64,000 nt of DNA, from assembly GCA_902796885.1 (NCBI GenBank), contig CADBQY010000112.1, positions 1 to 64,000 of the forward strand. The letters are read 5' to 3'. Below are positions 1 through 64,000 of the stretch, piece by piece. Position numbers and translations under genes: made by a program. Position 1 is the stretch's first letter; every line of letters starts with the position of its first letter. The notes under the pieces are model-generated. The model did not search any database, was not told the origin of the DNA, and saw only the letters and a list, made by a program, of their open reading frames with translations. Source of the DNA: an uncultured Planctomycetota bacterium (lineage in GTDB: Bacteria; Planctomycetota; Planctomycetia; Pirellulales; Thermoguttaceae).

Positions 1-19
1 GCGCCCGGCTAGCCTTAAA

Positions 20-1168
20 TCACGACGGGTTAAATTGCCCGCCGCGGCTCGCGGCCCAGCCGGCGTATTTTTCGGCGCAGTATTCGGTGAACCGGTCCTC
101 TTCGATGGCGCGGCGGGCGCCGGCCACGAGGCGTTGATAGTAGGTCAGGTTATGAATGGTGAGCAGGATCGGGCCGAGCATCTCGCCGGTCATGAAAAGG
201 TGGCGCAGATACCCGAGCGAACGCTGGCACGCGGGACAGGGGCATCCCTCTTCGAGCGGGCGCGGATCCCGTTCGTAGCGGGCGTTCCGCAGGCGTTTCG
301 GGCCCTCGTCGGTGAACGCCATGGCGTTCCGCCCGTTCCGGGACGGCATCACGCAGTCGAACATATCGACCCCGCGCCGGATCCCTTCCAGGATATCTTC
401 CGGTCGGCCGACCCCCATCAGATAGCGGGGCTTTTCGGCGGGGAGCACGGGGCAGAGCATCTCAAGACAGTCGTACATCGCCTGCGGCGGCTCGCCGACG
501 CTCAGCCCGCCGATTGCGTAGCCGTCGAAATCGAGCGCGGCGAGCTCTTCGGCGCAGATTTTCCGCAGGTCGTATTCGAGCCCGCCCTGTACGATGGCGA
601 ACTGCGTTTGCGTTTCGAGCCGGTGCGCGTCCTGCGAACGTTTCGCCCAGCGAATGGTGCGCGCCATGGCGTCTTCGATCGCGCGGCGGGTGTTCGGCAG
701 ACCGACGACATGATCCAGAACCATCGCGATATCCGAATCGAGATCTTCCTGGACCTGAACCGAGCGTTCCGGCGTGAGATGGAACCGCGCGCCGTCGATG
801 TGCGAACGGAACGCCGCGCCCTCTTCTGTAATCTTCGCGAGCCGGTCGAGTGAAAAGATCTGGAACCCGCCGCTGTCGGTCAGCATCGGTTTCTCCCAGC
901 CGGTAAACGCGTGCAGACCGCCGAGTTCTTTTACGATCTTTTCGCCCGGCCGAAGCATGAGGTGGTACGTGTTGCCGAGAACGATCTCGGCGCCCGTTTC
1001 CCGCAATTGGCGAAGCTCGACCCCTTTGACCGTACCGCGCGTGCCGACCGGCATAAAGGTCGGCAGCTGAACCACGCCGCGGCACGTGCTGAACGTGCCG
1101 CGCCGCGCCGCCGTGCCGGCGTCGCGATGAAGAAGCGTGTACTTAAACGGAGTCGGTGTTTCGGGCAT
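20..1168 (-). CDS. tgt: Queuine/preQ1 tRNA-ribosyltransferase Tgt
   Basis: This enzyme swaps guanine-34 of GUN-anticodon tRNAs for the queuosine precursor preQ1 in the cytoplasm. The 382 residues match the usual family length. Visible motifs are [11 protein letters not shown], the substrate-binding [11 protein letters not shown], the nucleophile region [17 protein letters not shown], and a zinc site formed by CPCPAC plus a distal His in the TIHNL segment. It is the last gene of a minus-strand run, 43 bases downstream of valS, so it is probably co-transcribed with valS. The start at MPETPTPF fits the length of homologues. No other queuosine gene is present. The identification is secure. Confidence 0.96.
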
Positions 1169-1211
1169 AAACTTTACGCGGTCGCGACCCGCTTGCGGGG
1201 ACGCGGCGGGA

Positions 1212-4200
1212 TCACTTCTTGGCGGCTTTCAGATGTTCGAGCGCGTCTTGATTGGCGGCGAGCTGCGCCTGCAGATCGGCCAGCACGCCCCGTTCTTTCT
1301 CGACGACCGCCGGCGGCGCCTTCTCGACGAAACTGCCGCCGAGTTTCGCCTCTTTCGCCTTGACCAGACCGGCGAGTTTGGCGATCTCTTTTTCTTTTTT
1401 GGCGATTTCGGCGTCCAGGTCGATCAGACCCGCCAGGTCGACGAAAACCTCGGCTTTACCGGCAACCGCGCCCGCCGAAAGGGCGGGAAGAGGAATGTCG
1501 GCTCCCCACGTTTCGCAGACGGCGCCCGCCATCGACTTAAAGTAGGGGCGCATCGGGCGGAGGAGTTCCGTAACCGACTCGTCGCATCGAACCGCGCAGC
1601 GGATCTCGGTTTTCGGCGGGATGTTCTGGCGGGATCGGACGTCGCGGATCGCGCGCAGGATCTCCTGGAATTGTGTGAACTGCTGACCGATCGCCGCGGC
1701 GAATTCCGGGTCTTTCAGCGAGGGAACCGGAATCTCGTCGAGGGTCGGCCACGGCGCGATCGTCACGCTTTCGGCGGCGGCGCGCGGCGTCAAACCCCGC
1801 TCGGGCGCGAAAGGCGCCAGACGCTGCCAGACCTCTTCGGTCACGAACGGCACCATCGGGTGGAGCAGACGCAGGAGCGTGTCGAGCACCGAAACCAAAA
1901 TGGTGCGAACCGTGTTCTTGGCGTCGGCGTTACTCGTATCGGACAGACGCGCCTTCACCATCTCGAGATAGAACGAACAGTACTCGTCCCACGCGAAATC
2001 GTAGAGAGTGCGCGCCGCTTCGGAATACTTGAACGATTCGAGCGATTCGGTCACCTGACGAACGACGACCGCCAGACGGCTCAGAATCCACTTGTCTTCG
2101 AGGAGGAGATCGCTTTCGGCGACCGGGCGGGGCGCGAACCCGTCGAGACTGAGCATGACGAACCGGGACGCGTTCCAGAGTTTATTGCAGAAGTTGCGCG
2201 CGGCGTCGAACCGTTCGCCGACGATCGGGCCGGGCGGGAGCGCCTTGTCGGCTTCGGTTTCCGCCCACTGGGTTTTGAACTCTTTGCCGCACTTCGGGCA
2301 CGCGATTTTCGGCAGAATCCGGTTCTTTTTGGTCTGTTCGATAATCGCGCCGCACGAGGGACATTCGAAATCGAGGCCGAGACGCACGTCCTGACTTTCC
2401 GTCGTTAAATACGCGATCGCGAATCGGAGCGAGTCGGCGCCGAACTTCTCGATCACGAAGACCGGGTCGATCCCGTTCCCCTTTGATTTCGACATTCCTT
2501 CGCCGTACTTATCGAGGATTTTCGGATGGATGAAGACGTCGGGGAACGGTTTTTCGCCGGTATTGTAATACCCCGCCAGGACCATGCGCGCCACCCAGAG
2601 CGTGATGATGTCGCGGCTGGTGATCAGAAGGTTCGTCGGGTAGTAATATTCGAATTCGGGGGTTTGGTCAGGCCAGCCGAAGACCGAGTGGGGCCAGAGC
2701 GCCGAACTGAACCACGTGTCGAGCACGTCCTCTTCGCGGCGCAGCTCGCGGCCCGGAACGGCGTCGGCCGGCAGGTCGGCTTCCTGCGAACAGATCCACC
2801 ACTCGTGTTTCTCTTCGTCGTACCGCCAAACCACGTCGTCGCGTCCGGCGAACGCGGCGGCGAGCTCCTTTTCGCTCGCGTCTTTACAGTACCAGACCGG
2901 AATCTGATGCCCCCACCAAAGCTGGCGGCCGATCGGCCAGTCCCGCTTTTCGCTCAGCCAGTCGAGGTATCCTTTGGCGTAACGGGACGGCGTGATGCGG
3001 ACCGAACCGGTTTCGACGGCGTCCATCGCCGTTTGCGCCAGATCGGCCATCTTAACGAACCACTGGTCGTTCAGATACGGCTCGATGGCGGTCTTCGACC
3101 GGTCGGACATCGAAATCTCGATGACGCGGTCTTCGACCTTTTCGAGGACGCCCTCTTTTTCGAGGTCGGCCAGAACCGCCTCGCGCACCTTCTTGATCGC
3201 CATTCCGGCGTAAGGGCCGGCGTTTTCGTTGTAGGTGCCGTCGCGGTTCAGGAGATTGATCATCGGCAGATTCTGGCGTTTGCCGACTTCGTAGTCGTTC
3301 GGGTCGTGCGCCGGAGTGATCTTGACGCAGCCGGTGCCGAGTTCCGGTTTCGCCCACACGTCGCGCACCAGCGGGATTTCGCGCCCGACCAGCGGCAGAC
3401 GCACCCGCCGGCCGTCGGCCGCCATTTCGGCGAGTTGGATCAGGCGGGGCAGGAGGGTTTCGCGCCGCGCGCGGAGCGCGTCGAGCGCGGCCTGATGCTC
3501 GGCTTTTTCCTTTTCCGGGCCGGTCTTGATCTTTTCGGACAGTTCGGCTTCAATCCGGTCGAACTCGCCGGCCGGGTCGGGATGGACCGCCACGGCGGTG
3601 TCGCCGAGCATTGTCTCGGGACGCGTGGTGGCGATGGTGACGAATTCCGGTTCGCCCGGTTTCGGGTCGATCACGGGATAGTTGAAATACCAGAAATGGC
3701 CGTCGAGCGATTCGTGGAACACTTCGTCGTCGCTCACGGCGGTCTGAAGGTGCGTGTCCCAGTTGACCAGGCGTTTGCCGCGGTAGATCAGACCGTCCGA
3801 AAACAGCTTAAAGAAGAAATGACGCACGGCTTTGGCGCAGACCGGATCGAGCGTGAACCGGGTTCGGGTCCAGTCGCAGCTGCACCCCATCGCTTTAAGC
3901 TGGTTTAATATCCGCTGCTGATACTGGTCTTTCCATGCCCAGATTCTCTGAACGAGAGCCTCGCGGCCGATGTCGTGCCGCGTCTTTTTTTCCCGTTCGA
4001 AGAGACGTTTTTCGACGATGGCCTGTGTGGAGATCCCCGCGTGGTCGACGCCGGGAACCCAGAGGGTCTCGAACCCCTGCATCCGCTTCATTCGGATCAT
4101 GATGTCTTGCAGCGTGTTGTTCAGCGCATGACCCAGATGGAGAGCGCCGGTGACGTTCGGCGGCGGGATGACAATCGCGTAGGGGGTCTTGTTCGGATTC

Positions 4201-4313
4201 GGAGAGCTGTGAAAGAAACCTTTCTCTTCCCAATGTTTCGACCAGCGTTCCTGAGCGGCGAGGTGGTCGTACTGTTTCGGAAGTTCGTCAAAAAGATTCT
4301 GGGATGTCGTCAT
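1212..4313 (-). CDS. valS: Valyl-tRNA synthetase with zinc-ribbon-like insertion
   Basis: Class I aminoacyl-tRNA synthetase charging tRNA-Val in the cytoplasm. At 1033 residues it is somewhat longer than typical bacterial ValRS (about 880-950). Seen are the HIGH-type motif HLGHALNN near residue 60, the KMSKS-type motif GMSKSKGN near residue 625, the editing domain between them, and a C-terminal coiled-coil arm rich in Glu and Lys. Two CPxCG knuckles around residues 648-678 form a zinc-ribbon-like insertion just after the KMSKS region, before [17 protein letters not shown]. The gene lies 179 bases beyond coaB with a terminator-like hairpin between them, so it may have its own promoter. Confidence 0.97.
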
Positions 4314-4419
4314 TTCTAAACTCGTTTAGCGGTGGATGTCAGACAATTTCCTCCGGTACGGAAGTCTCCGGCCGGAGGAAAAGACTCTATTACTTAAGAC
4401 ATTCTAATCCACAATCAGG

Positions 4420-4451
4420 GAAAAGAAAGGGGGCGCGGGCCGCGCCCGCGC
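4420..4451 (-). terminator. Candidate intrinsic terminator after coaB
   Basis: An 8-bp perfect GC-only stem (4433-4440 pairing with 4444-4451, three-base loop) is followed on the minus strand by CCCCCTTTCTTTT. It lies about 40 bases beyond the coaB stop codon. The tail is only partly T, so strength is uncertain. Confidence 0.5.
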
Positions 4452-4492
4452 TCTTCGCCGCCGCGCTTGCGGGGGGGATTCGCACGGCGTAA

Positions 4493-5146
4493 CTATCGGC
4501 CGAACCGCTTTTCGATCAGACGGAACAGCTCGGTCGCCATCGACTCCTTTGTGCCCGACAAGGAAGCCAGGACTTCGCCGTCGGGCGCGAGAATCTGGAG
4601 ATGCGAGGCGCTGGCGCCGATCGCCGACTGATTGTTGACCAGGATCAGGTCGCCGTTTTTGCGTCGGAGCTTTTCGAGCGCGTGTTCATGAGCGTTTTCG
4701 GTTTCGAGAGCGAACGGGATCAGCCACTGGCCGGGACGCTTGATCGCGCCGAGCGAAGCGATGATGTCGGGCGTTTCGCGCAGTTCGAGCGAAAAGACCC
4801 CGACTCCGCCGCCGCGGGTGAGCGACTCCTTCGAAAGTTTCGACGCGGCGCGAACAGCCGGTTGGTAGTCGCACGGCGCCGCCGCGCCGATCGCGCCGGT
4901 CATCTTCGGGAAGAGTTCGCGCGCGGCGCGATACATGTCTTCGGTCGTGACGACGGGAATCACGCGCGCGCCTTTCGGATATTCGACTTCCACCGGACCG
5001 GAAACGATCACGGCGTCGTAACCGGCGTCCAGCGCAGCTTCGGCCAGTGCCCGGCCCATTCGGCCGCTCGACGCGTTCGAAATGTAGCGGACCGGATCTA
5101 AATATTCGCGGGTCGGGCCGGATGTGATCAGAATCGATTTTTTCAT
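4493..5146 (-). CDS. coaB: Stand-alone phosphopantothenoylcysteine synthetase (CoaB domain)
   Basis: The CoaB domain joins 4'-phosphopantothenate and cysteine in coenzyme A synthesis. The N-terminal ILITSGPTREYLDPVRYISN and the following SSGRMGRALAE are hallmarks of the nucleotide-binding CoaB fold. The 217 residues cover only CoaB; the flavin-dependent CoaC decarboxylase, usually fused in front as CoaBC, is missing here and must be encoded elsewhere if present. It starts 8 bases after the PFL-family gene, so it belongs to the same minus-strand operon. Stand-alone CoaB domains are known in other lineages, so the split alone does not imply a different function. Confidence 0.88.
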   Translation of the reverse strand: MKKSILITSGPTREYLDPVRYISNASSGRMGRALAEAALDAGYDAVIVSGPVEVEYPKGARVIPVVTTEDMYRAARELFPKMTGAIGAAAPCDYQPAVRAASKLSKESLTRGGGVGVFSLELRETPDIIASLGAIKRPGQWLIPFALETENAHEHALEKLRRKNGDLILVNNQSAIGASASHLQILAPDGEVLASLSGTKESMATELFRLIEKRFGR

Positions 5147-5154
5147 TTCTACGT

Positions 5155-6540
5155 TCAGTTCCCCAATGATTGCAGCGGCGCGGGGATCCGCCCGCCGAAT
5201 TGTACAAATTCTTCGCTCACCCCGACGTTCCGGACTTCCAGAACGGGGGAATGGCCGAACAGGCCGCCGAAGTTGACCTTTTCGCCCGCCTTCGCTCCCG
5301 GAACGGGAACCAGCCGGGCGGCGGTCGTCTTATTGTTGATCACTCCGATCGCCATTTCGTCGGCGATGATCGCGGCGATCGTCGCCGGCGGCGTGTCGCC
5401 GGGGATCAGGACCATATCGAGCCCGACGCTGCAGACGCTCGTCATCGCCTCGAGCTTTTCGAGAACGAGGTGTTTCTGTTCCACCGCGTCGGCCAGCGCC
5501 GCGTCTTCCGAGACCGGAATGAACGCGCCGCTCAGTCCGCCGACCGAACTCGACGCGAACAGGCCGCCCTTTTTCACCGCGTCGTTGAGCATGGCGATCG
5601 CCGCGGTCGATCCGGGCGCGCCGATTCGCGCCAGACCGAGCGTTTTGAGAATCTCGCCGATACTGTCGCCGACCGTGGGAGTCGGCGCCAGCGAAAGATC
5701 GACGATTCCGAACGGGATCCCGAGCGTTTCGGCGACTTCCCGGCCGATCAGCTCCCCGACCCGCGTGACGCGGAAACTCGAAAGTTTGATCTCTTCGGCC
5801 AGGTCGGTCAGCGTGAGCTTTTTCCCCCGTTCTCTGGCCGAGGCGATTCGCCGTTTGAGCGCCGAGTCGACCACGCCGGGGCCCGAAACGCCGATATTGA
5901 CCGTCACTTCAGGTTCCCCCGCCCCCATATAGGCGCCCGCCATAAAGGGGTTGTCTTCGGGAATGTTGGCGAAGACGACCAGTTTGGCGGCGGCGAACCC
6001 ACGGTTCGCCGCGTCGGCCCGCGCGACGGCGGGAATGATCTCGCCCAGAACGCGGAGCGCGTCCATATTGATTCCCGCCTTGCGCGAGGCGGCGTTGACC
6101 GAAGCGCAGACCCGTTCGGTTTGCGAAAGGACGTCGGGCAGCGCGTCCAGGAGAACGCGGTCGCCGGCGGAGATCCCTTTTTGCACCAGCGCGGTGAACC
6201 CGCCGACCAGGTCGACCCGGCATTCCTTCGCCGCCAGGTCAAGACATTTGGCCAGTTCCAGGGCGCAGGGGACTCCGTGTCCGGCCAAAAGGTTTGAGGC
6301 GGGCGAGATGGCGATCCGTTTGTTCGTGACCGGGATCCCGTACTTGGCGCCGACCATGTCGCAGATTTCGACCAGGCGTCCGGCGTAACGAAGGATCTTG
6401 TTGTGGACCTTTTTTACCAGCTGGTCGGGATTCGACCCGGCGCAGTCGTTCAGGTTCAGGGCGAGGGTCACCGCGCGAACGTCGAGATGTTCGGCCTGAA
6501 GCATGCGGATCGTCGAAAGGACTTCATCGGTACGAAGCAT
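5155..6540 (-). CDS. PFL/UPF0210 (DUF711) family protein
   Basis: A 461-residue cytoplasmic protein of the UPF0210 (DUF711) family, whose members show distant similarity to glycyl-radical (pyruvate formate-lyase-like) folds but have no established reaction. The N-terminus MLRTDEVLSTIRMLQAEHLD and the segments LNLNDCAGSN, KRIAISPASNL, MAGAYMGAGEPE and VNIGVSGPGVV are typical, and the length is normal. It begins 19 bases after the upstream ACT-domain gene, a pairing (UPF0237-UPF0210) seen in many bacteria, which suggests that the ACT protein senses a ligand for, or regulates, this protein. No C-terminal glycyl-radical motif is evident. The family call is firm and the function unknown. Confidence 0.9.
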   Translation of the reverse strand: MLRTDEVLSTIRMLQAEHLDVRAVTLALNLNDCAGSNPDQLVKKVHNKILRYAGRLVEICDMVGAKYGIPVTNKRIAISPASNLLAGHGVPCALELAKCLDLAAKECRVDLVGGFTALVQKGISAGDRVLLDALPDVLSQTERVCASVNAASRKAGINMDALRVLGEIIPAVARADAANRGFAAAKLVVFANIPEDNPFMAGAYMGAGEPEVTVNIGVSGPGVVDSALKRRIASARERGKKLTLTDLAEEIKLSSFRVTRVGELIGREVAETLGIPFGIVDLSLAPTPTVGDSIGEILKTLGLARIGAPGSTAAIAMLNDAVKKGGLFASSSVGGLSGAFIPVSEDAALADAVEQKHLVLEKLEAMTSVCSVGLDMVLIPGDTPPATIAAIIADEMAIGVINNKTTAARLVPVPGAKAGEKVNFGGLFGHSPVLEVRNVGVSEEFVQFGGRIPAPLQSLGN

Positions 6541-6559
6541 AAGGAAAGCCCCTTTGGAA

Positions 6560-7135
6560 TTACGGTTTGCGGAGTTGGTTGGTCGCGACGAAGATGTTTT
6601 TATGCTGAAGCTTCACCGTGAACTCATATTCGGCCACGATATCTTCCAAATCGAGCAGAAGGGTTCGCGGATCGTCTTTCGGATCGACTTCGACCTGACC
6701 GATCAGCGTGAACCCGTCTTTGCCGTCTTTTTCGCAGTAAAGTTCGGTAATATTGATCCCTTTGTCGGCCAGGGCGCGGCTTAGCACCCTCACCACCCCG
6801 GGCCGGTCTTTTCCGAACGCGGTCAGCATGAAGACGCTCGACTCGGGAACCGGACGAATCGAAAGCGAACTGGTTCGGGAGCAGAAGATTTTGCACCCTT
6901 CCACGCCGTTCTCTTTGAGGAGTTCGGCGGCCAGCGCGTCCGGCTCAAAATCCGTGTCGAAACTGAGGGTCATCATCAGAGTGAAAAATCCGCTCAGAAC
7001 CGCCTGACTGCACGATTCGATATTTCCGCCGAGCCGAAGAATCCCTTCGCTCAGCCCGGCGACGATCCCGGGCTTGTCGCCGGCGATCACGCTCAGCACA
7101 TATCCGAAAGAGGGGGTGTCGGTTTGGGTTGTCAT
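6560..7135 (-). CDS. Double ACT-domain regulator (GcvR/UPF0237-like)
   Basis: The 191 residues form two ACT domains: residues 10-90 (YVLSVIAGDKPGIVAGLSEG) and about 100-185 (VFMLTAFGKDRPGVVRVLSR). Each carries the DxPGIV/DRPGVV turn that in ACT domains usually lies at the amino-acid ligand site. The layout resembles the glycine cleavage repressor GcvR; UPF0237 proteins paired with UPF0210 are normally single ACT domains of about 90 residues. It sits between the YchF-like GTPase (29 bases upstream) and the UPF0210 gene (19 bases downstream). No DNA-binding domain is visible, so a role as ligand-responsive partner of the UPF0210 protein is inferred. Confidence 0.85.
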   Translation of the reverse strand: MTTQTDTPSFGYVLSVIAGDKPGIVAGLSEGILRLGGNIESCSQAVLSGFFTLMMTLSFDTDFEPDALAAELLKENGVEGCKIFCSRTSSLSIRPVPESSVFMLTAFGKDRPGVVRVLSRALADKGINITELYCEKDGKDGFTLIGQVEVDPKDDPRTLLLDLEDIVAEYEFTVKLQHKNIFVATNQLRKP

Positions 7136-7164
7136 TGGAAAGAATCTCTTTCTGCGGGAGAGGG

Positions 7165-8196
7165 TTACTGACTGATGTGGAAGAGGAGGACGTCCCCTTC
7201 CTGAACCACGTAGTCTTTATGTTCGCGGTGGTTCAGCCCCTGCGCCTTGACCTCGCGTTCGCTTCCCAGACGGACCAGGTCGTCGCAGGCGACGACTTCG
7301 GCGCGGATGAACTTTTTGATAAAGTCGGTGTGAATGCATCCCGCCGCCTCGATGGCGGTGCCGTTCTTGCGCATCAGCCAGGTGCGGACCTCTTTTTCGC
7401 CGGCGGTCAGAAAGACCATCTGACCCGAAAAATCCATCAGCATTCGGATGAACTTCTCGCGGCTGGTCGACGGGATTCCCATCTCGTCGAGAAACTCCCG
7501 TCGCTCTTCGGGCGCCATCTGAGCCAGCTCGACTTCCAGACCGACCGAAACGGCGCGGACCGGAACGTCGCCGGTCGAGAACTTCTCGTACGAGGCGTGG
7601 TCGGTTTCGTCGTCGCCGGTATTGACCAGGATCATTCGGTTCTTTTCGGTGAGGAATCGGAACGAACGGGTCGCCTTGTACTCTTCGGCGGTCATTTCGT
7701 CGGCTTTGACCGGATGCCCCTCTTCCAGACCGGTTTTGATCTTTTGAAGGATCGCCTCTTCGACGGCGAGTTTATCGAGCTGGTCTTTCGGCAGGTGGCG
7801 TTTCTGCTGTTCGCGGACCTTTTCGAGCCGGTTCGTGGCGATTTCCAAATCGGCGAAGACCATCTCTTCGAGGAAGGCGTCCATCTCTTTTTTGACGTCC
7901 GATCCGTCGAAGACCGGCACGACGCAGACCAGATAGTCGGTTTCGCGCAAATACCCCAGACGCGAGACGTTTCCCGTCTGATCGCGCGAAAGGCCGGGGG
8001 TGTCGACGATTTCAAGCGAAGCGTAGGTGACTTTTTTGGGATGGTAGATTTCGCAAAGCGCCTCGACGCGCGGCTCGGGAATGGGGGCGGTCGCCTGCGC
8101 CACCTGTTTGCCGTCCGGCTCGGGCTTACGTCCGACGAGCCACTGAAACAGGGTCGATTTTCCGCTCCCCTGATAGCCGACCAATCCGATTTTCAT
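7165..8196 (-). CDS. YchF-related P-loop GTPase/ATPase with C-terminal TGS-like domain
   Basis: The 343-residue protein starts with a P-loop (GLVGYQGSGKST) and a DTPGL switch II, followed by a helical insertion around residues 130-200 and a C-terminal DUF933/TGS-like region (residues about 260-343, ending in VQEGDVLLFHIS). The order matches YchF, a ribosome-associated ATPase. It differs from canonical YchF, which has GxPNVGKST and a PFCTIEPN segment; here the P-loop is GYQGSGKST and the second motif is absent. It is therefore a diverged paralogue. It is the first gene of the minus-strand run and has a perfect TATAAT about 70 bases upstream. Confidence 0.85.
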   Translation of the reverse strand: MKIGLVGYQGSGKSTLFQWLVGRKPEPDGKQVAQATAPIPEPRVEALCEIYHPKKVTYASLEIVDTPGLSRDQTGNVSRLGYLRETDYLVCVVPVFDGSDVKKEMDAFLEEMVFADLEIATNRLEKVREQQKRHLPKDQLDKLAVEEAILQKIKTGLEEGHPVKADEMTAEEYKATRSFRFLTEKNRMILVNTGDDETDHASYEKFSTGDVPVRAVSVGLEVELAQMAPEERREFLDEMGIPSTSREKFIRMLMDFSGQMVFLTAGEKEVRTWLMRKNGTAIEAAGCIHTDFIKKFIRAEVVACDDLVRLGSEREVKAQGLNHREHKDYVVQEGDVLLFHISQ

Positions 8197-8550
8197 GAGT
8201 TGTTCCTCAGGTTGTCTTCATGCATTTCAATCCCGTTCCGCTCCGAACGGAAAGGTCTTCCGAATTATATCAGCAATAGAAAATTTTAAAACGGCGGGCG
8301 CGGGCGGGTCCCCCGCGAAATTTCGCCCCGCCGTCAACGGGCCAAAGATTTTCTTCGTCGGGGGGCTTATTGCATAAATTACCAACTCGACCTAAAATAA
8401 ACTTCCGTTTCGATACGGAGTCTTCCGCCGATTTCGCGGGAAAGGCTCTCCCGCCCTCGCGGGCGGCTCTCGCCCGTATGTATGACAATGGCAGCGATGC
8501 CGGAAAGGGTTGCTTTCGAATTCGTTTGATCGGTTTGGTGTGTGACAGCG
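8197..8550. other. Divergent intergenic region between the YchF-like and enolase-family genes
   Basis: A 354-base gap with a minus-strand promoter candidate (8264-8269) and, beyond it, a two-tier inverted repeat: outer arms 8292-8299 and 8328-8335, inner arms 8300-8305 and 8313-8318. The repeat could form a cruciform or an RNA hairpin but lacks a T tract, so it is not a clear terminator. No plus-strand promoter with a good -10 was identified for the enolase-family gene, and no small gene was recognised. Confidence 0.5.
8264..8269 (-). promoter_or_regulatory. Candidate -10 box for the YchF-like/coaB operon
   Basis: Minus-strand TATAAT matches the sigma-70 -10 consensus exactly and would start transcription near 8257, about 60 bases before the YchF-like start codon. 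The -35 region at the right distance (TTTTAA-like) is poor, so the call rests mainly on the -10 and its position. Confidence 0.5.
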
Positions 8551-9588
8551 ATGAAATTGAAAGTTTTCAGAAAAGACCTCAGTCTGAAACACGTTATGAT
8601 GACCGGCGCCGGTTCGGTGAGTTTTGTTCGCTGTGTGATCGTTGAGCTGGAACAGGACGGAATCGTCGGATTCGGCGAAACCTACGAAGATCCCGCCGTT
8701 CATCCGCTGAGGGCCGACGCGATGGCCGAAAAGATCGCGCGGCTCGGGCCGGCGGTCGGCGGTTACGCCCTGGCCGATCCGACGGCGTTCGATCGGTTTA
8801 TCGCGCCGGTGTTTCAAGACGACGCCGCTTCGCGCTGCGCGGTCGAAATGGCCGCCTGCGATCTGTGGGGGAAAATCTTCGGTTATCCGCTGCGCCGTCT
8901 TTGGAGGTATCGCGCCGCCGGACCGTTCTATTCGAGTTATACGATCGGGCAGGATTCCCCCGAACGGGCGCTTGAAAAATTTGAGGAGATTCCCGACTGG
9001 CCGATCTACCGCGTCGAACTGGCGGGACGGAGCGATATTCCTCTTCTCGAACGGCTCCGCCAGCGGACGTGCGCGCGCTTTTACGTCGACGCGGGGGGGA
9101 ATTGGAGTCTGAGTCAGGCTCTCGACTACCTCCCCCATCTGGTCCGTCTTGGCGTCGAGCTGATCGAACAGCCTCTCCCGCCCGGCCAATGGGAAGAGGC
9201 GAAAATCCTCAAAGAGCATTCGCCGATCCCCCTCTACGCCGACGAGAGCTGTCTTTCGATCGAAGACGTCGGCCGGTGCGTCGGCGCTTTCGACGGGGTC
9301 AATCTCCGCCCGATCAAGTTCGGCGGTCTGTTGGGAACCCGCCGCGCGATTGCCGCGGCCAGGGCGTTCGGTCTGAAAACGATGGTCGGCAGCCCGATCG
9401 AAACGTCGGTCGGCGCCAGCGCCGCGGCGCAGTTCGCGCCGATCCTGGACGCGTTTTATATCGACGGTCCTCAGCAGATTGACCGCCGGATCGGCCAGGG
9501 GGTCGAGCTTGATCACGGCCGAGTCTGTTTTTCCCGTCTCAACGGTACCGGCGTCACGTTCATCAAGTCGCAGGTTCGTACCGAATAA
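8551..9588 (+). CDS. Enolase-superfamily (mandelate racemase/muconate lactonizing) enzyme with altered KxK motif
   Basis: This 345-residue protein has the N-terminal capping domain and TIM barrel of the muconate lactonizing subgroup, nearest in pattern to dipeptide epimerases and o-succinylbenzoate synthases. The three metal ligands are visible: D180 (YVDAGGN), E206 (LIEQPLP) and D231 (YADES). The second-side base is K256 (RPIKFGG). The first-side KxK motif that normally ends strand 2 reads R154-V-E156, so the canonical catalytic lysine is missing. ATG at 8551 is preferred over an in-frame GTG at 8542; neither has a clear ribosome-binding site. The cobalamin adenosyltransferase starts 11 bases downstream. 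The substrate cannot be assigned. Confidence 0.85.
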   Translation: MKLKVFRKDLSLKHVMMTGAGSVSFVRCVIVELEQDGIVGFGETYEDPAVHPLRADAMAEKIARLGPAVGGYALADPTAFDRFIAPVFQDDAASRCAVEMAACDLWGKIFGYPLRRLWRYRAAGPFYSSYTIGQDSPERALEKFEEIPDWPIYRVELAGRSDIPLLERLRQRTCARFYVDAGGNWSLSQALDYLPHLVRLGVELIEQPLPPGQWEEAKILKEHSPIPLYADESCLSIEDVGRCVGAFDGVNLRPIKFGGLLGTRRAIAAARAFGLKTMVGSPIETSVGASAAAQFAPILDAFYIDGPQQIDRRIGQGVELDHGRVCFSRLNGTGVTFIKSQVRTE

Positions 9589-9599
9589 AAAGAATTGAA

Positions 9600-10163
9600 A
9601 TGACCGAAGAAAGCCCCTCTTCTCCCGAAAAGAATCCCGCGACGCCGAAAAGGATTCGCGTCTATTCCCGCAGAGGTGATCTGGGCGAAACTTCTCTTTT
9701 TTCCGGGCCGCGGGTCGGTAAAGACCATCCGCGGATCGAAGCCGTCGGCGAAGTCGACGAATTGAGCAGCGCGATCGGACTGGCCCGCTCGTTTGGTCTG
9801 CCGGCGCCGGCGGACGAAATCCTCGAAAGAATTCAGCGGAAGCTGATCGAAGTCGGCACCGAAATCACCGCGATGACCCCCGGTCGGCACGCGGTGCCGA
9901 CGGTTCAGCCGGAGGATATCCGCGGTCTGGAAGAGCTGATCGATTCGCTCGACGCCTCTCTCCCCCCGCTGAACTCGTTCGTTATTCCGGGCGGTTCCCC
10001 GGCGCAGGCGGCGCTGCACGTCGCACGAACGGTCTGCCGCCGAGCCGAACGCCGTCTGGTTGCCCTTCTGCGCGCCGACGCGTCTTTTTCGCGCCGTCTG
10101 GTCGCCTGGTTCAACCGTCTGGGCGATCTCCTCTTCGTTCTGAGCCGACATTGCGGCCGATAA
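9600..10163 (+). CDS. PduO-type cob(I)alamin adenosyltransferase
   Basis: Transfers adenosyl from ATP to cob(I)alamin to make coenzyme B12. The 187 residues have the typical N-terminal nucleotide-binding signature YSRRGDLGETSLFSG, the segment DHPRIEAVGEVDELSSAIGL, and the late helix RTVCRRAERRLVAL, all diagnostic of the PduO/MMAB family. The N-terminal extension of about 20 residues is Ser/Pro-rich. It follows the enolase-family gene by 11 bases and is probably co-transcribed with it. No B12-dependent enzyme is in the window, so the client is unknown. Confidence 0.93.
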   Translation: MTEESPSSPEKNPATPKRIRVYSRRGDLGETSLFSGPRVGKDHPRIEAVGEVDELSSAIGLARSFGLPAPADEILERIQRKLIEVGTEITAMTPGRHAVPTVQPEDIRGLEELIDSLDASLPPLNSFVIPGGSPAQAALHVARTVCRRAERRLVALLRADASFSRRLVAWFNRLGDLLFVLSRHCGR

Positions 10164-10359
10164 CTCCGGTGCGCGACGGCCGTCACCCTTGTTTCCGCGG
10201 GTTCGGCGTCGGTTTCTTCTTTTCCCGCGGCATGGGTTTGGATTGCTTTTGACGAAAAGTCCGGTCAAACCGTTCTCTCCCGAAAAAACGGTTAAAGTTA
10301 GTTGTTCGGTATTTCCGATTAATGTTCCGGCAGCAGAAAAGCTTCCACGAATTCTTCAA

Positions 10360-10549
10360 ATCGAGTGAGTTCGTATTGTCAGCGGTCCTCTAGGGGGATG
10401 CGGTGATGACGAGACGCCCCTCCACTCGATCCCTGCAAGCTCGAAGGATTTTGCGGAGTTTTACCGTCGGCCAGCGCCGGCGATGCCGCGCCTTACCGAT
10501 TCGGAGCGTTTCGGCGGAGAGCGTAACCGGAACATTTTGTTCCGTTTTT
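10360..10549 (+). ncRNA. Candidate small structured RNA ending in an intrinsic terminator
   Basis: The outer stem ATCGAGTG (10360-10367) pairs with CACTCGAT (10423-10430); an inner stem AGGGG (10392-10396) pairs with CCCCT (10417-10421), leaving a conserved-looking internal GATGACGAGACG loop. A terminator closes the transcript at 10549. The 5' end is not known; AT-richer sequence at 10290-10330 could hold a promoter. It could instead be only the long 3' untranslated region of the adenosyltransferase mRNA. Confidence 0.35.
10528..10549 (+). terminator. Intrinsic terminator
   Basis: CGGAACA, loop TTT, TGTTCCG, then TTTTT: a 7-bp perfect stem with a U tract. It ends either the adenosyltransferase transcript or a separate small RNA. 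Confidence 0.75.
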
Positions 10550-10819
10550 ACGGTTTTTGCTCACCTTGACCGTTGAAACAGCCGAAATAGAGAAAAGCAT
10601 TTTTCGGAACCCTCCGAAGATTCTGATTCTCAGGTGAGGAGGAGATTCCCCTGCCACGAAGGCGGGATGATGTCATTAGGTAGTTTCCGAAGGAGCGGAA
10701 CGCCTTTCGGAACGCGAGGACACCGATGATTCGTCTTCAGCGGAATTGGGGAAAGTCGGGAATCAATGGAGTTGTACCCGACTTAGTCACAAGCGTTAAT
10801 TTTAATCGGAGAGCCTGCA

Positions 10820-11392
10820 ATGAAGGTTTTTACAACTGGACAGGTCGCCAAGATCTGTAAAGTGGCCCCTCGCACCGTTAGCAAATGGTTTGATTCAGGG
10901 CGTCTTAAGGGGTATCGCATTCCCGGATCCCAGGATCGTCGTATTCCTCGCGAATATCTGATCAAATTCCTGAAGGAACACGGGATGCCGACGGGAGATC
11001 TCGAAGACGAGACTCTGGCGAAAGTTCTTATCGTCGCCCAAGACCAGGTTCTGGTCGAAAATCTCAAACGTGAACTTCCGGTCGACAAGGCGTTCCGCGT
11101 CGCGGTCGCCGCGAGCGGGTTCGATGCCGGGATCCAAGCCGAAAGCTTCCATCCTGACTGCATCATTGTCGATTTCTCGATCGGACGTGCCGAAGCCCTC
11201 CAGATCTGCCAGAATCTGAGACGGAGTTCGGATTTTTCCGATGTCATTCTGATGGCGCTTCTTCCCGACGACGGAAGCAATACCTCGTTCGACCGTTCGA
11301 GCATCAACGAAACGTTCCGTAAACCGTTCGATTCCGCCCTCCTGGCGGAACGGCTCCGGTCCCTGATCGGGTCGCGGAAAGAGCTCGTCTGA
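10820..11392 (+). CDS. HTH (MerR/excisionase-type) protein fused to a degenerate response-regulator receiver domain
   Basis: Residues 1-55 form a winged HTH of the MerR/excisionase type (TTGQVAKICKVAPRTVSKWF, then GYRIPGSQDRRIPREYLI). Residues 67-188 resemble a CheY-like receiver. D118 (IIVDFS) matches the phospho-acceptor and K168 (RKPFD) the conserved lysine. The acidic Mg-binding pair after strand 1 is replaced by A73-Q74 (LIVAQDQ), and the usual Thr/Ser after strand 4 is hydrophobic, so ordinary phosphorylation is doubtful. It is single-gene, with a terminator directly downstream and a long hairpin-rich leader. It is likely a DNA-binding regulator whose input is unknown. Confidence 0.85.
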   Translation: MKVFTTGQVAKICKVAPRTVSKWFDSGRLKGYRIPGSQDRRIPREYLIKFLKEHGMPTGDLEDETLAKVLIVAQDQVLVENLKRELPVDKAFRVAVAASGFDAGIQAESFHPDCIIVDFSIGRAEALQICQNLRRSSDFSDVILMALLPDDGSNTSFDRSSINETFRKPFDSALLAERLRSLIGSRKELV

Positions 11393-11424
11393 CCGACGGC
11401 GCGCGATAAGCGTTTAAGAATCTC

Positions 11425-11470
11425 AAAGGCGGAGGGAGACTTTTCGGAGTCTTCGCTCCGCCTTTCCTTT
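11425..11470 (+). terminator. Intrinsic terminator after the HTH-receiver gene
   Basis: AAAGGCGGAG (11425-11434) pairs perfectly with CTCCGCCTTT (11456-11465), with an inner AGACT/AGTCT stem and a following CCTTT tail. It lies 33 bases after the stop codon. Confidence 0.75.
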
Positions 11471-11562
11471 CTGGCTCCCTATTCAAAAAAATCGATTCTC
11501 GATTAGAATAGCGGTATCGGAAACCGAGTTTTGAAGTTGCTATAGGGTGTTAAAGGAACGGG

Positions 11563-12600
11563 ATGGTTCGACCTGAAGAATCGGCCGCGGCGATCGCGGC
11601 ACCGGAAGAATTGGCGCCGGTCTATCGTCTGGCCGAGTCGGATCTTGAACAGGTCGGAACGCTTATCTTAGAACAGCTTTCCCATGCCGATTCGACGATC
11701 GACGAAATCCTCCGCTATTCGTTCCGTCTGGGCGGGAAACGGCTTCGCCCTCTCCTTCTGATCCTTTCGGCGCGCGCCTGCGGCCGGCTCGAATGGGAGC
11801 ATTATCAATGTGCCGCCGCTCTGGAAATGATCCATACCGGCTCGCTGATCCACGACGATATTCTGGACGGCGCGCGTTTCCGCCGCCATCTCGAAACGCT
11901 CAACCTGCGCTGGAATTCTCATTTCGCGGTCCTGGCGGGTGACCTTCTCCTGACCAAGGCGATCGCGCTGATCACCGGGTGCGGCCGGGCGGAAGTCTAT
12001 CCGATCGTTGCCGACGCCTGTCGGCGTACTTGCGAGGGGGAACTCCTGCAGGTCGCCTCGCAGGGACGGCTCGACCTTTCGCGCGCCGAGTACGACCGGA
12101 TTATCGAGGGGAAGACCGCCGCTCTGCTGGAGACCGCGTGCCGGCTGGGCGCCTCGCTCGCCGGCCGGACCGAATCGACCGTCGATCTCTTTACGCGGTT
12201 CGGACGCGCGTTGGGAATGGCGTTTCAGATTTTCGACGACGTACTCGATCTGACGGGGACCGACGACAAGACCGGAAAGACCCTGGGAACCGACCTGATC
12301 AACCGAAAACTGACCCTCCCGGCGATCCATTTCCTGCAAACCGCGCCGGAATCCGAAAAATCGACCTTTCTGAATCTCCTGGGCGCTGACCCGTTCGGCC
12401 CGGCTCAGGCGGAAGAGGCGCGCGGAATCCTCCTGGCAAGCCGATCGGTCGACTACGCCCGAAAGACGGCGATGGATTTGGTTCACCGGGCGATCGGCCT
12501 GTTGGAAGAGTTCGGCAGGGGGGAAGACGGCCCGGACCGCCTTGCCGCGCTGGATGCTCTGCGGCGGATCGCCGCGTTTATCGCCGATCGGAATATGTAG
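11563..12600 (+). CDS. Polyprenyl (long-chain isoprenyl) diphosphate synthase
   Basis: Condenses isopentenyl diphosphate units onto an allylic diphosphate, for example for the quinone side chain. The 345 residues include the GGKRLRPLL motif, the first Asp-rich motif in LIHDDILDGA, and the second in FQIFDDVLDLTG, followed by the chain-end GKTLGTDLINRKLTLPA segment. Length and motif order fit octaprenyl or heptaprenyl synthases better than short-chain FPP/GGPP synthases, but chain length cannot be read reliably. The start has a good AAAGGA ribosome-binding site. It is flanked by a terminator upstream and a gap of about 270 bases downstream, so it is probably monocistronic. Confidence 0.93.
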   Translation: MVRPEESAAAIAAPEELAPVYRLAESDLEQVGTLILEQLSHADSTIDEILRYSFRLGGKRLRPLLLILSARACGRLEWEHYQCAAALEMIHTGSLIHDDILDGARFRRHLETLNLRWNSHFAVLAGDLLLTKAIALITGCGRAEVYPIVADACRRTCEGELLQVASQGRLDLSRAEYDRIIEGKTAALLETACRLGASLAGRTESTVDLFTRFGRALGMAFQIFDDVLDLTGTDDKTGKTLGTDLINRKLTLPAIHFLQTAPESEKSTFLNLLGADPFGPAQAEEARGILLASRSVDYARKTAMDLVHRAIGLLEEFGRGEDGPDRLAALDALRRIAAFIADRNM

Positions 12601-12718
12601 CCCGCCGTAGCGGTTCGCTCCAAGGATCGTGAGATTTTTTCCTTTGCCGCGATACCGAAATCGTAAGGGGGGCGGTACCTCTTCCTCTCGAATCCCCTCA
12701 GCTTCGGAAAAATTCATA

Positions 12719-12747
12719 TTGTCCGCTCGTCCCATATAAACTATATT
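12719..12747 (+). promoter_or_regulatory. Candidate sigma-70 promoter of the flagellar export operon
   Basis: TTGTCC (12719-12724), a 17-base spacer and TATATT (12742-12747) match sigma-70 boxes at 4/6 and 5/6. Transcription would start near 12754, giving a leader of about 115 bases before the first gene of the pseudo-hydrolase/fliNOPQR/flhB operon. Confidence 0.5.
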
Positions 12748-12867
12748 GCAGGGGCGCCGGTTGGAGGAAGAAATCTTCTCGTTTCGGGAATCCGTTTGAG
12801 CCGCTGCGTAGTATTTCCTGAGAGGATTCGCAATGAGGCGGATCCCGTGCCGACAGAACAAGGTATC

Positions 12868-13686
12868 ATGTCAAATTCAGAAAAGCTCGATCAGTTAACG
12901 TCAGGGAAGAGTTTCGGACACCGCGGAATGATCCGAAAGACGGTCAAGCCCTACATCCGGGAGAGTGTTCCGGTCCGACGCCCCGCGATTTCGCCGAAAA
13001 AGTCCGATTTCTACCTCTTCTCCCCGATTCACTACGAACCGAAATACGCCTATCCCCTTTTGGTTTGGTTCCATTCTCCCGGCGCCGACGAGACGGAAAT
13101 CTTTCGCGTGATGCCGCAACTGAGTCTTCGCAACTATGTGGCGGTCGCCCCGCGCGGCCTGACCGCCGAAGAGACCGGCGTTTCGCAAACCGACCGATGC
13201 CGTTCGGTCGACGGGAACGTCGGACGTTTTTCCGCCCTCTACGACTGGTCCGAAACCGACACGGCGCTCGATTGCGCCGAAGTTCGTGTCTTCGAGGCGA
13301 TCGGCCGGGCGCGCCTGCGCTGTCATCTGGCACCGAACCGTGTCTTCCTGGCGGGGGTCGGCGCGGGAGGCTCAATGGCCATGTGTCTTGGCGCGCGTTA
13401 CCCTGAAAAGTTTGCCGGAGTGATCTCTTTTTCCGGCGGGTTCCCGATGCTTCCCTCGTCTCTGGCCAAATGGGGAGCGCTCCGACACCTTCCGATGATG
13501 ATGATGATCGGGTCGAAGAATCCCGCGTTCCCCCCCGCGACGGTTTCGAAACAGCTTCGCCTCTTCCACACCGCCGGAATGTCGGTTTCGATCCGACAGT
13601 ACCGGACGGCTGAAGATACCGCGCCGACGATGTTTCGCGACGCGAACCAGTGGATAATGCAGCGGATCGCCCCGTCGGCCTCCTGA
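12868..13686 (+). CDS. Alpha/beta-hydrolase-fold protein with lost catalytic triad, first gene of the flagellar operon
   Basis: The 272 residues follow the esterase/PHB-depolymerase-like pattern: YPLLVWFHSPGADE (oxyanion strand), RVFLAGVGAGGSMAMCLGA (nucleophile elbow), then late strands with MMMIGSKNPAFP. The nucleophile position in GxSxG is Gly165, the usual acid Asp is Asn (SKNP), and the usual His is replaced in TAEDTAPTMFRD. It should therefore lack hydrolase activity. ATG 12868 (AAGGT upstream) is preferred to an in-frame TTG at 12796. fliN follows after 5 bases, so a structural or chaperone role linked to the flagellum is possible but only inferred. Confidence 0.8.
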   Translation: MSNSEKLDQLTSGKSFGHRGMIRKTVKPYIRESVPVRRPAISPKKSDFYLFSPIHYEPKYAYPLLVWFHSPGADETEIFRVMPQLSLRNYVAVAPRGLTAEETGVSQTDRCRSVDGNVGRFSALYDWSETDTALDCAEVRVFEAIGRARLRCHLAPNRVFLAGVGAGGSMAMCLGARYPEKFAGVISFSGGFPMLPSSLAKWGALRHLPMMMMIGSKNPAFPPATVSKQLRLFHTAGMSVSIRQYRTAEDTAPTMFRDANQWIMQRIAPSAS

Positions 13687-13691
13687 AATCC

Positions 13692-14000
13692 ATGCCGCAA
13701 CGATACACCGACAAAATCATCGAACAGGCCGATCGCGCGCTCGAGGCGCTCGGAAACGAATTCGCCCAAAAAGCCCCGCCGACCGAGTCGGCGGTTTTGG
13801 AGATCGAATTCGGCGCGCTCGACGTTCCTTCGTCCCGTATTCCGGTCCTTGGCGTCGGGACGATCCTCCCGCTTAACGAACCCGCCGAGCCGACCGTGAC
13901 CCTCTACTATGGGGGAGAGCGCGCGGCGGAAGGGGTTCTAATGGTACAAAACGGTATGATTGCGGTGAAAATCACACGAAAATACGACGGTTCGGATTGA
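13692..14000 (+). CDS. fliN: FliN-like flagellar C-ring/SpoA domain protein
   Basis: A 102-residue protein whose C-terminal 65 residues fit a FliN/FliM SpoA domain: a core resembling IPVLGVGTILPLNEPAEP, then LYYGGERAAEGVLMVQNGMI and VKITRKY. FliN forms the switch ring that docks export substrates and controls rotation. It is short but within the FliN range, with only a 30-residue N-terminal region. ATG 13692 follows the previous stop by 5 bases; an upstream in-frame start would overlap the hydrolase-like gene. The stop overlaps the fliO start (TGATG). Similarity is moderate, so the call leans partly on position next to fliO-fliP. Confidence 0.8.
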   Translation: MPQRYTDKIIEQADRALEALGNEFAQKAPPTESAVLEIEFGALDVPSSRIPVLGVGTILPLNEPAEPTVTLYYGGERAAEGVLMVQNGMIAVKITRKYDGSD

Positions 14001-14494
14001 TGAAAGCAACTCTCTCCCCGCAAAGTCCCTTTCACCGGATAAACGCCGCGGCACTCTCGCTAGTGATCTTCGCGGCTCTTTTTGCCTTTAGTCCGGTTTC
14101 GGCGAGCGCGGATGACGAGTCGCCCGCGCTCGAAAAGACTCCGATCCACTTTTCGGCCGACGCCCCGAAAAAAAGCGAACCGACGGCGAAACATCTCCTT
14201 CTCGACGGCGTGGCGAAACTCTTGTTGGTTCTGGCGGCGGTCTTCGCCCTCTTCTGGTTTCTCCGCCGATTCCAAGCGGCTGGGCGCGGAGTTCCCGCTC
14301 CCGGCGGCGCTTTCGACGTTCTTTCGCTCGTTCCCCTTTCGGCAAAAAGCCGTCTGGCGCTCGTCCGCTTCGGCGGTCGGCTTCTTCTCCTTTCGGTCAC
14401 CGGCGAGCGGATCGAAAAGCTCGCCGAGACGGGAGATCCCGACGAAGTCGCGCGCATCGGCGAAGCGATTAAGCGAAAGGGGACGCCGCAATGA
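14000..14494 (+). CDS. fliO: Flagellar export-gate assembly protein FliO
   Basis: FliO helps assemble the FliP ring of the flagellar type III export gate. The 164 residues show an N-terminal signal-like hydrophobic stretch (residues about 14-34), a periplasmic linker, one membrane segment (LLLVLAAVFALFWFLRRF) and a cytoplasmic domain with VLSLVPLSAKSRLALVRFGG, typical of FliO. FliO is poorly conserved, and its place directly before fliP supports the call. It overlaps fliN by one base and fliP by four (ATGA), which indicates translational coupling. Confidence 0.87.
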   Translation: MKATLSPQSPFHRINAAALSLVIFAALFAFSPVSASADDESPALEKTPIHFSADAPKKSEPTAKHLLLDGVAKLLLVLAAVFALFWFLRRFQAAGRGVPAPGGAFDVLSLVPLSAKSRLALVRFGGRLLLLSVTGERIEKLAETGDPDEVARIGEAIKRKGTPQ

Positions 14495-15291
14495 AATCTT
14501 TCCTTCTGTACGGCGTGTTGTTTCTCTCTGCGATCTTTGTCGCTCCCGGCGCTTTCGCCGAGTCCGGATCGGCGGGAGAGGCGCTTACGAAGGCGACCTC
14601 GGCGCTTACCGAAAAAGCGCATGCTCTTCCGCCGATTGTCAACGAAGCGCTCGGCGGCGGGAATCTGCCCCTTCTGTTCGCGCTCCTGGCGGTCGTCCCC
14701 GCGCTTCTCATCGCGGCGACCTGCTATGTGCGGGTGATCACGGTTCTTTCCCTATTGCGTCAGGCGATCGGTCTGGCGCAGATTCCCTCGACGCAGATTC
14801 TGGCGATCCTCAGTTTCCTTTTAACGTTCCTGGTGATGACGCCGACCTGGACGCGCGTCTATCGTGAGGCGTGGGTTCCTTTCTCGCAGGAGCAGATCGA
14901 TTTTCAGGAAGCTGTGCGCCGGGGCGAGACGCCGGTCCGCACCTTTTTATGGAAACAGATCGAACGTTCCCGCAATACCGGGCAGATCGCCCTTTTTCTC
15001 CGATCGATCCCGGACGCCGAGATGCCCGAGTATTACGAGGATATTCCCTGGCGCGCTCTCCTTCCGGCGTTCATTCTCAGCGAGCTGAAAACCGCGTTCT
15101 TCATCGGCCTTCAGCTTTTTCTCCCCTTCGTGATCATCGATCTTGTCGTCTCGGGCGTGATGGTTTCGATGGGGATGATGATGCTTCCGCCGACCGTCGT
15201 TTCCCTTCCGTTCAAGTTGATGCTTTTTGTGCTGCTCGACGCGTGGGACCCCGTTGTTCAGATGCTGATCGACAGCTTCAGTTTTGTGTAG
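14491..15291 (+). CDS. fliP: Flagellar export-gate protein FliP
   Basis: FliP is the core channel subunit of the flagellar type III export gate. The 266 residues start with a cleavable signal peptide (cut after GAFA), as usual for FliP, followed by four hydrophobic segments. Family signatures include SLLRQAIGLAQIPSTQILA, LTFLVMTPTW, a loop with FLWKQIERSR, and LLPAFILSELKTAFFIGLQL and FVIIDLVVSGVMVSMGMMML near the C-terminus. Length is slightly above E. coli FliP. It is coupled to fliO by a four-base overlap and lies 9 bases before fliQ. Confidence 0.96.
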   Translation: MKSFLLYGVLFLSAIFVAPGAFAESGSAGEALTKATSALTEKAHALPPIVNEALGGGNLPLLFALLAVVPALLIAATCYVRVITVLSLLRQAIGLAQIPSTQILAILSFLLTFLVMTPTWTRVYREAWVPFSQEQIDFQEAVRRGETPVRTFLWKQIERSRNTGQIALFLRSIPDAEMPEYYEDIPWRALLPAFILSELKTAFFIGLQLFLPFVIIDLVVSGVMVSMGMMMLPPTVVSLPFKLMLFVLLDAWDPVVQMLIDSFSFV

Positions 15292-15300
15292 GAGGGCGAA

Positions 15301-15582
15301 ATGATTGAACCGGACGCCGTCCTTGCTCTGTGTCAAAATTTCTTCTGGCAGACCCTGACCCTTCTGGCTCCGATTTTGATCGCGGGGATCGCGGTCGGTC
15401 TGTTGATCGGCGTCCTTCAAGCCGCGACGCAGATTCAGGAGCAGACCCTTTCGATCGCGGCGAAGGTGATCGTCATGGGGTTCGCCGCGCTCCGTCTTCT
15501 CCCCTGGATGACCGCGCGTCTTCTCGACTACTCGCGGGAATTGATCGCCGGAATCACTCAGGGGATCGGAGGGACCTTCTGA
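15301..15582 (+). CDS. fliQ: Flagellar export-gate protein FliQ
   Basis: A small (93 residues) two-helix membrane subunit of the FliPQR export gate. Sequence pattern FFWQTLTLLAPILIAGIAVG and LLIGVLQAATQIQEQTLSIA, followed by PWMTARLLDYSREL, is characteristic. The start has a strong GGAGG ribosome-binding site, and its stop overlaps the fliR start (TGATG). Confidence 0.95.
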   Translation: MIEPDAVLALCQNFFWQTLTLLAPILIAGIAVGLLIGVLQAATQIQEQTLSIAAKVIVMGFAALRLLPWMTARLLDYSRELIAGITQGIGGTF

Positions 15583-16367
15583 TGGGCGCCGCCGCGGCGC
15601 TTGGCGCGCCGACCGTCTGGCTGGCGTTTCTGGTCTTCGCGCGGGTCGCGGGACTCCTCTGGGTCATGCCGGTGATCGGGGGACGGCGTGTTCCCCGAAC
15701 GGTCCGGCTGACCGAAGCGCTTGTTCTGGCGGTCGCCGTTCTTCCTTCCCTCTGGCATCTGAACCTCACGCCCCCCGCCGCGCCCGCCGAGAAGCTGTTC
15801 TTCATGGTCAGCGAATACCTGATCGGTCTGGCGATCGGCGCGTCGGCGGCGATTTTCTTTACCGCGGTTTCGGTCGGCGCCGCGCTCGTCAGCCGGGTCG
15901 GCGGATTTTCGGCGGCGGCCGCGCTCGATCCGGAATTGGGCGAAGAGAACGGCGCGCTGGAAACGCTCCTTTACCTCGCGGCGCTCGCGGTTTTTCTGGC
16001 GACGGGCGGACTTGAAAAATTCATGACGGCGGTCATTTCTCTCTACGAAGCGTTTCCTCCCGGAACACTTTTTGCTCCGGAAAGCGCCGTTTCGACCTTG
16101 ACGGCCCTTCTGTCACAGGCGGCGGCGTTAGGCGCGACGACGGCGTTACCGATCCTGGCGGCGCTTTTCGCTCTTTGGCTCGGAAGCGCTTTGTTAAACC
16201 GCGTCGCCTCGCAACTCCATTTTTTGACAATGACGCTCACCTTTTCGGGGAATTTGCTGGCGACGCTTTTTGTATTACATTTGGCGCTCGGCGGGATTCT
16301 CCTTTTGGTCGGGACACGACTCCCCGACTGGAACGCGCTCCTTCCTTCCCTTTTTTCGTCGCTGTAA
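15582..16367 (+). CDS. fliR: Flagellar export-gate protein FliR
   Basis: FliR completes the FliPQR gate. The 261 residues begin MGAAAALGAPTVWLAFLVFA and contain several hydrophobic segments, with the family-like RVAGLLWVMPVIGGRRVPR and YLIGLAIGASAAIFFTAVSV. The open frame extends upstream through fliQ, but the ATG at 15582, overlapping the fliQ stop, gives the correct family length and N-terminus. FlhB follows after 12 bases with a good ribosome-binding site. Confidence 0.93.
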   Translation: MGAAAALGAPTVWLAFLVFARVAGLLWVMPVIGGRRVPRTVRLTEALVLAVAVLPSLWHLNLTPPAAPAEKLFFMVSEYLIGLAIGASAAIFFTAVSVGAALVSRVGGFSAAAALDPELGEENGALETLLYLAALAVFLATGGLEKFMTAVISLYEAFPPGTLFAPESAVSTLTALLSQAAALGATTALPILAALFALWLGSALLNRVASQLHFLTMTLTFSGNLLATLFVLHLALGGILLLVGTRLPDWNALLPSLFSSL

Positions 16368-16379
16368 GAGGAGGAACCG

Positions 16380-17090
16380 ATGAGCGATCATGAAAATCGT
16401 ACCGAAGTCCCGACGATCAAAAGGATCAACCAGGCGCGCGCCGAGGGTAAGTTTCCCGCGGTCGGCCTTTTTACCGGAACGCTCCTTTTTTTCGCGATGC
16501 TCCTGATCGTGGAACTTTCCGCCGCCGGGTGCGTCGAACGTTTCCTGGTTTGGTCGCGCCGGCTCCGTCAGATGACGGCCGATTTGACTCCCGACTCCCT
16601 TGTCAACGAGGCGGCGCGCGGCTTTTTGCCCTTCCTGCCCCTGATGGCGGCCCTGGCGTCGGCCGCTCTTTTTCTTCCACCGATGACCGCGTGGCTGACG
16701 CGCGGTTGGGCGTTTCTCCCCGAAAAGACGGTCCCCGACTTTTCCCGCCTTCTGCCGAAACTCGGCGCTTTTTTTTCGCTCGACGCGCTCTGGCGTCTCC
16801 TTTTAGCCGCGGTCCAGATTCTGGGAACGATCTGGCTGGTTACGTTTTGGATTCGGCGTGTGGCGACGGGAGAAGAGTATCTGAGCTCCGCGTCGGGCGA
16901 GTGGCCCGGTCTTTTCCGCCGGTTTCTCTTTCCCCTGACGATCCGTCTGGCCCTCTTTTCAATCGGGGTTGCGCTGGCCGACCTTTTCTTTCAGCGATGG
17001 AAGTTTCAGCGAGACCTGCGGATGACTCCCGAAGAGGTGCGGCGCGAACAGCAGGAAGAGGAACGAAAATCTCCGCCGCGCCGGAATTGA
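16380..17090 (+). CDS. flhB: FlhB lacking the cytoplasmic autocleavage (NPTH) domain
   Basis: FlhB is the substrate-specificity switch of flagellar type III export. The 236 residues include the family N-terminus (ENRTEVPTIKRINQARAEGKF, equivalent to the usual E-KTE-AT-KR--AR--G), four membrane regions, and the linker after the last one (FQRDLRMTPEEVRREQQEEE). Here the protein ends, while typical FlhB continues for more than 100 residues with the self-cleaving NPTH domain. No continuation is seen in any frame: the next 130 bases are AT-rich and non-coding. GAGGAGG precedes the start. It is the last gene of the operon. Confidence 0.88.
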   Translation: MSDHENRTEVPTIKRINQARAEGKFPAVGLFTGTLLFFAMLLIVELSAAGCVERFLVWSRRLRQMTADLTPDSLVNEAARGFLPFLPLMAALASAALFLPPMTAWLTRGWAFLPEKTVPDFSRLLPKLGAFFSLDALWRLLLAAVQILGTIWLVTFWIRRVATGEEYLSSASGEWPGLFRRFLFPLTIRLALFSIGVALADLFFQRWKFQRDLRMTPEEVRREQQEEERKSPPRRN

Positions 17091-17200
17091 CTTTGCTATT
17101 TTATCTAAATATTCTATATTATCGTTGTAATCGGTAAATTCCGCAAAAAGCCAGATAAAACACTGATTTTTCGCCTTTTGTCCAGTATCCTTATCTTCTA

Positions 17201-17211
17201 TATGTTATAAT
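17201..17211 (+). promoter_or_regulatory. Extended -10 promoter candidate for the giant-protein operon
   Basis: TATGTTATAAT contains a perfect TATAAT plus an upstream TG of the extended -10 type. It lies 18 bases before the start codon at 17229, implying a very short leader that just includes AAGGG. The same 11-mer occurs at 37291 in front of the efflux operon. The -35 region is poor. Confidence 0.55.
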
Positions 17212-17228
17212 CCCATAAGGGTTATTCG

Positions 17229-20200
17229 ATGATAATTACTCCGAAAAAGAGATTCCGTCCCGCGCGGCGAAGGATTGGCCGATTATCGGTCTGGTTCGTT
17301 TCGGCGCTCCTGGGGATGATGATGTTCGACGTCTCTCTCTCGTGCGCTCAGGAGGGGGGGCCGAGGGAAGGCGTAACTTTCTGGCTTCTCGATGACGACG
17401 GGAACTGGAAGGTGCCCCTTCCGAACTGGTCGGTTGATGACGTGACCGCCCTGTTGGATCAAAACCAGCAACCGCGCGAGACGGATTCGTTTACGATCAT
17501 GTCTCTTGAACTCGACGGCGACGTTTCGGGATCGCAGGCGCGTCTGGAGATCGAGTATAAAATCAGTCTGAGTCTTGTGCCGGGTTCGTCCGGGCCGATT
17601 CGGGTCCCCCTTGGGATGAAAGAGGGGATTTTCCGTCCCGAAGGCGAAGCCGGAGAGACGAACTTCACGGCCGAAGGGCCCGGGGAGACCGTTCTCGACG
17701 TCGATTCGGAAACGGGCGGGTATGCCGTTCTGATCTTTCCGAATCCTTCTCACGAGATTCCGGAAGCGGCCGGCGAAGATGCTCCCCCCTTGGAACCGGT
17801 CGAGAATGAAGAGACTCCCGACGACTCGTCCGCGGACGAAGATGCGGCCGCGGCCATTTCGGTCTATAACGTTCGGCTCACGCTCCTCTTTCCGGTGTCG
17901 CAGACCGACGGGTCCGACGAACAAGTTCTTTTCCTGACACCACCTCCGGCGGTCAGTTCCCGGGCCCGGATTGTCGTTCCTCTTCCCGATGTCGAAATCG
18001 GCACATCCGAAGGGGTGATTGCCGCCGCCCCGGTCAGTCTGAACGAAAAGTCGTCGGAGCTGAAGGTCTACGGATTTAACCGAGGCGGCGCCGCGACGGC
18101 GATCCGCTGGCGTCCCGCCGAAAAGAATGAGGCGGCGCTCCCGGTGACTTACCATGTCGAAAACGCGACGATTGATCTCAGTCCGACCGGGGACGGGATC
18201 GAGTACGACGTTTCGCTTCCGATTCGCGTTTTCGGCGGAAGCCAGACGGCGTCGAGCCGTCTCCTTCGGGTCGAAATGCCGAAAGGGGCGCGTCCCGACA
18301 TGCAGAACGTTCACGTTTCGGCCGGGGGAACGGATATTCCCGGTGCGGTTTACCGTGAAATACCCGCCACGGATATTCGGCCGCTTCCGACGATTGAAGT
18401 CTCGATCCCCGGAAATATCGATTCGCTTCTCCTCCATCTGGAGGCGTTTGTTCCGACCGCGGAAGAGAACAAATGGGAATGCACCGGGTTTCACCTCGAA
18501 GAAGCCCAGAAGGAGACCGGCGAGATCATCGTCCGTCTTCCCGACGACGATCATATTCTCCCCGGGCTTGTTCCCGGCACCGGGGTGCGCGATATCGGCC
18601 AGCTTGACACCGCCGAAGGAGGGGGAAGAAGCGCGAGGTTCCGCTTCTACAAAGAACCGTTTTCGCTCAAATCGGATCCGATTCCGCGGCAGACGCGCCT
18701 GGTCGCCCAGCCGGAGTTCCAGGTTCTGGTCAGCGGACAGGAGGTCCGCCTGAAAGCACGCGTCGCGTATTCCGTCTACGGCGCTCCCCTTCGTTCCGTT
18801 CGGATCAGGAACTCGAAATGGCTTTTCGCCGCGTTCGACGACGAGAGCGGAATCGATTCGGGCAACATCTACGTCGATCCCGAGACGGACGAGACGGTTC
18901 TCCCCCTGAAAAAACAGCTGGAGGGTGATTTCACCCTCTCGTGGGAATCGGTTTACAACCCGGATACGCCGCAGGGGACGGTTGAATTTGACATTCCCGA
19001 ACCTTTAGCCGACTGGGTCGCTCCGGCGACGGTGACCGTTGTTCCCGACGACAATATCGAACTGATACCGCTCCCCGGCCGTCTGAAAGGATTGACACCG
19101 AAGAAATCCGCGGGCTTCCACCCTACGATCGAACTCCCTTCCCGCGAGCAGGCCCCCCTTGTCTATCAGGTCCAGCGTGATGGGACGTCCGAGGGGGAAT
19201 TTCCCTTTTTTGCCTCTCGTTCCATCCTTCATACCGGGGAAGTTTCGGTCAACTCGTCTCTTTCGATCCGGCTCGACCGTACGCCGGCCGAGCTGGTTCA
19301 GACTCTTGTGTACCACATTAAATACGTTCCGGTTCAGTCGCTCGATTTCATCGTTCCGCAGGAAATTTCTCCTCTGACAGGCCAGGAAATCTTCCTTAAC
19401 GGAAAACCGGTCACCGCCGATCTGCTCGCTTCGGAAAAGGGAACGGAGGGAATCGATATCACCCGCCGGACGATCCGTCTTCCCGCTCCGGGGTTAATCG
19501 GCGACGTTCGCCTGGAGTTTCGCGCGGGGATCGATCTGCCGGCGATCAGCCGCGATCAGTCGTGTATTATGAACATACCGTTGGCGGTTCCCGTCGCGGC
19601 GCATCTCGAGACGAGCGGCGCCGAGGTGACCGTTCCCCTCGAATATACGCTCCATATTCCCGAGGAAGAAAATATCTGGAAAAAGATAAACACGTCGCAG
19701 AAGGAGGAAGTTCGCCATTTTAGTTTTTCGAGCCCTTCCGCTTCGGCTTTGCCGCAATGGCTTCCCCTGCGCGTGGTTCTTGACGGGAGCGCGCAGTCGG
19801 CCGGCGGACTGATCGCCGAGTATATCTGGGCGCAGACGTTTTTGGACCGGAGTTCTTATTTCGAACGAATCAGCTGCCGCATCAGCGGCCGTCAGCCGTC
19901 CTTTTCCCTCAAGTTGCCGGAAGGAGCGGACGCCAAGCAGATGGCCGTCAGCGTCAACGGCGTTTCAATCGCGCCCGAATACGTCAGCGAGGAGCGGGAA
20001 CTGCGGATTCCTCTTCCCGAAAGCGCCAAGACCGAGCCGGCTCTCGTTTCGATCTGGTATCTGATTCCGCGCGGCGAACACGTACTCGAGTTTCCCGATC
20101 TGAAGGGGGAGACGATGATCCGGCGTTGCTATCTGCAGCTCATTCTTCCGTCCAACACACTTTTGCGTCAGATACCGCAGGGGTGGAGTTCCGAAGAGGA

Positions 20201-20777
20201 CGAGTTGGGACGCCATCTGACGACGCGCCAGCTGGCCGCCGCGGTCGGAATGTCCCCCGCCGAAGGGGACGAGCCGCCCAAGACCGCGAACGTCTATCTT
20301 CTGAGCAGTTTCAATCCTCCGACCCGGTCGCACATCCACCTGATCAGTCAAACCGCGGTCATTTTGATCGGAAGCGGACTGATTCTCCTGTTCGGGATCG
20401 GATATTTCTACTTTCCGCGCCTGCGGTACGTCGAGGCGGCGCTCCTTTCGGTCACCGTTTCGCTGTCGCTCTTCCTCTTCCGGCCGCGGGTCGTTCTTTT
20501 TTACCTGCAGTCCACCGTGATCGGCGCGATACTGATCTTGGTGGTTCTCCTTTTACGGCACCGTATGAAACGACGCAAGGTTTCAGCTTCTGTTCAGACA
20601 GTCACGACGCGTCCGCTCGCGGTGCCGACGCAAGAGAAGTCGCGCGGCGGCTCGACCGCGCCGGTATCGGTCAGTCCTTCTTCGTTCTCGGAGCCCGAAT
20701 CTTCGCCGGTCGCGGCGCCGGCGTCCGAACCGGAAGCGGATCCGCCGGCCGACGAGTCGGAAACGGGGGAGTCATGA
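17229..20777 (+). CDS. Giant exported membrane-anchored protein, module 1 (unknown function)
   Basis: I do not recognise a characterised family. The 1182-residue protein has a signal/anchor (residues about 17-38, cut near SCAQEGG), then about 1000 exported residues with alternating hydrophobic beta-strand patterns. About three membrane segments lie at residues 1040-1115 (ILIGSGLILLFGIGYFYF; VEAALLSVTVSLSLFLF; VIGAILILVVLLL), followed by a Pro/Glu/Ser-rich tail of about 65 residues, presumably cytoplasmic. The mature N-terminus (FWLLDDDGNWKVPLP, then VDDVTALLD) is laid out like the two modules of the next gene. It has a promoter and AAGGG ribosome-binding site, and its stop overlaps the next start (ATGA). 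A cell-envelope role is inferred. Confidence 0.85.
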   Translation: MIITPKKRFRPARRRIGRLSVWFVSALLGMMMFDVSLSCAQEGGPREGVTFWLLDDDGNWKVPLPNWSVDDVTALLDQNQQPRETDSFTIMSLELDGDVSGSQARLEIEYKISLSLVPGSSGPIRVPLGMKEGIFRPEGEAGETNFTAEGPGETVLDVDSETGGYAVLIFPNPSHEIPEAAGEDAPPLEPVENEETPDDSSADEDAAAAISVYNVRLTLLFPVSQTDGSDEQVLFLTPPPAVSSRARIVVPLPDVEIGTSEGVIAAAPVSLNEKSSELKVYGFNRGGAATAIRWRPAEKNEAALPVTYHVENATIDLSPTGDGIEYDVSLPIRVFGGSQTASSRLLRVEMPKGARPDMQNVHVSAGGTDIPGAVYREIPATDIRPLPTIEVSIPGNIDSLLLHLEAFVPTAEENKWECTGFHLEEAQKETGEIIVRLPDDDHILPGLVPGTGVRDIGQLDTAEGGGRSARFRFYKEPFSLKSDPIPRQTRLVAQPEFQVLVSGQEVRLKARVAYSVYGAPLRSVRIRNSKWLFAAFDDESGIDSGNIYVDPETDETVLPLKKQLEGDFTLSWESVYNPDTPQGTVEFDIPEPLADWVAPATVTVVPDDNIELIPLPGRLKGLTPKKSAGFHPTIELPSREQAPLVYQVQRDGTSEGEFPFFASRSILHTGEVSVNSSLSIRLDRTPAELVQTLVYHIKYVPVQSLDFIVPQEISPLTGQEIFLNGKPVTADLLASEKGTEGIDITRRTIRLPAPGLIGDVRLEFRAGIDLPAISRDQSCIMNIPLAVPVAAHLETSGAEVTVPLEYTLHIPEEENIWKKINTSQKEEVRHFSFSSPSASALPQWLPLRVVLDGSAQSAGGLIAEYIWAQTFLDRSSYFERISCRISGRQPSFSLKLPEGADAKQMAVSVNGVSIAPEYVSEERELRIPLPESAKTEPALVSIWYLIPRGEHVLEFPDLKGETMIRRCYLQLILPSNTLLRQIPQGWSSEEDELGRHLTTRQLAAAVGMSPAEGDEPPKTANVYLLSSFNPPTRSHIHLISQTAVILIGSGLILLFGIGYFYFPRLRYVEAALLSVTVSLSLFLFRPRVVLFYLQSTVIGAILILVVLLLRHRMKRRKVSASVQTVTTRPLAVPTQEKSRGGSTAPVSVSPSSFSEPESSPVAAPASEPEADPPADESETGES

Positions 20778-23700
20778 GCGTCAGGCCCCTCCTTCTCTGT
20801 ATCTCTCTTTTTATCGCGGGGGTCTTCGCGGTCGCGGCGGCCGACGAGCCTTTGCGCTACCGCTACTGGATGGTTCCCGCCGAAAAGATCAGCCGTTCCC
20901 CCTGGGGAGATGAGAAATATTATCCCGTTCGAATGGAGCGTTTCCAGCGGTGGCTCGACGCGCTGAGCCGCGTTTCGGCGGAACCTTCCGGCGCGCTCGC
21001 CGAAATACGTTTGGAAGGGACGCTGGCCGACGGCGCGTTGAGCGAAGGGGAAGGGGAAATTCGTTTTACCGACAAGTCCCCCCAAACCTGTAAACTGACT
21101 CCCTGTTCGGTCGCTCTTTCGCAATTGCGCTGGAGCGAGGGGGGGGAGGGAGCCGTCGTCTCGGACGGAAAAGGGTCGGTCTCTGTCAACGGGATCGCGC
21201 CAGAAAAAACGCTCCTTTTCGCCTGGTCGCTCGCTTCCGAGTCGGAGGAGGGAGCCCGGCGTGTCTTTCACTTCGAACTGCCGCCCGCCCCGGCGGTCAG
21301 TCTGCGGCTGACCCTTCCCGAAAACCTGTCTCCTTCGGTCGACTCGGGACTGGTGACTCGCCTTGACGAGAAGGGTCGCTGGCTGATCGAACCGGGACCG
21401 GGCGGGGATTTCAGACTGACCCTTTCCGAAAACGGGACTTCGCCGACCTCGTCCGTACCGCCGTCCGTTTCGGAACAGATTCTTTGCCGCGTGTCTCTGG
21501 AGGGGATCGAACTGGTTTACACCGCCCGTTTTACCGGTACCGAAGGGCTTGCCGGTCCGATCACTCTTCTTCTCGACGAACCGTTTCTTCCGGAAAAAGT
21601 GGAGTGGGAATCGTCCGGCGCCGCCGGCGCGGTCTGGGAAAAAGAGGGACGGATACAGAAAATCCTGATTCCCGCGCCTCCGGCGTCTTCGTCTCGAACC
21701 GAAATCCTGACCTTGACCGCGCTGGCCCCTTTCGACGAGGTCGGAACCCTGCGCCTTCCGCCGGTACGTTCCCGGGGAACCGCGTGGCAAGAAACGGAAA
21801 TTGCCGTTTCGTTCGACGAGCCGACCGCTCCGGAAAACTATATCTTCACCAACGCCGGACGGAGTGGGCCGGGAGGTTTTTTGCGGCTTTTCAAACAAAC
21901 CGGCACCATTGAAATCCCTCTCGTCTGCGCCGAAGAGAAAAAAACGATCGAGAGCGCGACGCGGATTCTTGTCACCGGCAGCGATCTTCGATTCGAGACC
22001 GACCTGTTCGTCCGGACGCCTCTTTCCGATACGCGACGCCTGACGTTCCCGATCAAGCGGGAATGGAAACCGGAATCGGTCTCCGTCGACGGAACGTCGA
22101 TTCCGTTCCGTCTCGAGACGGCGCGCGGTCCGGCGGCGACCGATCCGGGAGCGGCCGATGACGCCGCCCCTGACGCTTCGTCCTCGGAACCGTCCTCCGC
22201 GGCTTACGGTCTGACCCTGGCGCTTGAAGAGCCTCTCTCTGTCGGGCAGCCGCTGAAAATTCGTATTACGGGACGGCGCGGTCTGATCGGCCCGACCTCC
22301 CGTCTTTCCGATTACGAACCGCTCGTGATCGGCGAGCCGGTGGTCGGCGCGCACCTTTTGGCGCTAACGACCGATTCTCCAACGAAAATCTCCCTGGTCG
22401 ACGGCGAAGGGCTGTCTCTTACCGCCGCCGCCGTTTCGGAAGATCTGGTGCGGCGTCTCTACGGCGCCTTGCCCGAAGGGAGGGTTTTCTCACTGAACGA
22501 CTCGGCGCCCGACGCGAACGTTCGTCTCGAAAAAGACGCTCTCGAGTATACCGCGGAGCTTTCGGGGCGCGTGGCGCTTTACGACGGGTCGATCTCGGAA
22601 GAGTGGAACATCCACTGCGTCCCTCCCGCCGGTTTTTTGCTCGACAGGATTCTGTTCAGCTTTAACACAAACGATTCCGGCGGCTGGAAGATGGCGACGA
22701 CGCAGTCGGGAAGCGACGAGACGGCGATCGAAATGCGTCTCGCGACCGAAGACGAGCGGGAACAGTACCGTCTTTCCGAAGGGCGGTTCTTAGGCGAGAT
22801 TTTCCTTTCCACTCCAAGGAGCGCTCCGTTTACGGTCCGTCTTTCGCGCGAGCGCGAAGCTTCCTTTTCGGGCGGCGCGGTCGTTCCCCTGCCGACCCTT
22901 TTCGGCACGTCGGGGCAGACCGCTCGGGTAGACGTTTCGACTCCCGAGTTTACCCCCGTGCGGCTTGATGTGCGCGGCCTCGAACCGATCACTCCGCCCC
23001 CCGCCGAAAAGGGAGCCGCCTCTTCGGCGCTGGCTTCGTATCGCTATTCGCCTTCCGAAAAAGGCGGGTACACGTTGGCGGTGCGCGACAGCCTTGAAGA
23101 CCGTCGAAGCGGCTTATGCCGGTTCCTTCGTCTGGAAAGCGAGTACGCCGCGACCGGAACGGTTCGGACGCGGGCGATTTGCCAAATCGAAAACACGGGG
23201 ATTCCTTCGCTGCAGATCGATTTTCCCGAGCCGATCGAGCTGGTCAATGCGGGAAGCGTGCGCGGCGGGAACGACCCGATCCCCTACGCGTTTCATCAAA
23301 AGGAACGGAAATTGGAGATTCCTTTGCCGGTGGAGAAGCGCCATTTCACCCTTTCGTTTGAATATGAAACACGGATAGCTCCTTTCGGCTTTAAGGGGAC
23401 GATCCCGCGCCAGGTTCCCCGGCTGAACCTTCCCGTCCTCTCGGGGGACTGGACCGCCAACATTCCGACCGACTATCGGCTCGACGCGCGGCATAACGTC
23501 GACCTGGTTCGTTTGCCGCTCGATTCGCCGGTGACGCAATACCGCCTGATCAGCCGATACCGACTGCGGATTTTACAGATGTTCGTCTTTTTGCTCTGCC
23601 TGGCGTTCGGACTTCGTTTGAAGGCGGTTCATACGGCGTTTTTGACCTTTCCGCTGATCCTCCTGTATTTTGCGACCGCGTCGGAAGTCGGCGCCCAGGT

Positions 23701-26700
23701 TGCCGTGGGGGTTCTGGCGGCGTCGGCGGTCGCGGCAATCTTTAACTTCTTCTATCATCGCGAGCCGAACGGAACGTCCCCCGCCGATCCGAAAGACGAC
23801 GATACGGAAATCGGTCTTGTTCCGCGAACGGCCGCTATGCTCATTTTTGTTCTGTTCGGCACGTTTCCCCTCGCCGCCGACGAGAGCTATTCGATCTTCG
23901 TTCCCGTCCGCGACGGCCAGCGCGTCGCGGACGAACCGGTTTGGATTTCCGAAGAGCTTCAGAGCCGTCTGACCGAGTGGGAACGCGAGAACGCCGCTCC
24001 CGAAGGCGCCGCCCGATTCCGGTCGGCCATTTACGAAGGGCAGCTGAACTACAGCCGCGAGACCGGAGAATACACACTCTTTCACATGACGGCAAAATTC
24101 GAGATTCTGACCGCCGGGACCGAAAGTCTGATCGAACTGCCCGCGATGCCGATTTTTCAGGAGGGGGGGATTCTGATTGACGGCGTCGCCGGAAGCGTGA
24201 CGATGAGCCGGGACGACGATCGGACTCGCCTGGAACTGCGGGGAATCCCCGCCGGTTCCCATCGGTTGGAATTTTCCCTCTTGACCGAACCGTTTGGCGA
24301 AAAGACTCCCGACGGTTTTTTTCTTCCTCTGCCGGTCATTCCTGACTCGAAGCTTCTTTTGCGTCTGCCGACCGACGCGGCGGCTCCCGTTCTCCGCGGG
24401 GCGATGGGACAGGTTTCGACTTCGCCGGGGATTCTCGCCGCCGATTTGGGACAGACCGCGGGAATTACCTTTTTTGCGCCCGAAAAGAGAGCCTCCCTCG
24501 GCGAATCGCCGATTGAAGCCGAGCAAGAATTTCGTCTCTTCCTCGCCGGGAACCAAATCGTTCTGCGCGGCGAGTTCCGCCTTCAGACATCCGGCCGTAT
24601 CGCGGCGATCACTTTCCTTTCCGATCCGCGGTACCGTCTTCTACGATGTACCAGTCCCGACACCGATCTGATCCCTTCGCCGATTTCCGAGTCGGGCGAT
24701 AAGGTATCGATCACACTCCGTCAGCCGACGAGCGGAAAGGTGACCCTTCACGCCGATTTTGCCCCGCGCGATTTCAGCGGGGTGGGGGAACTTCCTCTGC
24801 CGACGATTCGCGTCGACGAAGCGTCGATCCGTTCGAACCGCCTTCTGATGCCGACGGGGTATTATCCCGCGGAATACGATCTGACCGATCCCGACGTCCA
24901 AAGGAGGAGTGTTTCGTTCCTTCCCGCCGCGCCGGAACCGAAGATGACCGAGTCGGCCCTGTATCAGTTCAACCTGCGCGACACGACGGTAATCTACCAT
25001 GCCGCGCTCGACACGGGGGGAGAACTTTGGCAACTGACGCTGCGTATTCCGCAAAAGTCCGTCATCGAGTCGCTTGAAATGACCGACAGCCGAAAAGAGC
25101 CGGTTTCCCTGCGCCAAAGCGAAGAGGATTCTCTCTTACACATTTTTTTCGACGAGCCTCAGAACGGTGTCTATCAGATCGACCTTCGCTTGCGGACGGT
25201 CACTTCCGATCGGTTTCCGCTGACCGGAATCCTCGACATTCCGACGGAGGAAACGGAACTTCGATACGAGCCGATTCCGTCCGTCTACTGCGACTTTACT
25301 CCTCCCGAAGACTGGACCGGGCTCCCCGCGGCCAACGGTCAGAAACGGTGGGCGTTGCCGGCCGCCGCGGCGTCGCTTCTCCCGCCGCCGATTTCGATCG
25401 TGCCGAATCGTCCGAAAACGTCTCTGGCGGCCGACATCTTTTTCTATCCCCTGGCCGAGAATCCCGACCGGATGTGGGAACTGCGCGCCGACTGTTCGGT
25501 TCGTGTCGAGTCGGGGCAGGCCGATCGTTTTGAGTTTGAAATTGACGAATCGTTCCGTTCCGATTCGGTTCGAATCGAACCGGCCGTATTCGCGGTCGGA
25601 ATCGAACGTTCCCCCGGCGCGGGGCGGCGTCTCGTCTTGACGCCGAACGAGCCGGTCCGGGGAGAGACGGCGTTTGTTCTTTTTGCCCAGGTGCCGGGCG
25701 AACAGATTCGTCTGCCGCGGCTCGTTTTTGCGGGGGCCGCGCGGCGGAAGGTGCAAATACGGCTCCCCCGCGCGATCGGCGACGCGTCTCTCCGGTGGCA
25801 GACCGCGAATCTGGAGATTTGCGCTTCCGAACAGATCCGAACCGCCCCTCAGCGGCAGATCGCCCACTTTTCCTTTACGCCGACAGGTTATTTTCCGCAC
25901 GAAGTGACCGAAAAGTCACACGTGGCGTTCAATATGTTCCAGACATACAGACCTACGGATCCGGATTCCTACCAAGCGTCAGTTTCCGCCGAAAACGCGG
26001 TCATTCGTCTCGGCCGAGTCGAGACGGAATACCACGTTCGCAGCGACGGGTCTTACTGGGCGCGCGCGGTGTATGATATACGTATGGGAACGGCGCAGGA
26101 ATGCGATATTCAAGTCCCTTCGGCGGTTCGTCTTCTGCACGCCGAGGCGGCCGGCATTCCCCTGGCTCCGCTTCCCGGCCCGCGCGAAGGGGTGGTTCGC
26201 TTCCGGTTCGCTTCCGAGTCTTCGTTTGTCCGGCTGGAGCTTGTCTTCGTCTCGGCAACATCGAAGGAGAGCCGTTTTCGCGTTCGGTACCACCTCTATA
26301 GGGAATTGCTCCTGACCGCGCCGATTCCGGTCGGAACCGAGACCGCGCCGACGTTCTGGACGGTGCATTTTGACGAAGACGCGCGGCGTCTGCCGTATTA
26401 CGTCAGCCAGGAGGAGAAGAAGCCCGATCTGAAATTGATCCGGAAGAGCGTCTCCGAAACGCGGTTGGCTTTGTCGCAGTCCGTGTCGGGAAACTGGAAA
26501 TATCCGATTCCCGCCGACAAGGCCGCGGCGCTTCGGACGCGATTGAACCTGGAGAGACTTTCGTATCTCCTCGATCTGATCGAGTCGTCCGACTCGAAAG
26601 ATCCGATTTCGCCAGGAGGGATTGCCGGTTGGTTCGATATTTGGTTTCCCCTCTACAACCAGGTGGGCGAGTATTTTTCCAAACCGCAACGTCCCGTCGT

Positions 26701-27499
26701 TGAAGAGTCTCAGAACGGCGCGTTTTACGACGGTCGGAAAACGGGCTCTTCCCCGACGATGCGTTCTCAATCGGCCGATAGGGAAGAGTTTACGAAAATC
26801 TTGAATCGATGGGAGGATCTTTCGAGCCGTATCAAATTTCCCCCGCCGCGGAACGAAAAAAACGGGGGGGCTTCGGTTCCGGCCGACGAGGGGGGGGCCG
26901 CGGCCGCGCCGGTTCCCGTTTCCGGCGAATCGGTCGACCTGCTTCTTTTCGGGGCGGCCGATAAGGTTCGGGACATCTTTCTGTTGATTCCGACTTCGAA
27001 GACGATCTCGCTCGCGCCGTTCCGGACGGTTCTCTCGATTTTTGCCGTACTGACGGCGGCGGCCATTCTGGTCGGAGGAGTTCGGGCGCTCAGGCTTGAC
27101 CGCAGGAACGAGACGTCCCGCATGAGCGAAGAGCCCGAAAGGGCAGCGGAGAGCGCCGAGACATCCGAGACGGACACGACGAAAACCGACGCGGAACTCG
27201 CCGACGAGGAAAAGACCGCTTCGTCGGCCGAGCCCGGTTCGGGGGAGAGCGGGACGGGCGATCCCTCGAAACCGGAGGATTTTTCGATCGGGAACGGTTC
27301 CGCGGCGTCGTCGGGAGGAAACGGCGCGACTGTGTTGCTCGGCGCCGATCCGGACCGGCCGAATTCGGGAAAACGCTCCCGCGTCGAGACGGTCGATCAC
27401 CTTGTCATTGAAGAGACGCCGATACCGGCGCGGCCCGGCGAAGAGACGAATCCGTCCGCCGGAACGGAAAACGGGAGTCAAAAAAGGGAAGAGGGTTAG
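20774..27499 (+). CDS. Giant exported protein of two fused modules (2241 residues, unknown function)
   Basis: The product starts with a signal peptide (LLLCISLFIAGVFAVAAAD) and has a beta-rich exported region to about residue 930. Two or three membrane segments follow at 932-995, then a second signal-like segment at about 1019 (AAMLIFVLFGTFPLAADESY), a second beta-rich region, a final membrane segment near 2083-2105, and a charged tail of about 130 residues. Each half begins with an aromatic-rich opening (RYRYWMVPAEKI; SYSIFVPVRDGQ), then a W-containing helix and a YEG/EGxL strand, as also in the preceding protein. It looks like a fusion of two paralogues. The start is ATG 20774; an earlier in-frame start would overlap the upstream gene heavily. 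No enzyme motif is seen. Confidence 0.85.
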   Translation: MSVRPLLLCISLFIAGVFAVAAADEPLRYRYWMVPAEKISRSPWGDEKYYPVRMERFQRWLDALSRVSAEPSGALAEIRLEGTLADGALSEGEGEIRFTDKSPQTCKLTPCSVALSQLRWSEGGEGAVVSDGKGSVSVNGIAPEKTLLFAWSLASESEEGARRVFHFELPPAPAVSLRLTLPENLSPSVDSGLVTRLDEKGRWLIEPGPGGDFRLTLSENGTSPTSSVPPSVSEQILCRVSLEGIELVYTARFTGTEGLAGPITLLLDEPFLPEKVEWESSGAAGAVWEKEGRIQKILIPAPPASSSRTEILTLTALAPFDEVGTLRLPPVRSRGTAWQETEIAVSFDEPTAPENYIFTNAGRSGPGGFLRLFKQTGTIEIPLVCAEEKKTIESATRILVTGSDLRFETDLFVRTPLSDTRRLTFPIKREWKPESVSVDGTSIPFRLETARGPAATDPGAADDAAPDASSSEPSSAAYGLTLALEEPLSVGQPLKIRITGRRGLIGPTSRLSDYEPLVIGEPVVGAHLLALTTDSPTKISLVDGEGLSLTAAAVSEDLVRRLYGALPEGRVFSLNDSAPDANVRLEKDALEYTAELSGRVALYDGSISEEWNIHCVPPAGFLLDRILFSFNTNDSGGWKMATTQSGSDETAIEMRLATEDEREQYRLSEGRFLGEIFLSTPRSAPFTVRLSREREASFSGGAVVPLPTLFGTSGQTARVDVSTPEFTPVRLDVRGLEPITPPPAEKGAASSALASYRYSPSEKGGYTLAVRDSLEDRRSGLCRFLRLESEYAATGTVRTRAICQIENTGIPSLQIDFPEPIELVNAGSVRGGNDPIPYAFHQKERKLEIPLPVEKRHFTLSFEYETRIAPFGFKGTIPRQVPRLNLPVLSGDWTANIPTDYRLDARHNVDLVRLPLDSPVTQYRLISRYRLRILQMFVFLLCLAFGLRLKAVHTAFLTFPLILLYFATASEVGAQVAVGVLAASAVAAIFNFFYHREPNGTSPADPKDDDTEIGLVPRTAAMLIFVLFGTFPLAADESYSIFVPVRDGQRVADEPVWISEELQSRLTEWERENAAPEGAARFRSAIYEGQLNYSRETGEYTLFHMTAKFEILTAGTESLIELPAMPIFQEGGILIDGVAGSVTMSRDDDRTRLELRGIPAGSHRLEFSLLTEPFGEKTPDGFFLPLPVIPDSKLLLRLPTDAAAPVLRGAMGQVSTSPGILAADLGQTAGITFFAPEKRASLGESPIEAEQEFRLFLAGNQIVLRGEFRLQTSGRIAAITFLSDPRYRLLRCTSPDTDLIPSPISESGDKVSITLRQPTSGKVTLHADFAPRDFSGVGELPLPTIRVDEASIRSNRLLMPTGYYPAEYDLTDPDVQRRSVSFLPAAPEPKMTESALYQFNLRDTTVIYHAALDTGGELWQLTLRIPQKSVIESLEMTDSRKEPVSLRQSEEDSLLHIFFDEPQNGVYQIDLRLRTVTSDRFPLTGILDIPTEETELRYEPIPSVYCDFTPPEDWTGLPAANGQKRWALPAAAASLLPPPISIVPNRPKTSLAADIFFYPLAENPDRMWELRADCSVRVESGQADRFEFEIDESFRSDSVRIEPAVFAVGIERSPGAGRRLVLTPNEPVRGETAFVLFAQVPGEQIRLPRLVFAGAARRKVQIRLPRAIGDASLRWQTANLEICASEQIRTAPQRQIAHFSFTPTGYFPHEVTEKSHVAFNMFQTYRPTDPDSYQASVSAENAVIRLGRVETEYHVRSDGSYWARAVYDIRMGTAQECDIQVPSAVRLLHAEAAGIPLAPLPGPREGVVRFRFASESSFVRLELVFVSATSKESRFRVRYHLYRELLLTAPIPVGTETAPTFWTVHFDEDARRLPYYVSQEEKKPDLKLIRKSVSETRLALSQSVSGNWKYPIPADKAAALRTRLNLERLSYLLDLIESSDSKDPISPGGIAGWFDIWFPLYNQVGEYFSKPQRPVVEESQNGAFYDGRKTGSSPTMRSQSADREEFTKILNRWEDLSSRIKFPPPRNEKNGGASVPADEGGAAAAPVPVSGESVDLLLFGAADKVRDIFLLIPTSKTISLAPFRTVLSIFAVLTAAAILVGGVRALRLDRRNETSRMSEEPERAAESAETSETDTTKTDAELADEEKTASSAEPGSGESGTGDPSKPEDFSIGNGSAASSGGNGATVLLGADPDRPNSGKRSRVETVDHLVIEETPIPARPGEETNPSAGTENGSQKREEG

Positions 27500-29703
27500 G
27501 CGCGTCCCCCCTTTTTTCGCAAAAGCCATTCGGCGCTTAAAAGAACGACCCCCAGGGTAAAGAAGAACCAATTGTCACACAAGTCGCGGTGCGAACGGAC
27601 CGTCTCGACCGCCGAATTTTTCTTCTCGCGCATCTCCTCGAAAAAGTCGGCCGGAGAGTCGGCGGCGATCGTCTTACCGCGTGTGATCTCGGCCAGCGAC
27701 GCGAGAAGCGCCGTATCGGCGGCGGGATTTTCGAGTTCGCGGTGATTCTCCTTAACCAGGAATCGCCGCTTCTGGACGTTCTTCTTTCCGTTTTCGTTCA
27801 CCTCAATCGAAAGAACGTATTCACCCGGCTGATCGGTGTGGGGAAAAAAGACGCGCCGATCCCGGTCAAGCTCGAGAGGAATCCGTTCCCCGCTGGGCGT
27901 GGCGACCGACGCGTCGAACGCGATCCCGTCGGCCGCTTGGGGACGATACGGCATATAGAGCGCCCTCGCCCGCGCGGGCTCACCCCGGTAGAGAACGGCG
28001 GCGTCCTGCTCGATTTCAAGTTCTCCCGGGGCCGGCATATCGCGTCCGGCGGCCCAGAGAATCAGCTGCCGCCAGAATGTTTCGAAGGCGGCTTTCTTTT
28101 CGCTCATCGCCCAGCGCCAGGTGGAGTCGGAAAGGAGAAGGGCGGAGCGTTGGCCGGTCGAATTGACCAAAAGGAGCGGAAACGTCTTTCCGTCCGGATC
28201 GGACGCGGCGAGGATCACTTCGGCGCCCGCTTTCTTTTCCGCGTGTTTTTGGTCGATTTGCCCGTTCAGATAGTCAAGATCGAGAATCGAATCGAGCGGA
28301 GGGAGCTCGTCCCAAATCCTTTTCGATTCCCCGCGTTCCGAAGCGAGACGGGCTAGGTAGTGCGAGCTTTCCCCCTCGGCGGGGGCGGCGCGCAGAGGGC
28401 GGCCGACGAATCCTTTTTCCGCGTTTTGGCGATCAAGCGTCGGGCCGGTTAGGACGATCGGAGAACGCGAAGCCAGAAAAGGGATTCGGGAAATGTTGTT
28501 TTCGGCGATCGAACCGAGCCCGGCCAGAAAAATAACGCCCGCGCCGTCGTCGAGTACTCTTTCGAGGTGCGCCCGCTGCGAAGGGTCGAGGTCGTCCGGA
28601 TTGACGTCTCCGATCACGACCGCGCTGTATTTCTGCTTCTCGTCGGCCTTTTCGCCGTCGGGAAGACGGACGTAGTCGATGCTGATCTCCTGTTTCGCGT
28701 CAAGCGCCATGCGAATAAACTTGTCTTCGAATCGGCGGGTTCCTTCCAGGAAGAGAACCCGAAGATTCCCCTTCAAAAAGAGGGTGTACGCGTCGGCGAC
28801 ATTGTTCGAGGGGGCGATTTCCCCCGGCATGACGTCGGCCGAGACGGTTATCCGTTTCTGTCCCGGCTCTTCCGATGCGTAGACGAAACGATAGGGAACG
28901 GTTTGGTTTTCCGACGAGAGGCGGAATTCCTGCCGATCCGCCGGTTTTCCCTCGACCGAAAGGGTGAGCGAGATCGCCGTGTCCCGGTATCCCGAGACGC
29001 GCAGAAGCCCCTCGACGGCAATCTCGTTCCCGAGATAGGCACGTTCGGGAACCGCCGAAAGGGTGACGGCGATATCGCGCAGATCGGCGTCGTCGGCCGA
29101 ACCGGTCGTGCACGGATAGATCGGCACGCCCGCCGCGCGCGCGGCGAGAGCGGCGTCCTGGGGAGCGAGAGAATCGGCGGTGCGCTGAGCGCCGTCCGAT
29201 ACGAGGAGGATTCCCAGGAGACGTTTTCCGGCGTAGCGGTCCAACACGTCTTTGATCGCTGCGCCGATTGCGGTCTCTTTTCCTGTCGGCTTGGCGGGGA
29301 GCGCCTCGTCTGGTTCCAGTGAGGTTGTCTTTTCGTCAAATCGAAAAAGAGCAAAGAGTGAATCGTCGCCGCCGCGGCGCGCTTCGCCGAGCGCTTCATT
29401 GACCGCATCGTAGCGTGCTCGGCCAGTCTGATCGGTGATCGACATACTCTCGGAGGTGTCGAGGAGAACCGCCGCCGAAGCGGGAAGGCGAACCGTCACT
29501 TCGCGCATGAGTGAAGGACGGAAAAGGAGGAATGCGAAAATCAAGAGGAGAAGGACGCGCAATCCCCAAAGAACGGTTCGGCGTTTCGGAGGGAACGCGG
29601 GGTCTTTTCGAATCAAAAAGAAAAAGACAGCCGCCGCGGCCGTCCAAAGAAGGAACGCGACAGCTGTGCTCGAAAATATGGGGTGCAAGGCGAGTGAGTC
29701 CAT
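27496..29703 (-). CDS. Membrane-anchored VWA-domain protein (BatA/BatB-like)
   Basis: The 735 residues show three membrane segments: two N-terminal (AVAFLLWTAAAAVFFFLI and GLRVLLLLIFAFLLF) and one C-terminal (WFFFTLGVVLLSAEWLL). A VWA domain (residues about 80-220) has the MIDAS start DTSES and a later SDGAQRT. A central domain around residues 330-450 has a class-I amidotransferase-like Rossmann pattern. The architecture matches membrane VWA proteins often encoded near MoxR ATPases, but no MoxR is present here. It starts 22 bases after the repeat-protein gene and converges on the giant-protein gene with a four-base overlap of stop codons. A role in surface-protein or complex assembly is inferred. 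Confidence 0.88.
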   Translation of the reverse strand: MDSLALHPIFSSTAVAFLLWTAAAAVFFFLIRKDPAFPPKRRTVLWGLRVLLLLIFAFLLFRPSLMREVTVRLPASAAVLLDTSESMSITDQTGRARYDAVNEALGEARRGGDDSLFALFRFDEKTTSLEPDEALPAKPTGKETAIGAAIKDVLDRYAGKRLLGILLVSDGAQRTADSLAPQDAALAARAAGVPIYPCTTGSADDADLRDIAVTLSAVPERAYLGNEIAVEGLLRVSGYRDTAISLTLSVEGKPADRQEFRLSSENQTVPYRFVYASEEPGQKRITVSADVMPGEIAPSNNVADAYTLFLKGNLRVLFLEGTRRFEDKFIRMALDAKQEISIDYVRLPDGEKADEKQKYSAVVIGDVNPDDLDPSQRAHLERVLDDGAGVIFLAGLGSIAENNISRIPFLASRSPIVLTGPTLDRQNAEKGFVGRPLRAAPAEGESSHYLARLASERGESKRIWDELPPLDSILDLDYLNGQIDQKHAEKKAGAEVILAASDPDGKTFPLLLVNSTGQRSALLLSDSTWRWAMSEKKAAFETFWRQLILWAAGRDMPAPGELEIEQDAAVLYRGEPARARALYMPYRPQAADGIAFDASVATPSGERIPLELDRDRRVFFPHTDQPGEYVLSIEVNENGKKNVQKRRFLVKENHRELENPAADTALLASLAEITRGKTIAADSPADFFEEMREKKNSAVETVRSHRDLCDNWFFFTLGVVLLSAEWLLRKKGGRA

Positions 29704-29725
29704 TCACACGTCTCCTGAGCCGGAT

Positions 29726-31195
29726 TTATCGGCGGCGGCGATCCCTTCCGTTTTTTGACGAGCCGCCATGCCGCGTTATATTTTCGTGAACGATATCGTC
29801 GATGGCGTCCCGCCAGGTGGGAAAGAGTTTCTCGTCGCTTTCGCGCGGCGGACGGCGTTCGTCGCGAGACGGACGCCGCGGGGCCTCCTCGCGAAAGTCA
29901 TACATATCCCGCGCGTCGGCGGACGGTTCGTCCCACGCGAAACGTTCGTCGCGATCCTGACGCGGGGCTCGTTCTTCCCGTCGGGGACGCTCGTCGCGAT
30001 CCTGCCGCGGGGCTCGTTCTTCCCGTCGGGGACGTTCGTCGCGATCCTGCCGCGGAGCGCGTTCCTCCCGCCGGGGGCGTTCGTCGCGATCCTGACGCGG
30101 GGCGCGTTCCTCCCGCCGGGGACGTTCGTCGCGATCCTGACGCGGGGCGCGTTCCTCCCGCCGGGGACGTTCGTCGCGATCCTGACGCGGGGCGCGTTCT
30201 TCCCGCCGGGGCTGTTCGTCGCGATCCTGCCGCGGCCGTTCGGCACGGGGAGAAGCGGTGTTTGTCTTTTCCGATTTCGGTTCGGGTTCCTTTTTACGCG
30301 AGGTGAAACCGAGTTCCGGTTCGTCGGGGATTCCCCAGAAATCGTTGTCCTCAATCGTCGCGGCATGAACCGGTTCGGCCGGTTCCTTGGCATCTTCGGC
30401 TCCGAAGAGGGAGGCGAACTTTTCTTCAGCCTCTTCGCGGGAGATTTTGGAATCCTTTTTTGCCGGCGTTTTCTTTTTCGGGGCCGGCCCGTCAAACAGT
30501 TCGAACGCCTCTTCCGGCGCGGACTCTTCCGGCGCCTCTTCGGCGGCGGAGCCCTCGGCGGGGGTGTCGCGCCTCGGGGGTCGTCCCCAAGAGACGTCGA
30601 GCGTCTCTTCAATATCCCAGACGAATTCGTCGGCGGCTTCTTGGACGGTCTCTTTTTTTGCCGGTTGAACCGTTGACTCTTCGCTCTTCTTGGCGCGGGC
30701 GGCGCGGCGTTTTTTTGTCGGCTTTTCTTCAGGTTCGGCGGCTTGAGCCGCCTCTTCTTCGGAGAGTTCGGCGATTCGCTCTTCGATCTGGCTGGCGATT
30801 TCGCGGAACGGCTCTTTTGCCTTTTCGACAATCGCCTCGGCGATCTTTTCACGCTTGGCGCGCTGGGTTTCCCGCGCTTTTTTCTCTTCGGCGGCTACCG
30901 CTTTTTCGACAAGACCCTTTTCGGGTTTTCGGTTGCGGCGGTTTTTCTTTTCGTTGGACTCATCGGCGCCGACGGTCAGGTTGACGGGCGAGTCGGCGGC
31001 GTCGAACGAGTCGAGGAGGGTTTTTTCCAGGGGCGGGGCGGCTTTCTCTTTTTTGGCCGTCCGTTTACGCGCAGTGGACGCCTTCGCGCGGCTCTTCGAC
31101 GGTTTCGCGTCGGTTTCTTCTGCGGGTGTTATTTCTACGTTTTCTTCGAGCGACGAGACGAGATCTCCCCAATGTTCCTTATTCTTCTTGGCCAT
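29726..31195 (-). CDS. Charged low-complexity protein with 15-residue tandem repeats
   Basis: A 489-residue protein of no recognised family. Residues 1-80 are Lys/Ala-rich, the middle is Glu/Ala-rich with likely coiled-coil segments, and residues about 320-420 consist of repeats of APRQDRDERPRREER (one variant, five near-identical, one partial copy). The C-terminus is basic (ending RDRRRR). There is no signal peptide, so it is probably cytoplasmic; Arg/Asp/Glu repeats suggest an RNA- or protein-binding disordered tail. ATG 31195 (MAKKNKEHWG) is preferred to an in-frame start 24 bases upstream. It leads an operon with the VWA gene. Confidence 0.8.
   Translation of the reverse strand: MAKKNKEHWGDLVSSLEENVEITPAEETDAKPSKSRAKASTARKRTAKKEKAAPPLEKTLLDSFDAADSPVNLTVGADESNEKKNRRNRKPEKGLVEKAVAAEEKKARETQRAKREKIAEAIVEKAKEPFREIASQIEERIAELSEEEAAQAAEPEEKPTKKRRAARAKKSEESTVQPAKKETVQEAADEFVWDIEETLDVSWGRPPRRDTPAEGSAAEEAPEESAPEEAFELFDGPAPKKKTPAKKDSKISREEAEEKFASLFGAEDAKEPAEPVHAATIEDNDFWGIPDEPELGFTSRKKEPEPKSEKTNTASPRAERPRQDRDEQPRREERAPRQDRDERPRREERAPRQDRDERPRREERAPRQDRDERPRREERAPRQDRDERPRREERAPRQDRDERPRREERAPRQDRDERFAWDEPSADARDMYDFREEAPRRPSRDERRPPRESDEKLFPTWRDAIDDIVHENITRHGGSSKNGRDRRRR
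29944..30240 (-). repeat. 45-base tandem repeat within the coding sequence
   Basis: About six and a half copies of a 45-base unit, each coding for one 15-residue Arg/Asp/Glu repeat. Copies differ by few bases, mostly at third positions or in short blocks, so expansion by slippage or recombination is recent. The period and absence of unique spacers exclude a CRISPR array. Confidence 0.9.
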
Positions 31196-31207
31196 ATCGA
31201 TCCTAAT

Positions 31208-31217
31208 GTTACGTAAC
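31208..31217. promoter_or_regulatory. Perfect 10-bp palindrome, possible operator
   Basis: GTTACGTAAC lies 13 bases upstream of the repeat-protein start codon, a suitable place for a repressor site. No second copy was noticed, so this is only a candidate. Confidence 0.25.
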
Positions 31218-31367
31218 AAACCTATGCGGCGCGATGGACTATGTTATACCCGAACCCCTTTTTAACCCCGGACAGACCCGAGAAGAAGCGGGGAGGACCG
31301 GGTTCGCCGCAAGCGGGAGCTTTCGGGAAGCGCCTTCGGGAACAAGGTCTTGGAAAACGGAAGGCGC

Positions 31368-31396
31368 GGGACAGACCTTGCTCACCCCATTATAAT
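31368..31396 (+). promoter_or_regulatory. Orphan promoter candidate
   Basis: GGGACA, a 17-base spacer and a perfect TATAAT (31391-31396) read rightward, where no plus-strand gene is present. Transcription would begin near 31403. Confidence 0.45.
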
Positions 31397-31402
31397 AACA
31401 TC

Positions 31403-31556
31403 TCACGCAAATTAAAAGGAGTAAATTTAAAAAAATGGGAGAATCGGCGGATCGGAGACGATCTTATCGATTTTTCCGATTAAGAAACGTCTCTCTTCGA
31501 CCGAACCGCAAAAAAACGCGGAACCCCCCGATATCGAAGAGTTTCGCGTTTTTTAT
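31403..31556 (+). ncRNA. Candidate small RNA of about 150 nucleotides
   Basis: It is bounded by the orphan promoter and by the terminator ending in TTTTTT at 31549-31554. An internal pair AATCGG/CCGATT could fold the middle. It would overlap the 3' untranslated end of the large minus-strand surface-protein mRNA. No conserved family was recognised, and a peptide of up to 65 residues from ATG 31435 is an alternative. Confidence 0.3.
31511..31556. terminator. Bidirectional intrinsic terminator
   Basis: AAAAAACGCGGAAC (31511-31524) pairs with GTTTCGCGTTTTTT (31541-31554) at 13 of 14 positions. The A and T runs make it usable in both directions: it ends the surface-protein mRNA on the minus strand and the small-RNA candidate on the plus strand. 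Confidence 0.7.
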
Positions 31557-31577
31557 CAGGCGACCGTCATTTTCCGG

Positions 31578-34500
31578 TCAGATGTCCGTCGAGATCGTTT
31601 CGGCCTGGATCGTCTCGTTGTCGGGCCGATAGACCGAGAATTCGTCGGTACCGTCGCCGTCGAAGTCGCCGACGACCGGCTGATCGCCCGCGCGGCCGAA
31701 CTCGAACGTCTTGTCGGGCTTGTGGTCGCCGTTGGTGTCGAGGGTCCAGCGGCCGCTTTCGAAGAGACCGACCTCGTCGATGCCGTCGCCGTTGAAGTCG
31801 CCGACAACCGGAATGCTTTCTTTCGAGCCGAAACCGCGGATTTCGACATCTCCTTCGTCCCATTTGCCGTTTCCGTTGACGTCAAGACGCCATGTGCCAT
31901 TGTTGTAGACACCGACCTTTGTGACGCCGTCGCCGTTCCAGTCGCCCGTCACGCCGCGGTCCCCTTCATGACCATATTCGAAGACGTGGTCGATCAAATC
32001 GACGCGTGCGTCGCCGGTCGCCGACTGGCGGAGGGTGCGGACTTCGACCTCCACATCCTGATAGTCGGGGGGCAAGTTTTTCGGACGCGAGACGTTCCGG
32101 AACGTGTTCGGGTTCTTCGCCGCCGGAAGTCCGGCTTCGATATCCATTGCCAGCTCGTCGCCGACCCAGCGCGGACCGAAGATACCGATGTCGGTCTTCC
32201 CGTCGCCGTCCCAGTCGCCGGTCACCGGCTGGTCTTTCGCTTTGCCGCCGAGTTCGGCGAAGAGATCCTCGTCGTCCCAGGAGCCGTTCCCGTTCAGATC
32301 GAGATACCACATTCCGTTGACATAGAAACCGACTTCGTCCTGACCGTCGCCGTTCCAGTCGCCCGAGACGGCGACCGCGCCGTCGGCCCCGATCCGGTAT
32401 TTCGCCAGCTCGCCGCTCGAACGCATCACGATCCACTGGCCGCGGTTCATCTCTTCGGCCGAGAGGGAGACAAGCGTGTAGCCGTCGCGGTTAAACATGC
32501 CGCGGTAGCCGGCCACCGAGGTGAACCCGTCGATCGACCGCGGATACCCGCCGTTGATCACCGAAAGGTGCCACGCGTACGGCGAGGTCAGACCGCCGCC
32601 GCCTCCGTAACGGACTTCCGAGACCGGCGCGGGCGCCACGCCGTCGGGCAGGTAATTGAACGGCGAAGTCGGGCCGCCGTAAGTGCGGGCCGGCAGTAAG
32701 AGCGGAATCGGCGTTTCGGTCTGATAGTGCGGGGTCGGAGTCGGCGGATCCGGGGTCGGGATATTTTCGTAGAAGTTGTACTGGACGCCGTCCTGGTCGC
32801 CCGGCTTGTTGTGCGCGTCGTCCCACGGAATGGTGATGGACGAAAGGACGCGAGTCGCGGACTTGCCGATTTTTTCACCGTTGAAATTCCCGACCGCTTC
32901 GCCGACATGGGTGTAGACGGCGGAGAGGTCTTCTTCGATGACCGAGTACGTCTTGTTGACCGTAAGATTACCGAAGTAGTAGTAGCCGGACAGATCGGTT
33001 TTCTGGGTGATCGTGGCTCCGTCTTCCATCACGAGGGTGATCGTCACGTCCGAGATCGGAACCTGGCCGGTCGTCACATCATAGACGTAACCGGAGATCG
33101 ATCCGTATTTGATTTCACCGAAGTTGTACTGAACTCCGGTGTTCCCTTCCCAGGTCAGCGCGATCTCTTCCAAGATGCGGCTGTCGTCTTCGGCCCACGA
33201 TTCGGTCACAAGGGCGCCGGTTTCCACGCCGTTGATCGTGCCGACGTTGTTCGAGCGGTTCTTGTATTCGGTCGGCTGGACTTCGTGAACGGCGTATTCC
33301 TCGTTGATGTCAAGATTGTCGAAGATGTAGTAGCCGTTGGCGTCGGTTTTGGTGCTGGTGACGAACTCGTAGTCCACACCGTCCCACTTGTACAGCTCGA
33401 TTGTCACGCCGGAAATCGGCGCGTCGCCGGTGTCTTTAACGCCGCTGTCGTTCCGGTCCTGATAGACGTAACCGGAGATCGAGCCCAAGATCGTCTCGCC
33501 GAAATCGTAATGAACGCCGGTCTCGCCGGGTTTCCACGCCGACTTGTCGGCGGCGTTCAGATTGACGTCGAACACGCGGACGTCGTCGCCGTAATCGGTC
33601 ATGGCGACGATCGAGCCGAGCGTCTGGTCGTTGAACGAACCGACCGTGTTCGTCTTGTTGACATACCCGTCCGGCTGAACTTCGTGAACGTAGTACTCGC
33701 CGTCGACGTCGAGGTTTTTAAACTCGTAATACCCCGCCGCGTCGGTGTTGACCGACGTGATGTAGACCAGCTGTGTTCCGACCCGTTTGTAGAGTTCGAC
33801 GCGTGTGTTGGAAATCGGCACGTCGCCGACCGAGAAGGTGTCGCTCGAATCGCGGTCTTCGTAGACGTAGCCGGAGATATTCACGCGGTTTTCGCCGAAA
33901 TTATATTGAATTCCGCTTTCGTTCCAGCCGTAGCCGGGTCGGGCCGTCAGGTCGATGACGAACAGGCGGCTGTCGTCGCCGTAGGAATCGAGCTTCCGAA
34001 TCTCGCCGTAGGTCGCGCCGCTGATCGTGCCGATGTTGTTCGTGGCGTTCAGGTAACTCGACGGCTGGACTTCGTGAATGTAGTAGACGCGGTTCAGGTC
34101 GAGTTCGGTGAACTCGTAGTATCCGGCGGCGTCGGTCTTGGTCGTTCCGATCAGAGTCAGGCTTCCGCCGGTCTCTTCGTAGAGCTCGATCGTGACGCCG
34201 CCGATCCGCGCGTCGCCGGCGGTCATCGTGGTGCTGTAGTCGAGGTCTTCGTAGACGTGGCCGGAGACCGAGAAGAGTTTCACTTCACCGAAATTGTTTT
34301 CGATTCCGTGCTCGAACGGATTGATGTTGATCCCTTCGATCGTGCGGATGTCGGCCGAAAAGTTCGGGTCGGCGACGACCGCGCCGCGGACGTCGGTCGG
34401 ACCCAGGACGTACCCGGCGGTGTTTTGGGCGTCGAAATAGCCGGACGGTTGGGTTTCGTGCAGCGCGTAGGTGGCGCCCCGTTCGAGGTTCAGGAAGTAG

Positions 34501-35912
34501 TAGCTTCCGTCGGCGGCAGTCCGCGTGCTCCGCTGATAGACGTAGACGCCGTCGACCAGTTTGTAGAGCTCGACCGAGACGTTGGCGATTCCGATATCGC
34601 CGCCGTTGAAGACGCCGTCGAGATTTCGGTCTTCGTAGACGTTCCCGGCGATCGTTCCCCAGAGGACCTTGCCGAAGTTGTTCTGAATGGACGACGAGCC
34701 GCCGACCAGGTATTCGGTCGTCAGGAGGAGCGGGTCGGGACTGACCGGATTGTTCTGCGCGCGGGCGCACTTGTCATAGTAGTAGACGTCCTCGCCGTAA
34801 ACTTCGCCGTAATAGATGTCGGATTCGCAGACGACCTGATACGTGCCCGGCAGGAGATCGGTGAACTCGTAGTAGCCGTTCCGGTCGGTTTTCGTGGTCA
34901 GTACTTTGCCATCTTTGGCGTAGGGGGTGAAGACGCCGTCGTCGTTGAGGTGGTAGAGCGTCATTTCGACGCCGGAGAGCGCGTAGTCGCCGTCTTCGGG
35001 GCGGTAATAGCAGTCCCAGACGACGTCGGCGTAGACATAACCGGAGATATCGACCGGTTTGGGGGTCAGCGGAATCGTTTCCATAACGCCGGTGGTGTTC
35101 AGACCGCCGTCGGTGAACGGATTGTCGCAGATATCGTCGACGATGTCGAGCCGTCCGTCGATCACGTAGACGTCTTTGTAGAAGAGCGAGGTGTCGAGCG
35201 GCATATACTGATCGGCGGTGAACTTCGCGGTGAAGTTCACGCCGGCGTATTCCATCTCGATCCCCTCGAAGTTCGATTTGGTGTAATACGTATTCCCCGC
35301 CGCGTTGACGAAGTCGACGTCGACCTCAAAGACGAGTTTCTTGCCGGCGGTAAAGACGTTGTTGTGGAACTGGATCGTCAGCGAGGTCGCGCCGTCGCCG
35401 ATCTTGTCGGTGTGCCCGTCGGCGTAGGTGAAGAAGTAGTCGAAATCGCCGGCTTTGATGTCGCTCAGCGGCGAGACGACGAACGGGTCGTGTCCGGTGT
35501 CGTAGTTTCCGCCGTTCGGTTCGGCCGCGGTGGTGTCGAAGAAGGCGTAGGTGCCGCCGTCGCTGTAGCCGAGTTCGAAGGTCACCTCCTGCATGGCCAG
35601 CGAGGGGTCCGCGACGTTGGTGACGTAACTCACGTAGAAGCGGTCGCCCATTTCGATATCTTCGTTCTGCTCGAGGATCACCCCTCCCAGAGTCATCGTG
35701 GTGTCGACCGCCAACAGCTCGCGGCGTTCGAGCTCTTCAACGCGGCAAAGACGGTTCATTTTCACGGGGTTTGCCTTTTTACGGAGAAACCGTTTCCGCT
35801 CGCAGAGCGGCGAGGCGGTCTCAAGGGAGACCGGCTCGGGTTCCGGCTCGGGAACGATGGTCAGGACGGATTCGTGTTTGCGACCGCGGCGGAATAAATC
35901 AATAAAACTCAC
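31578..35912 (-). CDS. Large surface protein with LEPxxLL-type motif, SdrD-B-like domains and FG-GAP-like repeats
   Basis: The 1444-residue protein has an N-terminal ELERRELLAV motif (residues about 57-66), a variant of the planctomycete LEPxxLL signature of exported proteins. A cohesin/adhesin-like domain follows (residues about 70-260). Next come six SdrD-B-like Ig repeats marked by GYVYEDRDxS/GNVYEDRNLDG, each with YYxFxNL and YxVHEVQP segments. Four or five FG-GAP/VCBS-like repeats (GDWNGDGQDEVGFY) follow, with calcium-loop patterns DxNxNxxWDxxD. The start is GTG at 35912 after AAGAGG. It lies 63 bases downstream of the WD40 gene. An extracellular calcium-stabilised adhesin or matrix role is inferred. 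Confidence 0.9.
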   Translation of the reverse strand: MSFIDLFRRGRKHESVLTIVPEPEPEPVSLETASPLCERKRFLRKKANPVKMNRLCRVEELERRELLAVDTTMTLGGVILEQNEDIEMGDRFYVSYVTNVADPSLAMQEVTFELGYSDGGTYAFFDTTAAEPNGGNYDTGHDPFVVSPLSDIKAGDFDYFFTYADGHTDKIGDGATSLTIQFHNNVFTAGKKLVFEVDVDFVNAAGNTYYTKSNFEGIEMEYAGVNFTAKFTADQYMPLDTSLFYKDVYVIDGRLDIVDDICDNPFTDGGLNTTGVMETIPLTPKPVDISGYVYADVVWDCYYRPEDGDYALSGVEMTLYHLNDDGVFTPYAKDGKVLTTKTDRNGYYEFTDLLPGTYQVVCESDIYYGEVYGEDVYYYDKCARAQNNPVSPDPLLLTTEYLVGGSSSIQNNFGKVLWGTIAGNVYEDRNLDGVFNGGDIGIANVSVELYKLVDGVYVYQRSTRTAADGSYYFLNLERGATYALHETQPSGYFDAQNTAGYVLGPTDVRGAVVADPNFSADIRTIEGININPFEHGIENNFGEVKLFSVSGHVYEDLDYSTTMTAGDARIGGVTIELYEETGGSLTLIGTTKTDAAGYYEFTELDLNRVYYIHEVQPSSYLNATNNIGTISGATYGEIRKLDSYGDDSRLFVIDLTARPGYGWNESGIQYNFGENRVNISGYVYEDRDSSDTFSVGDVPISNTRVELYKRVGTQLVYITSVNTDAAGYYEFKNLDVDGEYYVHEVQPDGYVNKTNTVGSFNDQTLGSIVAMTDYGDDVRVFDVNLNAADKSAWKPGETGVHYDFGETILGSISGYVYQDRNDSGVKDTGDAPISGVTIELYKWDGVDYEFVTSTKTDANGYYIFDNLDINEEYAVHEVQPTEYKNRSNNVGTINGVETGALVTESWAEDDSRILEEIALTWEGNTGVQYNFGEIKYGSISGYVYDVTTGQVPISDVTITLVMEDGATITQKTDLSGYYYFGNLTVNKTYSVIEEDLSAVYTHVGEAVGNFNGEKIGKSATRVLSSITIPWDDAHNKPGDQDGVQYNFYENIPTPDPPTPTPHYQTETPIPLLLPARTYGGPTSPFNYLPDGVAPAPVSEVRYGGGGGLTSPYAWHLSVINGGYPRSIDGFTSVAGYRGMFNRDGYTLVSLSAEEMNRGQWIVMRSSGELAKYRIGADGAVAVSGDWNGDGQDEVGFYVNGMWYLDLNGNGSWDDEDLFAELGGKAKDQPVTGDWDGDGKTDIGIFGPRWVGDELAMDIEAGLPAAKNPNTFRNVSRPKNLPPDYQDVEVEVRTLRQSATGDARVDLIDHVFEYGHEGDRGVTGDWNGDGVTKVGVYNNGTWRLDVNGNGKWDEGDVEIRGFGSKESIPVVGDFNGDGIDEVGLFESGRWTLDTNGDHKPDKTFEFGRAGDQPVVGDFDGDGTDEFSVYRPDNETIQAETISTDI

Positions 35913-35975
35913 GGCTGAACCTCTTTTTTATAAAAATTTTTCAGATCTGAAATTTCTGCCAACTTCTAAACGGTT

Positions 35976-37004
35976 TCACTGTTTCAGGAAAGGCCAGAAC
36001 CGAACGGTGGTGTCGAAACCTCCGCTGAGGAGTTCCCCCTTGTCCAGGTCAAAGTAAAGCGCGGCGATCGTGCCGGTATGCCCGTACCCGCGGGCGAATT
36101 CCGAGGCGTCTTCGAGGTTCCAGACTCGAATCGAGTTCAGACTGTCGCCGGACGCGAGGATATCGCCGCCGCAGAAACAGAGCGAGAAGGTCTTTCCGAT
36201 CGCGGCGCCAAGCGTCTGTTTCTTTTGTCCCGAGACGGCGTCCCAGACGAAGATCGTCGGGGATTCGCCACCGGCGGCGATCAGCGAGCCGTCGAGGCTG
36301 AACGTCAGGGTGAGAAGGCGGCGTCCGTCAGTCCGCAGGTCTTTCCGGTGTTTGAACGTGTCGGCGTCCCAGAGACGGACGATTCCGCTCCGCCCGGCGG
36401 CGGCCAGGGTCGCCCCGTCGGGAGAGAAGCGGATCACGGTATTTCCCGCGCCCGGCATGGCGAGGGTCGTTTTCGCTTTCCCCTGCGCGACGTCGAAGAT
36501 CGTCACCTGCGGATCGTAACCGCAGACGGCCAGGTATCGTCCGTCGGGAGAGAAGCAGATCGACTCGGCGCCGTTACCGACCTTCGAAAGGGTCTTGGTC
36601 GATTTCCATTCGCCGGTATCCCAGAGTTTGATCGAACCGTTATGGCTGAGCGTGGCGAGCGTCACCCCGTCGTTCGAAAAGGCGAGGCTCCGAATCCAGT
36701 CGTCGTCGGCGCGGAAATGCTTTAACAGCGCGCCGTTGGCCAGATCCCAGACCGCCAGATGGCAGTCGTCCCCTCCGGTCACCAGTTCGTTTTTCGCGGG
36801 AACGAACGCCATAGACGTGGTGAGCGGGTATTTGTCGACGTCTTCCCAGGTAAAACTGAGAACCCGGTTCGCCTCGACCATCGGCGCGGTGGTCGGATAT
36901 TCCGGCTCCGCCTCGGCCGGCACTCGCGATGTTAAGATCGCGAATCCCGAGATGGCGAGGGTCCGAAGGAAGTCGCCACGATTCATCTTGATTTCCGTCA
37001 TCAT
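35976..37004 (-). CDS. Exported WD40 beta-propeller protein
   Basis: The 342 residues start with an export signal (NRGDFLRTLAISGFAILTS, cut near AEA). The signal resembles a Tat signal but lacks the twin Arg. About seven WD40 blades follow, for example ELVTGGDDCHLAVWDL, TLSHNGSIKLWD and LAAAGRSGIVRLWDAD, ending LLSGGFDTTVRFWPF, enough to close a propeller. WD40 proteins are scaffolds; no enzymatic domain is attached. ATG 37004 and ATG 36986 are both possible starts. It is upstream of the large surface-protein gene in the same direction, so it may assist that protein, which is an inference. Confidence 0.88.
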   Translation of the reverse strand: MMTEIKMNRGDFLRTLAISGFAILTSRVPAEAEPEYPTTAPMVEANRVLSFTWEDVDKYPLTTSMAFVPAKNELVTGGDDCHLAVWDLANGALLKHFRADDDWIRSLAFSNDGVTLATLSHNGSIKLWDTGEWKSTKTLSKVGNGAESICFSPDGRYLAVCGYDPQVTIFDVAQGKAKTTLAMPGAGNTVIRFSPDGATLAAAGRSGIVRLWDADTFKHRKDLRTDGRRLLTLTFSLDGSLIAAGGESPTIFVWDAVSGQKKQTLGAAIGKTFSLCFCGGDILASGDSLNSIRVWNLEDASEFARGYGHTGTIAALYFDLDKGELLSGGFDTTVRFWPFLKQ

Positions 37005-37371
37005 TTTTTCGGCCGTTCTTTACGGTAAGGATGACTCCGCTCCCCGAACGGGGAAACGCGTCGGCATACGGGCGTGACGGCAGATACGCCTCCGCCGGCA
37101 CAGAATAATTCTTGTTCCATCTATCGGCAGAGATTCCGACAAATGTAAAGAGGAAATTTTGAAAAATTCATTCTTTAACGGTTTTTCCGGAAATGACGAT
37201 TCCGCCGGTTCCGCTTCGAAAGAGCGGCGCGGAAAAAGGGGAATTTTGCGAAACCGAACCGTCGGCGGCGCGTTTAATCGGTAGGTACACTATGTTATAA
37301 TGGTGAAGATTGATCCGAACCCATTACCGCGCCGCCGGGCGCGGTATCAACCGAAACCGGTATGTCGAGCA
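37005..37371. other. Divergent intergenic region before the efflux operon
   Basis: 367 bases between the WD40 gene and the adaptor gene. It contains the extended -10 candidate at 37291-37301 and a roughly 60-base leader. Apart from AT-rich sequence around 37140-37175, nothing else was recognised. Confidence 0.5.
37291..37301 (+). promoter_or_regulatory. Extended -10 promoter candidate for the MacAB-type operon
   Basis: TATGTTATAAT is identical to the element at 17201. An in-frame ATG at 37300 overlaps it and could not be translated from this promoter, which supports ATG 37372 as the adaptor start with a leader of about 64 bases. Confidence 0.55.
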
Positions 37372-39585
37372 ATGAGTGATTCGCAGCGTCGGGGCGGCGT
37401 CGCCCGCAAACTTCTCGTAACCCTCCTTCTCCTCTCCCTTCTGGGGGGCGGAGGCTGGTGGGGCTGGAAGCGTTTTTTCAGCGGCGGCGGGGCAAAGTCC
37501 AGCGTCATCTATTCGAAGGCAACCCGCGGGACGTTCGTTCACGAGATTGTCGGGAAGGGGAACGCGCAGAGCGCCAAGAACGTCGACGTGACCTGTCAGG
37601 TCGAAAGCAACGGCGGGACGACGATCATCTGGCTCGTTCCGGAAGGTGAACATGTCAAAAAGGGGGATCGGCTCGTCGTCCTCGACTCGTCGGACCTTGA
37701 AGACAAGGCGAGCACGCAGCAGATCACCTGCAACACCAACAGCGCCTCGGTCGCCTCGTCGCGCGCCTCGCTTCGGACCGCCGAGCTTTCCCTGGAGGAA
37801 TATATCGAAGGGACGTTCGAGCAGAACTGGATGACGATCGAAAACGACATCTACACCGCTCGGGAAGAACAGAAAAAAGAGGCCGATTCGGTCGCCTACA
37901 CCAAAAAACTCGTCCAGTTCGGATACACGACGACCGTCCAGCTCGAGTCGGCGCTGGTCGCCGAGCAGAAGCAGGTGAACACTTTAAAGAGCAACCTTTT
38001 AAAGCAGGCGGTTCTTCTGAAATATACCAGCGAAAAAGAGATCACGAAGCTGATGGCCGACATCGAGACCGCCCGCGCCAAACTGAGCAGCGACACCTAT
38101 TCGGCCGAAGTCGCGAAGAACCGGCTCGACCATTTTCTCCAACAGCTGGAGTACTGCGTCGTTCGCGCGCCGACCGACGGACAGGTCGTCTATGCCAACG
38201 ACGACGTCTGGCGCGAATCGGATATGATCCAGGAGGGTTCGAAGGTCTACGCCAACCACGTGATGGTACGCCTTCCCGACCCGATGGAGATGCAGGTCAA
38301 GGCGATGATCAACGAGTCGAATATCGCCAACGTCAAGGTCGGAATGAAGGCGAAGATTGTCTTCGACGCGCTCGCCTCGCAGTCGTTTGAAGGGACGGTC
38401 AGCAAAGTGAACCAGTATCCCGAGGCGCGTTGGATGTCGTCGTCGAAGGACTACGTGACGATCATCGATATCGACAACCCCTCCGATAAGATCCGTTCCG
38501 GCCTAACCGCCCAGGTTCAGATCGAGGCGCAACGGGTTCCCGACGTGCTGATGGTGCCGGTCCAATGCATTGTCGAGGTTGCCAAAAAGACCTACGTGAT
38601 CACTTATTCGGGGGGCGAATGGGGGTATAAGGAGGTGAAACTCGGTCTGTCGAACGACAAACAGGTGATCATCGAAGAGGGGCTCAGCGAGGGGGATCAG
38701 GTCGTCAGCGGCGCGCGGCAGTACAAGAGTAAAGTCCATTTTCCCGGTATGCCCGAAAAGAAAAAATCGGACGGCGAAGAGACCGATGAGGAGACCGGCG
38801 AGGCCGAAAACGGGGCGTCTCACTTCCCGCAGGGGGACGGCGGACCGGTTCCCGGCGGCGATATGCCGCAAGACGCTCCCGCCGCCGCGCCGTCCGCCGG
38901 TCCGGTTCCCGGCGGCGACTCGTCCGACGAGCCTTCCGTTGAAAAGCTGAAACAGAAAGAGAAAACAGCCGAAGAGGAGGAAGAAGACCAGGCGCTCCTC
39001 GACTACCTGGTTTCGCTGATCCGCCGGGGGGAAAGCGACGAGTTCGCTCGGCTCGAATCGCTCGTTCCCTATTTTGACATGACCGCGATGGAGGTCTGTC
39101 AGAAGGCCGACGTCGACGGCGACAAACAGATCGCCCGCGACGAAATTTCCGAGGCGCTCCCCCTCTGTCTTCCCTTCTTCGACGACTGGGACCGCTCGAA
39201 AAAAGGGGAGCTGTCCCGCACCGACCTGGTGATCGGTTTTTGCACCGCGCGGATCAAATATCAGCGGATGCAGCAAACCCTTTCCGAGGACGACGGCGAA
39301 CAGAGCGGAATGAAATTTGTCTTTAAGAAGGAACCTTCCGAAATTTTCTCGTTCCTCGACCGCAACGGCGACAACATCATCGACGCGTCCGACGCGCCGG
39401 ACGGGGAATCGGACACCTTTGCCAAACTGATCGAACGGTTCGACCTGAGCAAAGACGGCCGGATCAACGCCGACGAGTTCTCGAAAGGGATCACCCGGTT
39501 CAAGCAGGATATGGGGAAGACGACTTCGGTGAAGAGTAGTTCCAGCGCGCCGTCGGGCGGCGGTCCGCGCAGACCGCCTCGGTAA
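37372..39585 (+). CDS. MacA/HlyD-type efflux adaptor fused to an EF-hand-like C-terminal domain
   Basis: A 737-residue periplasmic adaptor anchored by an N-terminal membrane segment (LLVTLLLLSLLGGGGWWGW). Residues about 50-430 have the lipoyl/barrel halves (GTFVHEIVGKGNAQ; VRAPTDGQVVYAND) around a long coiled coil, and a membrane-proximal domain (VQIEAQRVPDVLMVPVQ). This is followed by a Pro/Gly/acidic linker with PVPGGD repeats and a domain with four EF-hand-like loops (DVDGDKQIARDE; DWDRSKKGELSRTD; DRNGDNIIDASD; DLSKDGRINADE). MacA homologues normally end near residue 400. The ABC ATPase and permease follow, so it is part of a tripartite exporter; calcium sensing or binding is inferred. Confidence 0.9.
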   Translation: MSDSQRRGGVARKLLVTLLLLSLLGGGGWWGWKRFFSGGGAKSSVIYSKATRGTFVHEIVGKGNAQSAKNVDVTCQVESNGGTTIIWLVPEGEHVKKGDRLVVLDSSDLEDKASTQQITCNTNSASVASSRASLRTAELSLEEYIEGTFEQNWMTIENDIYTAREEQKKEADSVAYTKKLVQFGYTTTVQLESALVAEQKQVNTLKSNLLKQAVLLKYTSEKEITKLMADIETARAKLSSDTYSAEVAKNRLDHFLQQLEYCVVRAPTDGQVVYANDDVWRESDMIQEGSKVYANHVMVRLPDPMEMQVKAMINESNIANVKVGMKAKIVFDALASQSFEGTVSKVNQYPEARWMSSSKDYVTIIDIDNPSDKIRSGLTAQVQIEAQRVPDVLMVPVQCIVEVAKKTYVITYSGGEWGYKEVKLGLSNDKQVIIEEGLSEGDQVVSGARQYKSKVHFPGMPEKKKSDGEETDEETGEAENGASHFPQGDGGPVPGGDMPQDAPAAAPSAGPVPGGDSSDEPSVEKLKQKEKTAEEEEEDQALLDYLVSLIRRGESDEFARLESLVPYFDMTAMEVCQKADVDGDKQIARDEISEALPLCLPFFDDWDRSKKGELSRTDLVIGFCTARIKYQRMQQTLSEDDGEQSGMKFVFKKEPSEIFSFLDRNGDNIIDASDAPDGESDTFAKLIERFDLSKDGRINADEFSKGITRFKQDMGKTTSVKSSSSAPSGGGPRRPPR

Positions 39586-39707
39586 GCGCGGTCTCCGAGC
39601 CGGCCTCGATTTGCGGCGGACGTCGCCGATCTCGGAAGGTTCGGCAAAGCGACACAGCCGGGTCGTGAAAAGACAACGATCGCGGGATATCCGGACAATC
39701 GAAGCCC

Positions 39708-40457
39708 ATGACATCAGAAACCATCCAAGACGCGGCGGCGTTCCTTTCGGGCGTGACGCGCGAATATGTTTTGAAGGGAGAGACGGTTCGCGCCCTGCGC
39801 GGAATCGACCTTTCCGTCCCGCGCGGCGATTTCGTCGCGATTATGGGAGCGTCGGGGTCGGGAAAGAGCACCCTCTTAAACCTTTTGGGATGTCTCGACC
39901 GGCCGACGGCGGGAAAGATCTTTCTGGGGAAAGACGACGTCACCCAGCTCGACGACCGCGCCCTTTCCGAAATCCGAGGGAGCCGGATCGGATTTGTCTT
40001 TCAGTCGTACAACCTGATTCAGCAGCTGACGGTGATCGAGAATATCGAGGTGCCTCTCTTCTACCAGAAGAACGTGACCTCCCGATCCCGGCATCGATGT
40101 GTCGAACTGGCCAAGATGGTCGGTCTGGGGGACCGTCTTTCCCACCGGCCGACCCAGCTTTCCGGCGGCCAGCAGCAGCGCGTGGCGATCGCCCGTTCGC
40201 TGGTGAACGATCCGTATTTTATCCTGGCCGACGAACCGACGGGGAATCTCGACTCGGTCACGACGCTCGAAATCCTCGACCTGCTCGATCGGCTCAACGA
40301 GGAAGGGCGAACGATCATTCTGGTCACCCACGAAGACGAAGTCGGCGCGCGAAGCCGGCGGATCGTCCGATTGCGGGACGGCCAGATCGAGTCGGACGAA
40401 AGGCTTCGGGAGATTCCGCCGATCCCCGACAAAACGTCCTCTCCCCCGGCGGCGTAA
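39708..40457 (+). CDS. MacB/LolD-type ABC transporter ATPase
   Basis: The 249 residues contain Walker [10 protein letters not shown], the Q-loop [13 protein letters not shown], signature [15 protein letters not shown], Walker [14 protein letters not shown], and the H-loop [11 protein letters not shown]. The LolD/MacB subgroup is indicated by the [19 protein letters not shown] stretch. It powers the adjacent permease (6 bases downstream) and works with the upstream adaptor. The ATPase and permease are separate genes, unlike E. coli MacB. The exported substrate is unknown; macrolides, peptides or lipoproteins are options. Confidence 0.94.
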
Positions 40458-40463
40458 AAGAAG

Positions 40464-41804
40464 ATGCTTTGGTTTAGAACGTTACTCTTGGGGGTGAAAA
40501 GCCTCCTTCTGCATCCGCTCCGTTCCCTCTTAACGGTCCTTGGGATCTTTATCGGGGTCGCGAGCGTGATTTGGCTTCTGGCGATCGGCGAGGGGATCAG
40601 CCGCAAGGCGCAGGAGCAGATCGAAAGTCTCGGCGCCGACAACATCATCGTCCGTACGATCAAGCCGCCGAACGAGGTCCTCAGTCAGGGGAGCCGCGGG
40701 GGACGGGGAATGCAGATCCCCGAATTCGGTCTGACGCGCGACGATTTTTCGCGCCTGTCCGAGACGATCCCGACGATCATCCAGGCGATTCCGGTCCGCG
40801 AGGTGCGCGAGACGTTCCACAACGGAAGCCGCAAGGTCGACGGCCGCCTGGTCGGCTGTACCGCCGACTACATCGACATCACCAAACAGAACGTCTTTGA
40901 AGGGCGCTTTTTGGACGAGATGGACAACTCCAAGCTGCGTGATTTTTGCGTGTTGGCCTCGAAGACCGCCGAGCAGCTTTTCCCTTACGAAGACCCGGTC
41001 GGCCGAATGGTTCGGATCGGCGACAACTACAATTTCACGGTGATCGGGGTCATGCAGTCGCGCGCTCCGTCGGCGGCGGCGGGCGGTTCGCTCGACTCGC
41101 AGGACTTTTCTTTCGACATATACATTCCGATCAACACGTTCCGGGTACGAATCGGCGACACGGTCATCCGCCGTTTGAGCGGGTCGTTCGAGGGACAGAC
41201 GGTACAGCTGAACCAGATCACGCTGAAAGTCGACAAGGTCGAACACGTGACCGAGACCGCCGAGATCATCAAACTCGACCTGGAGGCGCACCATAAGTAC
41301 GAGGATTACGGCGTCACCGTTCCGCTGGAACTCCTGGAACAGGCGAAGACGACCCGTCTGATGTTCAACATCTTTATGGGGCTGATGGCGGGAATTTCAC
41401 TCGTCGTCGGCGGAATCGGGATCATGAACATCATGTTGGCGACCGTGACCGAACGAACGCGCGAAATCGGGATTCGCCGCGCGCTGGGCGCGAGGCGGGA
41501 AGATATTGTCCGGCAGTTCCTTATCGAGACCGTCGTGCTGTCGATCGTCGGCGGCGGGCTCGGCGTTTTGGTCGGACTCACCTGCGGTCCGGCGACGGAA
41601 TTGGTCATGTTCCTATTGAGGCATTTCAAGCCGGACGCGGTCGCGAATCTGCCGCCGATCATTCAGAACATGAAGCCGATCATCGTCTACTGGTCGATTC
41701 CGCTGGCTTTTACGATATCCCTTCTGATCGGGGTCGTCTTCGGTCTCTACCCGGCGGTTCGCGCCGCGTCGATGGACCCGATCGAAGCGCTCCGCCACGA
41801 GTAG
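40464..41804 (+). CDS. MacB-type ABC transporter permease (FtsX fold)
   Basis: The 446-residue permease has one N-terminal membrane helix ([21 protein letters not shown]), a large periplasmic MacB_PCD domain (residues about 45-280), and three C-terminal helices ([55 protein letters not shown]). The FtsX signature [19 protein letters not shown] is complete, and the final [16 protein letters not shown] is typical of MacB. The operon ends at a strong terminator 20 bases after the stop. Confidence 0.94.
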
Positions 41805-41824
41805 CCGATTGCGCCGGTATATAA

Positions 41825-41853
41825 AAGAACGCCCCTAAAATAGGGGCGTTCTT
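41825..41853. terminator. Bidirectional intrinsic terminator
   Basis: AAGAACGCCCCT, loop AAAAT, AGGGGCGTTCTT: a 12-bp perfect stem between the convergent permease gene and the small minus-strand gene. The flanking T run is short, so efficiency in either direction is uncertain. Confidence 0.75.
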
Positions 41854-41873
41854 CGCGGAAGGGGGCGGCGGGA

Positions 41874-42125
41874 CTACCCCATCTTTTCGAGGAACCGCGC
41901 CAGGTAGGCGGGGTCGTCCTTTTCGAGAATCTGCGTGATTTTTGCTTCCGGCACGTTCATGTTCCGGAGCGCCTTTTCGACGCGGGTCCAGAGCGAGGCG
42001 CGTTTCTTCCCTTCGGAAAGCCAGAGCTCCGACGCCAGTTCGGTCAGCTTCTGGTACATGATCGCGTCTTTATTTTCGTAGTATCGCTTGATGATCCCTT
42101 CCTGATATCGGCTTCGTTCGGCCAT
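41874..42125 (-). CDS. Small conserved-looking helical protein downstream of ettA
   Basis: I do not recognise the family. The 83 residues start MAERSRYQEGIIKRYYENKD and are rich in charged and aromatic residues with a helical pattern; a likely helix-turn-helix-like stretch is LWTRVEKALRNMNVPEAKIT. There is no signal or membrane segment. It begins 34 bases after the ettA stop and is probably co-transcribed, so a link to translation is possible but unproven. Codon use and GC content match the neighbours, supporting a real gene. Confidence 0.75.
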   Translation of the reverse strand: MAERSRYQEGIIKRYYENKDAIMYQKLTELASELWLSEGKKRASLWTRVEKALRNMNVPEAKITQILEKDDPAYLARFLEKMG

Positions 42126-42159
42126 GATGCTCCTTCTTTCGCCTTGTTCTTAATGCGCG

Positions 42160-43842
42160 TTATGCGGGAATCTTTCGGTATTTCGAGCGGCGGCCCTTCT
42201 GCGCGTCCGCCTGGGCGGCGAGGACCACATCTTCGTAATCGGTAAAATTCCCTTCGAACCATCGGACTTTTCCCCCTCCCTCGAAAACGAGCAGGTGGGT
42301 GCAGATCCGGTCGAGGAAGAAGCGGTCGTGGCTGATCACCAGGGCGCAGCCGGGGAAATCGATGATCGCCTGTTCGAGCACGCGCATCGTGCCGACGTCC
42401 AGATCGTTCGTCGGTTCGTCGAGAAGGAGGAAATTTCCGTCCCGCTTGAGGAGTTTCGCCAGGTGAACGCGGTTTCGTTCGCCGCCGGAACATTTGCCGA
42501 CCGGCAGCTGCTGCGAGGCGCCTCGGAAATTGAACCGCGCCAGGTAGAGACGGCTGTTCATCTTCACCGGGCCGAGTTCGACCAGGTCGCGTCCTCCGGT
42601 GATCTCTTCGAAGACGGTGTTGTCGTCGTTCAGGGCGTCGCGATGCTGATCGACATAGGAGAGTTTCACCGTTTCGCCCAGCTCGAGCGTGCCGCTGTCC
42701 GGTTTTTCTTCGCCGACGATTATCCGAAAGAGGGTGGTCTTTCCGGTTCCGTTCGGGCCGATCACGCCGACCACCGCGCCGCGCGGCACGTCGAACGAGG
42801 CGTTCTGAATCAGCGGAATGAATTTTCCGCCGATTTCGAATCCTTTGCAAAGGTCGCGCACGTTCAGAACCTTTTCGCCCAGCCGGGGACCGGGAGCGAT
42901 CTGAATGACCGTATCGCTCTTATCGTCGATCTTCTGCTGAGCGGCGAGTTCTTCGTAGGAACGGACGCGCGCCTGGTTCTTCTGCTTCCGGCCGCGATGC
43001 GCCTTTTCGATCCATTCGAGCTCCCGCTTTAAGACTTTCTGACGCTGCGACTCTTTCTTTTCGGAGAGACGGAGGAGTTCGGCTTTCTGCGCCAGCCACG
43101 ACGAGTAGTTTCCTTCGAACGGCAGACCGCGGGTGTTGTCGATTTCGAGAATCCACTTGGTGACGTTGTCGAGGAAGTAACGGTCGTGCGTGACGATGAT
43201 CACCGTTCCGGGGTAATCGCGCAGGGTCGCCTCTAACCAGCGGACCGTTTCGGCGTCGAGGTGGTTCGTCGGCTCGTCGAGCAGGAGGAGATCGGGGCGT
43301 TCGAGCAGCGCTTTACAGAGCGCCACGCGGCGCCGTTCGCCGCCGGAAAGCTGACTGATGACCGCGTCGTCGGGGGGGAGGACCAGGGCGTCGGAGGCGA
43401 TGTCGATCCGCCGGTCGAGTTCCCACCCTTCGAGGTGGTCGATCTCTTCTTGGAGGCGTCCCATCTCTTCCATCAGTTTGTCGAAATTGTCGGCCTGGTC
43501 GGGATCTCCCATCAGGACCGAGATCTCGTTGAACCGGTCGATTTTTTCCTGGATCGGGGCGACCGCTTTCATCAGGTTTTCGCGCACGGTGGCCGCGAGA
43601 TCGAGTTCCGGTTCCTGCGCCACGTAGCAGACGCGCATCCCCTTGACCATCGTCACTTCGCCGTCGATGTCGGTGTCGAGCCCCGCCATGATTTTGAGGA
43701 GGGTCGATTTTCCCGCGCCGTTTTCACCGACGATCCCGATTTTGGCTCCGTAGTAGAACGCCAGGGAGATATTTTGCAGTATCACCTTTTCGCCGAAGCG
43801 TTTCGACACGCGGTTCATTTCAAAAATAAAGTGGGGCGCCAT
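42160..43842 (-). CDS. ettA: ABC-F translational throttle protein EttA
   Basis: A soluble ABC-F ATPase that binds the ribosomal E site and gates translation according to energy state. The 560 residues have two ABC domains: first with GENGAGKST, LSGGERRRVAL, LLLDEPTNHLD; second with GPNGTGKTT, CSGGERNRVHL, LLLDEPTNDLD. An arm/linker rich in Arg, Lys and Glu lies between them (WIEKAHRGRKQKNQARVRSYEEL), as in EttA. Length and linker match EttA rather than Uup or YheS. AAAGGA lies upstream of the start. Confidence 0.95.
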   Translation of the reverse strand: MAPHFIFEMNRVSKRFGEKVILQNISLAFYYGAKIGIVGENGAGKSTLLKIMAGLDTDIDGEVTMVKGMRVCYVAQEPELDLAATVRENLMKAVAPIQEKIDRFNEISVLMGDPDQADNFDKLMEEMGRLQEEIDHLEGWELDRRIDIASDALVLPPDDAVISQLSGGERRRVALCKALLERPDLLLLDEPTNHLDAETVRWLEATLRDYPGTVIIVTHDRYFLDNVTKWILEIDNTRGLPFEGNYSSWLAQKAELLRLSEKKESQRQKVLKRELEWIEKAHRGRKQKNQARVRSYEELAAQQKIDDKSDTVIQIAPGPRLGEKVLNVRDLCKGFEIGGKFIPLIQNASFDVPRGAVVGVIGPNGTGKTTLFRIIVGEEKPDSGTLELGETVKLSYVDQHRDALNDDNTVFEEITGGRDLVELGPVKMNSRLYLARFNFRGASQQLPVGKCSGGERNRVHLAKLLKRDGNFLLLDEPTNDLDVGTMRVLEQAIIDFPGCALVISHDRFFLDRICTHLLVFEGGGKVRWFEGNFTDYEDVVLAAQADAQKGRRSKYRKIPA

Positions 43843-43936
43843 CCGTTTTTCCTTTGCGAGCGGGCGTTGAAGTTGACGTTTGACGGGGAAACTCCCTATT
43901 CTTTACCATACCAGAAAAAAGACGCGCCGCAAGACC

Positions 43937-43964
43937 TTGACGGGTTCCCGAAAAGGATTAAAAT
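43937..43964 (+). promoter_or_regulatory. Sigma-70 promoter of tRNA-Gln
   Basis: TTGACG (43937-43942), a 16-base spacer and TAAAAT (43959-43964), each 5/6 to consensus, place the transcription start about 8 bases before the tRNA. Confidence 0.7.
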
Positions 43965-43978
43965 GAGTTATCTTCCCT

Positions 43979-44049
43979 TGGGGAATGGTGTAGTGGTAGC
44001 ACGAATGGCTCTGAACCATTTAGTAGGGGTTCGAATCCCTTTTCCCCAA
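43979..44049 (+). tRNA. tRNA-Gln (anticodon CUG)
   Basis: The acceptor stem TGGGGAA (43979-43985) pairs with TTCCCCA (44042-44048), followed by discriminator A. The anticodon arm AATGG-CTCTGAA-CCATT gives anticodon CTG, and the T arm contains GGTTCGAATCC. The 71-base gene does not encode the 3' CCA, so it depends on the CCA-adding enzyme. A promoter lies upstream and a terminator directly downstream, so it is transcribed alone. Confidence 0.95.
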
Positions 44050-44054
44050 CTTTC

Positions 44055-44081
44055 GGCACAGCGCGAGCTGTGCCTTTTTTT
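44055..44081 (+). terminator. Intrinsic terminator of tRNA-Gln
   Basis: GGCACAGC, tetraloop GCGA, GCTGTGCC, then seven T: an 8-bp perfect stem 5 bases beyond the tRNA. Confidence 0.9.
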
Positions 44082-44099
44082 ATGCCCGGCCCGGGCGCA

Positions 44100-44131
44100 A
44101 AAAAAAAGGGGGAACGGATCCCCCTTTTTTT
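44100..44131 (-). terminator. Intrinsic terminator of pyrG
   Basis: An A-run plus GGGGG pairs with CCCCC plus a T-run around the loop AACGGAT. On the minus strand it gives a GC stem followed by T, about 40 bases after the pyrG stop. It could also act on the plus strand. Confidence 0.75.
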
Positions 44132-44172
44132 AAAATGAACACGGACAGCGAATCGTCGCCTCCCGCCGCGGT

Positions 44173-45765
44173 CTAGGCGCGATGCTTGACGGCGGCGGCG
44201 ACGAAATCGGCGAAGAGCGGGTGCGGTTTCGTCGGCTGCGACTTGAACTCCGGGTGATACGCCACGGCGACGAACCACGGATGGTTCGGCAGTTCCATTA
44301 CTTCGAGATGGTTGCCGGTTTCTGTTTTGCCCGAAAGGACAGCGCCCCCTTCTTCGAATTTCGCCTGATATTCGAAATCGAACTCATACCGATGGCGATG
44401 GCGCTCTTCGACCGACTCCGCCCCGTAGATTTGCGCGACTTTCGAGCCCGGGGCGAGTTTCACCTTGCGGCTGCCGCGGCGAACGCCGTCTTCGGGGTCT
44501 TTGTCGTCTTGCAGGAGGCAGAAGATCGGATCCTCGCAAGTGCGGTCGTACTCGGTCGAATCGGCGCCGGCCATTCCCAGCACGTTCCGGCCGAATTCGA
44601 TCATCGCGCTTTGGATCCCGAGCGCGACGCCGAAGAACGGAATCCCCTTTTCGCGGGCGATCTGAACCGCCTCGACCGTTCCTTTCACCGTCCGTTCGCC
44701 GAACCCGCCGGGAACGATGATCCCGTCGACGTTTTCGAGGATCTGGCGCGTTTCCTGACGCGTGACGTTTTCGCTGTCGATTCGGCGGATCCGCACCTGG
44801 GTACGGTTCGCTCCGCCGGCGTGGTCGAGCGCTTCGTAGACCGACTTGTAGGCGTCTTTATGGTCGGCGTATCGGCCGACGACGGCGATCGTGATTTCCT
44901 GTTCCGGATTGTGCATCCGGTCGAGCATTTCGCGCCAGGCGGTCAGATTCGGCTCGGCGGCTTTCAGCCCCAAGAGGTTGACGATCGTCTCGTCCATTTT
45001 ATTGGCGTGGAGCGCCATCGGGACTTCGTAAATCGAGAAATCGGCGTCCCGCTCTTCCACGACGCAATTCGCCGGAACGTTGCAGAAAAGAGCGATTTTC
45101 GCGCGTTCTTCTTCCGGAATCGGCTGTTCGGTACGGCAGACGATCATATCGGGCTGAATTCCGATCGACAGGAGCCGGCCGACGCTGTGCTGCGTCGGTT
45201 TGGTTTTAAGTTCCCGCGCGGCTTTCAGATAGGGGATCAGGGTCAGGTGAATAAAGAGGCAGTTTTGTTTGCCGATATCGTTGGCGAACTGGCGGATAGC
45301 TTCCATGTGGGGGAGCGACTCCATATCGCCGACCGTCCCGCCGATTTCGGTGATCACCACGTCGACGTCGTCCCGATCGAGGTAGGCGATTTTTTCTTTG
45401 ATGATGCTCGTCACGTGCGGAATGACCTGAATGGTCGCGCCCTTGTATTCGCCGGCGCGTTCTTTTTCGCCCATTTCCTGATAGAGAAGGCCGGTCGTCC
45501 AGCTGCTGTGGCGGGTCAGGCGGTCGCTGGTAAACCGTTCGTAGTGCCCCAGATCGAGATCCGTCTCGCTTCCGTCGTCGAGGACGTAGACTTCGCCGTG
45601 CTGGAACGGGCTGAGGATTCCGGGAAGAATATTCAGATAAGGATCAAGTTTCTGCATGCGGACGCGGAGTCCCCGGCTTTCGAGGAGCATTCCGATCGAC
45701 GCGCAGGTTAAACCCTTTCCGAGCGAACTGACAACGCCGCCGGTTACAAAGATATGTTTCGTCAT
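44173..45765 (-). CDS. pyrG: CTP synthase with Cys-to-Ala substitution at the glutaminase nucleophile
   Basis: Converts UTP to CTP with ATP and ammonia, normally released from glutamine by its own C-terminal amidotransferase domain. The 530 residues include the synthetase P-loop ([12 protein letters not shown]), [19 protein letters not shown] and the full amidotransferase domain with [11 protein letters not shown]. The nucleophile motif that normally reads GICLGMQ is GVALGIQ, with Ala381 (codon GCG at 44623-44625) in place of Cys; the partner His-Pro-Glu (AYHPEF) is retained. Glutamine hydrolysis should be blocked, leaving ammonia-dependent synthesis or an outside ammonia donor. Everything else looks intact, so it is not a decayed gene. 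Confidence 0.95.
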
Positions 45766-45849
45766 TATGATATACGGTCCTTTCTAAAACGTTCCGCGTA
45801 AATAATCTTCTCCGTCGCGACTCATATTCACGAAACGACGAGCGTTTAC

Positions 45850-45884
45850 AAAAAAGGTGGATCGGACGGACAAGCCGTCCGATC
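45850..45884 (-). terminator. Intrinsic terminator of rhaB
   Basis: A 10-bp perfect stem (45860-45869 with 45875-45884, five-base loop) is followed on the minus strand by CACCTTTTTT. It lies about 50 bases past the rhaB stop. Confidence 0.75.
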
Positions 45885-45933
45885 GGCGGTATGTTTCGAA
45901 AAATAAAAACTCATCGGTGACGGAAAAAAACGG

Positions 45934-47421
45934 TTAGCCGACAATCTTTGCGAACCGCTCGTAAGCGTCGTCCCAGAGGGCGGTTTCCTGCGGGACGTAT
46001 TCGGCGACCTCGAAGCTGTCGCGGATGACCGCGCGCGCCTCGGCGATACCGGCGACGTCACCCGAGGCGACCGCCTGCATCATCACGTTCCCGATCGCCG
46101 TCGCTTCGATCGGCCCCGTCACCACGCGGCACCCCGTGGCGTTGGCCGCCGCCTGGCAGAGGAGTTTGTTGCGGATCCCGCCGCCGACGATGTGGAGCGT
46201 GTTGATCTTCGCGCCGGAGATTTTTTCGCACATCCCGAGAACCTGCCGGAACTTCATGGCGATACTTTCCAGAACGATGCGCAGGACCGTGCCGTCTTCC
46301 TGCGGAACCGGCTGACCCGTCCGCTGGGCGAACCGGCGGATCGCTTCGGGCATATCGGTCGGCGCGAGGAAATCGCGGTGATCCGGATCGATGAAGGCCG
46401 TCATCGCCGGCGCGCCGGAAGTCATGTTGTTCATGTCTTCCCAGTCGAGGTTGCGCCCCTTTTGGTTCCAGACGCGGCGGCATTCCTGGAGAAGCCACAT
46501 TCCGCAGATATTTTTCAGAATCCGGGTCGTTCCGCCGACGCCCCCTTCGTTGGTGAAATTGAACCCCGAGACGACGTCGTTGACGACCGGCCTCGGCGAT
46601 TCGATTCCCATCAGGGCCCACGTTCCCAGGCTGACATACGCCCAGTCGGTCGAGCCGACCGGACTGGCCGTCGGAACGGCCATCACGGCGCTGGCGGTGT
46701 CGTGCGAGCCGGGGAGCACGATTTTCATTCCCGAGAGACCGCACTCTTGCGCCAGCGAAGCGCGCAGGGTTCCCAGAACGGTCCCCGGTTGCGAGACCGG
46801 CTTGAAGATGTGGGTCGGAATCCCGAACTTTTCGAGGATTCCTTTGGCCCAGTCGCCTTTCACCGGATCGAAGAACTGCGTGGTGGTCGAGTCGGTGAAC
46901 TCGTTGCTCATCTCGCCCGACAGGAGCCAGTGGAAGATGTCGGGAATCATCATGAAGCGTTCGGCGTTGGCTTGGGCGACCGAGCCGGAGATTTTATCGG
47001 CGATCAGCTGGTAGAGCGTATTGATCTGCATAAACTGCAGGCCGGTGTTGGCGAAGATTTCGTCGCGCGAGACCGTTTTAAACGACTCTTCCATCACCCC
47101 GTCGGTCCGCGGATCGCGGTAGCAGTAGGGATTCCCCAGAAGCTTGCCGTTCTTGTCGAAGTAGCCGTAGTCAACCCCCCAGGTATCGACGCCGACGCTT
47201 TCGACCGTCGCGCCGAACTTTTCGCCCGTCAGACGGAGCCCGTTCTGCACTTCGTTCCAAAGACCGGGAAGATTCCAGTGATAGCTCCCCATCATTTCGA
47301 CCGGACCGTTCATATACCGGTGAACTTCTTCGAGTTCGATCCGTTTGCCGTCGAAATGACCGATGAGAAGACGCCCGCTGGAAGCGCCCATATCAACCGC
47401 CAGATAAGATTTTTTTGCCAT
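45934..47421 (-). CDS. rhaB: Rhamnulokinase
   Basis: A FGGY-family sugar kinase phosphorylating L-rhamnulose in rhamnose catabolism. The 495 residues start MAKKSYLAVDMGASSGRLLI, whose VDMGASSGR is the rhamnulokinase version of the phosphate-1 motif. Other family features are NTLYQL, the substrate region LPGSHDTASAVMAVP, and the adenosine region HIVGGGIRNKLLCQAAANA. ATG 47421 is chosen because the 21 residues encoded upstream are not family-like. No other rhamnose genes (rhaA, rhaD, transporter) are present, so the pathway must be completed elsewhere. It has its own terminator. Confidence 0.95.
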   Translation of the reverse strand: MAKKSYLAVDMGASSGRLLIGHFDGKRIELEEVHRYMNGPVEMMGSYHWNLPGLWNEVQNGLRLTGEKFGATVESVGVDTWGVDYGYFDKNGKLLGNPYCYRDPRTDGVMEESFKTVSRDEIFANTGLQFMQINTLYQLIADKISGSVAQANAERFMMIPDIFHWLLSGEMSNEFTDSTTTQFFDPVKGDWAKGILEKFGIPTHIFKPVSQPGTVLGTLRASLAQECGLSGMKIVLPGSHDTASAVMAVPTASPVGSTDWAYVSLGTWALMGIESPRPVVNDVVSGFNFTNEGGVGGTTRILKNICGMWLLQECRRVWNQKGRNLDWEDMNNMTSGAPAMTAFIDPDHRDFLAPTDMPEAIRRFAQRTGQPVPQEDGTVLRIVLESIAMKFRQVLGMCEKISGAKINTLHIVGGGIRNKLLCQAAANATGCRVVTGPIEATAIGNVMMQAVASGDVAGIAEARAVIRDSFEVAEYVPQETALWDDAYERFAKIVG

Positions 47422-47742
47422 GGTAAAGCCTCGTGTGGGGTGAACGTGAATGGTCCGAAAAACAGACCCGACTACGCCCCTCATTTTACAGAAAAAATAC
47501 CGGGAAACAATCAGGGAAGAATCATTTTTCGGGAAAAAACCGCGCCGAGGCGATTCCGCCCGTGAAAACGGAGCAGCCGAGGCTGCGCGGTTTCTTCCGG
47601 CACGCGCGCCGGGCCGAAGAGACTGATAAATTTGCTAAAAGGGGGAAACTTTAACGATTTTACTGATGATAACGGCCCGTCGAGCCGATAAGGGATAGGG
47701 GGGACTCTCGGCCGAAAGGGGACGTTTACGGAGCGAAAGTTT
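47422..47742. other. Divergent intergenic region between rhaB and the beta-barrel gene
   Basis: 321 bases with AT-rich patches (47505-47545 and 47625-47670) and a short GC hairpin GCAGCC-GAG-GCTGC around 47573-47588. No convincing -35/-10 pair was found for either gene, and no small gene was recognised. Confidence 0.4.
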
Positions 47743-48714
47743 ATGAAAAGGACGCAAATGCGAGTGATCGGTCTAGCCGCGCTTCTGATTGCGGGGGCGC
47801 TGGGGATCGTCTGTCCCGTGCGGGGCGCCGACGATGCAGCTCTCGGCGGCGATGGGTTTTCGTTCGTCCGCGACCTTTCGGACGACGCGGTGATCCGCGG
47901 CTTTGATCTTCCCTGCTCGTCGTTTCAGATCTGGGGAGACTTTTACGTCGGGGAAGGGGATCTCGACCCGAAAGGAACCGATCTTTCGTTTGACAACGAA
48001 CTGACCGGCGCGCAGATCGGTCTGAACTGGGGGCTCGGTTCGGGAATGCTCGCCACGGCGTATTACAACTACAACAGCTCCGAACTTTCGAACGATACGT
48101 TCGCCAATCGGGCGCAGACGCACCTGGGCGGGTTCGGTCTGCGCTACAATACCGGCGGGTTCTATTTCAGCCTGCTGGGAACCGCGGGGCTCGACGACTA
48201 CGAGCTGACCGGCGGCGGCGACGGAGCGCTCGGCTACGACGGCTGGCAGGCGGGGGGTTCGCTGGAGACCGGCTACTATATGCGCACCGGCGGACTGTTC
48301 ACCTTAAAGCCGTTCGGGAACGTGCAATACAGCTACGTGAAATCCGACGGGATCGACCTGAACGCGCTTCGCGCGAAAGAGGAAAAGTTCAAAGCCGACG
48401 CCCTTTTTCAGACGCTCGGCGCGCGGATCGACGCCGAGCTGGGCCTGGCGACGCTCCAGGCGCGGATCGGGTGGGTTCATCAGTACCTGAAATCGGCGCC
48501 GATCCAGACCTACTGGTTCAGCCGTACCCCCGGCACCTATACGCCGGCTCAGGCGTTCTTCGAGGGCTCGACCGGAACCGACCATTTCTGGGGCGGCGCG
48601 GGGGTGAAGTTCTCGCTGTTCGGGACGATCGCCGCCAATCTCGACTACGACGTTCTTTTTAACAGCCGTCAGACGACGCACATGGCCAGCGCGGGACTCC
48701 TTTGGAGTTTCTGA
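47743..48714 (+). CDS. Outer-membrane beta-barrel protein (autotransporter-barrel-like)
   Basis: The 323 residues have a signal peptide (VIGLAALLIAGALGIVCPVRG, cut near GAD) and then alternating amphipathic strands with many Gly, Tyr and Phe (LATAYYNYNSSEL, LGGFGLRYNTGGFYFSLLG, FGNVQYSYVKSDG), ending in a terminal Phe (ASAGLLWSF), as in barrels inserted by the BAM machinery. The pattern resembles autotransporter barrel domains of about 270 residues, but the passenger before it is only about 30 residues, so it may be a free-standing barrel. It is divergent from rhaB, and the terminator that follows isolates it. Confidence 0.82.
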   Translation: MKRTQMRVIGLAALLIAGALGIVCPVRGADDAALGGDGFSFVRDLSDDAVIRGFDLPCSSFQIWGDFYVGEGDLDPKGTDLSFDNELTGAQIGLNWGLGSGMLATAYYNYNSSELSNDTFANRAQTHLGGFGLRYNTGGFYFSLLGTAGLDDYELTGGGDGALGYDGWQAGGSLETGYYMRTGGLFTLKPFGNVQYSYVKSDGIDLNALRAKEEKFKADALFQTLGARIDAELGLATLQARIGWVHQYLKSAPIQTYWFSRTPGTYTPAQAFFEGSTGTDHFWGGAGVKFSLFGTIAANLDYDVLFNSRQTTHMASAGLLWSF

Positions 48715-48740
48715 GAAAGGGGCGCGGCGCGGGAAAAAAG

Positions 48741-48777
48741 AAAACCGGCGCGGGACCGTTCGTCCCGCGCCGGTTTT
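48741..48777. terminator. Bidirectional intrinsic terminator
   Basis: A 16-bp perfect stem: 48741-48756 with 48762-48777, five-base loop, A run on one side and T run on the other. It serves the beta-barrel gene and the converging Gly-rich protein gene. Confidence 0.85.
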
Positions 48778-48801
48778 CGTCGGTTCCGGTTTCGCCGCCG
48801 G

Positions 48802-49821
48802 TTACTTTTGAAGTTCTTCGGTCAGTTTTTCGATGGTGGTGTCGGGTTCCTTTTCGGTTCCGCCGGACGCGAGCGCTTCTTCTTCGGCTTTGAGCTCCGC
48901 GGCTTTTTCCTGCGCGGCCTCTTCGGCGGCGATCTCTTCGGCGCGGACTTCCGCCGCTTTGATCAGTTCGGCGCTGGCCTCAAGCTGTTTGGCCGAGAAC
49001 CAGGGACGGGGGGTGACGTTCCCCGCCGGCTGATAGACTTTCTGAGCCAGATCGTCCATCGGAACTTCGTTCTCCTGATTCCAGACCGCCGCCTGGAGCG
49101 CCTGCTGATCGACGTTGTCGTCGCCGAGCATTTCGACCAGGGCGCGGGTCGTTTTATTTTCGGAGATCGTCTCGATCGGAACCAGGGCGTATTCCTGACC
49201 GCCGTACGGATCGTTCTTTCCGTGTTCGAGGCAGACGGTGCGGATCTTTTCGCGAACGGTCTTTTCGGGCGCGACGAACCAGCCGCCGCCGCGGCCGCCG
49301 CGGCCGCCGCCCCCCATACCGCCGCGGCTTCCGCCGACCGACTGGTTGCCGCCGCCGCCCATACTTCCGCCGCGTCCGCCGCGCGGGCCGTTGGCGTTAA
49401 GTCCCATTCGGCCGGGCTGAGCGCCTCCGGGCCCCCCGAGACCAAGACCGCGGTTCTGCGCCCCCATACCGGGTCCCATGCCTCCCATGCCGGGCATACC
49501 GCCCCCCATCCCCATTCCGGGAGCCATTCCCCCGCCGGGCATTCCGCCGCCGACCCCCCACTGGGCGATCGGCACGGCGGCGAACGCCGAGGGAACGTCG
49601 ATTTCGAGGGGCTGACCCGAAAGGTTTTTCACCGTCAGATTCCCTTCGAGCGCGCCGTTTTGCTTCAGTTTCACTTCGATCAGACCTTGGTCGATCGCGT
49701 CGAAGAGTTCGACCTTTTCGGCGTCTTTTTCGGTGTCTTTAGCGCGGAGCCCGACCGGCGCGAAAGAGAGCGCCGCCGCGAGGACCGCGGTCACAATCAA
49801 GAAATTCCGTAAAACTCTCAT
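48802..49821 (-). CDS. Exported Gly/Met-rich low-complexity protein
   Basis: No characterised family recognised. The 339 residues have a signal peptide (FLIVTAVLAAALSFAPVGLRA), then a short beta-like domain (FDAIDQGLIEVKLKQNGALE; NLTVKNLSGQPLEID). A segment of about 110 residues made mostly of Gly, Met, Pro and Arg follows (GGGMPGGGMAPGMGMGGGMP), then a folded region with CLEHGKNDPYGGQEYALVPI and an Ala/Glu-rich helical tail. ATG 49821 is chosen because a good promoter puts transcription start near 49866, at an alternative upstream start. The layout suggests a secreted envelope protein in which the Gly-rich part is a flexible spacer. Confidence 0.8.
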   Translation of the reverse strand: MRVLRNFLIVTAVLAAALSFAPVGLRAKDTEKDAEKVELFDAIDQGLIEVKLKQNGALEGNLTVKNLSGQPLEIDVPSAFAAVPIAQWGVGGGMPGGGMAPGMGMGGGMPGMGGMGPGMGAQNRGLGLGGPGGAQPGRMGLNANGPRGGRGGSMGGGGNQSVGGSRGGMGGGGRGGRGGGWFVAPEKTVREKIRTVCLEHGKNDPYGGQEYALVPIETISENKTTRALVEMLGDDNVDQQALQAAVWNQENEVPMDDLAQKVYQPAGNVTPRPWFSAKQLEASAELIKAAEVRAEEIAAEEAAQEKAAELKAEEEALASGGTEKEPDTTIEKLTEELQK

Positions 49822-49872
49822 CGGATCTGATAACCCTTTTGAAAAAATTTCGGTATAGAATCCCCCCATCCT

Positions 49873-49901
49873 ATCATAGTCTAAGGAAGATAAGTTGTCT
49901 A
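49873..49901 (-). promoter_or_regulatory. Sigma-70 promoter of the Gly-rich protein gene
   Basis: On the minus strand, TAGACA (49896-49901), a 17-base spacer and TATGAT (49873-49878) match consensus boxes at 5/6 each. This is one of the best promoter matches in the window and fixes the downstream start codon choice. Confidence 0.65.
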
Positions 49902-49999
49902 CCGTTTTAGCGGTAATTTGGGGGGTTTTTTATTCTTTCGCCCGGCGAGAACCTAACGACCGTTACATTTCGCCAGTCGGGCGCGCCTTCCCGGAAAGT

Positions 50000-50608
50000 T
50001 TAGTCCGATTCGGGGAACGATTCCCGCGCTCCTTCTCCCCGGCGTTCCAGAAGGAGAGTCAGGTAACTGGCAAAGACGGGATCGGCGAGTCCCAATCGGG
50101 CGGCGGCGTCTTTTAAGGCGTCTTGCGCGGAGGTTTGTTCGCCGGCGCCGGAGATGATCGTTTCGATCTCGGTAAATTCCCCCAGATCGGGGAGGGAGTC
50201 CCGAGTCAGGTTGAAGGTACGGCCCCGAAAAGTGAACGACGCCGATTTTCGCGTCTTGGCGATTTCGGCGAACGGTTCGTATCCGAGCCGGGTCAGGAGT
50301 CGGACCCACGCTTCTTTCCGCTCGTCGATCGGGACGTCTTCCGCCGGCGAAATCAGGGGGAGTTCGATCTCTTCGCGCGTCTTGACAACTCGGTCCCGGC
50401 GCGGCCCCTTATAGGTGATCAAAAGCCGCCGGTCGATCCGGCGGAGGCGGAGCGCTTCGCCCGTTTCGCGAAAATCGCGGCTGACCCGCTGAAAATAGAG
50501 GTCTTCTTCGAGACGGGGCGATCCGAAACGGGCGCCGAACAACGCCTCCGCCTTCGTTTCGAAGGTCTCCGGCGCGGTCAGACGGAACTTCATTTCGACT
50601 TCGTACAT
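50000..50608 (-). CDS. CYTH-domain protein (class IV adenylate cyclase CyaB/thiamine-triphosphatase-like)
   Basis: The 202 residues fit a CYTH tunnel domain: the N-terminal ExExK signature is EVEMK, followed by EEDLYFQR, ALRLRRIDRRLLITYKGPRRD and a closing ITRDSLPDLGEFTEIET-like stretch with the acidic residues that bind metal. CYTH proteins hydrolyse or cyclise nucleoside or organic triphosphates; the class IV cyclase (CyaB) subgroup is nearest in layout. The reaction cannot be decided from sequence alone. The last 20 residues are charged and specific to this protein. Confidence 0.88.
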   Translation of the reverse strand: MYEVEMKFRLTAPETFETKAEALFGARFGSPRLEEDLYFQRVSRDFRETGEALRLRRIDRRLLITYKGPRRDRVVKTREEIELPLISPAEDVPIDERKEAWVRLLTRLGYEPFAEIAKTRKSASFTFRGRTFNLTRDSLPDLGEFTEIETIISGAGEQTSAQDALKDAAARLGLADPVFASYLTLLLERRGEGARESFPESD

Positions 50609-50795
50609 TGCACACTCGTTTCGGCGGGGCGGACGCTTTAAGCGTTTTATACCCCGCGTCGGAAAAAATGCAAGAGACCGCGCCTTGCGTGAAAATGGCC
50701 TGGATTTCGTCTCCCGAAAAGAGTATGCTCCGTCTCCGGAGTTTTCCCTTTAAAGCAAGGGTGTCTTACCGGCGCAAGTCGCCGCAGGAACCAAA

Positions 50796-51341
50796 ATGAT
50801 GAAATTCGTAAAACAGACGGCCTTGCCGGTTCTTTTGATCGTCGGCGCGCTCATGGCCGGGTACGCCCTGCGCCGCCCGGTTCCTATGGGGATTACGGCG
50901 ACCGCTTCGAGCGAAAGTTCCGGCGCGGTCCTTTCGACCGGCTATTTTAACAGCAGCGTCGAGGCGCTCTACTACCTCGACTCGCAGAGCGGACGCCTTT
51001 CGGCGGCGCTGATGGCGCGGAGCGATCCGGTGTTCGTTAAAACGTACACGCGGAACATCAAGGCCGACCTTTACGAGACGCTTCAGTCCTTTCCGTCCGT
51101 CCCGGTTCCCCAGCGGCCGAACTTTATTATGGTTAGCGGTGAGAGCGACGCGCGGAAAGTCGGCGCGGGCGAGACGGGAAATCTCGCCAAGTCGTTCGTC
51201 TACGTCGCCGAGACGCAGACCGGAATCGTTCTGGTCTACATCCTGCCGCAGGAGGGTGACCGCGACCTGCCGGTCGACCGGGGCGAGATCGTCTTTTTGA
51301 CGAGCGCCCGGCTCAACCAGGGGACGGGCGAAATCAGGTAG
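50796..51341 (+). CDS. Small exported/anchored protein of unknown function
   Basis: The 181 residues begin with a membrane anchor or uncleaved signal (LPVLLIVGALMAGYALR) followed by a single soluble domain with YYLDSQSGRLSAALM and GIVLVYILPQEG patterns, which may form a mixed alpha/beta fold. I do not recognise a family. It is the first of three plus-strand genes for exported proteins ending in a C25-type peptidase, and the next coding region begins about 65 bases after its stop, so co-transcription is likely. Confidence 0.75.
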   Translation: MMKFVKQTALPVLLIVGALMAGYALRRPVPMGITATASSESSGAVLSTGYFNSSVEALYYLDSQSGRLSAALMARSDPVFVKTYTRNIKADLYETLQSFPSVPVPQRPNFIMVSGESDARKVGAGETGNLAKSFVYVAETQTGIVLVYILPQEGDRDLPVDRGEIVFLTSARLNQGTGEIR

Positions 51342-51405
51342 CGACGCTTTGAAAGAGTCAACAATCAGCCGAATCGATATTCCAGAAAGGTTTTCAGGGA
51401 GTTCT

Positions 51406-52542
51406 ATGCCGCGAATCACGACCATCGCTTTCAGCGCGTTTGTTCTTCTTATCGCGCTTTCGGCGCTTCCCGCCCAACAGGAAACGAATCCTCAAAGAGC
51501 CGCGGGGCGGCCGAACGCGCCGCGGAAACAGGTTCATCCGAATGTCGATCCGCAGACGGCGCGGTCGGCGGCGCAGTCCGACAATCGCCGGAGACAATCG
51601 CGCCGGAATCAGACGCCGACCGCCCGTCCCACTCAGCGCGCGCACGGGAACGCCCCGGTTCGGGTGAAAGAGCGGAGTCCGGAAAATCCGGTCCGGTTCG
51701 CCTTCGCGCCGCACGATCGGCAAACGGCGGCGTCCCGGCCGATGCCGTGGGACCAAACCCCGTCGGCCGGTGCGATCATGTCGACCTTTCTGACCGGCGA
51801 ACTATCGCCGGAAGTGATCCAATGGCACGTCAACCAGCGGAAGAAGACGCTTTACGAAAAGAATCATCCCGACGAACTTGCCCGCAGCGCGCCGCGGCGG
51901 GCGGCTGACGAACGGGGCGGGTACGGCGAAATGCTCCACCGCATGGAGTTCGCCTGGGGGAACCGTTCTCCCCGCTTCGGCGAACCGGCCGAGATGTACG
52001 GCTACGATGACGAATACGGCGGCGAATACGTCGGCGCGGATCCGTCGAACGGCTCGGTTCTCGTTCAGCTTTTAACCGGATACAAAAACGGCGAGATCAG
52101 AGAGTGGAAAGAGAACCAGACGTTCATGGCGCGCCGCGGCGCGCCTCGGGAACTTCCCGCGGCGGCGGGACGCCCGCTGCCGATGTACGCCTCGGCCCGG
52201 CCGATCCCCCAGGGGGCCCCCCTGCCGGCCGCCGAGCCGCGCGACGGGAATGTCTACGCGTCGTCCCGAGTCGCGTCGGGGAACGTCCGCCAGTCGGAGC
52301 TTTCGACGATGCCGAGCGGAGACGGTCAGGTTCGGTTGGCGACGGCCGAAGAGCCCCGCTTCGTCGACGACGGATTTCCCGCCGCCGGAGCCGCTCCGCG
52401 CCGCAATCCGATCCGCCAGGTCTCGGCGGAGTTTCGCGCTCCCGTTCCCGGGAATGTCGTCGGCCGGGGCGAAAATGTCCGCCGTTCCGGTCAGATTCGC
52501 GTCTATTCCGAAGACGAAGACGGGTGGAGTCCGGTTGAATGA
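51406..52542 (+). CDS. Exported Pro/Arg/Ala-rich protein of unknown function
   Basis: A 378-residue protein with a signal peptide (TTIAFSAFVLLIALSALPAQ) and mostly disordered, Pro/Arg/Ala-rich sequence. A short structured region around residues 125-240 has MSTFLTGELSPEVIQWHVNQ and LLTGYKNGEIREWKENQ, two related short motifs that may be repeats (FLTGELS / LLTGYKN). ATG 51406 has AGGGAG upstream and gives a clean signal peptide, so it is preferred over an in-frame start at 51349. Its stop overlaps the peptidase start (ATGA), so the two are translationally coupled and may be partners. Confidence 0.75.
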   Translation: MPRITTIAFSAFVLLIALSALPAQQETNPQRAAGRPNAPRKQVHPNVDPQTARSAAQSDNRRRQSRRNQTPTARPTQRAHGNAPVRVKERSPENPVRFAFAPHDRQTAASRPMPWDQTPSAGAIMSTFLTGELSPEVIQWHVNQRKKTLYEKNHPDELARSAPRRAADERGGYGEMLHRMEFAWGNRSPRFGEPAEMYGYDDEYGGEYVGADPSNGSVLVQLLTGYKNGEIREWKENQTFMARRGAPRELPAAAGRPLPMYASARPIPQGAPLPAAEPRDGNVYASSRVASGNVRQSELSTMPSGDGQVRLATAEEPRFVDDGFPAAGAAPRRNPIRQVSAEFRAPVPGNVVGRGENVRRSGQIRVYSEDEDGWSPVE

Positions 52543-54404
52543 AGAGGCTCGCCCGGTGGCCGCTTATTCTCGTTCTGACCATTCTTTCCGTTTCCGCCCA
52601 CGCCGCGGAATCGGCGGCGCGCGGCGGCGACGTCGCCCTGGTCTGCACCCGAACTTTTCTGCCGGCGATGCAGCGGTGGATCCTCTACCGGCAGTCGCAG
52701 GGATACACGATTCACACGCTTGTCCAGTCGCCGCGGCAGGCTCCCTCGTCGTTTCTTTCGTGGGGCGCCGTCCTTCCCGATCCGGAATCGATCCGGGACC
52801 GAATCCGCGAACTGAACGCCCGCACGCCGCTGCGCGCGATTCTGATCGTCGGAGACGGCGCGCCTCTTCTCGATCAGACGCCCGCGCCGAACGATCCGCT
52901 CGGCTCGGCGCTCGACGTGATTCCCGCGCCGCGCGTTCCGGCGAAAGTGATCGACCGGTTCGGTTACGAAACGCACGTCGCCTCGGATAACTGGTACGCC
53001 GACTTGGACGGCGACTCTTTCCCCGACGTGCCGATCGGCCGGATTCCGGCGCGCACCCCCCGTCAGGCCGAGGACGCGGTCGGCAAGATCCTCTACTACG
53101 AACAGGTCGCCCCGAGCGGCGCGTGGCAGCGCCGCGCCGCGCTCGTCGCCGGAATGCCGGGCTTTTCGTCGATTCTCGACAACGTGATCACAAGCGCCAC
53201 GCGGCAGATTCTGGCCGGAGCGATGCCCGACGAGTACGACTGGACGCTGGTTCAGGCCGACTGGCGGAGCCCCTACTGTCCCGACCCGTCGCTGTTTCGA
53301 TACACCGTTCTCGACGAGCTGAACAAAGGCCCCCTCTTTTGGGTCTATATGGGGCACGGGCTCCATCAGGAACTCGACCGCCTGGTCACTCCGAAGGGAA
53401 ACTACAAGATCATGGAACTGGACGACCTTCAATACGTCGACTGCAAGGGGGGACTGCCGATCCTGATCTTTTGCGCTTGCTATACGGGCGCCTACGACTC
53501 GACCGAAATGTCGATCGCCGAGGAGTTCGTCTTAAAGCCGAACGGTCCGATCGCGGCCGTCGCCGCAAGCCGGACTTCGATGCCGTACGGAATGGGAGTT
53601 TTCGGAATAGAATTCCTCGACGAAGTCTTTCACCAGTCGGATGAACCGGGAGACCGGACGCTCGGCGAGTATATCATGGCGGCGAAACGGCGAATGACGT
53701 TCGCCGAAAAGGGCGCCGGCGAGCCTGGCGACCCGCCTTCCGCCGAAGACGAGACTCCCGAAGAGGCGCCCTCCGGCGAGACGCCGGCCGAAGAAACCGC
53801 GTCCGCCTCCGAGAGCGCCGAAGAAACCGCGCCGTCTCCGGAGTCTTTTTCCCGATCGAAACTGCGGAGAACCGCCGACAGCCTGGCGCGCGCGTTCGAT
53901 CCGACGTCGGCGCGTCTGGACGGACAGCTCGAAGACCACCGCTATCTTTTCAATCTTTTCGGCGATCCGCTTCTGCGCGTCCGATTCCCCCGGCGGATCG
54001 CGTTTGAAATCCCCGAGATCGGCTATCTGAACGAGTCGATCACCGTTTCGGCCGAGCCGGAACGGCCGCCCGCCGACAATTGGTCGGCGCTCGAGCCGTC
54101 CGACGCCGAACCGGCGCGCGTGACGGTCGAACTGGTGAACCTGCCGACCCGGCCGAAAGTGAAACTCGTCAACCGCTCCGAGTATTCGGACAGCGACGAG
54201 GAACGGATCCGGTATCAGCAGACGTTTCAGGAGGCGAACGACCGCGTGCTCGCCTCGGCCGAGTGCGAGACGTCGGACGGCGCCTGGAGCGTCGAACTCC
54301 CCCTTCCGGTCGAAACGACCGGAACGTATATCGTACGCGTTCTGATCACTTCCCCCGACGGGACGTCGGCCGGAGCGAAACGGTTTAAAATCAGAAAACG
54401 GTAG
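52539..54404 (+). CDS. Exported gingipain-like cysteine peptidase (family C25)
   Basis: The 621 residues start with a signal peptide (WPLILVLTILSVSAHAAES). A C25-like catalytic domain follows: an N-terminal caspase-like subdomain with ILIVGDGAPLL and a calcium-loop-like DLDGDSFPDVPIGRIP, then the catalytic His near residue 271 (VYMGHGLHQ) and Cys near 312 (IFCACYTGAYD). An acidic Pro/Glu-rich insert (residues about 395-440) leads to a C-terminal Ig-like domain (residues about 490-620). It differs from gingipains in lacking a type IX secretion sorting tail. It is probably envelope-located and coupled to the preceding disordered protein. Confidence 0.88.
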   Translation: MKRLARWPLILVLTILSVSAHAAESAARGGDVALVCTRTFLPAMQRWILYRQSQGYTIHTLVQSPRQAPSSFLSWGAVLPDPESIRDRIRELNARTPLRAILIVGDGAPLLDQTPAPNDPLGSALDVIPAPRVPAKVIDRFGYETHVASDNWYADLDGDSFPDVPIGRIPARTPRQAEDAVGKILYYEQVAPSGAWQRRAALVAGMPGFSSILDNVITSATRQILAGAMPDEYDWTLVQADWRSPYCPDPSLFRYTVLDELNKGPLFWVYMGHGLHQELDRLVTPKGNYKIMELDDLQYVDCKGGLPILIFCACYTGAYDSTEMSIAEEFVLKPNGPIAAVAASRTSMPYGMGVFGIEFLDEVFHQSDEPGDRTLGEYIMAAKRRMTFAEKGAGEPGDPPSAEDETPEEAPSGETPAEETASASESAEETAPSPESFSRSKLRRTADSLARAFDPTSARLDGQLEDHRYLFNLFGDPLLRVRFPRRIAFEIPEIGYLNESITVSAEPERPPADNWSALEPSDAEPARVTVELVNLPTRPKVKLVNRSEYSDSDEERIRYQQTFQEANDRVLASAECETSDGAWSVELPLPVETTGTYIVRVLITSPDGTSAGAKRFKIRKR

Positions 54405-54582
54405 TGTTTCTCGAATCACATCGTACGGCGCATTACGCCGCGTCGGCCTTCGGCCGTTCTCGTTCGTCTTCTCGCCAATCCTTTGTTAAAGAGCGGATGG
54501 TGACGCTCGGAAATTCGCCGTCGGAACAGCCCCCTGACCCGGTGTAACCGTGTAGTCCGTTATTGACGCCGTAATTCCATAC

Positions 54583-55083
54583 GTGGATATGGGGCCGGAG
54601 TTGGAGGGGGAACGTCCCGCCGCCGCCGCCGATTTCGATAAACTCGCGCAGGACGCCTACAACAAACAGGCGCGCGAAAAGGGATGGAAACGGCGTTTCG
54701 ACGACCTCTCCCCGTCAACGCGGCTCAAATACTACTACCAGGCGCAGAAAGACTACACGAAGCAGACCGGGAAACCGTTCAGCCATTCGATCGCGGTAGA
54801 ATTCCGCGACTATCGAATAGACTCATTCCAATTACGGGAATACATCGAAGATAAAATGAAAGAAACCGAAGACAAATACATGTATGAATACGGACAATTC
54901 TTCCAATATCCTATCCCTTTTTTCAGAATCCTAACAAACATTGCGTTCGGAACAGATTTTGAATTGTTCCCGGAAAAACTTGAATCAAAAACCGTAGAAC
55001 ACACGAATATCGGAACAGTTCTGATCGAGTGCCTTACTTACGATGAACCCTATGAAGATGAGGAAGAAGGGATTGTATACTAG
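54583..55083 (+). CDS. Small protein with abrupt internal GC change (unknown function)
   Basis: The 166-residue product is not recognised. Residues 1-65 are Lys/Asp/Tyr-rich in GC-rich codons (FDKLAQDAYNKQAREKGWKR; STRLKYYYQAQKDYTKQTGK). From about residue 70 the DNA becomes strongly AT-rich (about 54,790 to 55,080), and the protein continues with YMYEYGQFFQYPIPFFRIL and an acidic tail. A start at GTG 54583 or ATG 54589 is possible; neither has a ribosome-binding site. It could be the remnant of a longer gene joined to foreign DNA, or a short acquired gene. A terminator follows 30 bases after the stop. Confidence 0.6.
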   Translation: MDMGPELEGERPAAAADFDKLAQDAYNKQAREKGWKRRFDDLSPSTRLKYYYQAQKDYTKQTGKPFSHSIAVEFRDYRIDSFQLREYIEDKMKETEDKYMYEYGQFFQYPIPFFRILTNIAFGTDFELFPEKLESKTVEHTNIGTVLIECLTYDEPYEDEEEGIVY

Positions 55084-55113
55084 CCGAATTTATACCGAGA
55101 CTGAACTAACCAC

Positions 55114-55135
55114 GGGGGCGCAAGCCCCCTTTTTT
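55114..55135 (+). terminator. Intrinsic terminator
   Basis: GGGGGC, tetraloop GCAA, GCCCCC and a run of six T, directly after the 166-residue gene. Confidence 0.8.
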
Positions 55136-55180
55136 CTCTTCAAAAAGCCGTTTCTCGAAGTTTTCAAAAAATTTTTTTGT

Positions 55181-55214
55181 GTGGCAAACTCTTGTTTTTA
55201 TGGAGTTTTGCCAC
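55181..55214. repeat. AT-flanked inverted repeat
   Basis: GTGGCAAACTC (55181-55191) and GAGTTTTGCCAC (55203-55214) pair with one bulged base around an 11-base loop. Long A/T runs flank both sides. It may be a second terminator, a mobile-element end or a protein-binding site; no partner copy was seen in the window. Confidence 0.4.
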
Positions 55215-55298
55215 GTGTGACAAAAATTTTTTAAGAAAATTCGATTTCTCTTAAACGCCGCTTACGTTACTTCCGAGGCAAAGCGTTATTCTTCCGAC

Positions 55299-56444
55299 TC
55301 ATTCCGCGTTGTTCTGCGCTTCGGATTCCTGCGGCACGTTTTGAATATCGTCGGACGAAGCGGCGCCATCGGAATAGACGACGATCCGGTTGTCGACCGT
55401 CTCGACGCGGCGGTCTTCGAGGAGGATCTTTCCCGCTTCGAGTCGCGCGGCTTCGCTGCCGACGATTCCGGTGACCACGGCGGTTGTTCCGTTGAGTCTG
55501 ACGCGGATCGGCGCCAGCGGACTGACCAGCGGGCTTTGCAGAAGGCGCGTTTCAAGCTGCTGGGCCGCCGCGGCCGATTGCGTCTGTTCACGCCGTCCGT
55601 TCCGCGCCAGCGCTTCGGAAGGGATGGCCGCCGCCGGACTCGGCGCGGCGTCGGGGAGCCGCCCGCCGATGATCATCCCTTCCTCAAACGGCGCGTTTTG
55701 CGCGGCGGGAGAGGTCGCCGCGGCCGGTTCGCTCGGGACCGGGGCGTCGGCGCCGAATTCGTACCAGCGCGGGTCGATCATGAGCGCGTCGTTCGGCGAT
55801 CCGGGGAAAACGTTCCGGGGACGGGACGCGCCGTCTGTGTAGCGAGCGCTGCCGCGCATCCAGATCTGTTCGGCCGGCGGGGCGGGCTGTTCCGGTTCGG
55901 CGGAAGGCGTTTCGTGCGGCCGCGTTGCGGCGGGAACGGGCTCGGCGGGCGCCGCCGCGATCTCAGGTTCGGGCGGTTCGGCCGGGGGGAGCTGCTCGGC
56001 GAAGGGGACGGCGCTCCGCTGGAGAAGGGGGGGCGTTTCCTCTTCCTGCTGGGCGAGAGCCTGACGGCGCATATAGCGCATGATCATGAGCCTGTCGATT
56101 TCCGAGAGTTCGCCGTCCTGCGAAGTTCGTTCGGCCAGGTCGGCGAGCTCCGCGTCTTCGTCGCCGACCATTCCGATGAACCGGCCGCTGTAATCGTAGA
56201 GGGCGTTGTTCGAGAAACGGCTTTCGGGCCTGTTCGGGGTCGGGCCGAAGTAACTCCCCCGAATGCTCGTGCCGAACCGCCCCTCGACCACGCGCGGAGC
56301 GAGAATCCCCGACGCCGAGGGAACGAGGCGGCCTTCCGGCCCGACGACCGATTCGACCGAGGTTGTCTGCGCCGCCAGGGAAAACGTCAGTGTCAGAACG
56401 AACGCCGACGCGGCCGTTGTGTGAAAAAGAAGAAATTTTTTCAT
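55299..56444 (-). CDS. Exported protein with C-terminal BON-like domain
   Basis: A 381-residue protein with a signal peptide (FLLFHTTAASAFVLTLTFSLA, cut after LAAQ), a Pro/Ala-rich disordered centre and a C-terminal BON-like domain (residues about 300-365: RLLQSPLVSP, then IRVRLNGTTAVVTGIVGSEA and RLEAGKILLEDRRVETVDNR). BON domains bind phospholipids or peptidoglycan. ATG 56444 gives a clean signal peptide and is preferred to an in-frame start at 56483. It is the last gene of the minus-strand run, 75 bases after the alpha-galactosidase-like gene. An envelope role is inferred. Confidence 0.78.
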   Translation of the reverse strand: MKKFLLFHTTAASAFVLTLTFSLAAQTTSVESVVGPEGRLVPSASGILAPRVVEGRFGTSIRGSYFGPTPNRPESRFSNNALYDYSGRFIGMVGDEDAELADLAERTSQDGELSEIDRLMIMRYMRRQALAQQEEETPPLLQRSAVPFAEQLPPAEPPEPEIAAAPAEPVPAATRPHETPSAEPEQPAPPAEQIWMRGSARYTDGASRPRNVFPGSPNDALMIDPRWYEFGADAPVPSEPAAATSPAAQNAPFEEGMIIGGRLPDAAPSPAAAIPSEALARNGRREQTQSAAAAQQLETRLLQSPLVSPLAPIRVRLNGTTAVVTGIVGSEAARLEAGKILLEDRRVETVDNRIVVYSDGAASSDDIQNVPQESEAQNNAE

Positions 56445-56519
56445 CGTCTCACTCTTCCTGAATGATTCCGAACCGTTCGTCAAAATGCCGCGGAGCGCGG
56501 GCGGAAAACCGGAACGGAC

Positions 56520-58676
56520 TTAGAGCCAGTCACCCAGCTCGATATCCTGAAACTTCTGCGTGAAGGTCGCTTCTCCCGATTCTTCGGAGAGGAGCTCTTG
56601 TTCCCAGAGACGGTATCCGCCCGTCGCGGGAGGAGCGTCGCCGCCGACCGGAACCAGTCCGGCGGGGAGAGCGAAGCGGAGGACGGTCTTGTGTCCCGCG
56701 ACGACGCGCGCTTTGCCGGTCAGAACGTTCTTTTCGGCGTCCCAGCTCAGATCGACGAGATCGACCGCTCCCTGCGCGATATGACGGCTGCTCGAGAGAA
56801 AAACAGGCCGGCGCGGGTCGGCCTCGGCTATGCACATAAGACGCACGGCGCGCGGCGGAACTTCGAGGGAAAACTTCTCGCGTTTCGTGCCGAAGAATTC
56901 TCCCGTCCAGAACTCGTACAGTACGTAGTCACGCGCCGGATCGAGTCCGAGTTCGCCGAACGAGACCGAAATCTCCTTCGCCTCGTCGTCCCAGTTGAAA
57001 AGGGCGGCCGCGTTCCACGCGCCGAACGGGCGCGCCACGCGCAGATTCCAGATCGGCAGCTGCTCGAAGATGGGGTAGAGGTTCATCGGATGAACGTCGG
57101 CCGGAGGAAGGGTCTGCTGCACCAACGCGATCTTTTCGGGGGGGAGCGCCGCCAGACGGTCGCCGCTGAACGTCACCTGTCCCGGAAGCGAGACGACGGT
57201 CGCCGAGACGCGCGCCTGTTCCATTTCGAGGTCGCCGACCAGGAGAGTGTCGGGATCGGTGTAGAAGACGATGTTGTTCACGAAGACCTGGTTCAGGGTC
57301 CGCCCCCCCTGATTGAGGACGTTCTCCCATTTCACCGGCTCGTTGCAGTCGACGATGTCCGCGCCGATCCGCGCCGCGTCGGCGTAGGCGGCTTCCGGGC
57401 CGGTGTAATGCCCCTGACATGCCAGAAAGACGCTTTTCGGCCCGATCCCCCGGCGGATGGCCTCGACGGTTCGTTCGAACGGGTTGGGACAGTACGGGTC
57501 GCTCATTTGGGCCCGAATTTCCGGCTTTTCGTAGAGGTGCGCCATGTATGCCGGGCCGCCCCCCGACATGCCGTCGACTTTGAAGAACTCGTACCCCCAC
57601 TCTTTGGCGGCGACCTCGTGGATTCGGCGGATGTTGTCGAGCGCCTCGGGGACGGTCGGGTCGATGGTGTAGCGTCCCGCCCAGGTGCTGACCGGCGTGC
57701 CGTCCGGATGGTGGAGAAACCAGTTCTTGTGGGCGAGGTAGAACGTCTCGTCCCCCGTTCCGTAGGGCACGGTCCAGAGCCCGGGACGGAATCCGAGCGC
57801 GCGGATATCGTCGGCGAGTTTTTTCATCCCCTCGGGAAACTGGTCGGCGTTCGGTTCCAGATCGAGATTGTGGAACTTGCTGACCGGCAGGGAGTCGGAA
57901 TTCGCCTGCCACGATTCGATCGACCAGTATTTCATTCCGAACGGCTGGAAGTATTCTTTTCCCAGGCGCGCCTCGGCCAGGTTGTCTTCGGCGGTCGCCT
58001 TGTCGAAGTAGACGTTCCACGACATCCAGCCGGTCGGCGGGACGGGGCACCGGCTTCGGTCGATCGGCGTGTAGTACGGCACGTAGCGCGTTTTGAAATA
58101 GTCGGGTTCGACGTTCAGCGATAGGGACGCTTCTTCGCTCTTGGCGATTTCGCAGACCGCGCGGAAGTGATAGACGCCGTCCCCCCGATCGGTCAGACGG
58201 CATTCCGTTCCGCCCAGAATCTGAAACGCGAGGTCCTTTTCCCGCGCGAAGAGCGTGTCGCAAAGAGCCGAGTCGGCCGGACCGCTCCCCAGCGAAAGGA
58301 CGCGCCCGCCCCCTTTCGGCGCCGTTTGGCAGGCGAAACTGTCGCGCGGGAATTCGATCCGCCCTTCGAACGTGAGTTTTCCCTCGTAGAATTGTCTCGT
58401 TCGGTGATGGACCAGGAGGGTCAGGCGTTCGCCGTTTTCCTGAAGGGTGAGATACCCCTGAACCGATCCCCACGGATCGATCAGCGCCAGACGGTTGCCG
58501 ACGCCGTCCTGCGGCGGAGCGACCCGCCAGCGGCCGTCTTCGTTTTCAAACGAAAGAGTCCCCTGAACGGCGACGGGATAATTCTTGCTGCGGATCGCCA
58601 GAAGAGAGGCCGCCTCGTCGTAGGTGACCGCCCACCGGTTGAGGGCAAAACTTAAAAGGAGGACAACGGGCAACAT
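56520..58676 (-). CDS. GH36/GH27-like alpha-galactosidase family glycoside hydrolase
   Basis: The 718 residues have a short signal-like N-terminus (LPVVLLLSFALN), a beta-sandwich of about 200 residues, then a TIM barrel starting at PPTGWMSWNVYFDKATAED. The expected nucleophile is the Asp in YEFFKVDGMSGG (near residue 364) and the acid/base candidate lies in GADIVDCNEP (near residue 441). A C-terminal beta domain completes the fold. The overall pattern fits exported melibiase-type enzymes acting on alpha-galactosyl groups in plant or host glycans, but the exact subfamily and linkage are not certain. It begins 8 bases after the ParA gene, an odd operon partner. Confidence 0.87.
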   Translation of the reverse strand: MLPVVLLLSFALNRWAVTYDEAASLLAIRSKNYPVAVQGTLSFENEDGRWRVAPPQDGVGNRLALIDPWGSVQGYLTLQENGERLTLLVHHRTRQFYEGKLTFEGRIEFPRDSFACQTAPKGGGRVLSLGSGPADSALCDTLFAREKDLAFQILGGTECRLTDRGDGVYHFRAVCEIAKSEEASLSLNVEPDYFKTRYVPYYTPIDRSRCPVPPTGWMSWNVYFDKATAEDNLAEARLGKEYFQPFGMKYWSIESWQANSDSLPVSKFHNLDLEPNADQFPEGMKKLADDIRALGFRPGLWTVPYGTGDETFYLAHKNWFLHHPDGTPVSTWAGRYTIDPTVPEALDNIRRIHEVAAKEWGYEFFKVDGMSGGGPAYMAHLYEKPEIRAQMSDPYCPNPFERTVEAIRRGIGPKSVFLACQGHYTGPEAAYADAARIGADIVDCNEPVKWENVLNQGGRTLNQVFVNNIVFYTDPDTLLVGDLEMEQARVSATVVSLPGQVTFSGDRLAALPPEKIALVQQTLPPADVHPMNLYPIFEQLPIWNLRVARPFGAWNAAALFNWDDEAKEISVSFGELGLDPARDYVLYEFWTGEFFGTKREKFSLEVPPRAVRLMCIAEADPRRPVFLSSSRHIAQGAVDLVDLSWDAEKNVLTGKARVVAGHKTVLRFALPAGLVPVGGDAPPATGGYRLWEQELLSEESGEATFTQKFQDIELGDWL

Positions 58677-58684
58677 GGTCTACC

Positions 58685-59662
58685 TCAGTCGATTTCCATG
58701 GAAAGCGGGTTCGGGGCGAAATAACTGACCGACGGTTCGGCGGGATCGATTTTTCCTTCCGCCGTTTCGGCGCCGTTCGGCGCGGGCTTTTCGGGCGCGG
58801 GAGGCTCTTTTCGGGGGGCGGACTTGTTCTTGTTCCGCGCGGCGAACTCCCGTTTACACCCGTCGACCTCGGCGGCCAGATCGGCGTAGTCGTCGGCGCC
58901 GTTCGATTTGGGGTCGTAGTCGAAGATCGACTGACCGAAACTCGGCGCTTCGGCAAGGCGGATGTTTCGGCGGATTTTGGTGCGGTAGATCTCCGCCCCC
59001 GCCCACGGCGAGCCGGGGTTGCGCTCTTTTTCTTCGGCGAAGAAGTTGCGTATATCGTTTGAAACTTCGCGCGCCAGCGTCGTTCCCGCGTCGTAGAGAC
59101 AGAAGACGACTCCCGAAAGACGAAGCGCCGGATGGTCGAGCCGGGTGGCGACCAGCTTGATCGTCTGTAAAAGTTTGCCGAGTCCGTGCAGCGCCAGAAA
59201 ATGCGGCTGAAGGGGAATGATGATCTCTTCGGCGGCGGTCAGCGCGTTGATCGTCAGAACCCCCAGCGAAGGGGGGCAGTCGATGATCCGATAGTCGTAG
59301 GGCGCGCCGTCGGGAGCGGTTTGCTCGGCGGCGAGTTTTCCGCGCAAGATCCGTTCGCGGCCGATCTCGCCCGCCAGTTCGACTTCGGCGCCCGCCAGGT
59401 CGAGCTGCGAGGGGGCGACCCAGAGGCGCGCGGCCGCGTTCCGACTGACCGAGGCGACCGACGCGTCGCCGGTCATCACGTCGTAGACCGACGGCGCGCC
59501 GGCGGTCGGCTCGATCCCCAGATAGAGCGAGGCGTGGGCCTGCGGGTCCATGTCGATCAGAAGAACCCGTTTTCCGCGGCGCGCGAGCGCCGCGGCCAGG
59601 TTGACCGAGGTGGTGGTCTTGCCGACCCCCCCTTTTTGATTCATGATCGCGATAGTGCGCAT
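58685..59662 (-). CDS. Orphan ParA/Soj-family ATPase
   Basis: A 325-residue cytoplasmic ATPase with the deviant Walker [10 protein letters not shown], the switch segment [12 protein letters not shown] and the IIDCPPSLG motif, all of the ParA/Soj family. These proteins position DNA or large cargo by binding non-specific DNA. The family core ends near residue 260; a Lys/Pro/Glu-rich tail of about 65 residues follows. No parB or parS was seen, so it may segregate something other than the chromosome, or parB lies outside. It sits between the CCA-adding enzyme gene (28 bases) and the alpha-galactosidase-like gene (8 bases). Confidence 0.9.
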
Positions 59663-59690
59663 CGGTCGTTCCAGACTCCCTTTTATCTTT

Positions 59691-61121
59691 TTACTTTACC
59701 AATCCGTGCGATTTGAGCCACTCGAGCCCTTCGGCGGCCGTCGCGAACGCGCCGTCGATCTGCGCGCCGTAGGCGGCGCGCAGAATCCGCCCCATTTCCG
59801 GGCCCGGCGCGACGCCGAGCGGGATGAGGTCGCGTCCGTTGACAAGCTGCGCCGGCTTTTTGTCGGCCACGTTCGCCTCGTGCGCGGTTTGGAGCCAATC
59901 GTCGGCGCGGAATCGGATGTTCCGCACTTCCGCCGCCGGGGGGAAACATCCGAGCGCGTCGCTCTGACAGAGAGCCACCCAGAGACGGAGCGAGGCGGGT
60001 TCCAATTTACACGCCAGACGGCGAACCGCCTTCGGAGTCGGCGCGCCCAACATGTGGTGTACCACAATCATATGTTCCCGAACCAGGGGGAGGACCATTT
60101 CGACCACCAGGTTCGGCGCCTTCATCGACTCGAGGAAGGCGCGGGCCGGTTTGACTCCCTGCTCGGCGTGTCCGTGCGAGCGGATCACCCCCTCGGCGTC
60201 GCGGCGCGTGGTGAGCGGTTTGCCGAAATCGTGGGCCAGGGCGGCGAACATCAGAACGGTCTGTTCGGTCTCCGAGAACGGTTCGCCCGCCTCCCGGGCC
60301 TTTTCGATCGCTTTGCGCGCCTCGTTGCAGACCAGGGCGGTGTGCGTCCAGACGTTTCCTTCGGGATGCCATTTCGGGTTTTGCGGAGTTTCGGCCAGCG
60401 CGGCCAGTTCGGGGAACGCGCCGATCCATCCCGACTCTTTCAGAACGTCGAGCCCCATCGAAGGGTATTTTCCCCGGAGCGCCCACTTGCGCCATTCGTC
60501 GTAGATCCGTTCTTTCGAGAGGGTCGGGAATTCGTTCAGCACTTCCCGGCAGTACTCCAGGGTGACGCTTTCCATCGTAAAGCCGAACCGCGCGGCGAAC
60601 TGCATCCCGCGCAGCACGCGCAGGGGGTCGTCTTTGAACCGCGCGCTCGGCGCGCGAAGGATTTTCTTTTCGAGGTCGGCCCGCCCGTTATAGGGATCGA
60701 TGAGGGTGCCGTCCCGGCGCATTCCGATCGCGTTGACGGTAAAATCGCGGCGGGCGAACGCCTCGTCGTAACCGAGATGCGGCTCGGTGTCGATTTCGAA
60801 CCCTTTATGCCCGACTCCGTTTTTCGACTCGCGGCGCGGGAGCGAGACGTCGATTTCGAAACGTTTGGCCCCGTCGCGGCCGCTCACCTTCAGGACGCCG
60901 AACGCCTGCCCCACCAGGCCGACCCGAAAGTGAGGTCGGAGAATCTCGGCGATCCGCGCGTACGAAAGCCCGTAGACTTCCAGATCGACGTCCCGGTCGG
61001 GCGGGTTTTTCAGAAGATGGTCGCGTACCGCTCCGCCGACCGCCAGGACGTCGCGCGCGCCCCCCTCTTCGAGAAGGGAGACGATCCGGAGAATGGTCGG
61101 GGTAAAGATGTCGGAGAGCAT
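59691..61121 (-). CDS. cca: CCA tRNA nucleotidyltransferase/poly(A) polymerase family protein with HD domain
   Basis: Adds or repairs the 3' CCA of tRNAs. The 476 residues begin with the class II nucleotidyltransferase motif [20 protein letters not shown], the [12 protein letters not shown] signature, the [15 protein letters not shown] segment and, after a helical neck, an HD phosphohydrolase domain ([13 protein letters not shown] and REHMIVVHH). The HD domain is common in bacterial CCA enzymes, while poly(A) polymerases share the head domain, so the activity is not fully settled. The tRNA-Gln in this window lacks an encoded CCA, which makes a CCA enzyme necessary. Confidence 0.9.
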
Positions 61122-61352
61122 ACGTTCGTTCTTTCAGGGACCGATAATCCGCCGCGGATCTGCCGGGCGGCCGATTGTATAATATAGCGTAAATAGAGAG
61201 CCTCTGCAAGCGCCAATCGTTTCTCGCGCCCGGCGCGGCGCGGTGCCGAAAACGACGCCGGAATCGGAAAAAGAGCCCGGCCGGAGGGGGAGAGGGAGAA
61301 AGAACGCGTCGGCCGCTCTTTCCCGCGTTTTTCGCGCCGCTTGGCGAAAGAT

Positions 61353-61988
61353 CTATCGGATAAAGTTCGTTGCCAGACGGACCTCTTCCTGACGGGGAAG
61401 GGGGATCCCCGCCTTTTCGCCCGCCTCGATCAGCTTTAAAAGCCAGGCCATATTCCGGCCGAGCGCGCGCATGATCTGGAGCCCCTCGGCGTCGCGGCGA
61501 ACTTCGTCGGGGAAATTGCCGTGAACCATATTCCAGTAGCGCGAGGGAACGAGCGGCATCTGCTGGTGCAGAAAATACTTGTTCATCTGGTCCAACGCCG
61601 ACGTCGTTCCCGCCCGCCGCGCCGAGACGACCGCCGCGGCCGGCTTAAAACGAAACGGGTGGGGGTCGAAGGCCGAGGCCGAAAAGAAGACGCGGTCCAT
61701 AAAGCTCATCATCGAGCCGTTCATTCCGGCGAAGTAGACGGGGGAACCGAAGACGAAACCGTCGAATCCGGCGGCCAGTTCGACGAACTCGTTCACTTTG
61801 TCGTCAAAGACGCACCTCTTTTTTTGCCGGCATTGATAGCAGCCGACGCACCCGCCGATCGGCTCGGTCCCGATCCAGAAAAAATCGGAAGCGATCTCTT
61901 CGCCGGAAAGCGCCGCGGCGACCTCGGCCAGCGCGGCGGCGGTACATCCGTTTCGGCGGGGGCTTCCGTTGACAAGGAGGACTTTCAT
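61353..61988 (-). CDS. NADPH-dependent FMN reductase-like flavoprotein with Cys motif
   Basis: The 211 residues start KVLLVNGSPRRNG, the FMN phosphate-binding loop of the flavodoxin-like reductases, followed by a Cys motif CVGCYQCRQKKRC (residues about 48-60) as in iron-sulfur flavoproteins and related oxidoreductases, and GFVFGSPVYFAGMNGSMMSF. The Cys spacing resembles that of iron-sulfur flavoproteins, but whether it binds a cluster is not known. ATG 61988 is chosen by homology and by its AAGGAGG-like upstream sequence. It is the last gene of a four-gene flavoprotein cluster. Confidence 0.85.
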   Translation of the reverse strand: MKVLLVNGSPRRNGCTAAALAEVAAALSGEEIASDFFWIGTEPIGGCVGCYQCRQKKRCVFDDKVNEFVELAAGFDGFVFGSPVYFAGMNGSMMSFMDRVFFSASAFDPHPFRFKPAAAVVSARRAGTTSALDQMNKYFLHQQMPLVPSRYWNMVHGNFPDEVRRDAEGLQIMRALGRNMAWLLKLIEAGEKAGIPLPRQEEVRLATNFIR

Positions 61989-62035
61989 TTGGCGTTCGGG
62001 GTTTTGTTCCGGTTCGGAAAGAGAAAGCGCGCCGC

Positions 62036-62512
62036 TTACAGCCACTTCGCCGCCCAGGCGCCCAGGTCGCTCCCCAAAGCGCTCCCCGGGAAACGCTTCC
62101 CTTCCGGAACGTCGGCGCCGGGCGCGAGTTCTTTCAGATTCTTCGACGTTTCGCCGAGCCCCGAACCGCCGCTGGTGGCGAACGGAACGATCGTCTTGCC
62201 GGTAAAATCGTAAGCTTCGACGAACGTGTCGACGATCGACGGTTCGCGGTACCACCAGACGGGGAACCCGATAAAGACGACGTCGTACGAGGCCATGTCG
62301 GCGACCTTCGCGGCGATCGCCGGACGCGAGGCGCGGTCGGCCATCTCGACGGAACTGCGGCTCGATTTATTCATCCAGTTCAGGTCGGCGTTTGTGTAGG
62401 GGGTTTCCGGCTTGATTTCGAAAAGGTCCGCCTCGATCGACTCGGCCAGCCGTTTGGCCACCGCCGCCGTCACCCCGCTCGCGCTGAAATACGCCACCAA
62501 TGCTTTTACCAT
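62036..62512 (-). CDS. Flavodoxin-like electron carrier (cytoplasmic)
   Basis: The 158 residues begin KALVAYFSASGVTAAVAK, the flavodoxin FMN loop, and continue with DLFEIKPETPYTNADLNWM, VVFIGFPVWWYREPSI and IVPFATSGGSGLGE, as in the longer flavodoxin/NAD(P)H-oxidoreductase-associated group found in gut anaerobes. It would carry electrons to an unknown partner. ATG 62512 is taken because the 30 residues encoded upstream are not family-like. It lies 47 bases before the FMN reductase gene. Confidence 0.88.
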   Translation of the reverse strand: MVKALVAYFSASGVTAAVAKRLAESIEADLFEIKPETPYTNADLNWMNKSSRSSVEMADRASRPAIAAKVADMASYDVVFIGFPVWWYREPSIVDTFVEAYDFTGKTIVPFATSGGSGLGETSKNLKELAPGADVPEGKRFPGSALGSDLGAWAAKWL

Positions 62513-62685
62513 CGTAAACTGCTCCTTCGCATTTGATCTGTCGTTCGCGTCAAAAACCGCTCTCGGCGCCGAAAAAGCGGAGAGAGCGGGCGTCTGTTCC
62601 AATTATAGGAGGAAGCGGAGCAAAAAACAACACCGCTGTCTCTTGTTGAGGACGGGCCGATTCTTCCGGTCGGGCCGCGGACGCG

Positions 62686-63528
62686 TCATTCGGCGGCGTC
62701 CGGAGCCGATTCCGCGGCCGGCCCGGCCGATTCGCTCTCCCGGCTCTCTCCAAAGTCGAACCCTTCCGAAGTTTCAATGTCGGAAACCCAGTCGTCGATC
62801 CAGGCGTCGAGCCGGTCCGGCTCGCGCTGGCAGACCGAACCGGTGAGGGCCAGCCCGGCAGTCTTCGCGCCGTCGACGACCGCCGTCCCGGCGACGACCG
62901 CCGCTCCGGGACAGGCCGCGGCGAGCTTCTTGTCGAAAGCCGAAAAACCGGAACCCTCGTGCGTGTTAAACGGAACGAGCGTTCGTCCGGCGAGAGCGTC
63001 GGCGTTCTCTTCGAAGAATGTGTACATGATCATCGGCCAGTCGCCCCACCAGACCGGGGCTCCGACAAAGATAACGTCGTACGCCGTCAGGTCGGGGGCC
63101 GGACCGACGTATGGGGGACGAACCTTTTTGGCCTGTTCCGTCTTTGCCATTTCGGTCAGCTTGTCATAGTCTTCCGTCGGGTATTCGTCGTTCGCCGGCA
63201 CGACCTCAAAGGTGTCGGCGCCGGTCTTTGCGGCGATCTTTTCCGCCAGAATCGCGGTGTTCCCCTTGTCGATCTTCCCGACCTTGTATTGCTCGCCGGC
63301 GCGGGAGAAATAGACGACCAGCGTTTTGACGCGCTTCCCGGCTTTCTTCGCGTCGGCGCCTTTTTCCGCCGCCGCTTCGGCCGAATCGTTCTTCCCGAGT
63401 TGGATCACCTTCTCGCCGTTCACGTCCACCTCGGCTTCGTAAGAAACGTCGCAGCCGGTCAGGAGGAAGCCCCCTAAAAGCGCGGCGCAGCAGAGAAGCG
63501 ATTTGCGTAAAAATGAGTAACGGTTCAT
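62686..63528 (-). CDS. Lipoprotein-anchored flavodoxin
   Basis: The 280 residues start with a signal ending in the lipobox LLTGC (Cys at residue about 26), then a linker and a flavodoxin domain (residues about 68-240). The domain has TLVVYFSRAGEQYKVGKIDK, FEVVPANDEYPTEDYDKL, DVIFVGAPVWWGDWPMIM and TLVPFNTHEGSGFS; a Ser/Glu/Ala-rich tail follows. The lipobox predicts export and lipid anchoring, so FMN or its electrons would have to be handled outside the cytoplasm. It is the second gene in the cluster, between a flavodoxin cut by the window edge and a shorter cytoplasmic flavodoxin. Confidence 0.87.
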   Translation of the reverse strand: MNRYSFLRKSLLCCAALLGGFLLTGCDVSYEAEVDVNGEKVIQLGKNDSAEAAAEKGADAKKAGKRVKTLVVYFSRAGEQYKVGKIDKGNTAILAEKIAAKTGADTFEVVPANDEYPTEDYDKLTEMAKTEQAKKVRPPYVGPAPDLTAYDVIFVGAPVWWGDWPMIMYTFFEENADALAGRTLVPFNTHEGSGFSAFDKKLAAACPGAAVVAGTAVVDGAKTAGLALTGSVCQREPDRLDAWIDDWVSDIETSEGFDFGESRESESAGPAAESAPDAAE

Positions 63529-63571
63529 CAATGTTCCCCTTTCTAAGCCCGCGGCCGGCGCGGGCGCGGCA

Positions 63572-64000
63572 TTAAAGTTCCAGCCCGGCGAGCCAGGCTT
63601 TGATTTTGTTTTCGACCGATTCGGGCGCGCGCAGAACTTCCGAGCCCAAAATAGCGATTCCCTCTCCGACCGCCGCGCCGGGACAGAAACGGACCAAGTC
63701 GCGCCGGCTCGATCCCAGACCGCTCCCTTCGTGGGTCATCAGACCCCAGACGCGCTTTCCCGTAAAGTCGAGTTTTTCCAGGAGCGAAAAGACCGGATAG
63801 GGATAGGTGCCCCACCAGCAGGGGCCGCAGACGAAAATGTTGTCATACGCGGCGACGTCGTCCAGGTACGCTTTCAGCGCCGGGCGCGCGTCGGCCGCCT
63901 TTTCGGCCTTCGCCTCTTCGGTGCAGGTGTTGTAATCTTCGGAATACGGTTTGACCGTCTCGACCTCAAAGAGGTCGCCGCCGACCGACTTTTGGATCAG
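63572..64000 (-). CDS. Flavodoxin-like protein, 5' end outside the window
   Basis: The visible 142 residues at the right edge begin LIQKSVGGDLFEVETVKPY and continue DYNTCTEEAKAEKAADARPAL, NIFVCGPCWWGTYPYPVFSL, and VWGLMTHEGSGLGSSRRDLV, ending LAGLEL. These segments match the same flavodoxin family as the two downstream genes. The FMN loop and N-terminus are beyond the window, so location (cytoplasmic or lipoprotein) is unknown. It lies 43 bases upstream of the lipoprotein flavodoxin gene. Confidence 0.85.
   Translation of the reverse strand: MIQKSVGGDLFEVETVKPYSEDYNTCTEEAKAEKAADARPALKAYLDDVAAYDNIFVCGPCWWGTYPYPVFSLLEKLDFTGKRVWGLMTHEGSGLGSSRRDLVRFCPGAAVGEGIAILGSEVLRAPESVENKIKAWLAGLEL

Follow-up and report, generated by a model that had tools for sequence, protein, structure and literature searches.

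On the minus strand of the 64,000-nucleotide stretch of DNA analysed here (the window) lies pyrG, the gene for CTP synthase, which makes one of the four letters of RNA (Table 1). The open reading frame is uninterrupted and full length, and its 530-residue product carries both CTP synthase domains in a single chain (Pfam CTP_synth_N, 3e-114; GATase, 2e-32). Around the nucleophile turn of the glutaminase half, however, the codons on the minus strand are ccg ttc ttc ggc gtc gcg ctc ggg atc caa, and alignment to E. coli PyrG confirms the replacement of the nucleophile Cys (E. coli C379) by Ala that a sequence-only reading of this DNA had claimed. That reading counted at least two substitutions and considered a sequencing error unlikely; three base changes in fact separate a TGY Cys codon from GCG, and the Ala is not due to chance or error, because Cys loss recurs in four congeners from separate samples. 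Of the Cys-His-Glu triad needed for glutamine hydrolysis only His and Glu are kept (C379A), and the glutaminase half of the window PyrG is, as judged by its sequence, inactive.

Table 1. Features of the pyrG locus, with positions in the window
Feature	Position	Strand	Basis
FGGY carbohydrate kinase (rhamnulokinase-like), directly upstream of pyrG; marks the native locus	45934..47484	-	synteny
pyrG, native copy; predicted glutaminase-dead CTP synthase, 530 aa	44173..45765	-	ORF, Pfam, tree, synteny
L2 loop Ile50-Leu51 in place of Thr51-Met52 (E. coli numbers); GTP cleft	45613..45618	-	alignment; cleft residues 50-55 from PMC9138612
Oxyanion-hole motif GGFG, retained in the window PyrG; altered in lineage B	44698..44709	-	alignment
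Lid L11 Thr359 in place of Gly (E. coli G357); GTP-site change	44689..44691	-	alignment; L11 role from PMC9138612
Ala codon GCG, residue 381, in place of the nucleophile Cys (E. coli C379)	44623..44625	-	alignment to E. coli PyrG
Triad His504 and Glu506 (E. coli H515, E517), retained	44248..44256	-	ORF, alignment
ABC-F type ATPase, downstream of pyrG; conserved in congeners	42160..43842	-	ORF, synteny

Synthase and GTP sites

In the synthase half, K18, K40, D72, E140, D147, E149, K187, Q192 and K223 of the window PyrG are identical to E. coli, and these nine catalytic and nucleotide-binding residues are invariant across all full-length Thermoguttaceae PyrG. Unlike them, the triad, oxyanion-hole and GTP residues vary in particular lineages of the family (about 100 sequences). 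The predicted structure (AF2, pLDDT 87.7) has the CTP synthase fold, with a TM of 0.95 to 8fve and a range of 0.94-0.95 against E. coli CTPS. The window PyrG thus resembles the E. coli enzyme (PDB 1S1M) in both domains, the fold, the tested synthase residues and the NH3-gate residues P54, H57 and V60, but differs from it in the Cys, which is Ala or Gly in its lineage, and in GTP-site residues T51, M52, G357 and T438.

The GTP cleft of CTPS comprises residues 50-55, 297-301, 353-356, 438-441, 468 and 470, and bound GTP, besides activating the glutaminase, blocks the opening through which exogenous NH3 enters (PMC9138612). Substitutions G352P in E. coli and R359M and T431V in L. lactis (where R359 and T431 correspond to E. 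coli R356 and T438) abolish glutamine-dependent activity and leave NH3-dependent activity in place (PMC9138612). Compared with the family consensus, the window PyrG carries T51I, M52L, G357T and T438G, and these replacements indicate that its GTP-activation site is eroded. The earlier view that the rest of the gene is intact therefore held for H515, E517 and the synthase half, but not for this site. We also looked for a disordered GTP loop in the structure predictions; pLDDT in the two blocks was 50/61 for the dead enzyme and 61/64 for an intact control, a difference too small, and too limited by the MSA, to be used.

Two pyrG genes in the window genus

The window genome, a metagenome-assembled genome (MAG) of 3.14 Mb, 80.7% complete and 3.6% contaminated, carries on another contig (G000:C6) a canonical second gene, pyrG2 (GICLGMQ), which adjoins a full-length guaA. 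The two proteins are only about 47% identical. Among six sampled congeners, four have two pyrG copies (G001, G003, G004 and G005) and two have one (G002 and G006). Every two-copy genome (5/5) contains one Cys-less copy, with Ala in four, including the window, and Gly in one (G004), and in all five pyrG2 adjoins guaA. The Cys has accordingly been lost in 5/7 sampled species of this genus of ruminant-gut Thermoguttaceae. The earlier reading would have fallen if a normal second copy existed and the Ala were not conserved in relatives; the second copy does exist, whereas loss of the Cys is shared across the genus. Given the completeness and contamination of the MAG, the Ala might be an assembly error or pyrG2 a contaminant of binning, but we regard such an artefact as extremely improbable, because Cys loss recurs in four other MAGs and the two copies, with pyrG2 beside guaA, are found in five of the seven genomes.

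In phylogenetic trees the Cys-less pyrG clusters with the single pyrG of G002/G006 within the family clade (support 97/89 and 95/89), and an orthologue of the rhamnulokinase-like gene, about 70% identical, adjoins that single pyrG (L037/L038). In the trees the intact second copies lie outside that clade and were therefore probably acquired. Since the Cys-less copy is native by tree and synteny, the Cys was lost from the native enzyme. The presence of intact pyrG2 also means that reliance of the window organism on its dead PyrG alone is unsupported. Genes that adjoin guaA and come from outside the family clade include L043 (G000:C6), L039 (G004:C9) and L201 (G118:C56); G118, which belongs to another genus, has both this pyrG-guaA pair and a dead PyrG.

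Repeated loss across the Thermoguttaceae

We located every PyrG hit in 119 Thermoguttaceae genomes and read about 100 sequences against E. coli numbering. Lineage A, the window genus, has C379A/G, T51I, M52L, G357T/S/N and T438G. Its neighbour A' (G002/G006) has a single PyrG that keeps Cys and His and carries E517Q, R356D and T51M; the glutaminase of these proteins (L037, L038) may be weak, given E517Q and R356D. Lineage B (genus g9 and G139) has C379G, G352 changed to S/N/C in most members, sometimes H515Y, and T51L, M52F/L, E68T and R356S/T; its dead PyrG usually has an intact companion. Lineage C (five genomes of g21, 82-91% complete) has a single PyrG that keeps the Cys and has H515L and E517Q, together with L380N, T51L, R468Y and the gate change V60T. 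Lineage D (G082/G084, partly G087) has a single PyrG with an intact triad and a lost GTP site: its proteins (L211, L212 and L213) show T51K/M, with R468S and R470Y/W in two and R470S in one, and CarA is absent. In the single PyrG of G117 (L186, G117:C483), the nucleophile is replaced by Ser (C379S), and the GTP-binding lid and wing are altered. A pattern search for nucleophile turns that lack the Cys, run over 392 genomes of the phylum and blind to losses of the lineage C type, returned only the window genome.

In trees of the synthase domain without the GTP loops and of full-length proteins without the GTP and catalytic columns, each of the lineages A, B and C has 100% support, and they occupy three separate positions (A beside A', B beside g10, C within intact g21 sequences). 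Their inactivating residues differ, which also argues for separate events. Constraining the three to one origin cost 20 log units on the synthase domain, a borderline result (p = 0.059). A single origin of all dead PyrGs is thus disfavoured by the trees and by the differing residues, with the formal test borderline, and we count at least three losses of the glutaminase in the 119 family genomes, through different residues.

In lineage A, dN/dS was 0.032 for the synthase and 0.118 for the GAT domain; the intact partner gave 0.039 and 0.119. Such low values indicate that the genes are not decaying and rule out a pseudogene reading of the window pyrG, in which a glutaminase predicted to be inactive is joined to a synthase under purifying selection. 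If the GAT domain of lineage A were purely redundant, it might change faster than that of the intact partner; it does not, which weighs against the ammonia-dependent enzyme proposed below, and this continued constraint suggests a structural role. One could still suppose a redundant copy in decay, the native glutaminase having become dispensable when pyrG2 arrived, and in the window genus Cys loss does coincide with the foreign intact copy. We nevertheless consider decay decidedly improbable: dN/dS is 0.03-0.12 with full-length open reading frames in five species, the substitutions fall in the glutaminase and GTP sites but not in the synthase site, and lineage C lost its triad with no second copy.

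Parallel changes in CarA, CarB and GuaA

The native GuaA of the window genus, of about 310 residues, is without a glutaminase domain (L288, at G000:C103; L282-L287; L289), and such a short GuaA is the only GuaA in lineage C and G002/G006. In these same genomes CarA is absent (5/5 MAGs of lineage C and 2/2 of G002/G006) and full-length CarB is kept; a search for a second pyrG or a spare class-I glutaminase in them found none. These absences rest on incomplete MAGs (82-91% complete for lineage C), but all five of lineage C and both of A' agree. Across the family, CarA was missing from 10/10 genomes with only an impaired PyrG (A', C and D) and from 10/99 others (p = 4e-9, with kinship ignored). 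Orphan CarBs form one clade (100/100) apart from CarA-paired CarBs. They occur in four genera (L320, at G000:C29; L322-L329; L331; L333) and are the only CarB in several CarA-less genomes. Lineage B genomes mostly retain CarA and full GuaA, so coupling of the losses is not universal. One genome, G034, has both full and short GuaA.

All three enzymes are present in the window genome in a glutamine-type and a putative ammonia-type form: CarAB (C61) next to orphan CarB (C29) in its inventory, full GuaA (C6) next to short GuaA (C103), and PyrG2 (C6) next to the dead PyrG of the window. Its other class-I members TrpG/PabA, CarA, full GuaA, PyrG2 and HisH keep the Cys, which rules out a general loss of glutaminases and indicates that ammonia use is not general. 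The window genome shares with G002, G006 and lineage C a PuuD/peptidase C26-like class-I GATase homologue (L050, at G000:C181:22991-23371; L266-L272), whose nucleophile turn carries Gly or Val-Gly (GIGAGMQ, AIGVGMQ) and no Cys. This protein was the third class-I match in G002, G006 and lineage C, and its assignment as PurQ was rejected.

This inventory also bears on whether a separate protein hydrolyses glutamine and passes the ammonia to PyrG, as the sequence-only reading had offered as one option. Split amidotransferases such as CarA/CarB are common (PMC3376133). We found no ammonia-related or glutaminase partner gene among the conserved pyrG neighbours in the genus, however, the class-I matches of the window genome are those listed above, and G002/G006 and lineage C have even fewer. 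With no candidate partner found among the neighbours and the class-I proteins, supply in trans is very improbable.

Discussion

We consider it likely, from these sequence comparisons, that the native PyrG has been turned into an ammonia-dependent CTP synthase belonging to a wider ammonia-dependent nucleotide set. Joint loss of the glutaminase and GTP sites with an intact synthase site would be expected of an enzyme fed by outside ammonia. With its glutaminase site inactivated, its GTP site eroded and its UTP/ATP synthase site unchanged, the enzyme would admit free NH3 from the ammonia-rich gut through an uncapped vestibule and aminate UTP. The ammonia-rich habitat proposed earlier agrees with the hosts, as named records of the genus come from yak and goat duodenum, goat ileum and rumen MAG sets. 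The proposal that free ammonia is used is largely supported as the best explanation; its strongest support lies outside the window, in lineages that have only a dead PyrG, lack CarA and the GuaA glutaminase domain, and keep CarB and the GuaA synthase domain.

Orphan CarB, glutaminase-less GuaA and dead PyrG would together make up an ammonia-type set. It would be apparently the sole set in lineage C and G002/G006, and in the window organism it would stand beside a glutamine-type set (CarAB, full GuaA and PyrG2). AsnA and AsnB are ammonia-type and glutamine-type asparagine synthetases of unrelated folds in one cell; the window organism likewise has both types for one reaction, but here both are PyrG. 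The two sets may work like E. coli AsnA/AsnB, with ammonia used cheaply while it is abundant and glutamine taking over when ammonia runs short.

Alternatively, the Cys-less PyrG could be a regulatory or structural pseudoenzyme, acting in mixed tetramers or filaments with PyrG2 or as a nucleotide sensor, and making little CTP. CTPS builds tetramers and filaments in many organisms (PMC9138612), lineages A and B have an intact PyrG alongside, and the GAT domain remains constrained. This is nonetheless unlikely: the active-site residues of the synthase do not vary, lineage C and G002/G006 possess a single PyrG each, the window organism's own pair shares only about 47% identity, and a pseudoenzyme role would not explain why CarA and the GuaA glutaminase domain were lost in parallel.

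The closest parallel to the window PyrG as an ammonia-fed enzyme is CPS I of land vertebrates, in which the glutaminase domain is kept without its Cys and ammonia is the only nitrogen source (PMC7657897); it belongs to a different enzyme family, and in the CTPS the GTP allosteric site is also eroded. Among bacteria, type N (single-domain) NAD synthetase is an ATP-dependent amidotransferase working on free ammonia (PMC3376133). Unlike the window PyrG, it has no glutaminase domain at all, and it is widespread, occurring in 44% of surveyed genomes. In the 600-800 genomes of that survey, no synthetase for CTP, GMP or carbamoyl phosphate was found to lack a glutaminase (PMC3376133), but the survey counted domains, so that a point-mutated PyrG would escape notice. 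In the literature searched (open-licence papers) we found no earlier description of a CTP synthase that had lost its glutaminase naturally.

Amidotransferases that draw their nitrogen from glutamine are regarded as almost universal in nucleotide biosynthesis. Repeated natural loss of the glutaminase beside an unaltered synthase site supplies ready test enzymes for the entry of exogenous NH3 into CTPS, and the same proteins could test roles of the GTP site beyond glutaminase activation. Glutamine analogues such as DON are predicted to be unable to inhibit dead PyrGs at the glutaminase site. On balance, we favour a history in which gut Thermoguttaceae repeatedly evolved a full ammonia-dependent nucleotide set, on which some lineages would rely alone, and in which others, the window genus among them, later took up a pyrG-guaA operon, thereby recovering PyrG and GuaA of the glutamine type, and now run both sets. 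This would tie enzyme evolution to the ammonia supply in animal guts and, if true, the lineages relying on the ammonia set alone would be the first bacteria observed to produce carbamoyl phosphate, GMP and CTP with none of these glutaminases.
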